64,000 nt of DNA from Xiphydria camelus (Eukaryota; Arthropoda; Insecta; Hymenoptera; Xiphydriidae): contig OY783198.1 of the NCBI GenBank assembly GCA_963678675.1, positions 13,092,580 to 13,156,579 of the forward strand. The letters are read 5' to 3'. A program made the translations under genes and the position numbers. Below, piece after piece: positions 1 through 64,000 of the stretch. The notes under the pieces are model-generated. The model saw nothing but the letters and a program-made list of their open reading frames with translations. It had not been told where the DNA came from and made no database searches. Positions within the stretch are counted from its first letter, which is position 1. Every line of letters begins with the position of its first letter.

Positions 1-311
1 ATTTCGAGGAGGGATAGGGCGGCTACGCAGATGTCTCCTCCTACTCAGGTAGGTACATCTCATAAATTAATAAATAAATAAATAGTTACGTAGATTAAGT
101 TAATTTAAGCTAATATATGTTAGATCGATATATATATATAACAATAACTAGGCAGCCAGCAAAATGACGAATGACGATGGATGATGTGAGCTTGATGAAT
201 GGAAATATGTACAATAATCGAAAGTGATGGGATGAGCATGAGAAATTAAAAGAGAGCGCTGCTACCTAATTGAGCCAACCCTTCCCAGGACCAAGGCAGG
301 AGGGAAAATAC
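1..311 (-). other. 3' UTR of unit 1 (partial)
   Basis: AT-rich tail directly after the stop codon. It holds a CCTGCCTTGGTC block just past the stop (minus strand) that recurs with small changes in the other units, a short TA-dinucleotide run near 128-140, and a TAAATAAATAAATA stretch near 68-82. The plus strand has CTCAGGTAGGTA at 45-56, resembling a 5' splice site; stronger versions occur in other units. The distal stems seen in the other 3' UTRs fall outside the window. Confidence 0.7.
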
Positions 312-3300
312 CTATGCATCATTATCGGTTTCGGTTACTAGCGGTGCATACTGCCTAGCGCCGGTGAGATGTTCCACGTATATATCGCGGGACCATCGGA
401 TCGTGTCCGAGACAATGAGTCGGCGCATCATCGACGCATACCACGAAGATATTCGTAGCCATCTCAACACTTTCTCATTGCCCCAGTACCACGACCCGAG
501 GGCACCCACGATAAAGGCGTCAACCACAACTCGGTACCCTTGCGCCTGCAGCTGGTCCGCCAGGGGCGCGTACTTGGCGTATTTCCGCGCTCTGGCCTCA
601 TCCCAAGACTGCAGACGGTTCTCAAAGGGCACCGTCACGTCCAAGATGGTGATGACACGTGACCGGTCGTCCCGGATAACTATATCCGGCCGAAGTTGGG
701 CCAACTCCCCCACCACCCCTGCCACAGGGCGGTTCGTGGTCACGACGCCAGGCAGTTGCTGTGCTTTAACGATCCGCTCGACAATCGCATCGTGCCGACG
801 CTGAATTGCGTTGGAGTGAGGAGTGCAATGTCCGAGCACATGGGGTAGTGTCTCGAGGGCGCTCCCGCACCGCCGGCATCGTTTATCGTTCGCCTCCCAA
901 GGCCTAGCTCCGTTCAGAGGCAAGACATTGAGACGCGCTCGATGAATGAAGCGCCAGTCAGCAAAACGCGTAAAGCCGCCAGTCCGGAGGAAATGGTTAG
1001 ACCACCTCGCCCGTCCCGACACCTCGTGGACCTTACCCTGGTCCCGCTTCGCCAGCAAGGTTCCGCGGTAGTACTCGACCAGTGCAACCCTCATCCGGTG
1101 CACTATCTGCGAGCGTGCGGCTGGTGGTACGATGGTCGATCGGTCACGAGTCGCCCGCAACACGATCGCCAGCTCCTCACGTTCGTCAGACCACGTCCAA
1201 CGCACGCCGAGCTTCGTTGACTGCCTCCGGGCGGCGTCACGTGCCGAGGTCCAGAGGGATTTAACGTCCCCCCCGTGCCTGGCGAAATCCCCCTCCAGCG
1301 AACCGGAAAGGTATTCCGCCACGTCATCCATGCACGGCTCTCGGCCGAGCCGCTTCCTGACCGCCGCCCTCAACCCGCTACTCGCGATTGCTCTCACCAC
1401 CTCATCCTCCGCCGTCAGCATTCTGAAGGCGTGTGCGATGGTGAGCGCATCCGCGAGATCAGCTAGCGGAAGTAGCCCTCCTCCCCCCATTGATGGAGGT
1501 AGGAAGACCACTTCCGCGCTCGCGCGCTGGGGGAGATGGAACCAGCCTTTAGCCAGCCTTTTCAGTTGGCGGTCGACTTCACCGAGCGGCCCCTTCTCCA
1601 TCCTCATTCCCCTTAGGCCGAAGTCCATCCGCGGCAGCACAAACTTGGCTACCGCGTCGAACTTCTGCCAAGGGGCGAGCAACGAGGCATCGATCGCCTT
1701 GAGGCACTCAACGATGTCAACGAGCGCCTTTATTGGGGTCTGGCTCACGTTGGCACCGGTGGGTGTACCCAGGTGGGGGTATTCGTCGCGGTCCGATAAC
1801 GCGCGAACGGGCTCTCCTTGGAGAGGGAACACAGTCGGCAGCACCCGGCGCCCTCTTCTGCAGTTCATGTGCAGAGTGGCGCATTTGGCCGGGTTAAAGT
1901 GCAGGCCAATCCGCTGTGCTGCCCTCTCCGCTGCGGACAGGAGGAGTCGCATCCCGGCGGGGTCGCTGGCAACCAGCGCAAGGTCGTCCGCATACGCCAG
2001 AGTGTTCAACCTCGTCCCGCGTAAATCGTACCCCGCATCCGAGGATGCAAGGGCACGAAGTACGGGCTCGAGAGCGAGGTTGAACACTATGGGGCTCAAC
2101 GGGCAACCTTGTTTTACACCCGACTGGATGTTCACCTCCGAGGTGTAACCGTCCGCAGTTCTCACCCTCGTCGTGGCCCCTCGGTACATGCTCGCCACCA
2201 AACGGCGGAGAGATGCAGGCACCTGGGCACCCTCTAGCGCGGCTGCAATGGAGACATGGGGGACCGAACCGAAAGCATTTCGGAGGTCCAACCACGCCAC
2301 CACTACCTCCTTTCCAGTCCGACGTGCGTCCTGAATGGCCTCCTGAAGCACGAAGGAATGCTCGTAGCATCCCTCGTACTTCAGGAAGCCCTTCTGTGAA
2401 GGACTGATGCGGCCGTTGCGCGTCGCCCATTCGGTGAGACGATCGGCCACGACGGCGGCGAACAGCTTGGCGAGAACCGAACCCATCGCGAGCGGGCGCC
2501 AATTGCTCAGATCGTCCTGATCCCCTTTCTTGTACACCAAGACGGTGTTAGAAGTCTTCCAACCCTCAGGGATCGCTTCCAGCCTGCGGCAGGCGTTGTA
2601 CACCGCAGTCAGGACACACGCACCGGGGTCGACCCTTCTCAAGTCGCGATAGGTAAGACCGTCGGGTCCAGGCGCAGTATTAGCCGCGTTCTTGAGCCGA
2701 CGGAGTACCTCCAGCTGACTGAAGGGTGACACCAGCGCGTCGTTATCGTCCTGCAACGGGGGCTCAGTCGGCCAGCCCCCGACAAGACCTTCCGGGTCCT
2801 CACGCCGGCGATACACTTCCTCGAAGTGATGAAGGACCCTATCGCGTGGCACAGCACACTGAACGGTAGGGCCCTGCATCACCTCGCGAAATGCACGCCG
2901 GGGGTCTTGTCTGTACAAGCGCTGGATGTGAGTCGCACGACTCACGCGATCCATGGGGGGAGGAAGCGGGGGATCAGGCTGATCCGAGCGATCAGCCACT
3001 CGCTCCGGGTTCATGTCCTCGGCTGCCCGCCTCCGGCGCGGCCGACCGCCCCCACGCCGGGGAGCATTCCGCGCACCGGAGGTGCCAGGCCCAGCAGGAG
3101 TCGCAGCCTGAAAACGCGTGGCAAGTCGCCTCGCCAGCGCTTCCAACTCGTCTATCGACGCGACAGCCTCAGCCGCTTCGATGAGCTCAACGCACTCAGT
3201 CTCGCTAAAAGGAGGCTGAGGCGCAAAGCCATCTGGCAGCGTTGGCTGGGCGTTGACCCTACCAGGCCCGACACCTCCGGTGCCGCGCGGCATGCCCAGT

Positions 3301-5579
3301 ACTCCCGCACCAATGCGGGCCGGATCTGGCCGCCTTCGGGTGGCCGAGGCACCCTGTCGAGGGGGTGGGGGAACTAAAGGGGGAGCCCGTCCGGGCGCCC
3401 GGGGACCATCGACGAAACCACCACCATGATCGTGTAGCAAGGGACTTACCGGACGCTGAAACGGTGCAGTCCGGCCGCGGCGCGATGAATTGAATCCGCG
3501 ATGCCCCCCTGCCTCAGTCCTACCTCGAGTGTCGCGCGGTGGCGCGTCGGGTCGGCGCTCCAGGCCAGCTGGGGCCGATGTCGACGCCGCGATGGTCGGC
3601 GTCGTCTGCGTGGCGGTCGTTGCCGTCCTCGCCGTCCTCGTGGCAGCTGCTGATGTTGTTGCTGCTGCCGCTGCTGCTGCTGGTGGTGTTGCTGCTGCAG
3701 CTGTCCGGGGTGAGTCCTCGGTGCGGCCCTCGGGTGTTGATCGGGCCGCTGGTGGTGGTGAGGGCGGTGGCCTCGCAGCCGCCTCCGCCCGGACTCTCCT
3801 CCGGATCTCCTCTTCTTCGTCGTCCGGGACCTCCCGACTTCCCGCGTGGTACTCGACGACCCCTGCGAGATACTCACGGGTCGCCGAGTATCTTCGTCTT
3901 ACCGCCTCCAGTTCTGGTGTGTGCGGTAAGACCTCCACCTCCGGGGGAGCAGGCGTGAGAGGAAAGGAGGTGTTCCGCCAGAACACCTCGTCGTCGCTCG
4001 ACGACGACGACGACGATCCGCTAGATATTATAACGGATCGCCTGGGACGACCAGATCTTAAGACCCTTGGTCGTCCCGCGACGGAGAGGGTGACAGCTCC
4101 GTCGCTGAGGCGTCTGGCGGGGATCTCTCTCACCTCCTCCTCGCTCCCGGCACCCGCATCTGGTGTTACGGCGGGCGCCTCTTCCGGTATCTCCTCCTCT
4201 TCCTCCACGATCACGTCCTCCATCCTTGGTGGTGTTCGGGGAGGACTTATCCTCCCGGGATGGACGGCCGTAGAACAGATCGGCCCGCCACATACCGAGG
4301 TGGTAATGGTAGTGGCGGTGATCGTGGCTACCGGACTTGAGGTGGGGATGATAGTCTCACTGGGCGGGGTTGTCGGGGGGTCCAGGAATCCTCCGAGGGC
4401 GACGAAGGGTTGTGCACCCTGTAGCAGCTGTAGGCGCTGGCGGATCTCCTGCCGCTGCTGCTCCAGGGTCGGCACTGTTGATGTCGTAGGCGGTGCCGTT
4501 GCTCCCTCGCTGGCGACGGGGGCGACGACGGGTGTGGGGGGAGTTGCGACGACGTCCGCGAAAGTCGTCCCAGCGGTGACCGGAGGTGATCGCCGGAACT
4601 GCTGCCTCGGACGTTCGGGAGACCGATCCTCAGTAGCCGCTCGCTGTCTCCTGGCTCTACTCCTCGTGACTCTTGGGGACACAGGCGGGGCGCTGGTCGC
4701 ACGTCCACGCCTGGTCGTCACTCCTCGCGTGGTGGTGGTCTGCGAGGGACGGGCGGAAGTCGGCGCAGAGGTGGTCGTTGCACCGCTCCCACTCCGTCGA
4801 GGAGGTGGAGTTGGGCCCCGTCCAGAAGATGTTGATGGACCAGGGCGGGGGGAACTAGATGTCCGCGTTCCCCCGAGCGCGCTCCGCATGGTATCGGCTC
4901 CTCGGATGTTTGGCCTCTGGGTCGACGCTCTTGATGGACCCCCGCTCGAAGATGTAGATGGCGAGGGTCGAAGGGGGACGGTGACTCCCGTCGCCCCGGC
5001 AGTCCGCACAAGATGTTGGGTGGCTGGAACCTGCCGCGTCGGCCCAAAGGTCAGCGTCATCTGGGTCGCTGCTCCTCCCGTCCTCCTTGTGGTAGCGATG
5101 GAGGCTGCCACGGTGGTGGTCGTCGTGGCCGAGGTCGATGGTGGTGTCCTCGTGGCACCCGTCGTCGTCGCCGTCGCACGTATCGCCGCTCTTACTGTCC
5201 TTAAACCCGCGCTACCCGAGGTAGTCGCGGGGCGAGAGCTCGCGGGGGCGGAGGTATTTTGGCCGGATGTACTGGCTGTCGATTGGGAGGGAGCTGTCGA
5301 ACGGGGATGCGATCGCTCGAAATGCGCCTTAACGTCTTTAAGGGCATACCTGCCCTTTCCGACGAAGGAGCACTGCGAGCACGCATACTCAATATATAGT
5401 CCCGCATGAGCCGGCTCATTATTCCTGGCCATAAGGGCCAGGTGCTTAGACAGCTCCGCATTCCCTTTAAAACTCCCCTTGGAGCGGATTAAGCCCGAAC
5501 CGCCGTAGCAGACCGGGCATCGAAATACCTCCGGTAGAGGTACCTCGATCCTCAGAGGAACGCGTGGTGGTGTCGCCAT
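312..5579 (-). CDS. Retrotransposon ORF, unit 1: zinc-finger / reverse transcriptase / restriction-like endonuclease polyprotein, 1755 aa
   Basis: Single ORF of a target-primed retrotransposon. Seen: two putative N-terminal zinc fingers, C21-X2-C24 with H46/H58 and a clear C2H2 finger C67-X2-C70-X15-H86-X4-H91, which by analogy with R2 should bind the target DNA. Residues ~95-850 are low complexity (T/S/P/R/A-rich, with an acidic EEEEE tract and a Ser-Asp run), probably disordered. The RT has PGPDG (~970), KKGD (~1017), NWRPL (~1028), motif A WLDLRNAF (Asp1098) and motif C YADD (1196-1199). A CX2CX8HX4C knuckle (C1568, C1571, H1580, C1585) and an R2-type endonuclease (PD 1631-1632, Asp1647 in LDVTV) follow. 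No AP endonuclease, RNase H or Myb domain is evident. MATPP is the first in-frame ATG and is shared by all complete units. Confidence 0.95.
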   Translation of the reverse strand: MATPPRVPLRIEVPLPEVFRCPVCYGGSGLIRSKGSFKGNAELSKHLALMARNNEPAHAGLYIEYACSQCSFVGKGRYALKDVKAHFERSHPRSTAPSQSTASTSGQNTSAPASSRPATTSGSAGLRTVRAAIRATATTTGATRTPPSTSATTTTTVAASIATTRRTGGAATQMTLTFGPTRQVPATQHLVRTAGATGVTVPLRPSPSTSSSGGPSRASTQRPNIRGADTMRSALGGTRTSSSPRPGPSTSSGRGPTPPPRRSGSGATTTSAPTSARPSQTTTTRGVTTRRGRATSAPPVSPRVTRSRARRQRAATEDRSPERPRQQFRRSPPVTAGTTFADVVATPPTPVVAPVASEGATAPPTTSTVPTLEQQRQEIRQRLQLLQGAQPFVALGGFLDPPTTPPSETIIPTSSPVATITATTITTSVCGGPICSTAVHPGRISPPRTPPRMEDVIVEEEEEIPEEAPAVTPDAGAGSEEEVREIPARRLSDGAVTLSVAGRPRVLRSGRPRRSVIISSGSSSSSSSDDEVFWRNTSFPLTPAPPEVEVLPHTPELEAVRRRYSATREYLAGVVEYHAGSREVPDDEEEEIRRRVRAEAAARPPPSPPPAARSTPEGRTEDSPRTAAAATPPAAAAAAATTSAAATRTARTATTATQTTPTIAASTSAPAGLERRPDAPPRDTRGRTEAGGHRGFNSSRRGRTAPFQRPVSPLLHDHGGGFVDGPRAPGRAPPLVPPPPRQGASATRRRPDPARIGAGVLGMPRGTGGVGPGRVNAQPTLPDGFAPQPPFSETECVELIEAAEAVASIDELEALARRLATRFQAATPAGPGTSGARNAPRRGGGRPRRRRAAEDMNPERVADRSDQPDPPLPPPMDRVSRATHIQRLYRQDPRRAFREVMQGPTVQCAVPRDRVLHHFEEVYRRREDPEGLVGGWPTEPPLQDDNDALVSPFSQLEVLRRLKNAANTAPGPDGLTYRDLRRVDPGACVLTAVYNACRRLEAIPEGWKTSNTVLVYKKGDQDDLSNWRPLAMGSVLAKLFAAVVADRLTEWATRNGRISPSQKGFLKYEGCYEHSFVLQEAIQDARRTGKEVVVAWLDLRNAFGSVPHVSIAAALEGAQVPASLRRLVASMYRGATTRVRTADGYTSEVNIQSGVKQGCPLSPIVFNLALEPVLRALASSDAGYDLRGTRLNTLAYADDLALVASDPAGMRLLLSAAERAAQRIGLHFNPAKCATLHMNCRRGRRVLPTVFPLQGEPVRALSDRDEYPHLGTPTGANVSQTPIKALVDIVECLKAIDASLLAPWQKFDAVAKFVLPRMDFGLRGMRMEKGPLGEVDRQLKRLAKGWFHLPQRASAEVVFLPPSMGGGGLLPLADLADALTIAHAFRMLTAEDEVVRAIASSGLRAAVRKRLGREPCMDDVAEYLSGSLEGDFARHGGDVKSLWTSARDAARRQSTKLGVRWTWSDEREELAIVLRATRDRSTIVPPAARSQIVHRMRVALVEYYRGTLLAKRDQGKVHEVSGRARWSNHFLRTGGFTRFADWRFIHRARLNVLPLNGARPWEANDKRCRRCGSALETLPHVLGHCTPHSNAIQRRHDAIVERIVKAQQLPGVVTTNRPVAGVVGELAQLRPDIVIRDDRSRVITILDVTVPFENRLQSWDEARARKYAKYAPLADQLQAQGYRVVVDAFIVGALGSWYWGNEKVLRWLRISSWYASMMRRLIVSDTIRWSRDIYVEHLTGARQYAPLVTETDNDA

Positions 5580-5608
5580 CTCGCAGTGGTCGGAGTGCGT
5601 TGACTGGG

Positions 5609-5629
5609 AACTTAACCGACGGTTAAGTT
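5609..5629. promoter_or_regulatory. Perfect palindrome just upstream of the ORF start
   Basis: AACTTAACCG, one central base, then its exact reverse complement, ending 29 bp upstream of the ATG. The same palindrome is at 13003-13023, 20397-20417, 35066-35086, 49871-49891 and 57219-57239, and with one mismatch in an arm at 27731-27751 and 42441-42461. It could be a leader hairpin affecting start-codon use or a dimeric protein binding site; the sequence does not say which. Confidence 0.6.
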
Positions 5630-5725
5630 AAACTAACTAGGAGAGGGTACTCTAGGGGATTCGCCAGGCGGCGTGACAGTTTCCCGCCACAAACCGACTA
5701 ACTCCTCGCACTAGAGGGGATAAGG

Positions 5726-5736
5726 AAGATGGCGGC
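5726..5736 (-). promoter_or_regulatory. YY1/Pho-like motif in the leader
   Basis: AAGATGGCGGC on the plus strand, that is GCCGCCATCTT on the element's sense strand, matches the known YY1 promoter consensus. It sits about 147 bp upstream of the ATG and recurs unchanged in all eight leaders (for example 13120-13130, 20514-20524, 27848-27858, 35183-35193). YY1 sites mark the 5' UTRs of some mammalian L1 elements, so an internal promoter role is plausible but inferred. Confidence 0.45.
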
Positions 5737-6366
5737 AACTGACGCGCGGGAGTCACTCCTCAGAGTGGCTCGCACGATGACAGCTGTCACCACCCGTGCA
5801 AAGAGGTTAGGGACTCCGATGGGCACTTAGCCGCGGGGATCGCTCCAAGGAGCGACGCGCGCAGCAGAGCGCCTAAACACCGGGGGAAGTTAGAAAGGAT
5901 GTCAGGTAGGGTTAGGTCACCTTACAGCAACCGACACTCGGATGCCTTAGAGCAGAGCTCGCTGGCAGGCGAGTGGGGGCTGATGGAAGGGAACCGGGAA
6001 ATTTAAAAGGGTTAAAACCGATTCCTCCCTCGATTACTCCCTCCCGTTACCGGTAAGGAGCTCGATTGAGGAAAGGGAGTTGGACGATAAGGAGGGGGAA
6101 AGAACACTCTACTTACCTCCGACCACTTAACGTTGGGACGGCGACTGCGTCCTCCGGTAGCGCCTCCAAGGGGGTTATCCGCGAACACTCCGCACTCGCG
6201 AACTCTCTGCGCGGCACACAGAGAGACAGCACAAATAAATTAAACGACACTGCACGCAGTTACCGACACTACACCGCGCGACACTGAACTTAAACTCTAG
6301 ACACTTAACACAGAAAAATAAAACTTAGACTAATCGCTTCCCGACCGAGAGCGTAAGACTTTAAAA

Positions 6367-6522
6367 TTCCTCCGGAGAGTGTAAAGGCTCTCAGGAGGAA
6401 AGACTAGAAAATTAAACTAAGTCCAAATATAAAATTCAAACGGGTGTAAAGAGCCCGGAATAATTATAAGTCTAAAAGGTAGTACTGTAAGAATACCGCG
6501 ACACCGGTAAAGTCGGTCGCGG
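6367..6522. other. Cluster of three hairpins sharing a GTAAAG loop (unit 1)
   Basis: Three inverted repeats lie within 156 bp. At 6367-6400 a 7-bp plus 5-bp stem encloses TGTAAAGG. At 6441-6457 CGGG/CCCG encloses TGTAAAGAG. At 6496-6522 a 9-bp stem with a 2-nt bulge encloses GTAAAGT. A fourth GTAAAG lies at the bulge of the U2-complementary arm (6553-6558). Stems persist in all leaders; in units 5 and 6 two loops drift (GTAGAG, GTAAAAT). The sense strand carries CTTTAC. Function unknown; it could be a structured 5' UTR or protein-binding array. Confidence 0.6.
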
Positions 6523-6539
6523 CAGGGATAAGGTATGGA

Positions 6540-6574
6540 AAACTGATTTTTGGTAAAGGTGGATGGCCTTGCCG
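6540..6574 (-). repeat. Arm complementary to the adjacent U2 fragment (inverted repeat with 6663-6672 and 6696-6715)
   Basis: Plus-strand 6540-6553 is the reverse complement of U2 6702-6715 (14 bp, covering the Sm site), 6557-6562 pairs with 6696-6701 (6 bp, after a 3-nt bulge), and 6565-6574 pairs with 6663-6672 (10 bp, stem III). A read-through RNA of U2 plus leader could fold back and bury the Sm site. The arm is unchanged in all eight leaders apart from its outermost bases in units 5 and 6. Confidence 0.75.
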
Positions 6575-6621
6575 TTCCTCAAACCTTATTAAAGGGAGGA
6601 ATATGAAATTGCAAAGGATAA

Positions 6622-6772
6622 TTGGGCCAGTCCTGGAGGTACTGCAATACCAGGCCAACCCGCGGCAAGGCCGGAGCGAGCTCCCGTCACCTCACCCACC
6701 TCCAAAAATCAGTTTAATATACTGGATTCCCAATGGGAATCGTATCAGATATTAAGCTGATAAGAACAGATA
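6622..6772 (-). ncRNA. U2: U2 snRNA, 5'-truncated (nt ~37 to 3' end), gap between units 1 and 2
   Basis: On the minus strand the segment opens TATCTGTTCTTATCAGC, passes through the stem IIa sequence (AATATCTGATACG) and a IIb-like hairpin (ATTCCCATTGGGAAT), then CTGATTTTTGG (Sm site), the stem III loop GGAGCTCGCTCC and stem-loop IV (GGTATTGCAGTACC), ending GGCCCAA as in insect U2. Known U2 has GUAGUA, the branch-point pairing sequence, at about nt 33-38; the copy starts inside it. Nucleotides 1-36 and a promoter are missing, so this copy cannot act as U2 by itself. All eight copies are 151 nt and look identical. Confidence 0.95.
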
Positions 6773-6815
6773 AACGCCATTTATTGAAAATATACATTCA
6801 CAATAAAGATGTGTT

Positions 6816-6844
6816 CCCCCGGAGGAGCAATGCTCCCCCGGGGG
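6816..6844 (-). other. Terminal 3' UTR hairpin, about 45 nt from the target junction
   Basis: A 7-bp stem (CCCCCGG/CCGGGGG), one mismatch, a 5-bp stem GGAGC/GCTCC and a 3-nt loop. Equivalents: 14210-14238, 21604-21632, 28936-28964, 36279-36307, 43665-43693, 51087-51115 and 58436-58464. In unit 8 (51087-51115) the A-C mismatch becomes a G-C pair. The inner stem is weakened in units 6-9. It is a good candidate for the reverse transcriptase recognition element. Confidence 0.65.
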
Positions 6845-6950
6845 TAAAATAAATGGCGCAGGCGCCACGCAAAACAAATACAAAACAAAAGAACTATCGA
6901 TATGAATACAAATATAAGGGGGGCGGCTAATACCCACCCCCCACTATTGG

Positions 6951-6998
6951 GGGCCCGTCGTTTTAAAAGAATATCGATTTATTTGTGCTGACGGGCCC
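6951..6998 (-). other. Conserved 9-bp stem in the 3' UTR (GGGCCCGTC/GACGGGCCC)
   Basis: Perfect arms around a 30-nt AT-rich loop. In units 8 and 9 the inner pair T-A becomes C-G in both arms at once (51239-51284, 58573-58622), and other positions change to wobble-compatible bases (units 6, 8 and 9). Compensatory change in otherwise diverging sequence supports a selected RNA stem. Other copies: 14345-14392, 21739-21786, 29073-29120, 36416-36463, 43802-43849. Confidence 0.7.
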
Positions 6999-7101
6999 TT
7001 ACAATATTATATCAATAATCCCCCGCCGCTTCTTACAGCAGACAGGGGATGTGACGCCATATCTGCGGACAAACACAGGACGACACCAACAGAAATCCAG
7101 C

Positions 7102-7170
7102 GGCACCCCGTGACCAGCCATGCCCCGACCCATCTTTCAATGGATCGAGGCCGGCCGGCCCAGGGGTACC
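7102..7170 (-). other. Conserved 69-nt structured core of the 3' UTR
   Basis: Outer stem GGCACCCC/GGGGTACC (one wobble) closes an inner stem (GCCCCGA/TCGAGGC) and a small hairpin, next to a GGCCGGCCGGCC palindrome. The core is exactly 69 nt in all eight 3' UTRs: 14496-14564, 21890-21958, 29229-29297, 36567-36635, 43953-44021, 51383-51451 and 58728-58796. In unit 9 the outer wobble becomes a Watson-Crick pair (GGTACCC/GGGTACC) and the inner stem becomes GACCTC/GAGGTC. It is the best-kept part of the 3' UTR and a likely RT-binding or 3'-end element. Confidence 0.7.
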
Positions 7171-7705
7171 AGCTCCACCGCACAGCAGGGACACACAGGA
7201 CATCACATGGACAACACAGGACATAGCACAGTGCAGTGGGCAACACATATCTTAAAACAGAACCAGGTAAGTAAAATAAAAACAGATCATAGATAGACGA
7301 TAAGTTAATAATAATTATAATATAAAGAAAAAGTATCGTCTATATTAATAAATACGTTAAGTAAAATAAAAGATGACTATAATTATATATACTAATTTCG
7401 AGGAGGGATAGGGCGGCTACGCAGATGTCTCCTCCTACTCAGGTAGGTACATCTCATAAATTAATAAATAAATAAATAGTTACGTAGATTAAGTTAATTT
7501 AAGCTAATATATGTTAGATCGATATATATATATAACAATAACTAGGCAGCCAGCAAAATGACGAATGACGATGGATGATGTGAGCTTGATGAATGGAAAT
7601 ATGTACAATAATCGAAAGTGATGGGATGAGCATGAGAAATTAAAAGAGAGCGCTGCTACCTAATTGAGCCAACCCTTCCCAGGACCAAGGCAGGAGGGAA
7701 AATAC

Positions 7706-10700
7706 CTATGCATCATTATCGGTTTCGGTTACTAGCGGTGCATACTGCCTAGCGCCGGTGAGATGTTCCACGTATATATCGCGGGACCATCGGATCGTGT
7801 CCGAGACAATGAGTCGGCGCATCATCGACGCATACCACGAAGATATTCGTAGCCATCTCAACACTTTCTCATTGCCCCAGTACCACGACCCGAGGGCACC
7901 CACGATAAAGGCGTCAACCACAACTCGGTACCCTTGCGCCTGCAGCTGGTCCGCCAGGGGCGCGTACTTGGCGTATTTCCGCGCTCTGGCCTCATCCCAA
8001 GACTGCAGACGGTTCTCAAAGGGCACCGTCACGTCCAAGATGGTGATGACACGTGACCGGTCGTCCCGGATAACTATATCCGGCCGAAGTTGGGCCAACT
8101 CCCCCACCACCCCTGCCACAGGGCGGTTCGTGGTCACGACGCCAGGCAGTTGCTGTGCTTTAACGATCCGCTCGACAATCGCATCGTGCCGACGCTGAAT
8201 TGCGTTGGAGTGAGGAGTGCAATGTCCGAGCACATGGGGTAGTGTCTCGAGGGCGCTCCCGCACCGCCGGCATCGTTTATCGTTCGCCTCCCAAGGCCTA
8301 GCTCCGTTCAGAGGCAAGACATTGAGACGCGCTCGATGAATGAAGCGCCAGTCAGCAAAACGCGTAAAGCCGCCAGTCCGGAGGAAATGGTTAGACCACC
8401 TCGCCCGTCCCGACACCTCGTGGACCTTACCCTGGTCCCGCTTCGCCAGCAAGGTTCCGCGGTAGTACTCGACCAGTGCAACCCTCATCCGGTGCACTAT
8501 CTGCGAGCGTGCGGCTGGTGGTACGATGGTCGATCGGTCACGAGTCGCCCGCAACACGATCGCCAGCTCCTCACGTTCGTCAGACCACGTCCAACGCACG
8601 CCGAGCTTCGTTGACTGCCTCCGGGCGGCGTCACGTGCCGAGGTCCAGAGGGATTTAACGTCCCCCCCGTGCCTGGCGAAATCCCCCTCCAGCGAACCGG
8701 AAAGGTATTCCGCCACGTCATCCATGCACGGCTCTCGGCCGAGCCGCTTCCTGACCGCCGCCCTCAACCCGCTACTCGCGATTGCTCTCACCACCTCATC
8801 CTCCGCCGTCAGCATTCTGAAGGCGTGTGCGATGGTGAGCGCATCCGCGAGATCAGCTAGCGGAAGTAGCCCTCCTCCCCCCATTGATGGAGGTAGGAAG
8901 ACCACTTCCGCGCTCGCGCGCTGGGGGAGATGGAACCAGCCTTTAGCCAGCCTTTTCAGTTGGCGGTCGACTTCACCGAGCGGCCCCTTCTCCATCCTCA
9001 TTCCCCTTAGGCCGAAGTCCATCCGCGGCAGCACAAACTTGGCTACCGCGTCGAACTTCTGCCAAGGGGCGAGCAACGAGGCATCGATCGCCTTGAGGCA
9101 CTCAACGATGTCAACGAGCGCCTTTATTGGGGTCTGGCTCACGTTGGCACCGGTGGGTGTACCCAGGTGGGGGTATTCGTCGCGGTCCGATAACGCGCGA
9201 ACGGGCTCTCCTTGGAGAGGGAACACAGTCGGCAGCACCCGGCGCCCTCTTCTGCAGTTCATGTGCAGAGTGGCGCATTTGGCCGGGTTAAAGTGCAGGC
9301 CAATCCGCTGTGCTGCCCTCTCCGCTGCGGACAGGAGGAGTCGCATCCCGGCGGGGTCGCTGGCAACCAGCGCAAGGTCGTCCGCATACGCCAGAGTGTT
9401 CAACCTCGTCCCGCGTAAATCGTACCCCGCATCCGAGGATGCAAGGGCACGAAGTACGGGCTCGAGAGCGAGGTTGAACACTATGGGGCTCAACGGGCAA
9501 CCTTGTTTTACACCCGACTGGATGTTCACCTCCGAGGTGTAACCGTCCGCAGTTCTCACCCTCGTCGTGGCCCCTCGGTACATGCTCGCCACCAAACGGC
9601 GGAGAGATGCAGGCACCTGGGCACCCTCTAGCGCGGCTGCAATGGAGACATGGGGGACCGAACCGAAAGCATTTCGGAGGTCCAACCACGCCACCACTAC
9701 CTCCTTTCCAGTCCGACGTGCGTCCTGAATGGCCTCCTGAAGCACGAAGGAATGCTCGTAGCATCCCTCGTACTTCAGGAAGCCCTTCTGTGAAGGACTG
9801 ATGCGGCCGTTGCGCGTCGCCCATTCGGTGAGACGATCGGCCACGACGGCGGCGAACAGCTTGGCGAGAACCGAACCCATCGCGAGCGGGCGCCAATTGC
9901 TCAGATCGTCCTGATCCCCTTTCTTGTACACCAAGACGGTGTTAGAAGTCTTCCAACCCTCAGGGATCGCTTCCAGCCTGCGGCAGGCGTTGTACACCGC
10001 AGTCAGGACACACGCACCGGGGTCGACCCTTCTCAAGTCGCGATAGGTAAGACCGTCGGGTCCAGGCGCAGTATTAGCCGCGTTCTTGAGCCGACGGAGT
10101 ACCTCCAGCTGACTGAAGGGTGACACCAGCGCGTCGTTATCGTCCTGCAACGGGGGCTCAGTCGGCCAGCCCCCGACAAGACCTTCCGGGTCCTCACGCC
10201 GGCGATACACTTCCTCGAAGTGATGAAGGACCCTATCGCGTGGCACAGCACACTGAACGGTAGGGCCCTGCATCACCTCGCGAAATGCACGCCGGGGGTC
10301 TTGTCTGTACAAGCGCTGGATGTGAGTCGCACGACTCACGCGATCCATGGGGGGAGGAAGCGGGGGATCAGGCTGATCCGAGCGATCAGCCACTCGCTCC
10401 GGGTTCATGTCCTCGGCTGCCCGCCTCCGGCGCGGCCGACCGCCCCCACGCCGGGGAGCATTCCGCGCACCGGAGGTGCCAGGCCCAGCAGGAGTCGCAG
10501 CCTGAAAACGCGTGGCAAGTCGCCTCGCCAGCGCTTCCAACTCGTCTATCGACGCGACAGCCTCAGCCGCTTCGATGAGCTCAACGCACTCAGTCTCGCT
10601 AAAAGGAGGCTGAGGCGCAAAGCCATCTGGCAGCGTTGGCTGGGCGTTGACCCTACCAGGCCCGACACCTCCGGTGCCGCGCGGCATGCCCAGTACTCCC

Positions 10701-12973
10701 GCACCAATGCGGGCCGGATCTGGCCGCCTTCGGGTGGCCGAGGCACCCTGTCGAGGGGGTGGGGGAACTAAAGGGGGAGCCCGTCCGGGCGCCCGGGGAC
10801 CATCGACGAAACCACCACCATGATCGTGTAGCAAGGGACTTACCGGACGCTGAAACGGTGCAGTCCGGCCGCGGCGCGATGAATTGAATCCGCGATGCCC
10901 CCCTGCCTCAGTCCTACCTCGAGTGTCGCGCGGTGGCGCGTCGGGTCGGCGCTCCAGGCCAGCTGGGGCCGATGTCGACGCCGCGATGGTCGGCGTCGTC
11001 TGCGTGGCGGTCGTTGCCGTCCTCGCCGTCCTCGTGGCAGCTGCTGATGTTGTTGCTGCTGCCGCTGCTGCTGCTGGTGGTGTTGCTGCTGCAGCTGTCC
11101 GGGGTGAGTCCTCGGTGCGGCCCTCGGGTGTTGATCGGGCCGCTGGTGGTGGTGAGGGCGGTGGCCTCGCAGCCGCCTCCGCCCGGACTCTCCTCCGGAT
11201 CTCCTCTTCTTCGTCGTCCGGGACCTCCCGACTTCCCGCGTGGTACTCGACGACCCCTGCGAGATACTCACGGGTCGCCGAGTATCTTCGTCTTACCGCC
11301 TCCAGTTCTGGTGTGTGCGGTAAGACCTCCACCTCCGGGGGAGCAGGCGTGAGAGGAAAGGAGGTGTTCCGCCAGAACACCTCGTCGTCGCTCGACGACG
11401 ACGACGACGATCCGCTAGATATTATAACGGATCGCCTGGGACGACCAGATCTTAAGACCCTTGGTCGTCCCGCGACGGAGAGGGTGACAGCTCCGTCGCT
11501 GAGGCGTCTGGCGGGGATCTCTCTCACCTCCTCCTCGCTCCCGGCACCCGCATCTGGTGTTACGGCGGGCGCCTCTTCCGGTATCTCCTCCTCTTCCTCC
11601 ACGATCACGTCCTCCATCCTTGGTGGTGTTCGGGGAGGACTTATCCTCCCGGGATGGACGGCCGTAGAACAGATCGGCCCGCCACATACCGAGGTGGTAA
11701 TGGTAGTGGCGGTGATCGTGGCTACCGGACTTGAGGTGGGGATGATAGTCTCACTGGGCGGGGTTGTCGGGGGGTCCAGGAATCCTCCGAGGGCGACGAA
11801 GGGTTGTGCACCCTGTAGCAGCTGTAGGCGCTGGCGGATCTCCTGCCGCTGCTGCTCCAGGGTCGGCACTGTTGATGTCGTAGGCGGTGCCGTTGCTCCC
11901 TCGCTGGCGACGGGGGCGACGACGGGTGTGGGGGGAGTTGCGACGACGTCCGCGAAAGTCGTCCCAGCGGTGACCGGAGGTGATCGCCGGAACTGCTGCC
12001 TCGGACGTTCGGGAGACCGATCCTCAGTAGCCGCTCGCTGTCTCCTGGCTCTACTCCTCGTGACTCTTGGGGACACAGGCGGGGCGCTGGTCGCACGTCC
12101 ACGCCTGGTCGTCACTCCTCGCGTGGTGGTGGTCTGCGAGGGACGGGCGGAAGTCGGCGCAGAGGTGGTCGTTGCACCGCTCCCACTCCGTCGAGGAGGT
12201 GGAGTTGGGCCCCGTCCAGAAGATGTTGATGGACCAGGGCGGGGGGAACTAGATGTCCGCGTTCCCCCGAGCGCGCTCCGCATGGTATCGGCTCCTCGGA
12301 TGTTTGGCCTCTGGGTCGACGCTCTTGATGGACCCCCGCTCGAAGATGTAGATGGCGAGGGTCGAAGGGGGACGGTGACTCCCGTCGCCCCGGCAGTCCG
12401 CACAAGATGTTGGGTGGCTGGAACCTGCCGCGTCGGCCCAAAGGTCAGCGTCATCTGGGTCGCTGCTCCTCCCGTCCTCCTTGTGGTAGCGATGGAGGCT
12501 GCCACGGTGGTGGTCGTCGTGGCCGAGGTCGATGGTGGTGTCCTCGTGGCACCCGTCGTCGTCGCCGTCGCACGTATCGCCGCTCTTACTGTCCTTAAAC
12601 CCGCGCTACCCGAGGTAGTCGCGGGGCGAGAGCTCGCGGGGGCGGAGGTATTTTGGCCGGATGTACTGGCTGTCGATTGGGAGGGAGCTGTCGAACGGGG
12701 ATGCGATCGCTCGAAATGCGCCTTAACGTCTTTAAGGGCATACCTGCCCTTTCCGACGAAGGAGCACTGCGAGCACGCATACTCAATATATAGTCCCGCA
12801 TGAGCCGGCTCATTATTCCTGGCCATAAGGGCCAGGTGCTTAGACAGCTCCGCATTCCCTTTAAAACTCCCCTTGGAGCGGATTAAGCCCGAACCGCCGT
12901 AGCAGACCGGGCATCGAAATACCTCCGGTAGAGGTACCTCGATCCTCAGAGGAACGCGTGGTGGTGTCGCCAT
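7706..12973 (-). CDS. Retrotransposon ORF, unit 2, 1755 aa
   Basis: The translation is identical to unit 1 throughout, as far as I can compare. All catalytic positions are present: zinc-finger ligands, RT motif A Asp, YADD, the CCHC knuckle and the PD...D endonuclease residues. The exact 7394-bp offset and lack of differences, even at third codon positions, imply duplication too recent for substitutions to build up, or an assembly duplication. Confidence 0.95.
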   Translation of the reverse strand: MATPPRVPLRIEVPLPEVFRCPVCYGGSGLIRSKGSFKGNAELSKHLALMARNNEPAHAGLYIEYACSQCSFVGKGRYALKDVKAHFERSHPRSTAPSQSTASTSGQNTSAPASSRPATTSGSAGLRTVRAAIRATATTTGATRTPPSTSATTTTTVAASIATTRRTGGAATQMTLTFGPTRQVPATQHLVRTAGATGVTVPLRPSPSTSSSGGPSRASTQRPNIRGADTMRSALGGTRTSSSPRPGPSTSSGRGPTPPPRRSGSGATTTSAPTSARPSQTTTTRGVTTRRGRATSAPPVSPRVTRSRARRQRAATEDRSPERPRQQFRRSPPVTAGTTFADVVATPPTPVVAPVASEGATAPPTTSTVPTLEQQRQEIRQRLQLLQGAQPFVALGGFLDPPTTPPSETIIPTSSPVATITATTITTSVCGGPICSTAVHPGRISPPRTPPRMEDVIVEEEEEIPEEAPAVTPDAGAGSEEEVREIPARRLSDGAVTLSVAGRPRVLRSGRPRRSVIISSGSSSSSSSDDEVFWRNTSFPLTPAPPEVEVLPHTPELEAVRRRYSATREYLAGVVEYHAGSREVPDDEEEEIRRRVRAEAAARPPPSPPPAARSTPEGRTEDSPRTAAAATPPAAAAAAATTSAAATRTARTATTATQTTPTIAASTSAPAGLERRPDAPPRDTRGRTEAGGHRGFNSSRRGRTAPFQRPVSPLLHDHGGGFVDGPRAPGRAPPLVPPPPRQGASATRRRPDPARIGAGVLGMPRGTGGVGPGRVNAQPTLPDGFAPQPPFSETECVELIEAAEAVASIDELEALARRLATRFQAATPAGPGTSGARNAPRRGGGRPRRRRAAEDMNPERVADRSDQPDPPLPPPMDRVSRATHIQRLYRQDPRRAFREVMQGPTVQCAVPRDRVLHHFEEVYRRREDPEGLVGGWPTEPPLQDDNDALVSPFSQLEVLRRLKNAANTAPGPDGLTYRDLRRVDPGACVLTAVYNACRRLEAIPEGWKTSNTVLVYKKGDQDDLSNWRPLAMGSVLAKLFAAVVADRLTEWATRNGRISPSQKGFLKYEGCYEHSFVLQEAIQDARRTGKEVVVAWLDLRNAFGSVPHVSIAAALEGAQVPASLRRLVASMYRGATTRVRTADGYTSEVNIQSGVKQGCPLSPIVFNLALEPVLRALASSDAGYDLRGTRLNTLAYADDLALVASDPAGMRLLLSAAERAAQRIGLHFNPAKCATLHMNCRRGRRVLPTVFPLQGEPVRALSDRDEYPHLGTPTGANVSQTPIKALVDIVECLKAIDASLLAPWQKFDAVAKFVLPRMDFGLRGMRMEKGPLGEVDRQLKRLAKGWFHLPQRASAEVVFLPPSMGGGGLLPLADLADALTIAHAFRMLTAEDEVVRAIASSGLRAAVRKRLGREPCMDDVAEYLSGSLEGDFARHGGDVKSLWTSARDAARRQSTKLGVRWTWSDEREELAIVLRATRDRSTIVPPAARSQIVHRMRVALVEYYRGTLLAKRDQGKVHEVSGRARWSNHFLRTGGFTRFADWRFIHRARLNVLPLNGARPWEANDKRCRRCGSALETLPHVLGHCTPHSNAIQRRHDAIVERIVKAQQLPGVVTTNRPVAGVVGELAQLRPDIVIRDDRSRVITILDVTVPFENRLQSWDEARARKYAKYAPLADQLQAQGYRVVVDAFIVGALGSWYWGNEKVLRWLRISSWYASMMRRLIVSDTIRWSRDIYVEHLTGARQYAPLVTETDNDA

Positions 12974-14015
12974 CTCGCAGTGGTCGGAGTGCGTTGACTG
13001 GGAACTTAACCGACGGTTAAGTTAAACTAACTAGGAGAGGGTACTCTAGGGGATTCGCCAGGCGGCGTGACAGTTTCCCGCCACAAACCGACTAACTCCT
13101 CGCACTAGAGGGGATAAGGAAGATGGCGGCAACTGACGCGCGGGAGTCACTCCTCAGAGTGGCTCGCACGATGACAGCTGTCACCACCCGTGCAAAGAGG
13201 TTAGGGACTCCGATGGGCACTTAGCCGCGGGGATCGCTCCAAGGAGCGACGCGCGCAGCAGAGCGCCTAAACACCGGGGGAAGTTAGAAAGGATGTCAGG
13301 TAGGGTTAGGTCACCTTACAGCAACCGACACTCGGATGCCTTAGAGCAGAGCTCGCTGGCAGGCGAGTGGGGGCTGATGGAAGGGAACCGGGAAATTTAA
13401 AAGGGTTAAAACCGATTCCTCCCTCGATTACTCCCTCCCGTTACCGGTAAGGAGCTCGATTGAGGAAAGGGAGTTGGACGATAAGGAGGGGGAAAGAACA
13501 CTCTACTTACCTCCGACCACTTAACGTTGGGACGGCGACTGCGTCCTCCGGTAGCGCCTCCAAGGGGGTTATCCGCGAACACTCCGCACTCGCGAACTCT
13601 CTGCGCGGCACACAGAGAGACAGCACAAATAAATTAAACGACACTGCACGCAGTTACCGACACTACACCGCGCGACACTGAACTTAAACTCTAGACACTT
13701 AACACAGAAAAATAAAACTTAGACTAATCGCTTCCCGACCGAGAGCGTAAGACTTTAAAATTCCTCCGGAGAGTGTAAAGGCTCTCAGGAGGAAAGACTA
13801 GAAAATTAAACTAAGTCCAAATATAAAATTCAAACGGGTGTAAAGAGCCCGGAATAATTATAAGTCTAAAAGGTAGTACTGTAAGAATACCGCGACACCG
13901 GTAAAGTCGGTCGCGGCAGGGATAAGGTATGGAAAACTGATTTTTGGTAAAGGTGGATGGCCTTGCCGTTCCTCAAACCTTATTAAAGGGAGGAATATGA
14001 AATTGCAAAGGATAA
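12974..14015 (-). other. Leader / 5' region of unit 2
   Basis: 1042 nt, matching the unit 1 leader. Palindrome at 13003-13023, YY1-like motif at 13120-13130, GTAAAG hairpins at 13761-13794, 13835-13851 and 13890-13916, U2-complementary arm at 13934-13968. No ORF supported. Confidence 0.7.
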
Positions 14016-14166
14016 TTGGGCCAGTCCTGGAGGTACTGCAATACCAGGCCAACCCGCGGCAAGGCCGGAGCGAGCTCCCGTCACCTCACCCACCTCCAAA
14101 AATCAGTTTAATATACTGGATTCCCAATGGGAATCGTATCAGATATTAAGCTGATAAGAACAGATA
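14016..14166 (-). ncRNA. U2: U2 snRNA, 5'-truncated, gap between units 2 and 3
   Basis: Same 151-nt U2 segment from nt ~37 to the 3' end, with Sm site and stem-loops III and IV. The unit 3 3' end joins it with the tail GTT after AATAAATGGC. Confidence 0.95.
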
Positions 14167-15099
14167 AACGCCATTTATTGAAAATATACATTCACAATAA
14201 AGATGTGTTCCCCCGGAGGAGCAATGCTCCCCCGGGGGTAAAATAAATGGCGCAGGCGCCACGCAAAACAAATACAAAACAAAAGAACTATCGATATGAA
14301 TACAAATATAAGGGGGGCGGCTAATACCCACCCCCCACTATTGGGGGCCCGTCGTTTTAAAAGAATATCGATTTATTTGTGCTGACGGGCCCTTACAATA
14401 TTATATCAATAATCCCCCGCCGCTTCTTACAGCAGACAGGGGATGTGACGCCATATCTGCGGACAAACACAGGACGACACCAACAGAAATCCAGCGGCAC
14501 CCCGTGACCAGCCATGCCCCGACCCATCTTTCAATGGATCGAGGCCGGCCGGCCCAGGGGTACCAGCTCCACCGCACAGCAGGGACACACAGGACATCAC
14601 ATGGACAACACAGGACATAGCACAGTGCAGTGGGCAACACATATCTTAAAACAGAACCAGGTAAGTAAAATAAAAACAGATCATAGATAGACGATAAGTT
14701 AATAATAATTATAATATAAAGAAAAAGTATCGTCTATATTAATAAATACGTTAAGTAAAATAAAAGATGACTATAATTATATATACTAATTTCGAGGAGG
14801 GATAGGGCGGCTACGCAGATGTCTCCTCCTACTCAGGTAGGTACATCTCATAAATTAATAAATAAATAAATAGTTACGTAGATTAAGTTAATTTAAGCTA
14901 ATATATGTTAGATCGATATATATATATAACAATAACTAGGCAGCCAGCAAAATGACGAATGACGATGGATGATGTGAGCTTGATGAATGGAAATATGTAC
15001 AATAATCGAAAGTGATGGGATGAGCATGAGAAATTAAAAGAGAGCGCTGCTACCTAATTGAGCCAACCCTTCCCAGGACCAAGGCAGGAGGGAAAATAC
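14167..15099 (-). other. 3' UTR of unit 3
   Basis: 933 nt, matching unit 2. 69-nt core at 14496-14564, 9-bp stem at 14345-14392, terminal hairpin at 14210-14238, AATAAA at the end. Plus-strand CAGGTAAGTA near 14660. Confidence 0.75.
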
Positions 15100-18000
15100 C
15101 TATGCATCATTATCGGTTTCGGTTACTAGCGGTGCATACTGCCTAGCGCCGGTGAGATGTTCCACGTATATATCGCGGGACCATCGGATCGTGTCCGAGA
15201 CAATGAGTCGGCGCATCATCGACGCATACCACAAAGATATTCGTAGCCATCTCAACACTTTCTCATTGCCCCAGTACCACGACCCGAGGGCACCCACGAT
15301 AAAGGCGTCAACCACAACTCGGTACCCTTGCGCCTGCAGCTGGTCCGCCAGGGGCGCGTACTTGGCGTATTTCCGCGCTCTGGCCTCATCCCAAGACTGC
15401 AGACGGTTCTCAAAGGGCACCGTCACGTCCAAGATGGTGATGACACGTGACCGGTCGTCCCGGATAACTATATCCGGCCGAAGTTGGGCCAACTCCCCCA
15501 CCACCCCTGCCACAGGGCGGTTCGTGGTCACGACGCCAGGCAGTTGCTGTGCTTTAACGATCCGCTCGACAATCGCATCGTGCCGACGCTGAATTGCGTT
15601 GGAGTGAGGAGTGCAATGTCCGAGCACATGGGGTAGTGTCTCGAGGGCGCTCCCGCACCGCCGGCATCGTTTATCGTTCGCCTCCCAAGGCCTAGCTCCG
15701 TTCAGAGGCAAGACATTGAGACGCGCTCGATGAATGAAGCGCCAGTCAGCAAAACGCGTAAAGCCGCCAGTCCGGAGGAAATGGTTAGACCACCTCGCCC
15801 GTCCCGACACCTCGTGGACCTTACCCTGGTCCCGCTTCGCCAGCAAGGTTCCGCGGTAGTACTCGACCAGTGCAACCCTCATCCGGTGCACTATCTGCGA
15901 GCGTGCGGCTGGTGGTACGATGGTCGATCGGTCACGAGTCGCCCGCAACACGATCGCCAGCTCCTCACGTTCGTCAGACCACGTCCAACGCACGCCGAGC
16001 TTCGTTGACTGCCTCCGGGCGGCGTCACGTGCCGAGGTCCAGAGGGATTTAACGTCCCCCCCGTGCCTGGCGAAATCCCCCTCCAGCGAACCGGAAAGGT
16101 ATTCCGCCACGTCATCCATGCACGGCTCTCGGCCGAGCCGCTTCCTGACCGCCGCCCTCAACCCGCTACTCGCGATTGCTCTCACCACCTCATCCTCCGC
16201 CGTCAGCATTCTGAAGGCGTGTGCGATGGTGAGCGCATCCGCGAGATCAGCTAGCGGAAGTAGCCCTCCTCCCCCCATTGATGGAGGTAGGAAGACCACT
16301 TCCGCGCTCGCGCGCTGGGGGAGATGGAACCAGCCTTTAGCCAGCCTTTTCAGTTGGCGGTCGACTTCACCGAGCGGCCCCTTCTCCATCCTCATTCCCC
16401 TTAGGCCGAAGTCCATCCGCGGCAGCACAAACTTGGCTACCGCGTCGAACTTCTGCCAAGGGGCGAGCAACGAGGCATCGATCGCCTTGAGGCACTCAAC
16501 GATGTCAACGAGCGCCTTTATTGGGGTCTGGCTCACGTTGGCACCGGTGGGTGTACCCAGGTGGGGGTATTCGTCGCGGTCCGATAACGCGCGAACGGGC
16601 TCTCCTTGGAGAGGGAACACAGTCGGCAGCACCCGGCGCCCTCTTCTGCAGTTCATGTGCAGAGTGGCGCATTTGGCCGGGTTAAAGTGCAGGCCAATCC
16701 GCTGTGCTGCCCTCTCCGCTGCGGACAGGAGGAGTCGCATCCCGGCGGGGTCGCTGGCAACCAGCGCAAGGTCGTCCGCATACGCCAGAGTGTTCAACCT
16801 CGTCCCGCGTAAATCGTACCCCGCATCCGAGGATGCAAGGGCACGAAGTACGGGCTCGAGAGCGAGGTTGAACACTATGGGGCTCAACGGGCAACCTTGT
16901 TTTACACCCGACTGGATGTTCACCTCCGAGGTGTAACCGTCCGCAGTTCTCACCCTCGTCGTGGCCCCTCGGTACATGCTCGCCACCAAACGGCGGAGAG
17001 ATGCAGGCACCTGGGCACCCTCTAGCGCGGCTGCAATGGAGACATGGGGGACCGAACCGAAAGCATTTCGGAGGTCCAACCACGCCACCACTACCTCCTT
17101 TCCAGTCCGACGTGCGTCCTGAATGGCCTCCTGAAGCACGAAGGAATGCTCGTAGCATCCCTCGTACTTCAGGAAGCCCTTCTGTGAAGGACTGATGCGG
17201 CCGTTGCGCGTCGCCCATTCGGTGAGACGATCGGCCACGACGGCGGCGAACAGCTTGGCGAGAACCGAACCCATCGCGAGCGGGCGCCAATTGCTCAGAT
17301 CGTCCTGATCCCCTTTCTTGTACACCAAGACGGTGTTAGAAGTCTTCCAACCCTCAGGGATCGCTTCCAGCCTGCGGCAGGCGTTGTACACCGCAGTCAG
17401 GACACACGCACCGGGGTCGACCCTTCTCAAGTCGCGATAGGTAAGACCGTCGGGTCCAGGCGCAGTATTAGCCGCGTTCTTGAGCCGACGGAGTACCTCC
17501 AGCTGACTGAAGGGTGACACCAGCGCGTCGTTATCGTCCTGCAACGGGGGCTCAGTCGGCCAGCCCCCGACAAGACCTTCCGGGTCCTCACGCCGGCGAT
17601 ACACTTCCTCGAAGTGATGAAGGACCCTATCGCGTGGCACAGCACACTGAACGGTAGGGCCCTGCATCACCTCGCGAAATGCACGCCGGGGGTCTTGTCT
17701 GTACAAGCGCTGGATGTGAGTCGCACGACTCACGCGATCCATGGGGGGAGGAAGCGGGGGATCAGGCTGATCCGAGCGATCAGCCACTCGCTCCGGGTTC
17801 ATGTCCTCGGCTGCCCGCCTCCGGCGCGGCCGACCGCCCCCACGCCGGGGAGCATTCCGCGCACCGGAGGTGCCAGGCCCAGCAGGAGTCGCAGCCTGAA
17901 AACGCGTGGCAAGTCGCCTCGCCAGCGCTTCCAACTCGTCTATCGACGCGACAGCCTCAGCCGCTTCGATGAGCTCAACGCACTCAGTCTCGCTAAAAGG

Positions 18001-20367
18001 AGGCTGAGGCGCAAAGCCATCTGGCAGCGTTGGCTGGGCGTTGACCCTACCAGGCCCGACACCTCCGGTGCCGCGCGGCATGCCCAGTACTCCCGCACCA
18101 ATGCGGGCCGGATCTGGCCGCCTTCGGGTGGCCGAGGCACCCTGTCGAGGGGGTGGGGGAACTAAAGGGGGAGCCCGTCCGGGCGCCCGGGGACCATCGA
18201 CGAAACCACCACCATGATCGTGTAGCAAGGGACTTACCGGACGCTGAAACGGTGCAGTCCGGCCGCGGCGCGATGAATTGAATCCGCGATGCCCCCCTGC
18301 CTCAGTCCTACCTCGAGTGTCGCGCGGTGGCGCGTCGGGTCGGCGCTCCAGGCCAGCTGGGGCCGATGTCGACGCCGCGATGGTCGGCGTCGTCTGCGTG
18401 GCGGTCGTTGCCGTCCTCGCCGTCCTCGTGGCAGCTGCTGATGTTGTTGCTGCTGCCGCTGCTGCTGCTGGTGGTGTTGCTGCTGCAGCTGTCCGGGGTG
18501 AGTCCTCGGTGCGGCCCTCGGGTGTTGATCGGGCCGCTGGTGGTGGTGAGGGCGGTGGCCTCGCAGCCGCCTCCGCCCGGACTCTCCTCCGGATCTCCTC
18601 TTCTTCGTCGTCCGGGACCTCCCGACTTCCCGCGTGGTACTCGACGACCCCTGCGAGATACTCACGGGTCGCCGAGTATCTTCGTCTTACCGCCTCCAGT
18701 TCTGGTGTGTGCGGTAAGACCTCCACCTCCGGGGGAGCAGGCGTGAGAGGAAAGGAGGTGTTCCGCCAGAACACCTCGTCGTCGCTCGACGACGACGACG
18801 ACGATCCGCTAGATATTATAACGGATCGCCTGGGACGACCAGATCTTAAGACCCTTGGTCGTCCCGCGACGGAGAGGGTGACAGCTCCGTCGCTGAGGCG
18901 TCTGGCGGGGATCTCTCTCACCTCCTCCTCGCTCCCGGCACCCGCATCTGGTGTTAGGGCGGGCGCCTCTTCCGGTATCTCCTCCTCTTCCTCCACGATC
19001 ACGTCCTCCATCCTTGGTGGTGTTCGGGGAGGACTTATCCTCCCGGGATGGACGGCCGTAGAACAGATCGGCCCGCCACATACCGAGGTGGTAATGGTAG
19101 TGGCGGTGATCGTGGCTACCGGACTTGAGGTGGGGATGATAGTCTCACTGGGCGGGGTTGTCGGGGGGTCCAGGAATCCTCCGAGGGCGACGAAGGGTTG
19201 TGCACCCTGTAGCAGCTGTAGGCGCTGGCGGATCTCCTGCCGCTGCTGCTCCAGGGTCGGCACTGTTGATGTCGTAGGCGGTGCCGTTGCTCCCTCGCTG
19301 GCGACGGGGGCGACGACGGGTGTGGGGGGAGTTGCGACGACGTCCGCGAAAGTCGTCCCAGCGGTGACCGGAGGTGATCGCCGGAACTGCTGCCTCGGAC
19401 GTTCGGGAGACCGATCCTCAGTAGCCGCTCGCTGTCTCCTGGCTCTACTCCTCGTGACTCTTGGGGACACAGGCGGGGCGCTGGTCGCACGTCCACGCCT
19501 GGTCGTCACTCCTCGCGTGGTGGTGGTCTGCGAGGGACGGGCGGAAGTCGGCGCAGAGGTGGTCGTTGCACCGCTCCCACTCCGTCGAGGAGGTGGAGTT
19601 GGGCCCCGTCCAGAAGATGTTGATGGACCAGGGCGGGGGGAACTAGATGTCCGCGTTCCCCCGAGCGCGCTCCGCATGGTATCGGCTCCTCGGATGTTTG
19701 GCCTCTGGGTCGACGCTCTTGATGGACCCCCGCTCGAAGATGTAGATGGCGAGGGTCGAAGGGGGACGGTGACTCCCGTCGCCCCGGCAGTCCGCACAAG
19801 ATGTTGGGTGGCTGGAACCTGCCGCGTCGGCCCAAAGGTCAGCGTCATCTGGGTCGCTGCTCCTCCCGTCCTCCTTGTGGTAGCGATGGAGGCTGCCACG
19901 GTGGTGGTCGTCGTGGCCGAGGTCGATGGTGGTGTCCTCGTGGCACCCGTCGTCGTCGCCGTCGCACGTATCGCCGCTCTTACTGTCCTTAAACCCGCGC
20001 TACCCGAGGTAGTCGCGGGGCGAGAGCTCGCGGGGGCGGAGGTATTTTGGCCGGATGTACTGGCTGTCGATTGGGAGGGAGCTGTCGAACGGGGATGCGA
20101 TCGCTCGAAATGCGCCTTAACGTCTTTAAGGGCATACCTGCCCTTTCCGACGAAGGAGCACTGCGAGCACGCATACTCAATATATAGTCCCGCATGAGCC
20201 GGCTCATTATTCCTGGCCATAAGGGCCAGGTGCTTAGACAGCTCCGCATTCCCTTTAAAACTCCCCTTGGAGCGGATTAAGCCCGAACCGCCGTAGCAGA
20301 CCGGGCATCGAAATACCTCCGGTAGAGGTACCTCGATCCTCAGAGGAACGCGTGGTGGTGTCGCCAT
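15100..20367 (-). CDS. Retrotransposon ORF, unit 3, 1755 aa
   Basis: Differs from units 1 and 2 by two residues: V471L in the acidic low-complexity region (base 18957) and S1712L near the C-terminus (base 15233). All catalytic motifs are intact. These private differences show that at least this copy is real and not a perfect assembly repeat of unit 2. Confidence 0.95.
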   Translation of the reverse strand: MATPPRVPLRIEVPLPEVFRCPVCYGGSGLIRSKGSFKGNAELSKHLALMARNNEPAHAGLYIEYACSQCSFVGKGRYALKDVKAHFERSHPRSTAPSQSTASTSGQNTSAPASSRPATTSGSAGLRTVRAAIRATATTTGATRTPPSTSATTTTTVAASIATTRRTGGAATQMTLTFGPTRQVPATQHLVRTAGATGVTVPLRPSPSTSSSGGPSRASTQRPNIRGADTMRSALGGTRTSSSPRPGPSTSSGRGPTPPPRRSGSGATTTSAPTSARPSQTTTTRGVTTRRGRATSAPPVSPRVTRSRARRQRAATEDRSPERPRQQFRRSPPVTAGTTFADVVATPPTPVVAPVASEGATAPPTTSTVPTLEQQRQEIRQRLQLLQGAQPFVALGGFLDPPTTPPSETIIPTSSPVATITATTITTSVCGGPICSTAVHPGRISPPRTPPRMEDVIVEEEEEIPEEAPALTPDAGAGSEEEVREIPARRLSDGAVTLSVAGRPRVLRSGRPRRSVIISSGSSSSSSSDDEVFWRNTSFPLTPAPPEVEVLPHTPELEAVRRRYSATREYLAGVVEYHAGSREVPDDEEEEIRRRVRAEAAARPPPSPPPAARSTPEGRTEDSPRTAAAATPPAAAAAAATTSAAATRTARTATTATQTTPTIAASTSAPAGLERRPDAPPRDTRGRTEAGGHRGFNSSRRGRTAPFQRPVSPLLHDHGGGFVDGPRAPGRAPPLVPPPPRQGASATRRRPDPARIGAGVLGMPRGTGGVGPGRVNAQPTLPDGFAPQPPFSETECVELIEAAEAVASIDELEALARRLATRFQAATPAGPGTSGARNAPRRGGGRPRRRRAAEDMNPERVADRSDQPDPPLPPPMDRVSRATHIQRLYRQDPRRAFREVMQGPTVQCAVPRDRVLHHFEEVYRRREDPEGLVGGWPTEPPLQDDNDALVSPFSQLEVLRRLKNAANTAPGPDGLTYRDLRRVDPGACVLTAVYNACRRLEAIPEGWKTSNTVLVYKKGDQDDLSNWRPLAMGSVLAKLFAAVVADRLTEWATRNGRISPSQKGFLKYEGCYEHSFVLQEAIQDARRTGKEVVVAWLDLRNAFGSVPHVSIAAALEGAQVPASLRRLVASMYRGATTRVRTADGYTSEVNIQSGVKQGCPLSPIVFNLALEPVLRALASSDAGYDLRGTRLNTLAYADDLALVASDPAGMRLLLSAAERAAQRIGLHFNPAKCATLHMNCRRGRRVLPTVFPLQGEPVRALSDRDEYPHLGTPTGANVSQTPIKALVDIVECLKAIDASLLAPWQKFDAVAKFVLPRMDFGLRGMRMEKGPLGEVDRQLKRLAKGWFHLPQRASAEVVFLPPSMGGGGLLPLADLADALTIAHAFRMLTAEDEVVRAIASSGLRAAVRKRLGREPCMDDVAEYLSGSLEGDFARHGGDVKSLWTSARDAARRQSTKLGVRWTWSDEREELAIVLRATRDRSTIVPPAARSQIVHRMRVALVEYYRGTLLAKRDQGKVHEVSGRARWSNHFLRTGGFTRFADWRFIHRARLNVLPLNGARPWEANDKRCRRCGSALETLPHVLGHCTPHSNAIQRRHDAIVERIVKAQQLPGVVTTNRPVAGVVGELAQLRPDIVIRDDRSRVITILDVTVPFENRLQSWDEARARKYAKYAPLADQLQAQGYRVVVDAFIVGALGSWYWGNEKVLRWLRISLWYASMMRRLIVSDTIRWSRDIYVEHLTGARQYAPLVTETDNDA

Positions 20368-21409
20368 CTCGCAGTGGTCGGAGTGCGTTGACTGGGAACT
20401 TAACCGACGGTTAAGTTAAACTAACTAGGAGAGGGTACTCTAGGGGATTCGCCAGGCGGCGTGACGGTTTCCCGCCACAAACCGACTAACTCCTCGCACT
20501 AGAGGGGATAAGGAAGATGGCGGCAACTGGCGCGCGGGAGTCACTCCTCAGAGTGGCTCGCACGATGACAGCTGTCACCACCCGTGCAAAGAGGTTAGGG
20601 ACTCCGATGGGCACTTAGCCGCGGGGATCGCTCCAAGGAGCGACGCGCGCAGCAGAGCGCCTAAACACCGGGGGAAGTTAGAAAGGATGTCAGGTAGGGT
20701 TAGGTCACCTTACAGCAACCGACACTCGGATGCCTTAGAGCAGAGCTCGCTGGCAGGCGAGTGGGGGCTGATGGAAGGGAACCGGGAAATTTAAAAGGGT
20801 TAAAACCGATTCCTCCCTCGATTACTCCCTCCCGTTACCGGTAAGGAGCTCGATTGAGGAAAGGGAGTTGGACGATAAGGAGGGGGAAAGAACACTCTAC
20901 TTACCTCCGACCACTTAACGTTGGGACGGCGACTGCGTCCTCCGGTAGCGCCTCCAAGGGGGTTATCCGCGAACACTCCGCACTCGCGAACTCTCTGCGC
21001 GGCACACAGAGAGACAGCACAAATAAATTAAACGACACTGCACGCAGTTACCGACACTACACCGCGCGACACTGAACTTAAACTCTAGACACTTAACACA
21101 GAAAAATAAAACTTAGACTAATCGCTTCCCGACCGAGAGCGTAAGACTTTAAAATTCCTCCGGAGAGTGTAAAGGCTCTCAGGAGGAAAGACTAGAAAAT
21201 TAAACTAAGTCCAAATATAAAATTCAAACGGGTGTAAAGAGCCCGGAATAATTATAAGTCTAAAAGGTAGTACTGTAAGAATACCGCGACACCGGTAAAG
21301 TCGGTCGCGGCAGGGATAAGGTATGGAAAACTGATTTTTGGTAAAGGTGGATGGCCTTGCCGTTCCTCAAACCTTATTAAAGGGAGGAATATGAAATTGC
21401 AAAGGATAA
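20368..21409 (-). other. Leader / 5' region of unit 3
   Basis: 1042 nt. Two substitutions relative to unit 1 are visible (GTGACGG for GTGACAG near 20466; ACTGGCGCG for ACTGACGCG near 20529). Palindrome at 20397-20417, YY1-like motif at 20514-20524, hairpins at 21155-21188, 21229-21245 and 21284-21310, U2-complementary arm at 21328-21362. Confidence 0.7.
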
Positions 21410-21560
21410 TTGGGCCAGTCCTGGAGGTACTGCAATACCAGGCCAACCCGCGGCAAGGCCGGAGCGAGCTCCCGTCACCTCACCCACCTCCAAAAATCAG
21501 TTTAATATACTGGATTCCCAATGGGAATCGTATCAGATATTAAGCTGATAAGAACAGATA
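21410..21560 (-). ncRNA. U2: U2 snRNA, 5'-truncated, gap between units 3 and 4
   Basis: Identical 151-nt U2 3' segment. The junction tail of unit 4 is GTT, the same as for units 2 and 3. Confidence 0.95.
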
Positions 21561-22493
21561 AACGCCATTTATTGAAAATATACATTCACAATAAAGATGT
21601 GTTCCCCCGGAGGAGCAATGCTCCCCCGGGGGTAAAATAAATGGCGCAGGCGCCACGCAAAACAAATACAAAACAAAAGAACTATCGATATGAATACAAA
21701 TATAAGGGGGGCGGCTAATACCCACCCCCCACTATTGGGGGCCCGTCGTTTTAAAAGAATATCGATTTATTTGTGCTGACGGGCCCTTACAATATTATAT
21801 CAATAATCCCCCGCCGCTTCTTACAGCAGACAGGGGATGTGACGCCATATCTGCGGACAAACACAGGACGACACCAACAGAAATCCAGCGGCACCCCGTG
21901 ACCAGCCATGCCCCGACCCATCTTTCAATGGATCGAGGCCGGCCGGCCCAGGGGTACCAGCTCCACCGCACAGCAGGGACACACAGGACATCACATGGAC
22001 AACACAGGACATAGCACAGTGCAGTGGGCAACACATATCTTAAAACAGAACCAGGTAAGTAAAATAAAAACAGATCATAGATAGACGATAAGTTAATAAT
22101 AATTATAATATAAAGAAAAAGTATCGTCTATATTAATAAATACGTTAAGTAAAATAAAAGATGACTATAATTATATATACTAATTTCGAGGAGGGATAGG
22201 GCGGCTACGCAGATGTCTCCTCCTACTCAGGTAGGTACATCTCATAAATTAATAAATAAATAAATAGTTACGTAGATTAAGTTAATTTAAGCTAATATAT
22301 GTTAGATCGATATATATATATAACAATAACTAGGCAGCCAGCAAAATGACGAATGACGATGGATGATGTGAGCTTGATGAATGGAAATATGTACAATAAT
22401 CGAAAGTGATGGGATGAGCATGAGAAATTAAAAGAGAGCGCTGCTACCTAATTGAGCCAACCCTTCCCAGGACCAAGGCAGGAGGGAAAATAC
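21561..22493 (-). other. 3' UTR of unit 4
   Basis: 933 nt, the same as units 2 and 3: 69-nt core at 21890-21958, stem at 21739-21786, terminal hairpin at 21604-21632. Sharing this otherwise fast-changing region with units 1-3 places the 3' half of unit 4 in that subfamily. Confidence 0.75.
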
Positions 22494-25400
22494 CTATGCA
22501 TCATTATCGGTTTCGGTTACTAGCGGTGCATACTGCCTAGCGCCGGTGAGATGTTCCACGTATATATCGCGGGACCATCGGATCGTGTCCGAGACAATGA
22601 GTCGGCGCATCATCGACGCATACCACGAAGATATTCGTAGCCATCTCAACACTTTCTCATTGCCCCAGTACCACGACCCGAGGGCACCCACGATAAAGGC
22701 GTCAACCACAACTCGGTACCCTTGCGCCTGCAGCTGGTCCGCCAGGGGCGCGTACTTGGCGTATTTCCGCGCTCTGGCCTCATCCCAAGACTGCAGACGG
22801 TTCTCAAAGGGCACCGTCACGTCCAAGATGGTGATGACACGTGACCGGTCGTCCCGGATAACTATATCCGGCTGAAGTTGGGCCAACTCCCCCACCACCC
22901 CTGCCACAGGGCGGTTCGTGGTCACGACGCCAGGCAGTTGCTGTGCTTTAACGATCCGCTCGACAATCGCATCGTGCCGACGCTGAATTGCGTTGGAGTG
23001 AGGAGTGCAATGTCCGAGCACATGGGGTAGTGTCTCGAGGGCGCTCCCGCACCGCCGGCATCGTTTATCGTTCGCCTCCCAAGGCCTAGCTCCGTTCAGA
23101 GGCAAGACATTGAGACGCGCTCGATGAATGAAGCGCCAGTCAGCAAAACGCGTAAAGCCGCCAGTCCGGAGGAAATGGTTAGACCACCTCGCCCGTCCCG
23201 ACACCTCGTGGACCTTACCCTGGTCCCGCTTCGCCAGCAAGGTTCCGCGGTAGTACTCGACCAGTGCAACCCTCATCCGGTGCACTATCTGCGAGCGTGC
23301 GGCTGGTGGTACGATGGTCGATCGGTCACGAGTCGCCCGCAACACGATCGCCAGCTCCTCACGTTCGTCAGACCACGTCCAACGCACGCCGAGCTTCGTT
23401 GACTGCCTCCGGGCGGCGTCACGTGCCGAGGTCCAGAGGGATTTAACGTCCCCCCCGTGCCTGGCGAAATCCCCCTCCAGCGAACCGGAAAGGTATTCCG
23501 CCACGTCATCCATGCACGGCTCTCGGCCGAGCCGCTTCCTGACCGCCGCCCTCAACCCGCTACTCGCGATTGCTCTCACCACCTCATCCTCCGCCGTCAG
23601 CATTCTGAAGGCGTGTGCGATGGTGAGCGCATCCGCGAGATCAGCTAGCGGAAGTAGCCCTCCTCCCCCCATTGATGGAGGTAGGAAGACCACTTCCGCG
23701 CTCGCGCGCTGGGGGAGATGGAACCAGCCTTTAGCCAGCCTTTTCAGTTGGCGGTCGACTTCACCGAGCGGCCCCTTCTCCATCCTCATTCCCCTTAGGC
23801 CGAAGTCCATCCGCGGCAGCACAAACTTGGCTACCGCGTCGAACTTCTGCCAAGGGGCGAGCAACGAGGCATCGATCGCCTTGAGGCACTCAACGATGTC
23901 AACGAGCGCCTTTATTGGGGTCTGGCTCACGTTGGCACCGGTGGGTGTACCCAGGTGGGGGTATTCGTCGCGGTCCGATAACGCGCGAACGGGCTCTCCT
24001 TGGAGAGGGAACACAGTCGGCAGCACCCGGCGCCCTCTTCTGCAGTTCATGTGCAGAGTGGCGCATTTGGCCGGGTTAAAGTGCAGGCCAATCCGCTGTG
24101 CTGCCCTCTCCGCTGCGGACAGGAGGAGTCGCATCCCGGCGGGGTCGCTGGCAACCAGCGCAAGGTCGTCCGCATACGCCAGAGTGTTCAACCTCGTCCC
24201 GCGTAAATCGTACCCCGCATCCGAGGATGCAAGGGCACGAAGTACGGGCTCGAGAGCGAGGTTGAACACTATGGGGCTCAACGGGCAACCTTGTTTTACA
24301 CCCGACTGGATGTTCACCTCCGAGGTGTAACCGTCCGCAGTTCTCACCCTCGTCGTGGCCCCTCGGTACATGCTCGCCACCAAACGGCGGAGAGATGCAG
24401 GCACCTGGGTACCCTCTAGCGCGGCTGCAATGGAGACATGGGGGACCGAACCGAAAGAATGGGGGAGCACGAAGGAATGCTCGTAGCATCCCTCGTACTT
24501 CAGGAAGCCCTTCTGTGAAGGACTGATGCGGCCGTTGCGCGTCGCCCATTCGGTGAGACGATCGGCCACGACGGCGGCGAACAGCTTGGCGAGAACCGAA
24601 CCCATCGCGAGCGGGCGCCAATTGCTCAGATCGTCCTGATCCCCTTTCTTGTACACCAAGACGGTGTTAGAAGTCTTCCAACCCTCAGGGATCGCTTCCA
24701 GCCTGCGGCAGGCGTTGTACACCGCAGTCAGGACACACGCACCGGGGTCGACCCTTCTCAAGTCGCGATAGGTAAGACCGTCGGGTCCAGGCGCAGTATT
24801 AGCCGCGTTCTTGAGCCGACGGAGTACCTCCAGCTGACTGAAGGGTGACACCAGCGCGTCGTTATCGTCCTGCAACGGGGGCTCAGTCGGCCAGCCCCCG
24901 ACAAGACCTTCCGGGTCCTCACGCCGGCGATACACTTCCTCGAAGTGATGAAGGACCCTATCGCGTGGCACAGCACACTGAACGGTAGGGCCCTGCATCA
25001 CCTCGCGAAATGCACGCCGGGGGTCTTGTCTGTACAAGCGCTGGATGTGAGTCGCACGACTCACGCGATCCATGGGGGGAGGAAGCGGGGGATCAGGCTG
25101 ATTCGAGCGATCAGCCACTCGCTCCGGGTTCATGTCCTCGGCTGCCCGCCTCCGGCGCGGCCGACCGCCCCCACGCCGGGGAGCATTCCGCGCACCGGAG
25201 GTGCCAGGCCCAGCAGGAGTCGCAGCCTGAAAACGCGTGGCAAGTCGCCTCGCCAGCGCTTCCAACTCGTCTATCGACGCGACAGCCTCAGCCGCTTCGA
25301 TGAGCTCAACGCACTCAGTCTCGCTAAAAGGAGGCTGAGGCGCAGAGCCATCTGGCAGCGTTGGCTGGGCGTTGACCCTACCAGGCCCGACACCTCCGGT

Positions 25401-27701
25401 GCCGCGCGGCATGCCCAGTACTCCCGCACCAATGCGGGCCGGATCTGGCCGCCTTCGGGTGGCCGAGGCACCCTGTCGAGGGGGTGGGGGAACTAAAGGG
25501 GGAGCCCGTCCGGGCGCCCGGGGACCATCGACGAAACCACCACCATGATCGTGTAGCAAGGGACTTACCGGACGCTGAAACGGTGCAGTCCGGCCGCGGC
25601 GCGATGAATTGAATCCGCGATGCCCCCCTGCCTCAGTCCTACCTCGAGTGTCGCGCGGTGGCGCGTCGGGTCGGCGCTCCAGGCCAGCTGGGGCCGATGT
25701 CGACGCCGCGATGGTCGGCGTCGTCTGCGTGGCGGTCGTTGCCGTCCTCGCCGTCCTCGTGGCAGCTGCTGATGTTGTTGCTGCTGCCGCTGCTGCTGCT
25801 GGTGGTGTTGCTGCTGCAGCTGTCCGGGGTGAGTCCTCGGTGCAGCCCTCGGGTGTTGATCGGGCCGCTGGTGGTGGTGAGGGCGGTGGCCTCGCAGCCG
25901 CCTCCGCCCGGACTCTCCTCCGGATCTCCTCTTCTTCGTCGTCCGGGACCTCCCGACTTCCCGCGTGGTACTCGACGACCCCTGCGAGATACTCACGGGT
26001 CGCCGAGTATCTTCGTCTTACCGCCTCCAGTTCTGGTGTGTGCGGTAAGACCTCCACCTCCGGGGGAGCAGGCGTGAGAGGAAAGGAGGTGTTCCGCCAG
26101 AACACCTCGTCGTCGCTCGACGACGACGACGACGATCCGCTAGATATTATAACGGATCGCCTGGGACGACCAGATCTTAAGACCCTTGGTCGTCCCGCGA
26201 CGGAGAGGGTGACAGCTCCGTCGCTGAGGCGTCTGGCGGGGATCTCTCTCACCTCCTCCTCGCTCCCGGCACCCGCATCTGGTGTTACGGCGGGCGCCTC
26301 TTCCGGTATCTCCTCCTCTTCCTCCACGATCACGTCCTCCATCCTTGGTGGTGTTCGGGGAGGACTTATCCTCCCGGGATGGACGGCCGTAGAACAGATC
26401 GGCCCGCCACATACCGAGGTGGTAATGGTAGTGGCGGTGATCGTGGCTACCGGACTTGAGGTGGGGATGATAGTCTCACTGGGCGGGGTTGTCGGGGGGT
26501 CCAGGAATCCTCCGAGGGCGACGAAGGGTTGTGCACCCTGTAGCAGCTGTAGGCGCTGGCGGATCTCCTGCCGCTGCTGCTCCAGGGTCGGCACTGTTGA
26601 TGTCGTAGGCGGTGCCGTTGCTCCCTCGCTGGCGACGGGGGCGACGACGGGTGTGGGGGGAGTTGCGACGACGTCCGCGAAAGTCGTCCCAGCGGTGACC
26701 GGAGGTGATCGCCGGAACTGCTGCCTCGGACGTTCGGGAGACCGATCCTCAGTAGCCGCTCGCTGTCTCCTGGCTCTACTCCTCGTGACTCTTGGGGACA
26801 CAGGCGGGGCGCTGGTCGCACGTCCACGCCTGGTCGTCACTCCTCGCGTGGTGGTGGTCTGCGAGGGACGGGCGGAAGTCGGCGCAGAGGTGGTCGTTGC
26901 ACCGCTCCCACTCCGTCGAGGAGGTGGAGTTGGGCCCCGGCCAGAGGATGTTGATGGACCGGGGCGGGGGGAACTAGATGTCCGCGTTCCCCCGAGCGCG
27001 CTCCGCATGGTATCGGCTCCTCTGACGTTCGGCCTCTGGGTCGACGCTCTTGATGGACCCCCGCTCGAAGATGTAGATGGCGAGGGTCGAAGGGGGACGG
27101 TGACTCCCGTCGCCCCGGCAGTCCGCACGAGGTGTTGTGTGGCCGGAACCTGCCGCGTCGGCCCAAAGGTCAACGTCATCTGTGTCGCTGATCCTCCCGT
27201 CCTCCTCGTGGTGTTGATGGAGGCTGCCACTGTGGTGGTTGTCGTGGCCGAGGTCGTTGATGGCGGTGTCCTCGTTGCACCCGTCGTCGTCGCCGTCGCA
27301 CGTATCGCCGCTCTTACGGTCCTTAAACCCGCGCTACCCGAGGTAGTCGCGGGTCGAGAGCTCGCGGGGGCGGAGGTATTAATGCCAGATGTACTGGCTG
27401 TCGATTGGGTGGGAGCTGTCGAACGGGGATGCGATCGCTCGAAATGCGCCTTAACGTCTTTAAGGGCATACCTGCCCTTTCCGACGAAGGAGCACTGCGA
27501 GCACGCATACTCGATATACAACCCCGCATGAGCCGGCTCATTATTCCTGGCCATAAGGGCCAGGTGCTTTGACAGCTCCGCGTTCCCCTTAAAACACCCC
27601 TTGGATCGAATTAGGCCCGAACCGCCGTAGCAGACCGGGCATCGAAATACCTCCGGTAGAGGTACCTCGATCCTCAGAGGAACGCGTGGTGGTGTCGCCA
27701 T
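22494..27701 (-). CDS. Retrotransposon ORF, unit 4, 1735 aa, RT motif A deleted (catalytically dead)
   Basis: The frame stays open, but at 24458-24465 a 71-nt stretch present in the other units is replaced by 8 nt (AATGGGGG), a net loss of 21 codons. This removes residues from QEAIQD through WLDLRNA, including the motif A catalytic Asp (Asp1098 in unit 1), so reverse transcription should be lost while YADD remains. The endonuclease motif RPD also reads QPD (near 22874), and other changes occur (EGC for EGR, SNQ for SDQ). One extra Thr lies in the low-complexity region. It may still be a DNA-binding or endonuclease protein, or simply a dead copy. Confidence 0.93.
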   Translation of the reverse strand: MATPPRVPLRIEVPLPEVFRCPVCYGGSGLIRSKGCFKGNAELSKHLALMARNNEPAHAGLYIEYACSQCSFVGKGRYALKDVKAHFERSHPRSTAPTQSTASTSGINTSAPASSRPATTSGSAGLRTVRAAIRATATTTGATRTPPSTTSATTTTTVAASINTTRRTGGSATQMTLTFGPTRQVPATQHLVRTAGATGVTVPLRPSPSTSSSGGPSRASTQRPNVRGADTMRSALGGTRTSSSPRPGPSTSSGRGPTPPPRRSGSGATTTSAPTSARPSQTTTTRGVTTRRGRATSAPPVSPRVTRSRARRQRAATEDRSPERPRQQFRRSPPVTAGTTFADVVATPPTPVVAPVASEGATAPPTTSTVPTLEQQRQEIRQRLQLLQGAQPFVALGGFLDPPTTPPSETIIPTSSPVATITATTITTSVCGGPICSTAVHPGRISPPRTPPRMEDVIVEEEEEIPEEAPAVTPDAGAGSEEEVREIPARRLSDGAVTLSVAGRPRVLRSGRPRRSVIISSGSSSSSSSDDEVFWRNTSFPLTPAPPEVEVLPHTPELEAVRRRYSATREYLAGVVEYHAGSREVPDDEEEEIRRRVRAEAAARPPPSPPPAARSTPEGCTEDSPRTAAAATPPAAAAAAATTSAAATRTARTATTATQTTPTIAASTSAPAGLERRPDAPPRDTRGRTEAGGHRGFNSSRRGRTAPFQRPVSPLLHDHGGGFVDGPRAPGRAPPLVPPPPRQGASATRRRPDPARIGAGVLGMPRGTGGVGPGRVNAQPTLPDGSAPQPPFSETECVELIEAAEAVASIDELEALARRLATRFQAATPAGPGTSGARNAPRRGGGRPRRRRAAEDMNPERVADRSNQPDPPLPPPMDRVSRATHIQRLYRQDPRRAFREVMQGPTVQCAVPRDRVLHHFEEVYRRREDPEGLVGGWPTEPPLQDDNDALVSPFSQLEVLRRLKNAANTAPGPDGLTYRDLRRVDPGACVLTAVYNACRRLEAIPEGWKTSNTVLVYKKGDQDDLSNWRPLAMGSVLAKLFAAVVADRLTEWATRNGRISPSQKGFLKYEGCYEHSFVLPHSFGSVPHVSIAAALEGTQVPASLRRLVASMYRGATTRVRTADGYTSEVNIQSGVKQGCPLSPIVFNLALEPVLRALASSDAGYDLRGTRLNTLAYADDLALVASDPAGMRLLLSAAERAAQRIGLHFNPAKCATLHMNCRRGRRVLPTVFPLQGEPVRALSDRDEYPHLGTPTGANVSQTPIKALVDIVECLKAIDASLLAPWQKFDAVAKFVLPRMDFGLRGMRMEKGPLGEVDRQLKRLAKGWFHLPQRASAEVVFLPPSMGGGGLLPLADLADALTIAHAFRMLTAEDEVVRAIASSGLRAAVRKRLGREPCMDDVAEYLSGSLEGDFARHGGDVKSLWTSARDAARRQSTKLGVRWTWSDEREELAIVLRATRDRSTIVPPAARSQIVHRMRVALVEYYRGTLLAKRDQGKVHEVSGRARWSNHFLRTGGFTRFADWRFIHRARLNVLPLNGARPWEANDKRCRRCGSALETLPHVLGHCTPHSNAIQRRHDAIVERIVKAQQLPGVVTTNRPVAGVVGELAQLQPDIVIRDDRSRVITILDVTVPFENRLQSWDEARARKYAKYAPLADQLQAQGYRVVVDAFIVGALGSWYWGNEKVLRWLRISSWYASMMRRLIVSDTIRWSRDIYVEHLTGARQYAPLVTETDNDA
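24458..24465 (-). other. Deletion-with-filler junction removing RT motif A
   Basis: Seventy-one bases found in the other units are replaced by 8 bases between CCGAAAG and AGCACGAAGG. The frame is preserved. The filler partly resembles the GAATGG near the distal breakpoint, as seen in end-joining repair. Confidence 0.85.
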
Positions 27702-28739
27702 CTCGCAGCGGTCGGAGTGCGTTAACTGGGAACTTAACCGACGGTTAAGCTAAACTAACTGGGAGAGGGTACTCTAGGGGATTCGCCAGGCGGCGTGACA
27801 GTTTCCCGCCACAAACCGACTAACTCCTCGCACTAGAGGGGATAAGGAAGATGGCGGCAACTGACGCGCGGGAGTCACTCCTCGGAGTGGCTCGCACGAT
27901 GACAGCTGTCACCACCCGTGCAAAGAGGTTAGGGACTCCGATGGGCACTTAGCCGCGGGGATCGCTCCAAGGAGCGACGCGCGCAGCAGAGCGCCTAAGC
28001 ACCGGGGGAGGTTAGAAAGGATGTCAGGTAGGGTTAGGTCGCCTTACAGCAACCGACACTCGGATGCCTTAGAGCAAAGCTCGCTGGCAGGCGAGTGGGG
28101 GCTGATGGAAGGGAACCGGGAAATTTAAAAGGGTTAAAACCGATTCCTCCCTCGATTACTCCCTCCCGTTACCGGTAAGGAGCTCGATTGAGGAAAGGGA
28201 GTTGGACGACTAGGAGGGGGAAAGAACACTCTACTTACCTCCGACCACTTAACGTTGGGACGACGACTGCGTCCTCCGGTAGCGCCTCCAAGGGGGTTAT
28301 CCGCGAACACTCCGCACTCGCGAACTCTCTGCGCGGCACACAGAGGGACAGCACAAATAAATTAACGACACTGCACGCAGTTACCGACACTACACCGCGC
28401 GACACTGAATTTAAAACTAACACTTAACACAGAAATAAAACTTAGACTAATCGCTTCCCGACCGAGAGCGTAAGACTTTAAAATTCCTCCGGAGAGTGTA
28501 AAGGCTCTCAGGAGGAAAGACTAGAAATAAAACTAAGTCCAAATATAAAATTCAAACGGGTGTAAAGAGCCCGGAATAATTACAAGTCCTAAAGGTAGTA
28601 CTGTAGAAGAATACCGCGACACCGGTAAAATCGGTCGCGGCAGGGATCAGGTACGGAAAACTGATTTTTGGTAAAGGTGGATGGCCTTGCCGTTCCTCAA
28701 ACCTTATTAAAGGGAGGAATTACAATTTGGAAAGGATAA
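27702..28739 (-). other. Leader / 5' region of unit 4
   Basis: 1038 nt. Resembles units 5-8 more than units 1-3 near the ORF. The palindrome at 27731-27751 has one arm mismatch; YY1-like motif at 27848-27858. The GTAAAG hairpins and the U2-complementary arm are kept (28667-28701). Confidence 0.7.
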
Positions 28740-28890
28740 TTGGGCCAGTCCTGGAGGTACTGCAATACCAGGCCAACCCGCGGCAAGGCCGGAGCGAGCT
28801 CCCGTCACCTCACCCACCTCCAAAAATCAGTTTAATATACTGGATTCCCAATGGGAATCGTATCAGATATTAAGCTGATAAGAACAGATA
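28740..28890 (-). ncRNA. U2: U2 snRNA, 5'-truncated, gap between units 4 and 5
   Basis: Same 151-nt U2 segment. The adjoining 3' end of unit 5 has one more T than units 2-4 (tail GTTT), marking a separate junction. Confidence 0.95.
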
Positions 28891-29771
28891 AAACGCCATT
28901 TATTGAAACATTAACATGTACAATAAAAATGTGTTCCCCCGGAGGAGCAATGCTCCCCCGGGGGTAAGATAAATGGCGCAGGCGCCACAAACAGCAAAAC
29001 AAGTACAAAAATAGATATAGATGTAAATACAAATATAAGGGGGGCGGCTAATTACCCACCCCCCACTATTGGGGGCCCGTCGTTTTAAAAGAATATCAAT
29101 TTATTTGTGCTGACGGGCCCTTACAATATTATATTATACCAATAATCCCCCGCCGCTTCTTACAGCAGACAGGGGATGTGACGCCATATCTGCGGACAAA
29201 CACAGGACGACACCAACAGAAATCCAGCGGCACCCCGTGACCAGCCATCCCCCGACCCATCTTTCAACGGATCGAGGCCGGCCGGCCCAGGGGTACCAGC
29301 TCCACCGCACAGAGCAAGGACAGGACAGGACACCACATGGACAACACCAGACAATAACACAGTACGGTGGGCAACACATAACTTAGGTTAATTTATTTAG
29401 GTTATTCCTTAGCAATAGTATTACCATCATATGGTTCATAAAAGCAAAATTAGGTATATATAGTAATATAAATAGTGATGTGAACCTAAGTAGAAACAAT
29501 TAGCGAGGCCGGATGGGTGGCATAATTAATATAATAGTAGTAAGCATAACATAGGTAATAAATAGATTAAGATCAGTAGGTACGTAGTAATAATAGCAAT
29601 TATATATATTTAGGTAGCCAGCATAACGTATAATGGGGGCGAATGATATGACTAGGATGAATGATAATATATACAATTGGTGAAGAAAATGGTATGGAGA
29701 TGAAGCAAGAAGGCCGGTACCTAGTATCGCGAAAGCCACCTCATCCGCCGACCAAGGCAGGAGGGTAAATA
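28891..29771 (-). other. 3' UTR of unit 5
   Basis: 881 nt. The distal part (core 29229-29297, stem 29073-29120, hairpin 28936-28964) aligns with the other units; the stop-proximal part (about 29390-29710) is largely unlike units 2-4, marking another 3' UTR type. Confidence 0.75.
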
Positions 29772-32700
29772 TTACTCATTATTTTCGGGCTCGAGCGGCG
29801 CATACTGCCTAGCGCCGGTCAGGTGTTCCACGTAAATATCGCGGGACCATCGGATCGTGTCCGAGACAATGAGTCGGCGCATCATCGACGCATACCACGA
29901 AGATATTCGTAGCCATCTCAACACTTTCTCATTGCCCCAGTACCACGACCCGAGGGCACCCACGATAAAGGCGTCAACCACAACTCGGTACCCTTGCGCC
30001 TGCAGCTGGTCCGCCAGGGGCGCGTACTTGGCGTATTTCCGCGCTCTGGCCTCATCCCAAGACTGCAGACGGTTCTCAAAGGGCACCGTCACGTCCAAGA
30101 TGGTGATGACACGTGACCGGTCGTCCCGGATAACTATATCCGGCCGAAGTTGTGCCAACTCCCCAACCACCCCTGCCACAGGGCGGTTCGTGGTCACGAC
30201 GCCAGGCAGTTGCTGTGCTTTTACGATCCGATCGACAATCGCATCGTGCCGACGCTGAATCGCGTTGGAGTGAGGGGTGCAATGTCCGAGCACATGGGGT
30301 AGTGTCTCGAGGGCGCTCCCGCACCGCCGGCATCGTTTATCGTTCGCCTCCCAAGGCCTAGCTCCGTTCAGAGGCAAGACATTGAGACGCGCTCGATGAA
30401 TGAAGCGCCAGTCGGCAAAACGCGTAAAGCCGCCAGTCCGGAGGAAATGGTTAGACCACTTCGCCCGTCCCGACACCTCGTGGACCTTACCCTGGTCCCG
30501 CTTCGCCAGTAAGGTTCCGCGGTAGTACTCGACCAGTGCAACCCTCATCCGGTGCACTATCTGCGAGCGTGCGGCTGGTGGTACGATGGTCGATCGGTCA
30601 CGAGTCGCTCGCAACACGATCGCCAGCTCCTCACGTTCGTCAGACCACGTCCAACGCACGCCGAGCTTCGTTGACTGCCTCCGGGCGGCGTCACGTGCCG
30701 AGGTCCAGAGGGACTTAACGTCCCCCCCGTGCCTGGCGAAATCCCCCTCCAGCGAACCGGAAAGGTATTCCGCCACGTCATCCATGCACGGCTCTCGGCC
30801 GAGCCGCTTCCTGACCGCCGCCCTCAACCCGCTACTCGCGATTGTTCTCACCACCTCATCCTCCGCCGTCAGCATTCTGAAGGCGTGTGCGATGGTGAGC
30901 GCATCCGCGAGATCAGCTAGCGGTAGTAGCCCTCCTCCCCCCATAGATGGAGGTAAGAAGACCACCTCCGCGCTCGCGCGCTGAGGGAGATGGAACCAGC
31001 CTTTCGCCAGTCTTTTCAGTTGGCGGTCGACTTCACCGAGTGGCCCCTTCTCCATCCTCATTCCCCTTAGGCCGAAGTCCATCCGCGGCAGCACAAACTT
31101 GGCTACCGCGTCAAACTTCTGCCAAGGGGCGAGCAACGAGGCATCGATCGCCTTGAGGCACTCAACGATGTCAACGAGCGCCTTTATTGGGGTCTGGCTC
31201 ACGTTGGCACCGGTGGGTGTACCCAGGTGGGGGTATTCGTCGCGGTCCGATAACGCGCGAACGGGCTCTCCTTGGAGAGGGAACACAGTCGGCAGCACCC
31301 GGCGCCCTCTTCTGCAGTTCATGTGCAGAGTGGCACATTTGGCCGGGTTAAAGTGCAGGCCAATCCGCTGTGCTGCCCTCTCCGCTGCGGACAGGAGGAG
31401 TCGCATCCCGGCGGGGTCGCTGGCGACCAGCGCAAGGTCGTCCGCGTACGCCAGAGTGTTCAATCTCGTCCCGCGTAAATCGTACCCCGCGTCCGAGGAC
31501 GCGAGAGCACGAAGTACGGGCTCGAGAGCGAGGTTGAACACTATGGGGCTCAATGGACAACCTTGTTTTACGCCCGACTGGATGTTCACCTCCGAGGTAT
31601 AACCATCCGCAGTCCTCACCCTAGTAGTGGCCCCTCGGTACATGCTCGCCACCAAACGGCGGAGAGATGCAGGCACCTGGGCTCCTTCCAGCGCGGCTGC
31701 GATGGAGACGTGGGGGACCGAACCGAAAGCATTTCGGAGGTCCAACCACGCCACCACCACCTCCTTTCCAGTCCGACGTGCGTCCTGAATGGCCTCCTGA
31801 AGCACGAAGGAGTGCTCGTAGCATCCCTCGTATTTCAGGAAGCCCTTCTGTGAAGGACTGATGCGGCCGTTGCGCGTCGCCCATACGGTGAGACGATCGG
31901 CCACGACGGCGGCGAACAGCTTGGCGAGAACCGAACCCATCGCGAGCGGGCGCCAATTACTCAGATCGTCCTGATCCCCTTTCTTGTACACCAAGATGGT
32001 GTTGGAAGTCTTCCAACCCTCAGGGATCGCTTCCAGCCTGCGGCAGGCGTTATAAACCGCAGTCAGGACACACGCACCGGGGTCAACCCTTCGCAAGTCG
32101 CGATAGGTAAGACCGTCGGGTCCAGGCGCGGTATTAGCCGCGTTCTTGAGCCGACGGAGTACCTCCAGCTGACTGAAGGGTGACACCAGCGCGTCGTTAT
32201 CGTCCTGCAAAGGGGGCTCAGTCGGCCAGCCCCCGACAAGACCTTCCGGGTCCTCACGCCGGCGATACACTTCCTCGAAGTGATGAAGAACCCTATCGCG
32301 TGGCACAGCACACTGAACGGTAGGGCCCTGCATCACCTCGCGAAATGCGCGCCGGGGGTCTTGTCTATACAGACGCTGGATGTGAGTCGCACGACTCACG
32401 CGATCCATGGGGGGAGGAAGCGGGGGATCAGGCTGATCCGAATGATCAGCCACTCGCTCCGGGTTCGTATCCTCGGCTGCTCGCCTCCGGCGCGGCCGAC
32501 CGCCCCCACGCCGGGGAGCATTTCGCGCACCGGTGGCGCCGGGTCCAGCAGGAGTCGCAGCCTGAAAACGCGTGGCAAGTCGCCTTGCCAGCGCTTCCAA
32601 CTCGTCTATTGACGAGACAGCCTCAGCCGCTTCGATGAGCTCGACGCACTCAGTCTCGCTAAAAGGAGGCTGAGGCGCAGAGCCATCTGGCAGCGTTGGC

Positions 32701-35036
32701 TGGGCGTTGACCCTACCAGGCCCGACACCCCCGGCGCCGCGCGGCACGCCCAGTCCTCCCGCACCACTGCGGGCCGGATCTGGCCGCCTTCGGGAGGCCG
32801 AGGCACCCTGTCGAGGGGGTGGGGGGACTAAAGGGTGAGCCCGCCCGGGCGCCCGGGGACCATCGACGAAACCACCACCGTGATCGTGTAGCGAGGGACT
32901 TACCGGACGCTGAAACGGTGCGGTCCTGTCGCGGCGCGAGGAATTGAATCCGCGATGCCCTCCTACCTCAGTCCTTCCTCGGGTGTCGCGCGGTGGCGCG
33001 TCAGGTCGGCGCTCCAGACCAGCTGGGGCCGATGTCGACGACATGATGGACGGCGTCGTTTGCGTCGCAGTTGTCGCTGTCCTCCTCGTCGTCCTCGCAG
33101 CAGCTGCTGGTGTTGTTGCTGCTGCCGCTGCTGCTGCTGGTGGTGTTGTTGCTGCAGCTGTCCGGGGTGAGTCCTCGATGCGACCCTCTGGTGTTGATCG
33201 GGCCGCTGGTGGTGAGGGCGGTGGCCTCGCAGCCGCCTCCGCCCGGACTCTCCTCCGGATCTCCTCTTCTTCAGCGTCCGGGACCTCCCGACTACCCGCG
33301 TGGTACTCGACGACCCCTGCGAGATACTCACGGGTCGCCGAGTATCTTCGTCTTACCGCCTCCAGTTCTGGCGTGTGCGGTAAGACCTCCACCTCCGGGG
33401 GAGCAGGTGTGAGAGGAAAGGAGGTGTTCCGCCAGAACACCTCGTCGTCGCTCGATGACGACGACGACGATCCGCTGGATAGTATTACGGATCGCCTGGG
33501 ACGACCAGATCTTAAGACCCTTGGTCGTCCCGCGACGGAGAGGGTGACTGCTCCGTCGCTGAGGCGTCTGGCGGGGATCTCTCTCACCTCCTCTTCCTCG
33601 CTCCCGGCACCTGCATCGGGTGTTCCTGCAGGCGCCTCGTCCGGTATCTCCTCTTCCTCCTCCACAATCACGTCCTCGATCCTTGGTGGTGTCCGAGGGG
33701 GTGATCTCCTCCCTGGATGGACGGCCGTCGAGCAGATCGGCCCGCCACATACCGAGGTGGTAATGGTAGTGGCGGTGATTGTGGTTACCGGACTTGAGGT
33801 GGGCACTGTGATGTCGCTGGGCGGGGTCGTCGGAGGGTCCGGAATCCTTTCGAGGACGACGAAGGGCTGCCTTCCCTGTAGCAGCTGTAGCCGCTGGCGG
33901 ATCTCCTGCCGCTGCTGCTCCAGGGTCGGCACTGTTACTGTCGTGGTCGGCGCTGTTGCTCCCTCGCTGGCAACGGGGGCGACGACGGGTGTGGGGGGAG
34001 TTGCGACGACGTCCGCGAAAGTCGTCCCAGCGGTGACCGGTGGTGATCGCCGGAACTGCTGCCTCGGACGTTCGGGAGACCGATCCTCGGTTGCCGCTCG
34101 TGTTCTCCTCACTTTACTCCTCGTGACTCTTGGGGACACAGGCGGGGCGCTGGTCGCACGTCCTCGCCTGGTCGTCACTCCTCGCGTGGTGGTAGTCTGC
34201 GAGGGACGGGTGGAAGTCGGCGCAGAGGTGGTCGTTGCACCGCTCCCACTCCGTCGAGGAGGTGGAGTTGGTCCCCGGTCAGAGGATGTTGATGGACCGG
34301 GGCGGGGGGAACTAGATGTCCGCGTTCCCCCGAGCGCGCTCCGCATGGTATCGGCTCCTCTGATGTTCGGCCTCTGGGTCGACGCTCTTGATGGACCCCC
34401 GCTCGAAGATGTAGATGGCGAGGGTCGAAGGGGGACGGTGACTCCCGTCGCCCCGGCAGTCCGCACGAGGTGTTGTGTGGCCGGAACCTGCCGCGTCGGC
34501 CCAAAGGTCAAAGTCATTTGCGTCGCCGATCCTCCCGTCCTCCTGGTGGTAGAGATGGAGGCTGCCACGGTGGTGGTCGTCGTGGCCGAGGTCGATGGTG
34601 GTGTCCTCGTGGCACCCGTCGTCGTCGCCGTCGCACTTATCGCCGCTCTTAGAGTCCTTACGCCCGCGCTACGTGTAGTAGTCGCGGGTCGAGAGCTCGC
34701 GGGGGCGGAGGTACTAATGCCAGATGTACTGGCTGTCGATTGGGTGGGAGCTGTCGAACGGGGATGCGATCGCTCGAAATGCGCCTTAACGTCTTTAAGG
34801 GCATACCTGCCCTTTCCGACGAAGGAGCACTGCGAGCACGCATATTCAATATATAGCCCCGCATGAGCCGGCTCATTATTCCTGGCCATAAGGGCCAGGT
34901 GCTTAGACAGCTCCGCATTCCCTTTAAAACTCCCCTTGGATCGAATTAGGCCCGAACCGCCGTAGCAGACCGGGCATCGAAATACCTCCGGTAGAGGTAC
35001 CTCGATCCTCAGAGGAACGCGTGATGGTGTCGCCAT
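29772..35036 (-). CDS. Retrotransposon ORF, unit 5, 1754 aa
   Basis: Intact. Belongs to a second sequence type (with units 6, 7 and 9) marked by QGRQPFVVLERIPD where units 1-4 have QGAQPFVALGGFLD. It begins MATPSRV and ends PLEPENNE. RT motif A, YADD, CCHC and PD...D are all present; RT substitutions are conservative (NTILVYKK, LTVWATRN). Most differences from unit 1 fall in the disordered region, as expected if the RT and endonuclease are under constraint. Confidence 0.95.
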   Translation of the reverse strand: MATPSRVPLRIEVPLPEVFRCPVCYGGSGLIRSKGSFKGNAELSKHLALMARNNEPAHAGLYIEYACSQCSFVGKGRYALKDVKAHFERSHPRSTAPTQSTASTSGISTSAPASSRPATTTRSAGVRTLRAAISATATTTGATRTPPSTSATTTTTVAASISTTRRTGGSATQMTLTFGPTRQVPATQHLVRTAGATGVTVPLRPSPSTSSSGGPSRASTQRPNIRGADTMRSALGGTRTSSSPRPGPSTSSDRGPTPPPRRSGSGATTTSAPTSTRPSQTTTTRGVTTRRGRATSAPPVSPRVTRSKVRRTRAATEDRSPERPRQQFRRSPPVTAGTTFADVVATPPTPVVAPVASEGATAPTTTVTVPTLEQQRQEIRQRLQLLQGRQPFVVLERIPDPPTTPPSDITVPTSSPVTTITATTITTSVCGGPICSTAVHPGRRSPPRTPPRIEDVIVEEEEEIPDEAPAGTPDAGAGSEEEEVREIPARRLSDGAVTLSVAGRPRVLRSGRPRRSVILSSGSSSSSSSDDEVFWRNTSFPLTPAPPEVEVLPHTPELEAVRRRYSATREYLAGVVEYHAGSREVPDAEEEEIRRRVRAEAAARPPPSPPAARSTPEGRIEDSPRTAAATTPPAAAAAAATTPAAAARTTRRTATTATQTTPSIMSSTSAPAGLERRPDAPPRDTRGRTEVGGHRGFNSSRRDRTAPFQRPVSPSLHDHGGGFVDGPRAPGRAHPLVPPPPRQGASASRRRPDPARSGAGGLGVPRGAGGVGPGRVNAQPTLPDGSAPQPPFSETECVELIEAAEAVSSIDELEALARRLATRFQAATPAGPGATGARNAPRRGGGRPRRRRAAEDTNPERVADHSDQPDPPLPPPMDRVSRATHIQRLYRQDPRRAFREVMQGPTVQCAVPRDRVLHHFEEVYRRREDPEGLVGGWPTEPPLQDDNDALVSPFSQLEVLRRLKNAANTAPGPDGLTYRDLRRVDPGACVLTAVYNACRRLEAIPEGWKTSNTILVYKKGDQDDLSNWRPLAMGSVLAKLFAAVVADRLTVWATRNGRISPSQKGFLKYEGCYEHSFVLQEAIQDARRTGKEVVVAWLDLRNAFGSVPHVSIAAALEGAQVPASLRRLVASMYRGATTRVRTADGYTSEVNIQSGVKQGCPLSPIVFNLALEPVLRALASSDAGYDLRGTRLNTLAYADDLALVASDPAGMRLLLSAAERAAQRIGLHFNPAKCATLHMNCRRGRRVLPTVFPLQGEPVRALSDRDEYPHLGTPTGANVSQTPIKALVDIVECLKAIDASLLAPWQKFDAVAKFVLPRMDFGLRGMRMEKGPLGEVDRQLKRLAKGWFHLPQRASAEVVFLPPSMGGGGLLPLADLADALTIAHAFRMLTAEDEVVRTIASSGLRAAVRKRLGREPCMDDVAEYLSGSLEGDFARHGGDVKSLWTSARDAARRQSTKLGVRWTWSDEREELAIVLRATRDRSTIVPPAARSQIVHRMRVALVEYYRGTLLAKRDQGKVHEVSGRAKWSNHFLRTGGFTRFADWRFIHRARLNVLPLNGARPWEANDKRCRRCGSALETLPHVLGHCTPHSNAIQRRHDAIVDRIVKAQQLPGVVTTNRPVAGVVGELAQLRPDIVIRDDRSRVITILDVTVPFENRLQSWDEARARKYAKYAPLADQLQAQGYRVVVDAFIVGALGSWYWGNEKVLRWLRISSWYASMMRRLIVSDTIRWSRDIYVEHLTGARQYAPLEPENNE

Positions 35037-36080
35037 CTCGCAGTGGTCGGAGTGTCTTAAACGGGAACTTAACCGACGGTTAAGTTAAACTAACTAGGAG
35101 AGGGTACCCTAGGGGATTCGCCAGGCGGCGTGACAGTTTCCCGCCACAAACCGACTAACTCCTCGCACTAGAGGGGATAAGGAAGATGGCGGCAACTGAC
35201 GCGCGGGAGTCACTCCTCGGAGTGGCTCGCACGATGACAGCTGTCACCACCCGGGCTTTAAGGTTAGGGACTCCGATGGGCACTTAGCCGCGGGGATCGC
35301 TCTTAGGAGCGACGCGCGCAGCAGAGCGCCTAAACACCGGGGGAGGTTAGAAAGGATGTCAGGTAGGGTTAGGTCGCCTTACAGCAACCGACACTCGGAT
35401 GCCTTAGAGCAGAGCTCGCTGGCAGGCGAGTGGGGGCTGATGGAAGGGAACCGGGAAATTTAAAAGGGTTAAAACCGATTCCTCCCTCGATTACTCCCTC
35501 CCGTTACCGGTAAGGAGCTCGATTGAGGAAAGGGAGTTGGACGATAAGGAGGGGGAGAGAACACTCTACTTACCTCCGACCACTTAACGTTGGGACGGCG
35601 ACTGCGTCCTCCGGTAGCGCCTCCAAGGGGGTTATCCGCGAACACTCCGCACTCGCGAACTCTCTGCGCGGCACACAGAGAGACAGCACAAATAAATTAA
35701 ACGACACTGCACGCAGTTACCGACACTACACCGCGCGACACTGAATTTAAAACTAACACTTAACACAGAAATAAAACTTAAACTAATCGCTTCCCGACCG
35801 AGCGTAAGGTAAAAGTCGCGAAAATAAAATCAAAGTTAGAATTCCTCCGGAGAGTGTAAAGGCTCTCAGGAGGAATGACTAGAATAAACCTAAGTCCCTA
35901 AATTCAAACGGGTGTAGAGAGCCCGGAATAATTATAAGTCCTATAAAAGAGTACCGCGACGCCGGTAAAATCGGTCGCGGCAGGGACAAGGTACAGGACA
36001 ACTGATTTTTGGTAAAGGTGGATGGCCTTGCCGTTCCTCAAACCTTATTAAAGGGAGGAATATAAAATTGGAAAGGATAA
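35037..36080 (-). other. Leader / 5' region of unit 5
   Basis: 1044 nt. Palindrome at 35066-35086 and YY1-like motif at 35183-35193. The stretch near 35795-35840 is rewritten relative to units 1-4 and shared with unit 6 (GTAAAAGTCGCG). The first GTAAAG hairpin is kept; the second loop reads GTAGAG and the third GTAAAAT. The U2-complementary arm (near 36000-36036) is kept apart from its outermost bases. Confidence 0.7.
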
Positions 36081-36231
36081 TTGGGCCAGTCCTGGAGGTA
36101 CTGCAATACCAGGCCAACCCGCGGCAAGGCCGGAGCGAGCTCCCGTCACCTCACCCACCTCCAAAAATCAGTTTAATATACTGGATTCCCAATGGGAATC
36201 GTATCAGATATTAAGCTGATAAGAACAGATA
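36081..36231 (-). ncRNA. U2: U2 snRNA, 5'-truncated, gap between units 5 and 6
   Basis: Same invariant 151-nt U2 segment; junction tail of unit 6 is GTTT. The U2 copy is unchanged although the adjacent ~20 nt of leader differ from other units. Confidence 0.95.
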
Positions 36232-37149
36232 AAACGCCATTTATTGAAAATTATTAAAATTGACAATAAAAATGTGTTCCCCCGGAGGAACAATGCTCCC
36301 CCGGGGGTAATATAAATGGCGCAGGCGCCACATAAAAACAAACAAGATAAAAATTATGTATAAATATTAATACAAGTATAAGGGGGGCGGCTAAATACCC
36401 ACCCCCCACTATTGGGGGCCCGTCGTTTTAAAAGAATATCAATTTATTTGTGTTGACGGACCCTTGCAATATTATACTAATGATCCCCCGCCGCTTTTAC
36501 AGCAGACAGGGGATGTGACGCCATATCTGCGGGACGAGGACAGGACGACACCAACAGAAATCCAGCGGCACCCCATGACCAGCCATCCCCCGATCCATCT
36601 TTCAACGGACCGAGGCCGGCCGGCCAAGGGGTACCAGCTCCACCGCACAGAGCAAGGACAGGACAAGACACCACAGGGACAACACAGGACAACACACAGT
36701 GCGGTGGGCAACACATATCTTAACAACCAGGTAAGTAATAAATTAATTAAGTCCTAGCAATGTAAATAACGGTATATATAGTTCATAGTGATAAGATAAA
36801 GTAGATGGTAGTATTGCTTAATTTAAGACCGTCGTGTGACCATAGATAATAGTTTAGCTTAAGGTATCAATTGCAATTATGAGGCGGGATGGGTGGCCCA
36901 GTAAAATGTCAAAATAGTACAAATAATGTAAGGGGCGGTACGTAGGTAATTCATAGGTTAGTAATAATTACACTTATACTATCAGGTACACGGCGTGGCG
37001 CGAAATGGCGATGAATGACACGATTCGAGTGATTAAATGATGATAATATGTACAATCGGTGAAGAGATGATATGGGGATGAAGAAAAAAAGCCGGTACCT
37101 AACACCGCAATAGCCACCTCATCCGCTGACCAAGGCAGGAGGGCAACTT
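36232..37149 (-). other. 3' UTR of unit 6
   Basis: 918 nt. Core at 36567-36635, stem at 36416-36463 (GGGCCCGTC/GACGGACCC, one wobble-type change), terminal hairpin at 36279-36307 with a weakened inner stem. Plus-strand CCAGGTAAGTAATA at about 36727. The stop-proximal part is again private. Confidence 0.75.
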
Positions 37150-40100
37150 CTAATCATTGTGTTCGGGCTCTGGCGGTGCATACTGCCTAGCGCCGGTGAG
37201 GTGTTCCACGTAGATATCGCGGGACCATCGGATCGTATCCGAGACAATGAGACGGCGCATCATCGATGCGTACCACGAAGATATTCGTAGCCATCTCAGC
37301 ACCTTCTCGTTGCCCCAGTACCACGACCCGAGGGCACCCACGATAAAGGCGTCGACCACAACTCGATACCCTTGCGCCTGCAGCTGGTCCGCCAGGGGCG
37401 CGTACTTGGCGTATTTCCGCGCTCTGGCCTCATCCCAAGACTGCAGACGATTCTCAAAGGGCACCGTCACGTCCAAGATGGTGATGACACGTGACCGGTC
37501 GTCCCGGATAACTATATCCGGCCGAAGTTGGGCCAACTCCCCAACCACCCCTGCCACAGGGCGGTTCGTGGTCACGACACCAGGCAGTTGCTGTGCCTTG
37601 ACGATCCGATCGACGATCGCATCATGCCGACGCTGAATTGCGTTGGAGTGAGGAGTGCAATGACCGAGCACATGGGGTAGTGTCTCGAGGGCGCTCCCGC
37701 ACCGCCGGCATCGTTTATCGTTCGCCTCCCAAGGCCTAGCTCCGTTCAGAGGCAAGACATTGAGACGCGCTCGATGAACGAAACGCCAGTCGGCAAAACG
37801 CGTAAAGCCGCCAGTCCGGAGGAAATGGTTAGACCACTTCGCCCGTCCGGACACCTCGTGGACCTTACCCTGGTCCCGCTTCGCCAGCAGGGTTCCGCGG
37901 TAGTACTCGACCAGTGCAACCCTCATCCGGTGCACTATTTGCGAGCGTGCGGCTGGTGGTACGATGGTCGATCGGTCTCGAGTCGCTCGCAACACGATCG
38001 CCAGCTCCTCACGTTCGCCAGACCACGTCCAACGCACGCCGAGCTTCGTTGACTGCCTCCGGGCGGCGTCACGTGCCGAGGTCCAGAGGGACTTAACGTC
38101 CCCCCCGTGCCTGGCGAAATCCCCCTCCAGCGAACCGGAAAGGTATTCCGCCACGTCATCCATGCACGGCTCTCGGCCGAGCCGCTTCCTGACCGCCGCC
38201 CTCAACCCGCTACTCGCGATTGTTCTCACCGCCTCATCCTCCGCCGTCAGCATTCTGAAGGCGTGTGCGATGGTGAGCGCATCCGCGAGATCAGCTAGCG
38301 GAAGTAGCCCTCCTCCCCCCATAGATGGAGGTAGGAAGACCACTTCCGCGCTCGCGCGCTGAGGGAGATGGAACCAGCCTTTGGCCAGCCTTTTCAGTTG
38401 GCGGTCGACTTCACCGAGTGGCCCCTTTTCCATCCTCATTCCCCTTAGACCGAAGTCCATACGCGGCAGCACAAACTTGGCTACCGCGTCGAACTTCTGC
38501 CAAGGGGCGAGCAACGAGGCATCGATCGCCTTGAGGCACTCAACGATGTCAACGAGCGCCTTTATTGGGGTCTGGCTCACGTTGGCACCGGTGGGTGTAC
38601 CCAAGTGGGGGTATTCGTCGCGGTCCGATAACGCGCGAACGGGCTCTCCTTGGAGAGGGAACACAGTCGGCAGCACCCGGCGCCCTCTTCTGCAGTTCAT
38701 ATGCAGAGTGGCACATTTAGCCGGGTTAAAGTGCAGGCCAATCCGCTGTGCTGCCCTCTCCGCTGCGGACAGGAGGAGTCGCATCCCGGCGGGGTCGCTG
38801 GCAACCAGCGCAAGGTCGTCCGCGTACGCCAAAGTATTCAATCTCGTCCCACGTAAATCGTACCCCGCATCCGAGGATGCAAGGGCACGAAGTACGGGCT
38901 CGAGAGCGAGGTTGAACACTATGGGGCTCAGCGGGCAACCTTGTTTTACACCCGACTGGATGTTCACCTCCGAGGTGTAGCCATCCGCAGTTCTCACCCT
39001 CGTAGTGGCCCCTCGGTACATACTCGCCACCAAACGGCGGAGAGATGCAGGCACCTGGGCTCCCTCCAGCGCGGCTGCAATGGAGACGTGGGGGACCGAG
39101 CCGAAAGCATTTCGGAGGTCCAACCACGCCACCACTACCTCCTTTCCAGTCCGACGTGCGTCCTGAATGGCCTCCTGAAGCACGAAGGAATGCTCGTAGC
39201 ATCCCTCGTACTTCAGGAAGCCCTTCTGTGAAGGACTGATGCGGCCGTTGCGCGTCGCCCATACGGTGAGGCGATCGGCCACGACGGCGGCGAACAGCTT
39301 GGCGAGAACCGAACCCATCGCGAGCGGGCGCCAATTACTCAGGTCATCCTGATCCCCTTTCTTGTACACCAAGACGGTGTTAGAAGTCTTCCAACCCTCA
39401 GGGATCGCTTCCAGCCTGCGGCAGGCGTTATAAACCGCAGTCAGGACACACGCACCGGGGTCAACCCTTCGCAAGTCGCGGTAGGTAAGACCGTCGGGTC
39501 CAGGCGCGGTATTAGCCGCGTTCTTGAGCCGACGGAGTACCTCCAGCTGACTGAAGGGTGACACCAGCGCGTCGTTATCGTCCTGCAGAGGGGGCTCAGT
39601 CGGCCAGCCCCCGACAAGACCTTCCGGGTCCTCACGCCGGCGATACACTTCCTCGAAGTGATGAAGAACCCTATCGCGTGGCACAGCACACTGAACGGTA
39701 GGGCCCTGCATCACCTCGCGAAATGCGCGCCGGGGGTCTTGTCTATACAGACGCTGGATGTGAGTCGCACGACTCACGCGATCCATGGGGGGAGGAAGCG
39801 GGGGATCAGGCTGATCCGAATGATCAGCCACTCGCTCCGGGTTCGTATCCTCGGCTGCCCGCCTCCGGCGCGGCCGACCGCCCCCACGCCGGGGAGCATT
39901 TCGCGCACCGGAGGCGCCGGGTCCAGCAGGAGTCGCAGCCTGAAAACGCGTGGCAAGTCGCCCTGCCAGCGCTTCCAACTCGCCTATTGACGAGACAGCC
40001 TCAGCCGCTTCGATGAGCTCGACGCACTCAGTCTCGCTAAAAGGAGGCTGAGGCGCAGAGCCATCTGGCAGCGTTGGCTGGGCGTTGACCCTACCAGGCC

Positions 40101-42411
40101 CGACACCCCCGGCGCCGCGCGGCACGCCCAGTCCTCCCGCACCACTGCGGGCCGGATCTGGCCGCCTTCGGGAGGCCGAGGCACCCTGTCGAGGGGGTGG
40201 GGGAACTAAGGGGTGAGCCCGCCCGGGCGCCCGGGGACCATCGACGAAACCACCACCGTGATCGTGTAGCGAGGGACTTACCGGACGCTGAAACGGTGCG
40301 GTCCGGTCGCGGCGCGAGGAATTGAATCCGCGATGCCCTCCTACCTCAGTCCTTCCTCGGGTGTCGCGCGGTGGCGCGTCAGGTCGGCGCTCCAGGCCAG
40401 CTGGGGCCGATGTCGACGCCATGATGGACGGCGTCGTTTGCGTCGCAGTTGTCGCTGTCCTCCTCGTCGTCCTCGCAGCAGCTGCTGGTGGTGTTGCTGC
40501 TGCCGCTGCTGCTGCTGGTGGTGTTGCTGCTGCAGCTGTCCGGGGGGAGTCCTCGATGCGACCCTCCGGTGTTGATCGGGCCGCTGGTGGTGGGGGCGGT
40601 GGCCTCGCAGCCGCCTCCGCCCGGACTCTCCTCCGGATCTCCTCCTCTTCTTCATCCGGAACCTCCCGACTTCCCGCGTGGTACTCGACGACCCCTGCGA
40701 GATACTCACGGGTCGCCGAGTATCTCCTTCTTACTGCCTCCAACTCAGGAGTGTGAGGCAGTACTTCCACTTCCGGGGGAGCAGGTGTTTGAGGAAAAGA
40801 GGTGTTCCGCCAGAACACCTCGTCGTCGCTCGACGACGACGACGACGATCCGCTGGATATTATTACGGATCGCCTGGGACGACCAGATCTTAAGACCCTT
40901 GGTCGTCCCGCGACGGAGAGGGTGACAGCTCCGTCGCTGAGGCGTCTGGCGGGGATCTCTCTCACCTCTTCCTCGCTCCCGGCACCCGCATCTGGTGTTA
41001 CGGCGGGCGCCTCTTCCGGTATCTCCTCCTCTTCCTCCACGATCACGTCCTCCATCCTTGGTGGTGTTCGGGGGGGGCTTATCCTCCCGGGATGGACGGC
41101 CGTAGAACAGATCGGCCCGCCACATACCGAGGTGGTAATGGTAGTGGCGGTGATCGTGGTTACCGGGCTGGAGGTGGGTATCTGGATGTCGCTGGGCGGG
41201 GTCGTCGGAGGGTCCGGGATCCTCTCGAGGACGACGAAGGGCTGCCTTCCCTGAAGCAGCTGTAGCCGTTGGCGGATCTCCTGCCGCTGCTGCTCCAGGG
41301 TCGGCACTGTTGTAGTCGTGGTCGGCGCTGTTGCTCCCTCGCTGGCGACGGTGGCGACGACGGGTGTGGGGGGAGTTGCGACGACGTCCGCGTACGTTGT
41401 CCCAGTGGTAACCGGTGGTGACCTCCGGAACTGCTGCCGCGGGCGCTCTGGAGACCGATCCTCGGTGGCCGCTCTTGTTCTCCTTGCCTTGCTCCTCGTG
41501 ACTCTTGGGGACACAGGCGGGGCGCTGGTCGCACGTCCTCGCCTGGTCGTCACTCCTCGCGTGGTGGTCGTCTGCGAGGGACGGGTGGAAGTCGGCGCAG
41601 AGGTGGTCGTTGCACCGCTTCCACTCCGTCGAGGAGGTGGAGTTGGTCCCCGGCCAGAGGATGTTGATGGACCGGGGCGGGGGGAACTAGATGTCCGCGT
41701 TCCCCCGAGCGCGCTCCGCATGGTATCGGCTCCTCGGATGTTCGGCCTCTGGGTCGACGCTCTTGATGGACCCCCGCTCGAAGATGTAGATGGCGAGGGT
41801 CGAAGGGGGACGGTGACTCCCGTCGCCCCGGCAGTCCGCACAAGATGTTGGGTGGCTGGAACCTGCCGCGTCGGCCCAAAGGTCAACGTCATTTGCGTCG
41901 CTGCTCCTCCCGTCCTCCTTGTGGTAGCGATGGAGGCTGCCACGGTGGTGGTCGTCGTGGCCGAGGTAGATGGTGGTGTCCTCGTGGCACCCGTCGTCGT
42001 CGCCGTCGCACTTATCGCCGCTCTTAAAGTCCTTACGCCCGCGCTACGTGTAGTAGTCGCGGGTCGAGAGCTCGCGGGGGCGGAGGTGTTAATGCCAGAT
42101 GTACTGGCTGTCGATTGGGTGGGAGCTGTCGAACGGGGATGCGATCGCTCGAAATGCGCCTTAACGTCTTTAAGGGCATACCTGCCCTTTCCGACGAAGG
42201 AGCACTGCGAGCACGCATATTGAATAAAAAGCCCCGCATGAGCCGGCTCATTATTCCTGGCCATAAGGGCCAGGTGCTTTGACAGCTCCGCGTTCCCTTT
42301 GAAACACCCCTTGGATCGAATTAGGCCCGAACCGCCGTAGCAGACCGGGCATCGAAATACCTCCGGTAGAGGTACCTCGATCCTCAGAGGGACGCGTGGT
42401 GGTGTCGCCAT
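37150..42411 (-). CDS. Retrotransposon ORF, unit 6, 1753 aa
   Basis: Intact; all RT, CCHC and endonuclease motifs present. Zinc-finger linker differs (AGLFIQYACSQC for AGLYIEYACSQC). It shares LERIPD with unit 5 but the EEEIPEEAPAVTPD stretch with units 1, 2 and 4. C-terminus PPEPEHND. The last ~8 residues differ between most units, suggesting little constraint there. Confidence 0.95.
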   Translation of the reverse strand: MATPPRVPLRIEVPLPEVFRCPVCYGGSGLIRSKGCFKGNAELSKHLALMARNNEPAHAGLFIQYACSQCSFVGKGRYALKDVKAHFERSHPRSTAPTQSTASTSGINTSAPASSRPATTTRSAGVRTLRAAISATATTTGATRTPPSTSATTTTTVAASIATTRRTGGAATQMTLTFGPTRQVPATQHLVRTAGATGVTVPLRPSPSTSSSGGPSRASTQRPNIRGADTMRSALGGTRTSSSPRPGPSTSSGRGPTPPPRRSGSGATTTSAPTSTRPSQTTTTRGVTTRRGRATSAPPVSPRVTRSKARRTRAATEDRSPERPRQQFRRSPPVTTGTTYADVVATPPTPVVATVASEGATAPTTTTTVPTLEQQRQEIRQRLQLLQGRQPFVVLERIPDPPTTPPSDIQIPTSSPVTTITATTITTSVCGGPICSTAVHPGRISPPRTPPRMEDVIVEEEEEIPEEAPAVTPDAGAGSEEEVREIPARRLSDGAVTLSVAGRPRVLRSGRPRRSVIISSGSSSSSSSDDEVFWRNTSFPQTPAPPEVEVLPHTPELEAVRRRYSATREYLAGVVEYHAGSREVPDEEEEEIRRRVRAEAAARPPPPPPAARSTPEGRIEDSPRTAAAATPPAAAAAAATPPAAAARTTRRTATTATQTTPSIMASTSAPAGLERRPDAPPRDTRGRTEVGGHRGFNSSRRDRTAPFQRPVSPSLHDHGGGFVDGPRAPGRAHPLVPPPPRQGASASRRRPDPARSGAGGLGVPRGAGGVGPGRVNAQPTLPDGSAPQPPFSETECVELIEAAEAVSSIGELEALAGRLATRFQAATPAGPGASGARNAPRRGGGRPRRRRAAEDTNPERVADHSDQPDPPLPPPMDRVSRATHIQRLYRQDPRRAFREVMQGPTVQCAVPRDRVLHHFEEVYRRREDPEGLVGGWPTEPPLQDDNDALVSPFSQLEVLRRLKNAANTAPGPDGLTYRDLRRVDPGACVLTAVYNACRRLEAIPEGWKTSNTVLVYKKGDQDDLSNWRPLAMGSVLAKLFAAVVADRLTVWATRNGRISPSQKGFLKYEGCYEHSFVLQEAIQDARRTGKEVVVAWLDLRNAFGSVPHVSIAAALEGAQVPASLRRLVASMYRGATTRVRTADGYTSEVNIQSGVKQGCPLSPIVFNLALEPVLRALASSDAGYDLRGTRLNTLAYADDLALVASDPAGMRLLLSAAERAAQRIGLHFNPAKCATLHMNCRRGRRVLPTVFPLQGEPVRALSDRDEYPHLGTPTGANVSQTPIKALVDIVECLKAIDASLLAPWQKFDAVAKFVLPRMDFGLRGMRMEKGPLGEVDRQLKRLAKGWFHLPQRASAEVVFLPPSMGGGGLLPLADLADALTIAHAFRMLTAEDEAVRTIASSGLRAAVRKRLGREPCMDDVAEYLSGSLEGDFARHGGDVKSLWTSARDAARRQSTKLGVRWTWSGEREELAIVLRATRDRSTIVPPAARSQIVHRMRVALVEYYRGTLLAKRDQGKVHEVSGRAKWSNHFLRTGGFTRFADWRFVHRARLNVLPLNGARPWEANDKRCRRCGSALETLPHVLGHCTPHSNAIQRRHDAIVDRIVKAQQLPGVVTTNRPVAGVVGELAQLRPDIVIRDDRSRVITILDVTVPFENRLQSWDEARARKYAKYAPLADQLQAQGYRVVVDAFIVGALGSWYWGNEKVLRWLRISSWYASMMRRLIVSDTIRWSRDIYVEHLTGARQYAPPEPEHND

Positions 42412-43459
42412 CTCGCAGTGGTCGGAGTGCGTTAACTGGGAACTTAACCGACGGTTAAGCTAAACTAACTAGGAGAGGGTACTCTAGGGGATTCGCCAGG
42501 CGGCGTGACGGTTTCCCGCCACAAACCGACTAACTCCTCACACTAGAGGGGATAAGGAAGATGGCGGCAACTGACGCGCGGGAGTCACTCCTCAGAGTGG
42601 CTCGCACGATGACAGCTGTCACCACCCGGGCTTTAAGGTTAGGGACTCCGGTGGGCACTTAGCCGCAGGGATCGCTCCAAGGAGCGACGCGCGCAGCAGA
42701 GCGCCTAAGCACCGGGGGAGGTTAGAAGGGAAATGTAGGGTAGGGTTAGGTCGCCTTACAGCAACCGACACTCGGATGCCTTAGAGCAAAGCTCGCTGGC
42801 AGGCGAGTGGGGGCTGATGGAAGGGAACCGGGAAATTCAAAGGGGTTAAAACCGATTCCTCCCTCGATTACTCCCTCCCGTTACCGGTAAGGAGCTCGAT
42901 TGAGGAAAGGGAGTTGGACGACTAGGAGGGGGAAAGAACACTCTACCTACCTCCGACCACTTAACGTTGGGACGGCGACTGCGTCCTCCGGTGGCGCCTC
43001 CAAGGGGGTTATCCGCGAACACTCCGCACTCGCGAACTCTCTGCGCGGCACACAGAGGGACAGCACAAATAAATTAACGACACTGCACGCAGTTACCGAC
43101 ACTGTACACACCGCGCGACACTGAACTTACTCTAACACTTAACACAGAAATAAAACTTAAACTAATCGCTTCCCGACCGAGCGTAAGGTAAAAGTCGCGA
43201 AAATAAAATCAAAGTTAAAATTCCTCCGGAGAGTGTAAAGGCTCTCAGGAGGAATGACTAGAATAAACCTAAGTCCCTAAATTCAAACGGGTGTAGAGAG
43301 CCCGGAATAATTATAAGTCCTATAAAAGAGTACCGCGACGCCGGTAAAATCGGTCGCGGCAGGGACAAGGTACAGGACAACTGATTTTTGGTAAAGGTGG
43401 ATGGCCTTGCCGTTCCTCAAACCTTATTAAAGGGAGGAATATAAAATTGGAAAGGATAA
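42412..43459 (-). other. Leader / 5' region of unit 6
   Basis: 1048 nt. Palindrome (one mismatch) at 42441-42461, YY1-like motif near 42558-42568, GTAAAG hairpin 1 near 43220-43252 and the U2-complementary arm near 43380-43415. Shares the rewritten segment near 43175-43215 with unit 5. Confidence 0.7.
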
Positions 43460-43610
43460 TTGGGCCAGTCCTGGAGGTACTGCAATACCAGGCCAACCCG
43501 CGGCAAGGCCGGAGCGAGCTCCCGTCACCTCACCCACCTCCAAAAATCAGTTTAATATACTGGATTCCCAATGGGAATCGTATCAGATATTAAGCTGATA
43601 AGAACAGATA
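43460..43610 (-). ncRNA. U2: U2 snRNA, 5'-truncated, gap between units 6 and 7
   Basis: Same 151-nt U2 segment; junction tail of unit 7 is GTTTT, the longest T tail in the window. Confidence 0.95.
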
Positions 43611-44576
43611 AAAACGCCATTTATTGAAAATTTAAAAAAAAAAAATTTACAATAAAAATGTGTTCCCCCGGAGGAACAATGCTCCCCCGGGGGTAATATA
43701 AATGACGCAGGCGCCACACAAAACAGAACAAGTCCAGAATTATACATAGATATTAATACAAATATAAGGGGGGCGGCTAATTACCCATCCCCCACTATTT
43801 GGGGCCCGTCGTTTTAAAGGAATATCTATTTATTTGTGCTGACGGGCCCTTACAATATAATACTGATGATCCCCCGTCGCCTTTACAGCAGACAGGGGAT
43901 GTGACGCCATATCTGCGGGACAAGGACAGGACGGCACCAACAGAAATCCAGCGGCACCCCATGACCAGCCATCCCCCGATCCATCTTTCAATGGACCGAG
44001 GCCGACCGGCCAAGGGGTACCAGCTCCACCACACTGCAGAGACAGACGGGACAACACATGGACAACACAGGACGGAACACGGTGCGGTGGGCAACACATA
44101 TCTTGAAACAAACAAAACCCGGTAAGTATAATTATGAATAGACGGTAAGTTATTAAATTAAATTCGATTAGTTCGTAATAACAATTATAGTATAAAAAAA
44201 AAGTACCGCCTATAGCAATATTAATAAATAGCGTAAATACTTAGAATAATACAGGATGCCTGTAATTCATCAGTTTATTGCTTTCAGGTGAGGAGGGAAG
44301 GACGGCCTCTCAATAAGGTAAGTAATATTATAAGTATAAAATTAAATTTGATTTAATGTAAATATTATTGGCAGGAACAGGGTTATCGCTTGATATCAAC
44401 TGGGTAGGCAGCTTAACTGTGTATGACAATGAATGAAGGCGAACAAGATGGATGATAATATATACAATAGGTGAGTGTGATGATATGAATATGAGACGCA
44501 TAAAAGAAAAAAAAAAAAAAAACGCTGCCACCCAAGCATACCAGTCCTTCCCAGGACCAAGGCAGGAGGGCATACA
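43611..44576 (-). other. 3' UTR of unit 7
   Basis: 966 nt. Core at 43953-44021, stem at 43802-43849, terminal hairpin at 43665-43693. Homopolymer A runs (T on the sense strand) at 43634-43645 (12) and 44507-44522 (16). Plus-strand GGTAAGTA occurs at about 44121 and 44319, and CAGGTGAGG at about 44286, so three donor-like sites lie within 200 bp. Confidence 0.75.
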
Positions 44577-47500
44577 TTAATCATCATTATTTTCGATTTC
44601 AAGCGGTGCATACTGCCTAGCGCCGGTCAGGTGTTCCACGTAAATATCGCGGGACCATCGGATCGTGTCCGAGACAATGAGTCGGCGCATCATCGAAGCG
44701 TACCACGAAGATATTCGTAGCCATCTCAGCACCTTCTCATTGCCCCAGTACCACGACCCGAGGGCACCCACGATAAAGGCGTCAACCACAACTCGGTACC
44801 CTTGCGCCTGCAGCTGGTCCGCCAGGGGCGCGTACTTGGCGTATTTCCGCGCTCTGGCCTCATCCCAAGACTGCAGACGGTTCTCAAAGGGCACCGTCAC
44901 GTCCAAGATGGTGATGACACGTGACCGGTCATCCCGGATAACTATATCCGGCCGAAGTTGGGCCAACTCCCCAACCACCCCTGCCACAGGGCGGTTCGTG
45001 GTCACGACGCCAGGCAGTTGCTGTGCTTTAACGATCCGATCGACAATCGCATCGTGCCGACGCTGAATTGCGTTGGAGTGAGGAGTGCAATGTCCGAGCA
45101 CATGGGGTAGTGTCTCGAGGGCGCTCCCGCACCGCCGGCATCGTTTATCGTTCGCCTCCCAAGGCCTAGCTCCGTTCAGAGGCAAGACATTGAGACGCGC
45201 TCGATGAATGAAGCGCCAGTCGGCAAAACGCGTAAAGCCGCCAGTCCGGAGGAAATGGTTAGACCACCTCGCCCGTCCCGACACCTCGTGGACCTTACCC
45301 TGGTCCCGCTTCGCCAGCAAGGTTCCGCGGTAGTACTCGACCAGCGCAACCCTCATCCGGTGCACTATCTGCGAGCGTGCGGCTGGTGGTACGATCGTCG
45401 ATCGGTCACGAGTCGCTCGCAACACGATCGCCAGCTCCTCACGTTCGTCAGACCACGTCCAACGCACGCCGAGCTTCGTTGACTGCCTCCGGGCGGCGTC
45501 ACGTGCCGAGGTCCAGAGGGACTTAACGTCCCCCCCGTGCCTGGCGAAATCCCCCTCCAGCGAACCGGAAAGGTATTCCGCCACGTCATTCATGCACGGC
45601 TCTCGGCCGAGCCGCTTCCTGACCGCCGCCCTCAACCCGCTACTCGCGATTGCTCTCACCACCTCATCCTCCGCCGTCAGCATTCTGAAGGCGTGTGCGA
45701 TGGTGAGCGCATCCGCGAGATCAGCTAGCGGAAGTAGCCCTCCTCCCCCCATAGATGGGGGTAGGAAGACCACCTCCGCGCTCGCGCGCTGAGGGAGATG
45801 GAACCAGCCTTTGGCCAGCCTTTTCAGTTGGCGGTCGACTTCACCGAGTGGCCCCTTCTCCATCCTCATTCCCCTTAGACCGAAGTCCATACGCGGCAGC
45901 ACAAACTTGGCTACCGCGTCGAACTTCTGCCAAGGGGCGAGCAACGAGGCATCGATCGCCTTGAGGCACTCAACGATGTCAACGAGCGCCTTTATTGGGG
46001 TCTGGCTCACGTTGGCACCGGTGGGTGTACCCAAGTGGGGGTATTCGTCGCGGTCCGATAACGCGCGAACGGGCTCTCCTTGGAGAGGGAACACAGTCGG
46101 CAGCACCCGGCGCCCTCTTCTGCAGTTCATATGCAGAGTGGCACATTTAGCCGGGTTAAAGTGCAGGCCAATCCGCTGTGCTGCCCTCTCCGCTGCGGAC
46201 AGGAGGAGTCGCATCCCGGCGGGGTCGCTGGCAACCAGCGCAAGGTCGTCCGCGTACGCCAAAGTATTCAATCTCGTCCCACGTAAATCGTACCCCGCAT
46301 CCGAGGATGCAAGGGCACGAAGTACGGGCTCGAGAGCGAGGTTGAACACTATGGGGCTCAGCGGGCAACCTTGTTTTACACCCGACTGGATGTTCACCTC
46401 CGAGGTGTAACCATCCGCAGTTCTCACCCTCGTAGTGGCCCCTCGGTACATACTCGCCACCAAACGGCGGAGAGATGCAGGCACCTGGGCTCCCTCCAGC
46501 GCGGCTGCAACGGAGACGTGGGGGACCGAGCCGAAAGCATTTCGGAGGTCCAACCACGCCACCACTACCTCCTTTCCAGTCCGACGTGCGTCCTGAATGG
46601 CCTCCTGAAGCACGAAGGAATGCTCGTAGCATCCCTCGTACTTCAGGAAGCCCTTCTGTGAAGGACTGATGCGGCCGTTGCGCGTCGCCCATACCGTGAG
46701 GCGATCGGCCACGACGGCGGCGAACAGCTTGGCGAGAACCGAACCCATCGCGAGCGGGCGCCAATTACTCAGATCGTCCTGATCCCCTTTCTTGTACACC
46801 AGGACGGTGTTGGAAGTCTTCCAACCCTCAGGGATCGCTTCCAGCCTGCGGCAGGCGTTATAAACCGCAGTCAGGACACACGCACCGGGGTCAACCCTTC
46901 GCAAGTCGCGATAGGTAAGACCGTCGGGTCCAGGCGCGGTATTAGCCGCGTTCTTGAGCCGACGGAGTACCTCCAGCTGACTGAAGGGTGACACCAGCGC
47001 GTCGTTATCGTCCTGCAAAGGGGGCTCAGTCGGCCAGCCCCCGACAAGACCTTCCGGGTCCTCACGCCGGCGATACACTTCCTCGAAGTGATGAAGAACC
47101 CTATCGCGTGGCACAGCACACTGAACGGTAGGGCCCTGCATCACCTCGCGAAATGCGCGCCGGGGGTCTTGTCTATACAGACGCTGGATGTGAGTCGCAC
47201 GACTCACGCGATCCATGGGGGGAGGAAGCGGGGGATCAGGCTGATCCGAATGATCAGCCACTCGCTCCGGGTTCGTATCCTCGGCTGCCCGCCTCCGGCG
47301 CGGCCGACCGCCCCCACGCCGGGGAGCATTTCGCACACCGGAGGCGCCGGGCCCAGCAGGAGTCGCAGCCTGAAAACGCGTGGCAAGTCGCCTTGCCAGC
47401 GCTTCCAACTCGTCTATTGACGAGACAGCCTCAGCCGCTTCGATGAGCTCGACGCACTCAGTCTCGCTAAAAGGAGGCTGAGGCGCAGAGCCATCTGGCA

Positions 47501-49841
47501 GCGTTGGCTGGGCGTTGACCCTACCAGGCCCGACACCCCCGGCGCCGCGCGGCACGCCCAGTCCTCCCGCACCACTGCGGGCCGGATCTGGCCGCCTTCG
47601 GGAGGCCGAGGCACCCTGTCGAGGGGGTGGGGGAACTAAAGGGTGAGCCCGCCCGGGCGCCCGGGGACCATCGACGAAACCACCACCATGACCACGTTGC
47701 GAGGGACTTACCGGACGCTGAAACGGTGCGGTCCGGTCGCGACGCGAAGAATTGAATCCGCGATGCCCTCCTACCTCAGTCATACCTCTAGCGTCGCGCG
47801 GTGGCGCGTCAGGTCGGCGCTCCAGACCTGCTGGGGCCCATGTCGACGCCGTGATGGTTGGCGTCGTCTGCGTCGCAGTCGTTGCCACCCTCGTCGTCCT
47901 CGTGGCAGCTGCAGGTGTTGTTGCTGCTGCCGCTGCTGCTGCTGGTGGTGTTGCTGCTGCAGCTGTCCGGGGGGAGTCCTCGATGCGACCCTCTGGTGTT
48001 GATCGGGCCGCTGGTGGTGGTGAGGGCGGTGGCCTCGCAGCCGCCTCCGCCCGGACTCTCCTCCGGATCTCCTCCTCTTCTTCGTCCGGGACCTCCCGAC
48101 TTCCCGCGTGGTACTCGACGACCCCTGCGAGATACTCACGGGTCGCCGAGTATCTCCTCCTTACTGCCTCCAGTTCGGGCGTATGAGGCAGTACTTCCAC
48201 CTCCGGGGGAGCAGGTGTTTGAGGAAAAGAGGTGTTCCGCCAGAACACCTCGTCGTCGCTCGACGACGACGACGACGATCCGCTAGATATTATTACGGAT
48301 CGCCTGGGACGACCAGATCTTAAGACCCTTGGTCGTCCCGCGACGGAGAGGGTGACAGCTCCGTCGCTGAGGCGTCTGGCGGGGATCTCTCTCACCTCTT
48401 CCTCGCTCCCGGCACCCGCATCTGGTGTTACGGCGGGCGCCTCTTCCGGTATCTCCTCCTCTTCCTCCACGATCACGTCCTCCATCCTTGGTGGTGTTCG
48501 GGGGGGACTTATCCTCCCGGGATGGACGGCCGTAGAACAGATCGGCCCGCCACATACCGAGGTGGTAATGGTAGTGGCGGTGATCGTGGTTACCGGGCTG
48601 GAGGTGGGTATCTGGATGTCGCTGGGCGGGGTCGTCGGAGGGTCCGGGATCCTCTCGAGGACGACGAAGGGCTGCCTTCCCTGAAGCAGCTGTAACCGCT
48701 GGCGGATCTCCTGCCGCTGCTGCTCCAGGGTCGGCACTGTTGCTGTCGTGGTCGGCGCTGTTGCTCCCTCGGTGGCGACGGGGGCGACGACGGGTGTGGG
48801 GGGAGTTGCGACGACGTCCGCGTACGTTGTCCCAGCGGTGACCGGAGGCGATCGCTGGAACTGCTGCCGCGGGCGCTCTGGAGACCGATCCTCGGTGGCC
48901 GCTCGCGTTCTCCTTAACTTACTCCTCGTGACTCTTGGGGACACAGGCGGGGCGCTGGTCGCACGTCCTCGCCTGGTCGTCACTCCTCGCGTGGTGGTCG
49001 TCTGCGAGGGACGGGTGGAAGTCGGCGCAGAGGTGGTCGTTGCACCGCTCCCACTCCGTCGAGGAGGTGGAGTTGGTCCCCGGCCAGAGGATGTTGATGG
49101 ACCGGGGCGGGGGGAACTAGATGTCCGCGTTCCCCCGAGCGCGCTCCTCATGGTATCGGCTCCTCTGATGTTCGGCCTCTGGGTCGACGCTCTTGATGGA
49201 CCCCCGCTCGAAGATGTAGATGGCGAGGGTCGAAGGGGGACGGTGACTCCCGTCGCCCCGGCAGTCCGCACGAGGTGTTGTGTGGCTGGAACCTGCCGCG
49301 TCGGCCCAAAGGTCAATGTCATCTGGGTCGCTGCTCCTCCCGCCCTCCTGGTGGTAGAGATGGAGGCTGCCACGGTGGTGGTCGTCGTGGCCGAGGTCGA
49401 TGGTGGTGTCCTCGTGGCACCCGTCGTCGTCGCCGTCGCACTAATCGCCGCTCTTAGAGTCCTTACGCCCGCGCTACGTGTAGTAGTCGCGGGTCGAGAG
49501 CTCGCGGGGGCGGAGGTATTAATGCCAGATGTACTGGCTGTCGATTGGGAGGGAGCTGTCGAACGGGGATGCGATCGCTCGAAGTGCGCCTTAACGTCTT
49601 TAAGGGCATACCTGCCCTTTCCGACGAAGGAGCACTGCGAGCACGCATATTCAATATATAGCCCCGCATGAGCCGGCTCATTATTCCTGGCCATAAGGGC
49701 CAGGTGCTTTGACAGCTCCGCGTTCCCTTTGAAACACCCCTTGGATCGAATTAGGCCCGAACCGCCGTAGCAGACCGGGCATCGAAATACCTCCGGTAGA
49801 GGTACCTCGATCCTCAGAGGGACGCGTGGTGGTGTCGCCAT
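44577..49841 (-). CDS. Retrotransposon ORF, unit 7, 1754 aa
   Basis: Intact. The open frame extends seven codons upstream of MATPP to a GTG, but no ATG lies there, so the shared MATPP start is used. Catalytic motifs complete; small changes include HVSVAAALEG and CMNDVAEYL. C-terminus PLEIENNDD. Confidence 0.94.
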   Translation of the reverse strand: MATPPRVPLRIEVPLPEVFRCPVCYGGSGLIRSKGCFKGNAELSKHLALMARNNEPAHAGLYIEYACSQCSFVGKGRYALKDVKAHFERSHPRSTAPSQSTASTSGINTSAPASSRPATTTRSAGVRTLRAAISATATTTGATRTPPSTSATTTTTVAASISTTRRAGGAATQMTLTFGPTRQVPATQHLVRTAGATGVTVPLRPSPSTSSSGGPSRASTQRPNIRGADTMRSALGGTRTSSSPRPGPSTSSGRGPTPPPRRSGSGATTTSAPTSTRPSQTTTTRGVTTRRGRATSAPPVSPRVTRSKLRRTRAATEDRSPERPRQQFQRSPPVTAGTTYADVVATPPTPVVAPVATEGATAPTTTATVPTLEQQRQEIRQRLQLLQGRQPFVVLERIPDPPTTPPSDIQIPTSSPVTTITATTITTSVCGGPICSTAVHPGRISPPRTPPRMEDVIVEEEEEIPEEAPAVTPDAGAGSEEEVREIPARRLSDGAVTLSVAGRPRVLRSGRPRRSVIISSGSSSSSSSDDEVFWRNTSFPQTPAPPEVEVLPHTPELEAVRRRYSATREYLAGVVEYHAGSREVPDEEEEEIRRRVRAEAAARPPPSPPPAARSTPEGRIEDSPRTAAAATPPAAAAAAATTPAAATRTTRVATTATQTTPTITASTWAPAGLERRPDAPPRDARGMTEVGGHRGFNSSRRDRTAPFQRPVSPSQRGHGGGFVDGPRAPGRAHPLVPPPPRQGASASRRRPDPARSGAGGLGVPRGAGGVGPGRVNAQPTLPDGSAPQPPFSETECVELIEAAEAVSSIDELEALARRLATRFQAATPAGPGASGVRNAPRRGGGRPRRRRAAEDTNPERVADHSDQPDPPLPPPMDRVSRATHIQRLYRQDPRRAFREVMQGPTVQCAVPRDRVLHHFEEVYRRREDPEGLVGGWPTEPPLQDDNDALVSPFSQLEVLRRLKNAANTAPGPDGLTYRDLRRVDPGACVLTAVYNACRRLEAIPEGWKTSNTVLVYKKGDQDDLSNWRPLAMGSVLAKLFAAVVADRLTVWATRNGRISPSQKGFLKYEGCYEHSFVLQEAIQDARRTGKEVVVAWLDLRNAFGSVPHVSVAAALEGAQVPASLRRLVASMYRGATTRVRTADGYTSEVNIQSGVKQGCPLSPIVFNLALEPVLRALASSDAGYDLRGTRLNTLAYADDLALVASDPAGMRLLLSAAERAAQRIGLHFNPAKCATLHMNCRRGRRVLPTVFPLQGEPVRALSDRDEYPHLGTPTGANVSQTPIKALVDIVECLKAIDASLLAPWQKFDAVAKFVLPRMDFGLRGMRMEKGPLGEVDRQLKRLAKGWFHLPQRASAEVVFLPPSMGGGGLLPLADLADALTIAHAFRMLTAEDEVVRAIASSGLRAAVRKRLGREPCMNDVAEYLSGSLEGDFARHGGDVKSLWTSARDAARRQSTKLGVRWTWSDEREELAIVLRATRDRSTIVPPAARSQIVHRMRVALVEYYRGTLLAKRDQGKVHEVSGRARWSNHFLRTGGFTRFADWRFIHRARLNVLPLNGARPWEANDKRCRRCGSALETLPHVLGHCTPHSNAIQRRHDAIVDRIVKAQQLPGVVTTNRPVAGVVGELAQLRPDIVIRDDRSRVITILDVTVPFENRLQSWDEARARKYAKYAPLADQLQAQGYRVVVDAFIVGALGSWYWGNEKVLRWLRISSWYASMMRRLIVSDTIRWSRDIYVEHLTGARQYAPLEIENNDD

Positions 49842-50887
49842 CTCGCAGTGGTCGGAGTACACTAAACGGGAACTTAACCGACGGTTAAGTTAAACTAACT
49901 AGGAGAGGGTACTCTAGGGGATTCGCCAGGCGGCGTGACAGTTTCCCGCCACAAACCGACTAACTCCTCGCACTAGAGGGGATAAGGAAGATGGCGGCAA
50001 CTGACGCGCGGGAGTCACTCCTCAGAGTGGCTCGCACGATGACAGCTGTCACCACCCGTGCAAAGAGGTTAGGGACTCCGATGGGCACTTAGCCGCGGGG
50101 ATCACTCCAAGGAGCGACGCGCGCAGCAGAGCGCCTGACACCGGGGGAGGTTAGAAGGGAAATGTAGGGTAGGGTTAGGTCGCCTTACAGCAACCGACAC
50201 TCGGATGCCTTAGAGCAAAGCTCGCTGGCAGGCGAGTGGGGGCTGATGGAAGGGAACCGGGAAATTTAAAAGGGTTAAAACCGATTCCTCCCTCGATTAC
50301 TCCCTCCCGTTACCGGTAAGGAGCTCGATTGAGGAAAGGGAGTTGGACGACTAGGAGGGGGAAAGAACACTCTACCTACCTCCGACCACTTAACGTTGGG
50401 ACGACGACTGCGTCCTCCGGTGGCGCCTCCAAGGGGGTTATCCGCGAACACTCCGCACTCGCGAACTCTCTGCGCGGCACACAGAGGGACAGCACAAATA
50501 AATTAACGACACTGCACGCAGTTACCGACACTGTACACACCGCGCGACACTGAACTTAATAAATTAACACTTAACACAGAAAAATAAAACTTAAACTAAT
50601 CGCTTCCCGACCGAGAGCGTAAGACTTTAAAATTCCTCCGGAGAGTGTAAAGGCTCTCAGGAGGAAAGACTAGAAATAAAACTAAGTCCAAATATAAAAT
50701 TCAAACGGGTGTAAAGAGCCCGGAATAATTATAAGTCTAAAGGTAGTACTGTAGAAGAGTACCGCGACACCGGTAAAATCGGTCGCGGCAGGGATAAGGT
50801 ATGGAAAACTGATTTTTGGTAAAGGTGGATGGCCTTGCCGTTCCTCAAACCTTATTAAAGGGAGGAATTATAAATTGGAAAGGATAA
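49842..50887 (-). other. Leader / 5' region of unit 7
   Basis: 1046 nt. Palindrome at 49871-49891, YY1-like motif near 49988-49998, hairpins near 50631-50664 and 50760-50787, U2-complementary arm near 50805-50840. Just upstream of the ATG it shares GTACACTAAACGGG with unit 8 only. Confidence 0.7.
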
Positions 50888-51038
50888 TTGGGCCAGTCCT
50901 GGAGGTACTGCAATACCAGGCCAACCCGCGGCAAGGCCGGAGCGAGCTCCCGTCACCTCACCCACCTCCAAAAATCAGTTTAATATACTGGATTCCCAAT
51001 GGGAATCGTATCAGATATTAAGCTGATAAGAACAGATA
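50888..51038 (-). ncRNA. U2: U2 snRNA, 5'-truncated, gap between units 7 and 8
   Basis: Same 151-nt U2 segment. The junction differs in kind: unit 8 ends GGCTCG directly before TATCTG, not GGCGTT(T). Confidence 0.95.
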
Positions 51039-51921
51039 CGAGCCATTTATTGAAAATTTTAAAAATTTTACAATAAAAAATGTGTTCCCCCGGGGGAACA
51101 ATGCTCCCCCGGGGGTAAGATAAATGGCGCAGGCGCCACGAAGAAAAAAAAAAAAAAAAAAAAAAAGACATAAAAAATTGTACATAGATATGGATATAAA
51201 TATAAGGGAGGCGGCTAGTACCCACCCCCCACTATTGGGGACCCGCCATTATCGAAAAATGGTTTATTGGTTTTCGGCGGGCCCTAACAATACTATCCAT
51301 GCACTCCCCCCCGTCCTACGGTCGGGGGGTGTGACGCCTATCTGTTGAGGGACAGAACATGACAACACGACAGAAATCCAGCGGCACCCCGTGACCAGCC
51401 ATCTCCCGATCCACCTTTCGAAGGATCGAGGCCGGCCGGCCCCGGGGTACCAGCTCCACCGCACGGAACAAGGACAGGACAAGACATCACATGAACAACA
51501 CGGGACAATATCACAATGCGGTGGGCAACACGTATAATACTGACTACAGGCTATCCGAGGGTTATCATTGCCGATGCCTGATCAATTATAGTAAGTACAG
51601 GTAAGTATAATAATAATTTAAATAACCATATACCCATCGGGCAATAATAACGATTAGCGAGGCGGGATGGGTGGCAAAATTAGTCTACTAATAATAACAT
51701 AAGTAATAAATAACATAAGAGCGATAAGTATTCCATAATAGTGGCAGTTATAACTTTTAGGTAGCCGGCATCACGTATAATGACGGTGAATGACATGAAT
51801 AGGATGGATGAAAATATATACAATAGGTGAAAGAATGATATGGAGATGAAGAAAGAAAAAGGCCGGTACCTAGCGCAGAATGGCCAACCCTTCCCCGGAC
51901 CAAGGCAGGAGGGAAACATAT
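51039..51921 (-). other. 3' UTR of unit 8
   Basis: 883 nt. Core at 51383-51451; stem at 51239-51284 with the T-A pair replaced by C-G; terminal hairpin at 51087-51115 with the usual mismatch repaired to a pair. A 23-A run (T on the sense strand) at 51144-51166. Plus-strand CAGGTAAGTATAA at about 51599. Confidence 0.75.
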
Positions 51922-54900
51922 CTATACGTCATTATCGATTTCAATTTCTAGCGGTGCATACTGCCTAGCGCCGGTAAGATGTTCCACGTAGATATCGCGG
52001 GACCATCGGATCGTGTCCGAGACAATGAGTCGGCGCATCATCGATGAATACCACGAAGATATTCGTAGCCATCTCAGCACCTTCTCATTGCCCCAGTACC
52101 ACGACCCGAGGGCACCCACGATAAAGGCGTCAACCACAACTCGGTACCCTTGCGCCTGCAGCTGGTCCGCCAGGGGCGCGTACTTGGCGTATTTCCGCGC
52201 TCTGGCCTCATCCCAAGACTGCAGACGATTCTCAAAGGGCACCGTCACGTCCAAGATGGTGATGACACGTGACCGGTCGTCCCGGATAACTATATCCGGC
52301 CGAAGTTGTGCCAACTCCCCAACCACCCCTGCCACAGGGCGGTTCGTGGTCACGACGCCAGGCAGTTGCTGTGCTTTTACGATCCGATCGACAATCGCAT
52401 CATGCCGACGCTGAATTGCGTTGGAGTGAGGGGTGCAATGTCCAAGCACGTGGGGTAGTGTCTCGAGGGCGCTCCCGCACCGCCGGCATCGTTTATCGTT
52501 CGCGTCCCAAGGCCTAGCTCCGTTAAGAGGCAAGACATTGAGACGCGCTCGATGAACGAAACGCCAGTCAGCAAAGCGCGTAAAGCCGCCGGTCCGGAGG
52601 AAATGGTTGGACCATTTCGCCCGTCCCGACACCTCGTGGACCTTACCCTGGTCCCGCTTCGCCAGTAAGGTTCCGCGGTAGTACTCGACCAGTGCAACCC
52701 TCATCCGGTGCACTATCTGCGAGCGTGCGGCTGGTGGTACGATGGTCGATCGGTCACGAGTCGCTCGCAACACGATCGCCAGCTCCTCACGTTCGTCAGA
52801 CCACGTCCAACGCACGCCGAGCTTCGTTGACTGCCTCCGGGCGGCGTCACGTGCCGAGGTCCAGAGGGACTTAACGTCCCCCCCGTGCCTGGCGAAATCC
52901 CCCTCCAGCGAACCGGAAAGGTATTCCGCCACGTCGTTCATGCACGGCTCTCGGCCGAGCCGCTTCCTGACCGCCGCCCTCAACCCGCTACTCGCGATTG
53001 TTCTCACCACCTCATCCTCCGCCGTCAGCATTCTGAAGGCGTGTGCGATGGTGAGCGCGTCCGCGAGATCAGCTAGCGGAAGTAGCCCTCCTCCCCCCAT
53101 AGATGGAGGTAGGAAGACCACTTCCGCGCTCGCGCGCTGAGGGAGATGGAACCAGCCTTTGGCCAGCCTTTTCAGTTGGCGGTCGACTTCACCGAGTGGC
53201 CCCTTCTCCATCCTCATTCCCCTTAGACCGAAGTCCATACGCGGCAGCACAAACTTGGCTACCGCGTCGAACTTCTGCCAAGGGGCGAGCAACGAGGCAT
53301 CGATCGCCTTGAGGCACTCAACGATGTCAACGAGCGCCTTTATTGGGGTCTGGCTCACGTTGGCACCGGTGGGCGTACCCAAGTGGGGGTATTCGTCGCG
53401 GTCCGATAACGCGCGAACGGGCTCTCCTTGGAGAGGGAACACAGTCGGCAGCACCCGGCGCCCTCTTCTGCAGTTCATATGCAGAGTGGCACATTTAGCC
53501 GGATTAAAGTGCAGGCCAATCCGCTGTGCTGCCCTCTCCGCTGCGGACAGGAGGAGTCGCATCCCGGCGGGGTCGCTGGCAACCAGCGCAAGGTCGTCCG
53601 CATACGCCAGAGTGTTCAATCTCGTCCCGCGTAAATCGTACCCCGCGTCCGAAGACGCAAGGGCACGAAGTACGGGCTCGAGAGCGAGGTTGAACACTAT
53701 GGGGCTCAACGGGCAACCTTGTTTTACCCCCGACTGGATGTTCACCTCCGAGGTATAACCGTCCGCAGTCCTCACCCTCGTAGTGGCCCCTCGGTACATA
53801 CTCGCCACCAAACGGCGGAGAGATGCAGGCACCTGGGCTCCCTCCAGCGCGGCTGCAATGGAGACGTGGGGGACCGAACCGAAAGCATTTCGGAGGTCCA
53901 ACCACGCCACCACTACCTCCTTTCCAGTCCGACGTGCGTCCTGAATGGCCTCCTGAAGCACGAAGGAATGCTCGTAGCATCCCTCGTACTTCAGGAAGCC
54001 CTTCTGTGAAGGACTGATGCGGCCGTTGCGCGTCGCCCATACGGTGAGACGATCGGCCACGACGGCGGCGAACAGCTTGGCGAGAACCGAACCCATCGCG
54101 AGCGGGCGCCAATTGCTCAGATCGTCCTGATCCCCTTTCTTGTACACCAAGACGGTGTTGGAAGTCTTCCAACCCTCAGGGATCGCTTCCAGCCTGCGGC
54201 AGGCGTTGTACACCGCAGTCAGGACACACGCGCCGGGGTCGACCCTTCTCAAGTCGCGATAGGTAAGACCGTCGGGTCCAGGCGCGGTATTAGCCGCGTT
54301 CTTGAGCCGACGGAGTACCTCCAGCTGACTGAAGGGTGACTCCAGCGCGTCGTTATCGTCCTGCAACGGGGGCTCAGTCGGCCAGCCCCCGACAAGACCT
54401 TCCGGGTCCTCACGCCGGCGATACACTTCCTCGAAGTGATGAAGAACCCTATCGCGTGGCACGGCACACTGAACGGTAGGGCCCTGCATCACCTCGCGAA
54501 ATGCGCGCCGGGGGTCTTGTCTATACAGACGCTGGATGTGAGTCGCACGACTCACGCGATCCATGGGGGGAGGGAGCGGGGGATCAGGCTGATCCGAATG
54601 ATCAGCCACTCGCTCCGGGTTCGTATCCTCGGCTGCCCGCCTCCGGCGCGGCCGACCGCCCCCACGCCGGGGAGCATTTCGCGCACCGGAGGCGCCGGGT
54701 CCAGCAGGAGTCGCAGCCTGAAAACGCATGGCAAGTCGCCTTGCCAGCGCTTCCAACTCGTCTATTGACGAGACAGCCTCAGCCGCTTCGATGAGCTCGA
54801 CGCACTCAGTCTCGCTAAAAGGAGGCTGAGGCGCAGAGCCATCTGGCAGCGTTGGCTGGGCGTTGACCCTACCAGGCCCGACACCCCCGGCGCCGCGCGG

Positions 54901-57189
54901 CACGCCCAGTCCTCCCGCACCACTGCGGGCCGGATCTGGCCGCCTTCGGGAGGCCGAGGCACCCTGTCGGGGGGGTGGGGGAACTAAAGGGTGAGCCCGC
55001 CCGGGCGCCCGGGGACCATCGACGAAACCACCACCGTGATCGTGTAGCGAGGGACTTACCGGACGCTGAAACTGTGCGGTCCGGTCGCGGCGCGAAGAAT
55101 TGAATCCGCGATGCCCTCCTACCTCAGTCCTTCCTCGAGTGTCGCGCGGTGGCGCGTCAGGTCGGCGCCCCAGGCCAGCTGGGGCCAATGTCGACGCCGC
55201 GATGGTCGGCGTCGTCTGCGTAGCGGTCGTTGCCGTCCTCGCCGTCCTCATGGCAGCTGCTGGTGTTGTTGCTGCTGCCGCTGCTGCTGCTGGTGGTGTT
55301 GCTGCTGCAGCTGTCCGGGGTGAGTCCTCGGTGCGGCCCTCGGGTGTTGATCGGGCCGCTGGTGGTGGTGGGGGCGGTGGCCTCGCAGCTGCCTCCGCCC
55401 GGACTCTCCTCCGGATCTCCTCTTCTTCGTCGTCCGGGACCTCCCGACTTCCCGCGTGGTACTCGACGACCCCTGCGAGATACTCACGGGTCGCCGAGTA
55501 TCTCCTCCTTACTGCCTCCAGTTCGGGCGTATGAGGCAGTACTTCCACCTCCGGGGGAGCAGGTGTTTGAGGAAAAGAGGTGTTCCGCCAGAACACTTCG
55601 TCGTCGCTCGACGACGACGACGACGATCCGCTAGATATTGTTACGGATCGCCTGGGACGACCAGATCTTAAGACCCTTGGTCGTCCCGCGACGGAGAGGG
55701 TGACAGCTCCGTCGCTGAGGCGTCTGGCGGGGATCTCTCTCACCTCCTCTTCCTCGCTCCCGGCACCTGCATCGGATGTTACTGCAGGCGCCTCGTCCGG
55801 TATCTCCTCCTCTTCCTCCACGATCACGTCCTCCATCCTTGGTGGCGTTCGGGGGGGACTTATCCTCCCGGGATGGACGGCCGTAGAGCAGATCGGCCCG
55901 CCACATACCGAGGTGGTAATGGTAGTGGCGGTGATCGTGGCTACCGGACTGGAGGTGGGAATGGTAGTCTCGCTGGGCGGGGTCGTCGGGGGGTCCAAAA
56001 GACCTCCGAGGGCGACGAAGGGCTGTCCGCCCTGCAGCAGCAGTATACGTTGGCGAATTTCTTCGCGCTGCTGCTGGAGGGTTGGTGCTGTCGTTGTGGC
56101 TGGTGTCGGTGCTCCCTCGCTGGCGACGGGGGCAACGACGGGCGTAGGGGTGGTCGCAACAATGGCCGCAAAAGTTGTCCCGGCGGTGACCGGAGGTGAT
56201 CGCCGGAACCTCTGCTGCGTCCGTTCGGGAGACCGATCCTCTGTGGCGGCTCTCTGACTCCTGGCCCTACTCCTCGTGACTCTTGGGGACACAGGCGGGG
56301 CGCTGGTCGCACGTCCTCGCCTGGTCGTCACTCCTCGCGTGGTGGTCGTCTGCGAGGGACGGGTGGAAGTCGGCGCAGAGGTGGTCGTTGCACCGCTTCC
56401 ACTCCGTCGAGGAGGTGGAGTTGATCCCCGTCCAGAAGATGTTGATGGACCGGGGCGGGGGGAACTAGATGTCCGTGTTCCCCCGAGCGCGCTCCGCATG
56501 GTATCGGCTCCTCGGATGTTTGGCCTCTGGGTCGACGCTCTAGTGGGACCCCCGCTCGAAGATGTAGATGGCGAGGGTCGTAGGGGGACGGTGACTCCCG
56601 TCGCCCCGGCAGTCCGCACGAGGTGTTGTGTGGCTGGAACCTGCCGCGTCGGCCCAAAGGTCAATGTCATCTGGGTCGCTGCTCCTCCCGCCCTCCTGGT
56701 GGTAGAGATGGAGGCTGCCACGGTGGTGGTCGTCGTGGCCGAGGTCGATGGTGGTGTCCTCGTGGCACCCGTCGTCGTCGCCGTCGCACTAATCGCCGCT
56801 CTTAGAGTCCTTACGCCCGCGCTACGTGTAGTAGTCGCGGGTCGAGAGCTCGCGGGGGCGGAGGTATTAATGCCAGATGTACTGGCTGTCGATTGGGAGG
56901 GAGCTGTCGAACGGGGATGCGATCGCTCGAAGTGCGCCTTAACGTCTTTAAGGGCATACCTGCCCTTTCCGACGAAGGAGCACTGCGAGCACGCATATTC
57001 AATATATAGCCCCGCATGAGCCGGCTCATTATTCCTGGCCATAAGGGCCAGGTGCTTTGACAGCTCCGCGTTCCCTTTGAAACACCCCTTGGATCGAATT
57101 AGGCCCGAACCGCCGTAGCAGACCGGGCATCGAAATACCTCCGGTAGAGGTACCTCGATCCTCAGAGGGACGCGTGGTGGTGTCGCCAT
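51922..57189 (-). CDS. Retrotransposon ORF, unit 8, 1755 aa
   Basis: Intact. Starts at MATPP (upstream frame extension ends at GTG). Contains a private cassette between the low-complexity SRARSQRAATEDRS and GGQPFVALGGLLD stretches (ERTQQRF, FAAIVATTPTP, LQQQREEIRQRILLL) found in no other unit here, while flanking sequence matches unit 7. DALESPFSQL replaces DALVSPFSQL near the RT start. Motif A, YADD, CCHC and endonuclease residues are present. Confidence 0.94.
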   Translation of the reverse strand: MATPPRVPLRIEVPLPEVFRCPVCYGGSGLIRSKGCFKGNAELSKHLALMARNNEPAHAGLYIEYACSQCSFVGKGRYALKDVKAHFERSHPRSTAPSQSTASTSGINTSAPASSRPATTTRSAGVRTLRAAISATATTTGATRTPPSTSATTTTTVAASISTTRRAGGAATQMTLTFGPTRQVPATQHLVRTAGATGVTVPLRPSPSTSSSGGPTRASTQRPNIRGADTMRSALGGTRTSSSPRPGPSTSSGRGSTPPPRRSGSGATTTSAPTSTRPSQTTTTRGVTTRRGRATSAPPVSPRVTRSRARSQRAATEDRSPERTQQRFRRSPPVTAGTTFAAIVATTPTPVVAPVASEGAPTPATTTAPTLQQQREEIRQRILLLQGGQPFVALGGLLDPPTTPPSETTIPTSSPVATITATTITTSVCGGPICSTAVHPGRISPPRTPPRMEDVIVEEEEEIPDEAPAVTSDAGAGSEEEEVREIPARRLSDGAVTLSVAGRPRVLRSGRPRRSVTISSGSSSSSSSDDEVFWRNTSFPQTPAPPEVEVLPHTPELEAVRRRYSATREYLAGVVEYHAGSREVPDDEEEEIRRRVRAEAAARPPPPPPPAARSTPEGRTEDSPRTAAAATPPAAAAAAATTPAAAMRTARTATTATQTTPTIAASTLAPAGLGRRPDAPPRDTRGRTEVGGHRGFNSSRRDRTAQFQRPVSPSLHDHGGGFVDGPRAPGRAHPLVPPPPRQGASASRRRPDPARSGAGGLGVPRGAGGVGPGRVNAQPTLPDGSAPQPPFSETECVELIEAAEAVSSIDELEALARRLAMRFQAATPAGPGASGARNAPRRGGGRPRRRRAAEDTNPERVADHSDQPDPPLPPPMDRVSRATHIQRLYRQDPRRAFREVMQGPTVQCAVPRDRVLHHFEEVYRRREDPEGLVGGWPTEPPLQDDNDALESPFSQLEVLRRLKNAANTAPGPDGLTYRDLRRVDPGACVLTAVYNACRRLEAIPEGWKTSNTVLVYKKGDQDDLSNWRPLAMGSVLAKLFAAVVADRLTVWATRNGRISPSQKGFLKYEGCYEHSFVLQEAIQDARRTGKEVVVAWLDLRNAFGSVPHVSIAAALEGAQVPASLRRLVASMYRGATTRVRTADGYTSEVNIQSGVKQGCPLSPIVFNLALEPVLRALASSDAGYDLRGTRLNTLAYADDLALVASDPAGMRLLLSAAERAAQRIGLHFNPAKCATLHMNCRRGRRVLPTVFPLQGEPVRALSDRDEYPHLGTPTGANVSQTPIKALVDIVECLKAIDASLLAPWQKFDAVAKFVLPRMDFGLRGMRMEKGPLGEVDRQLKRLAKGWFHLPQRASAEVVFLPPSMGGGGLLPLADLADALTIAHAFRMLTAEDEVVRTIASSGLRAAVRKRLGREPCMNDVAEYLSGSLEGDFARHGGDVKSLWTSARDAARRQSTKLGVRWTWSDEREELAIVLRATRDRSTIVPPAARSQIVHRMRVALVEYYRGTLLAKRDQGKVHEVSGRAKWSNHFLRTGGFTRFADWRFVHRARLNVLPLNGARPWDANDKRCRRCGSALETLPHVLGHCTPHSNAIQRRHDAIVDRIVKAQQLPGVVTTNRPVAGVVGELAQLRPDIVIRDDRSRVITILDVTVPFENRLQSWDEARARKYAKYAPLADQLQAQGYRVVVDAFIVGALGSWYWGNEKVLRWLRISSWYSSMMRRLIVSDTIRWSRDIYVEHLTGARQYAPLEIEIDNDV

Positions 57190-58235
57190 CTCGCAGTGGT
57201 CGGAGTACACTAAACGGGAACTTAACCGACGGTTAAGTTAAACTAACTAGGAGAGGGTACTCTAGGGGATTCGCCAGGCGGCGTGACAGTTTCCCGCCAC
57301 AAACCGACTAACTCCTCGCACTAGAGGGGATAAGGAAGATGGCGGCAACTGACGCGCGGGAGTCACTCCTCAGAGTGGCTCGCACGATGACAGCTGTCAC
57401 CACCCGTGCAAAGAGGTTAGGGACTCCGATGGTCACTTAGCCGCGGGGATCACTCCAAGGAGCGACGCGCGCAGCAGAGCGCCTGACACCGGGGGAGGTT
57501 AGAAGGGAAATGTAGGGTAGGGTTAGGTCGCCTTACAGCAACCGACACTCGGATGCCTTAGAGCAAAGCTCGCTGGCAGGCGAGTGGGGGCTGATGGAAG
57601 GGAACCGGGAAATTTAAAAGGGTTAAAACCGATTCCTCCCTCGATTACTCCCTCCCGTTACCGGTAAGGAGCTCGATTGAGGAAAGGGAGTTGGACGACT
57701 AGGAGGGGGAAAGAACACTCTACCTACCTCCGACCACTTAACGTTGGGACGACGACTGCGTCCTCCGGTGGCGCCTCCAAGGGGGTTATCCGCGAACACT
57801 CCGCACTCGCGAACTCTCTGCGCGGCACACAGAGGGACAGCACAAATAAATTAACGACACTGCACGCAGTTACCGACACTGTACACACCGCGCGACACTG
57901 AACTTAATAAATTAACACTTAACACAGAAAAATAAAACTTAAACTAATCGCTTCCCGACCGAGAGCGTAAGACTTTAAAATTCCTCCGGAGAGTGTAAAG
58001 GCTCTCAGGAGGAAAGACTAGAAATAAAACTAAGTCCAAATATAAAATTCAAACGGGTGTAAAGAGCCCGGAATAATTATAAGTCTAAAGGTAGTACTGT
58101 AGAAGAGTACCGCGACACCGGTAAAATCGGTCGCGGCAGGGATAAGGTATGGAAAACTGATTTTTGGTAAAGGTGGATGGCCTTGCCGTTCCTCAAACCT
58201 TATTAAAGGGAGGAATTATAAATTGGAAAGGATAA
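57190..58235 (-). other. Leader / 5' region of unit 8
   Basis: 1046 nt, close to identical to unit 7's leader. Palindrome at 57219-57239, YY1-like motif near 57336-57346, U2-complementary arm near 58153-58188. Confidence 0.7.
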
Positions 58236-58386
58236 TTGGGCCAGTCCTGGAGGTACTGCAATACCAGGCCAACCCGCGGCAAGGCCGGAGCGAGCTCCCG
58301 TCACCTCACCCACCTCCAAAAATCAGTTTAATATACTGGATTCCCAATGGGAATCGTATCAGATATTAAGCTGATAAGAACAGATA
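58236..58386 (-). ncRNA. U2: U2 snRNA, 5'-truncated, gap between units 8 and 9
   Basis: Same 151-nt U2 segment; unit 9 ends GGCTCG before it, as unit 8 does at its own junction. The most upstream U2 copy in the window (sense orientation) and still truncated at nt ~37. Confidence 0.95.
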
Positions 58387-59345
58387 CGAGCCATTTATTG
58401 TACAATTACACGAATACATACAATAAAGATGTGTTCCCCCGGAGGAACAAAGCTCCCCCAGGGGTAATGGCGCGTGGCGCCAGACGAACAGAAACAAGAC
58501 AGATGTCACATACGGTGAATGCATATATAAAAATATAAGGGGGGTGGCTACATACCCACCCCCCACTATTAGGGGCCCGCCATTATCATCATGGGAAAGA
58601 ATTTATTTATTTCGGCGGACCCTTCCAATTTATACATAAGACCCCCCGCCGCCCTGCGGTCGGGGGATGTGGCGCCACTGTATCTGGGGGACAATCACAC
58701 TCACGCACCACACAACAGAAATCCAGTGGTACCCCGTGACCAGCCGACCTCAGCCCACCTTACGACGGACCGAGGTCGGCCGGCCTATAGGGTACCGCTC
58801 CACCGCACAACAGAGACACACAGGACAACACAGGACAACACCGGACGAGACCCACAGTGCGGTGAGCAACACAAATCTTAATAGTTCGCATAATATATTT
58901 ATTTAATTTTAATTTCAATCGCTTCCGGTCGGTACTACGTGGTAAGTAAATTATTTAAATTAGGTTAAGTTAAATCATGACAATATTAATAGCACTGTAG
59001 TACGGACCGTAGCGATTGGACGTATAATGTATAGGAACCTTCGTATTCTATGTGAGGGGGAAGGGTGGCCCCGCAATAAAATTTGTAAATAATGACTAAA
59101 ATTGTATATATAAAATGGTATAAATAATCAGGTAAGTAATAGTTCAAGTACATAGTTAGATAATCAAATTAGGTTAAGTAAATATCAGTTGGGCAACCAG
59201 TAGCAAGGCAAATGGCGGTGAATGAGGTGAGTGCAATGAATGATCATATTTACAATAGGCGAGTTTTGATGAGATGGATGCGAAACGAGATACTGTTGCC
59301 CATGAAGTGCCAACCCTTCCCAGGACCAAAGCAGGAGGGCCAATA
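58387..59345 (-). other. 3' UTR of unit 9 (most diverged)
   Basis: 959 nt. Despite heavy change, the 69-nt core (58728-58796), the 9-bp stem (58573-58622) and the terminal hairpin (58436-58464, weakened) are recognisable. Plus-strand GTGGTAAGTAAA near 58938 and TCAGGTAAGTAAT near 59129. Confidence 0.75.
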
Positions 59346-62300
59346 TTATTCGTTATTATTCTCGGGTGGCAAGGGCGCATACTGCCTGACGCCGGTCAAA
59401 TGCTCCACATAAATGTCCCGGGACCAACGAATAGTGTCCGAGACAATGAGCCGGCGCATCATCGATGAATACCACGGAGAAATCCGTAGCCATCTCAACA
59501 CCTTTTCATTCCCCCAGTACCACGATCCGAGGGCCCCTACAATGAAGGCATCGACAACAACTTGATACCCTTGCGCACGCAGCTGGTCAGCTAAGGGCTG
59601 GTACTTGGCATGTTTCCTAGCCCTAGCTTCATCCCATGACTGGATGCGATTTTCGAAGGGCACCGTCACGTCTAAGATGGTGATAAGACGCGACCGGTCG
59701 TCTCGTATAACGAGATCAGGCCGAAGTTGCGCGAGGTCTCCAACCACCCCTGCCACAGGGCGATTAGTGGAGATGACCCCAGGCAGTCGCAATGCTTTCG
59801 CTAACCGATCAACAATCGCATCATGCCGACGCTGAATCGCGTTGGAGTGAGGGGTGCAATGACCGAGCACATGGGGTAGTGTCTCGAGGGCGCTCCCGCA
59901 CCGCCGGCATCGTTTATCGTTCGCTTCCCAAGGCCTAGCTCCGTTCAGAGGCAAGACATTGAGACGCGCTCGATGAATGAAACGCCAGTCGGCAAAACGC
60001 GTAAAGCCGCCAGTCCGGAGGAAATGGTTAGACCACTTCGCCCGTCCTGACACCTCGTGGACCTTACCCTGGTCCCGCTTCGCCAGCAAGGTTCCGCGGT
60101 AGTACTCGACCAGTGCAACCCTCATCCGGTGCACTATTTGCGAGCGTGCGGCTGGTGGTACGATGGTCGATCGGTCTCGAGTCGCTCGCAGCACGATCGC
60201 CAGCTCCTCACGTTCGTCAGACCACGTCCAACGCACGCCGAGCTTCGTTGACTGCCTCCGGGCGGCGTCACGTGCCGAGGTCCAGAGGGACTTAACGTCC
60301 CCCCCGTGCCTGGCGAAATCCCCCTCCAGCGAACCGGAAAGGTATTCCGCCACGTCGTTCATGCACGGCTCTCGGCCGAGCCGCTTCCTGACCGCCGCCC
60401 TCAACCCGCTACTCGCGATTGCTCTCACCACCTCATCCTCCGCCGTCAGCATTCTGAAGGCGTGTGCGATGGTGAGCGCGTCCGCGAGATCAGCTAGCGG
60501 AAGTAGCCCTCCTCCCCCCATAGATGGAGGTAGGAAGACCACTTCCGCGCTCGCGCGCTGAGGGAGATGGAACCAGCCTTTGGCCAGCCTTTTCAGTTGG
60601 CGGTCGACTTCACCGAGTGGCCCCTTCTCCATCCTCATTCCCCTTAGACCGAAGTCCATACGCGGCAGCACAAACTTGGCTACCGCGTCGAACTTCTGCC
60701 AAGGGGCGAGCAACGAGGCATCGATCGCCTTGAGGCACTCAACGATGTCAACGAGCGCCTTTATTGGGGTCTGGCTCACGTTGGCACCGGTGGGCGTACC
60801 CAAGTGGGGGTATTCGTCGCGGTCCGATAACGCGCGAACGGGCTCTCCTTGGAGAGGGAACACAGTCGGCAGCACCCGGCGCCCTCTTCTGCAGTTCATA
60901 TGCAGAGTGGCACATTTAGCCGGGTTAAAGTGCAGGCCAATCCGCTGTGCTGCCCTCTCCGCTGCGGACAGGAGGAGTCGCATCCCGGCGGGGTCGCTGG
61001 CAACCAGCGCAAGGTCGTCCGCATACGCCAGAGTGTTCAATCTCGTCCCGCGTAAATCGTACCCCGCATCCGAGGATGCAAGGGCACGAAGTACGGGCTC
61101 GAGAGCGAGGTTGAACACTATGGGGCTCAACGGGCAACCTTGTTTTACACCCGACTGGATGTTCACCTCCGAGGTATAACCATCCGCAGTCCTCACCCTA
61201 GTAGTGGCCCCTCGGTACATGCTCGCCACCAAACGGCGGAGAGATGCAGGCACCTGGGCTCCTTCCAGCGCGGCTGCGATGGAGACGTGGGGGACCGAAC
61301 CGAAAGCATTTCGGAGGTCCAACCACGCCACCACCACCTCCTTTCCAGTCCGACGTGCGTCCTGAATGGCCTCCTGAAGCACGAAGGAGTGCTCGTAGCA
61401 TCCCTCGTACTTCAGGAAGCCCTTCTGTGAAGGACTGATGCGGCCGTTGCGCGTCGCCCATACGGTAAGACGATCGGCCACGACGGCGGCGAACAGCTTA
61501 GCGAGAACCGACCCCATCGCGAGTGGGCGCCAATTACTCAGATCGTCCTGATCCCCTTTCTTGTACACCAGGACGGTGTTGGAAGTCTTCCAACCCTCAG
61601 GGATCGCTTCCAGCCTGCGGCAGGCGTTATAAACCGCAGTCAGGACACACGCACCGGGGTCAACCCTTCGCAAGTCGCGATAGGTAAGACCGTCGGGTCC
61701 AGGCGCGGTATTAGCCGCGTTCTTGAGCCGACGGAGTACCTCCAGCTGACTGAAGGGTGACACCAGCGCGTCATTATCGTCCTGCAAAGGGGGCTCAGTC
61801 GGCCAGCCCCCGACAAGACCTTCCGGGTCCTCACGCCGGCGATACACCTCCTCGAAGTGATGAAGAACCCTACCGCGTGGCACCGCACACTGGACGGCAG
61901 GGCCCTGCACCACCTCGCGAAATGCACGCCGGGGGTCCTGTCTATAGAGACGCTGGATGTGAGTCGCACGACTCACGCGATCCATGGGGGGAGGAAGCGG
62001 GGGATCAGGCTGATCCGAATGATCAGCTACTCGCTCCGGGTTCGTGTCCTCAGCTGCCCGTCTCCGGCGCGGCCGACCGCCCCCACGTCGGGGAGCATTT
62101 CGCGCACCAGAGGCGCCGGGCCCAGCAGGAGTCGCAGCCTGAAAACGCATGGCGAGTCGCCTCGCCAGCGCTTCCAACTCGTCTATTGACGAGACAGCCT
62201 CAGCCGCTTCGATGAGCTCACCGCACTCAGTCTCGCTAAAAGGAGGCTGAGGCGCAGAGCCATCTGGCAGCGTTGGCTGGGCGTTGACCCTACCAGGCCC

Positions 62301-64000
62301 GACACCCCCGACGCCGCGCGGCACGCCCAGTCCTCCCGCACCACTGCGGGCCGGATCTGGCCGCCTTCGGGAGGCCAAGGCACCCTGTCGAGGGGGTGGG
62401 GGAACTAAAGGGTGAGCCCGCCCGGGCGCCCGGGGACCATCAACGACACCACCACCATGACCATGCTGCGAGGGACTTACCGGACGCTGAGACGGTGCGG
62501 TCCGGTCGCGACGCGCAGAATTGAATCCGCGATGCCCCCCTGCTTCAGTCCTACCTCGTGTGTCACGCGGTGGCGCGTCCGGTCGGCGCTCCAGACCAGC
62601 TGGGGCCGATGTCGACGCCGCGATGGTCGGCGTCGTCTGCGTGGCGGTCGTTGCCGTCCTCGCCGTCCTCGTGGCAGCTGCTGATGTTGTTGCTGCTGCC
62701 GCTGCTGCTGCTGGTGGTGTTGCTGCTGCAGCTGTCCGGGGGGAGTCCTCCATGCGACCCTCTGGTGTTGATCGGGCCGCTGGTTGTGGGGGCGGTGGCC
62801 TCGCAGCTGCCTCCGCCCGGACTCTCCTCCGGATCTCCTCTTCTTCCGCGTCCGGGACCTCCCGACTTCCCGCGTGGTACTCGACGACCCCTGCGAGATA
62901 CTCACGGGTCGCCGAGTATCTCCTTCTTACTGCCTCCAACTCAGGAGTGTGAGGCAGTACTTCCACCTCCGGGGGAGCAGGTGTGAGAGGAAAAGAGGTG
63001 TTCCGCCAGAACACCTCGTCGTCGCTCGACGACGACGACGACGATCCGCTAGATATTATTACGGATCGCCTGGGACGACCAGATCTTAAGACCCTTGGTC
63101 GTCCCGCGACGGAGAGGGTGACAGCTCCGTCGCTGAGGCGTCTGGCAGGGATCTCTCTCACCTCTTCTTCCTCGCTCCCGGCACCTGCATCGGATGTTAC
63201 TGCAGGCGCCTCGTCCGGTACTTCCTCTTCCTCCTCCACAATCACGTCCTCGATCCTTGGTGGTGTCCGAGGGGGTGATCTCCTCCCTGGATGGACGGCC
63301 GTCGAGCAGATCGGCCCGCCACATACCGAGGTGGTAATGGTAGTGGCGGTGATTGTGGTGACCGGGCTGGAGGTGGGGATTATCGTCTCGCTGGGCGGTG
63401 TCGTCGGAGGGTCCGGGATCCTCTCGAGGACGACGAAGGGCTGCCTTCCCTGAAGCAGCTGTAGCCGTTGGCGGATCTCCTGCCGCTGCTGCTCCAGGGT
63501 CAGCACTGTTGTTGTCGTGGTCGGCGCTGTTGCTCCCTCGCTGGCGACGGGGGCGACGACGGGTGTGGGGGGAGTTGCGACGACGTCCGCGTACGTTGTC
63601 CCAGCGGTGACCGGAGGCGATCGCTGGAACTGCTGCCGCGGGCGCTCTGGAGACCGATCCTCGGTGGCCGCTCGCGTTCTCCTTAACTTACTCCTCGTGA
63701 CTCTTGGGGACACAGGCGGGGCGCTGGTCGCACGTCCTCGCCTGGTCGTCACTCCTCGCGTGGTGGTCGTCTGCGAGGGACGGGTGGAAGTCGGCGCAGA
63801 GGTGGTCGTTGCACCGCTCCCACTCCGTCGAGGAGGTGGAGTTGGTCCCCGGCCAAAGGATGTTGATGGACCGGGGCGGGGGGAACTAGATGTCCGCGTT
63901 CCCCCGAGCGCGCTCCGCATGGTATCGGCCCCTCTGATGTTTGGCCTCTGGGTCGACGCTCCTGATGGACCCCCGCTCAAGGATGTAGATGGCGAGGGTC
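59346..64000 (-). CDS. Retrotransposon ORF, unit 9, partial (N-terminus outside window)
   Basis: Open from the window edge to the stop at 59346, about 1550 codons. The zinc fingers lie beyond 64000. RT motif A, YADD, CCHC and endonuclease are intact. The last ~160 residues (from VDRLAKALRLPGV) carry about 17 mostly conservative substitutions, while the DNA there differs at about one base in seven, many silent, which indicates past purifying selection on the endonuclease. The switch to near-identity with the other units near 59830 marks a recombination or conversion boundary. C-terminus PLPPENNNE. Confidence 0.93.
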   Translation of the reverse strand, partial: PSPSTSLSGGPSGASTQRPNIRGADTMRSALGGTRTSSSPRPGPSTSFGRGPTPPPRRSGSGATTTSAPTSTRPSQTTTTRGVTTRRGRATSAPPVSPRVTRSKLRRTRAATEDRSPERPRQQFQRSPPVTAGTTYADVVATPPTPVVAPVASEGATAPTTTTTVLTLEQQRQEIRQRLQLLQGRQPFVVLERIPDPPTTPPSETIIPTSSPVTTITATTITTSVCGGPICSTAVHPGRRSPPRTPPRIEDVIVEEEEEVPDEAPAVTSDAGAGSEEEEVREIPARRLSDGAVTLSVAGRPRVLRSGRPRRSVIISSGSSSSSSSDDEVFWRNTSFPLTPAPPEVEVLPHTPELEAVRRRYSATREYLAGVVEYHAGSREVPDAEEEEIRRRVRAEAAARPPPPQPAARSTPEGRMEDSPRTAAAATPPAAAAAAATTSAAATRTARTATTATQTTPTIAASTSAPAGLERRPDAPPRDTRGRTEAGGHRGFNSARRDRTAPSQRPVSPSQHGHGGGVVDGPRAPGRAHPLVPPPPRQGALASRRRPDPARSGAGGLGVPRGVGGVGPGRVNAQPTLPDGSAPQPPFSETECGELIEAAEAVSSIDELEALARRLAMRFQAATPAGPGASGARNAPRRGGGRPRRRRAAEDTNPERVADHSDQPDPPLPPPMDRVSRATHIQRLYRQDPRRAFREVVQGPAVQCAVPRGRVLHHFEEVYRRREDPEGLVGGWPTEPPLQDDNDALVSPFSQLEVLRRLKNAANTAPGPDGLTYRDLRRVDPGACVLTAVYNACRRLEAIPEGWKTSNTVLVYKKGDQDDLSNWRPLAMGSVLAKLFAAVVADRLTVWATRNGRISPSQKGFLKYEGCYEHSFVLQEAIQDARRTGKEVVVAWLDLRNAFGSVPHVSIAAALEGAQVPASLRRLVASMYRGATTRVRTADGYTSEVNIQSGVKQGCPLSPIVFNLALEPVLRALASSDAGYDLRGTRLNTLAYADDLALVASDPAGMRLLLSAAERAAQRIGLHFNPAKCATLHMNCRRGRRVLPTVFPLQGEPVRALSDRDEYPHLGTPTGANVSQTPIKALVDIVECLKAIDASLLAPWQKFDAVAKFVLPRMDFGLRGMRMEKGPLGEVDRQLKRLAKGWFHLPQRASAEVVFLPPSMGGGGLLPLADLADALTIAHAFRMLTAEDEVVRAIASSGLRAAVRKRLGREPCMNDVAEYLSGSLEGDFARHGGDVKSLWTSARDAARRQSTKLGVRWTWSDEREELAIVLRATRDRSTIVPPAARSQIVHRMRVALVEYYRGTLLAKRDQGKVHEVSGRAKWSNHFLRTGGFTRFADWRFIHRARLNVLPLNGARPWEANDKRCRRCGSALETLPHVLGHCTPHSNAIQRRHDAIVDRLAKALRLPGVISTNRPVAGVVGDLAQLRPDLVIRDDRSRLITILDVTVPFENRIQSWDEARARKHAKYQPLADQLRAQGYQVVVDAFIVGALGSWYWGNEKVLRWLRISPWYSSMMRRLIVSDTIRWSRDIYVEHLTGVRQYAPLPPENNNE

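Follow-up and report, generated by a model that had tools for sequence, protein, structure and literature searches.

What places the 3′ part of a U2 snRNA gene, time after time, in front of the same retrotransposon, and what becomes of the gene that is hit? The question is raised by a window of 64,000 nucleotides from Xiphydria camelus (C22:13092580-13156579, in a genome of 357 Mb in 38 contigs). A single element, always on the minus strand, accounts for nine reading frames and eight junctions in the window (Table 1), and at each of the eight the order is the same: 3′ UTR, U2 nt 39–187, leader. The U2 part is 149 nt long and identical in sequence at all eight; U2 halves that lie beyond the window differ, in several cases, by single changes. 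Set against this invariant part, the frames of the window units lie at synonymous distances (dS) of up to 0.149, with a dN/dS of 0.09–0.21 for 20 of 21 frame pairs (it is undefined for the other), and in between-unit comparison the 3′ UTR is the most variable part of the unit. Counted from the upstream end, units 1 and 2 have their first 1.8 kb in common and differ later, and units 5 and 6 have most of the body and the 3′ UTR in common and differ in the first 2 kb.

Table 1. Features of the window; on the minus strand, each U2 part starts at the higher of its two positions
Feature	Positions	Strand	Remarks
U2 snRNA 3′ part nt 39–187, junction 8	6624..6772	-	Rfam U2 match; 149 nt identical 8/8
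U2 snRNA 3′ part nt 39–187, junction 7	14018..14166	-	Rfam U2 match; 149 nt identical 8/8
U2 snRNA 3′ part, junction 6	21412..21560	-	Rfam U2 match
U2 snRNA 3′ part, junction 5	28742..28890	-	Rfam U2 match
U2 snRNA 3′ part, junction 4	36083..36231	-	Rfam U2 match
U2 snRNA 3′ part, junction 3	43462..43610	-	Rfam U2 match
U2 snRNA 3′ part, junction 2	50890..51038	-	Rfam U2 match
U2 snRNA 3′ part, junction 1	58238..58386	-	Rfam U2 match
Variable patch, 12–21 nt past U2 3′ end, between two conserved stretches	13997..14006	-	106 matches; 14 versions in the 100 listed
Leader stretch complementary to U2 Sm-site/stem III region	13937..13967	-	112 genome copies at ≤2 mismatches
Leader (5′ UTR) of unit with frame 7706..13021	13022..14017	-	
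Stop-free frame, 1771 aa	7706..13021	-	N-terminal zinc-finger-like region, reverse transcriptase, C-terminal CCHC, restriction-like endonuclease motif
3′ UTR	6773..7705	-	ends AATAAATGGC + 3–5 varying letters before U2 nt 39
Frame, next unit downstream, 1771 aa	312..5627	-	
Frame, unit upstream, 1771 aa	15100..20415	-	
Frame, 1751 aa	22494..27749	-	
Frame, 1770 aa	29772..35084	-	
Frame, 1769 aa	37150..42459	-	
Frame, 1770 aa	44577..49889	-	
Frame, 1771 aa	51922..57237	-	
Frame, 1550 aa	59346..63998	-	cut by window end

The 5′ half of U2 is missing from the window: a 36-nt U2 start taken from general U2 sequence finds no match in it at up to 12 mismatches, and GATCAAAGTGTAG, from the host's own U2, occurs 23 times in the genome and 0 times in the window. 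The original prediction starts from junctions that lack the U2 5′ part and contain the 3′ part, and all eight are of this kind. It placed the break at 36/37; the actual site is 38/39, since the host U2 5′ part is 38 nt long. No HDV-type or other known ribozyme was found in Rfam, either across the window at gathering score or at one junction at E values up to 5.

The protein of the element contains an RVT_1 domain (Pfam, E 5.6e-28), and solved R2 proteins align with it across the reverse transcriptase and the C-terminus. Two sets of residues, which we take to be a CCHC motif and a restriction-like endonuclease (P-D...D...E...K), are invariant in all six aligned sequences, those of the element and five homologues. 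The N-terminal Cys/His pattern is visible in the consensus, with no Pfam finger above cut-off. Judged from sequence, the units would be full-length Utopia-like retrotransposons aimed at U2 nt 38/39, for their protein features and site fit that family. Utopia is described by Kojima & Jurka (2015, PMC4640811) as an RLE-type element in U2, with downstream U2 from nt 39 and one to three N-terminal zinc fingers; here, too, the target is this U2 site with downstream U2 from nt 39, and a reverse transcriptase is joined to a C-terminal zinc finger and a restriction-like endonuclease. The best named homologues are hymenopteran, ~55–62% identical, and include one from Camponotus floridanus, a species on the Utopia list of the accessible text of PMC4640811. 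The Pfam results for the protein include no Myb domain, and absence of the R2-type Myb domain marks Utopia in the portion of PMC13188248 available. Nor do they include an AP domain; Keno, which PMC4640811 places at this very U2 site, has an AP-type endonuclease, whereas the element has the restriction-like motif instead. R2 targets 28S rDNA, not U2. No relatives of the element were found in viral contigs.

Genome-wide, a search with the Rfam U2 model scored 46 places among 20077 candidates, and the best seven of the 46 are complete U2 genes. The leader motif occurs in 112 copies at up to two mismatches. Of the 100 listed, all free of mismatches, 48 lie on C1 (all on the plus strand), 50 on C22 (all on the minus strand) and one each on C6 and C10, so that 98 sit in two one-strand arrays of ~50 units each. 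The outermost upstream members of these arrays, at C1:26059151 (+) and C22:13229556 (−), are complete U2 genes that adjoin leader directly. The original prediction had called for a complete U2 immediately upstream of the outermost 5′ leader, and both arrays have one; a whole U2 ahead of the frontmost copy suggests that the element gives back the gene it enters. The DNA upstream of the two fronts, a putative promoter, is similar by eye over several hundred bases. Because of this likeness the two loci may be paralogous, and the two fronts, together with the patch order that the arrays share (below), are perhaps not independent. A lone U2 3′ half had been expected at the far end. It is found clean on C29 (below), but on C22 the half sampled ends at nt 138 against unrelated DNA, with another leader farther out.

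Two U2 copies, L017 and L027, look decayed, one being altered beside the Sm site and the other in the region that pairs with the branch site. A tandem satellite that contains the U2 5′ end, in steps of ~285 bp, gives 3977 matches at up to three mismatches (none in a reversed control); among the first 100 listed, these lie at C1:28.68-28.70 Mb, C22:11.92-11.98 Mb and C6:13.63 Mb.

Copies outside the arrays, and a few inside, tell where element RNA begins. Nine were read in which U2 5′ sequence lies outside a U2 gene's own start—at unrelated sites, in the arrays and on C29—and eight of them start at U2 nt 1 (the ninth begins ATTCGC). The preceding base is G in seven of the nine, two of which are neighbours that share one junction; it is A at C6:21.49 Mb and C at C6:9.66 Mb. 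The seven complete U2 genes, like the start of the C29 gene, have C or T in this place, and for that reason the extra G looks like a copy of the cap. All nine thus start at U2 nt 1 or within a base of it, which shows that transcription of some element RNAs set out from there, presumably under the U2 promoter.

The main form, type I, in which U2 39–187 precedes the leader, has two dispersed copies. At C6:21485441 the order is unrelated DNA, U2 1–36, 24 nt of the Utopia 3′ end, U2 39–187, leader and body; at C10:15128367 it is unrelated DNA, ~400 nt of 3′ UTR, U2 39–187, leader and body. Most simply, U2 39–187 came in with the RNA at both places. Lying outside U2 genes, these copies show that the U2 3′ part can travel with the element, and with the starts at U2 nt 1 they bear out a further claim, that RNA carrying U2 sequence is made from the U2 promoter.

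The best explanation of the whole, and one that we consider moderately probable, is that U2 39–187 borne on the RNA rebuilds U2 in type I insertions, and that a second form, type II, spares the gene by duplication. The template for type I copies would be an RNA begun at the U2 promoter and running through U2 1–187, the U2 3′ flank and the body. U2 1–38 on this RNA would let the new DNA strand anneal to U2 1–38 of the target, as proposed for R2 with upstream 28S sequence; the insertion would rebuild a complete U2 in front and leave the old U2 3′ half behind, and the rebuilt site would be open to further hits, so that copies would stack. In U2-sparing type II copies, a target duplication of ~165–182 bp would cover the rest of the gene. 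For type I at U2 genes themselves we infer that U2 39–187 came with the RNA, as no copy has been caught whose target and source U2 differ.

The RNA appears to carry more than U2. Seven other U2 loci have a 3′ flank similar to the first ~350–450 nt of the leader: the five dispersed complete genes, a decayed copy on C6, and C29 at its downstream end. All seven alignments score above the best of 20 shuffles each. The alignments start at ~+2 to +8 in five loci and at +75 and +140 in the others, and end at +343–450 in six loci and at +662 in one. Since these flanks align, and since tblastn (E 1e-10) finds no Utopia frame downstream of any of the five dispersed genes over the ~18 kb fetched at each, the 5′ end of the element looks, by its sequence, like U2 39–187 plus U2 3′ flank. 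The original prediction went as far as the U2 3′ half; the flank seems to be carried as well. The flanks might instead be remnants of old insertions, the leader being the element's own and not captured from U2. This reading is compatible with any other considered here, and it would account for a leader-like flank at seven of the seven loci and for a piece of Utopia 3′ UTR 2.8 kb downstream of U2 at C21:18.08 Mb. We find it possible but less likely, given the missing frames downstream of the five dispersed genes and a C29 flank that comes after the last U2 half, where native DNA is expected. A piece similar to the leader stretch complementary to the Sm-site region is also present in several U2 3′ flanks. 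One junction folded as a single strand gives a z of −6.85; pairing between U2 and leader, folded as two strands at nine loci, is weak (z −0.4 to −3.3).

Restoration is not universal, and type II copies reveal as much. In these, which lack U2 39–187, U2 1–38 is joined directly to a shortened leader, from about unit position 318; there are eight, with a ninth variant at C10:19001237. On C29 the order is U2 gene start, U2 1–38, type II copy #1, U2 39–187 plus 16 nt, type II copy #2, and U2 39–187 plus the same 16 nt and flank; the DNA upstream resembles, by eye, that of another U2 gene. Copy #1 is joined precisely at U2 38 and breaks the U2 gene. Copy #2 starts at U2 nt 1 and is flanked by a perfect 165-bp duplication. 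A type II copy on C22 has 182 identical bp on both sides; on C1 there is, by reading, a 167-nt duplication with a single mismatch, and another pair with at least 249 nt in common (up to the end of the piece fetched). The claim that the element carries the U2 3′ half and restores the gene is partly supported, as a probable account of type I; it fails for C29 #1, and type II copies that spare the gene do so by long duplication. A U2 5′ half joined straight to leader, named beforehand as evidence against restoration, does occur on C29 in a modified form, U2 nt 38 to the shortened leader. We suppose that type II joined at U2 38 kills its U2 gene and would be purged, and that type I leaves U2 whole, which would explain why the arrays hold ~100 type I units and four of type II. 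At L030 (C1:26073.9 kb), a piece of the element's own RT region lies between the U2 half and a type II copy, as if by template jump; over the stretch fetched, the adjacent unit has the same piece.

That this same element does make long target duplications (165 bp on C29, 182 bp on C22, and on C6, below) counts against the RNA-borne explanation, and opens another: that all its forms spare U2 by long target-site duplication, U2 39–187 being copied from the target. We regard this as possible, and the less probable account. In its favour, besides the duplications around the C29, C22 and C1 copies, is an off-target site on C6 where the same flank follows each of two copies, whose frames are 7% apart over 1960 nt and whose 3′ UTRs are 19% apart; of the 568 nt that separate the copies, at least 524 align with the 564 nt fetched after the second one (91% with gaps counted, a difference of ~2% by substitutions alone), a repeat that long target duplication suits better than plain segment duplication. 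U2 1–38, moreover, is in none of the interior type I junctions read, and there is a precedent in R9 of rotifers, reportedly an R2-like element with a long target duplication (126 bp), the target being rDNA there and U2 here. The second-strand cut would fall just beyond U2, at a distance from the first cut of 149 nt and between a few and ~30 nt more, and type I RNA would start just after U2, at the U2 precursor cut-off, for example, and contain no U2. This processed-RNA form draws on human U2 RNA, which, in what is accessible of PMC9138887, is cut just upstream of the 3′ box only if made from the PSE promoter. Against duplication stand the two dispersed type I copies, with U2 39–187 inside the copied RNA, and a solo copy on C20, where six 20-mers of the 3′ flank are absent from the 1.5 kb upstream and no duplication was found in that interval. 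The available text of PMC4640811 infers deletion on insertion and gives no duplications for arthropod Utopia, although it leaves a duplicated U2 fragment possible.

The variable patch bears on the same choice. If a duplication reached past +12, a new unit should have its neighbour's patch. Both the patch and a leader marker could be read in 82 of 101 units. Where adjacent units differ in leader marker, 16 of 27 pairs (0.59) have the same +12 base and 5 have the same whole patch; among the 1109 non-adjacent pairs that differ in marker, 549 (0.50) and 117 do. At +12 there is no clear sign that a unit inherits from its neighbour; the strict form of such inheritance, expected under long duplication, failed the test, and the idea that the patch is a seam between target and RNA was dropped along with that rule. 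The patch differs in 22 of the 27 adjacent different-marker pairs versus 4 of 24 adjacent same-marker pairs, so that from one neighbour to the next the two tend to change jointly; across all units the association of patch with marker is weak (P 0.025 at +12 and 0.008 for the letters that follow). The neighbour test and the two dispersed copies lean toward RNA-borne U2, joined by annealing of U2 1–38. The U2 half of the main form could possibly come, instead, from a duplication that ends before +12. Three adjacent pairs with different bodies have 284, 392 and 953 nt of identical 5′ sequence, and 300 nt or more in common was seen in 1 of 158 non-adjacent pairs; the long identities may reflect local copying or gene conversion.

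That unequal crossing over or gene conversion enlarged the arrays after a few insertions, restoration being a by-product, is improbable despite the near identity of window units 6–8 (4 differences in 7394 between 6 and 7), the mosaic units 1/2 and 5/6 and the clustering of adjacent patches, for bodies are only 93.0–97.6% alike in seven of the ten adjacent pairs compared, 3′ ends vary between units, frames have diverged under constraint, and crossing over makes neither a first unit of intact U2 plus leader nor copies that start at U2 nt 1.

Of 12 complete units read at array positions 0.00–0.82, 11 have an open frame, the exception being the C22 front unit, which has a large internal gap; both complete units read at 0.98–1.00 have a broken one. 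Patch versions follow a similar order from front to far end on C1 and C22: with 53 + 49 units (three unlisted ones dropped and three front units added), the mean position difference between like versions is 0.242, versus 0.324 ± 0.024 in shuffles (P 0.002), and of 49 rotations only the unrotated order matches as well. Open frames at the front and the shared order fit growth of the arrays from the front; common descent of the two arrays would also give the shared order.

Among known systems, the integrases of phages and ICEs restore tRNA genes in that the element carries the 3′ end of the gene and displaces the old end. The carried 3′ end is the likeness; the difference is that theirs is bacterial DNA recombination, not reverse transcription. 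R2, as far as the accessible part of PMC3774820 goes, is transcribed with host RNA; annealing of the upstream target sequence borne on that RNA is the proposed reason for its uniform 5′ joins, and in the earwig its 5′ end includes 28S sequence that normally lies downstream of the site. Gene rebuilding is not described for R2 in that part, whereas the stretch carried here would complete U2. For Utopia itself, the available portion of PMC4640811 records occasional tandem insertion in Nasonia, and, in Phytophthora, Utopia copies that lack the U2 5′ fragment and have intact U2 genes upstream. Arrays of ~50 units headed by U2, U2 sequence in element RNA, and duplications of 165–182 bp set the present copies apart from what is published there. 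Among the papers listed by the literature searches, which cover few subscription journals, nothing on gene-restoring snRNA retrotransposons was recognised beyond those cited; the family is already known, and the gene-sparing mode is, apparently, new.

Taken as far as it will go, the picture is one on which we are evenly divided. A retrotransposon would have captured the 3′ four-fifths of its target gene, and the gene's 3′ flank, and would use the gene's promoter and rebuild an expressible U2 with itself attached. Each hit would be harmless and would recreate the target, so that one locus could hold dozens of copies layered by age, and mutants without the U2 piece would destroy the gene, except where a long target duplication rescues it. 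The accessible part of PMC4640811 finds it surprising that several Utopia lineages are kept up in a target with few copies, and invokes population genetics. If true, target restoration would remove this paradox of Utopia upkeep, as the gene would outlive each hit and its site would be there again for further copies to stack. The system is also a natural case for testing whether the 5′ end comes from RNA or from target DNA.
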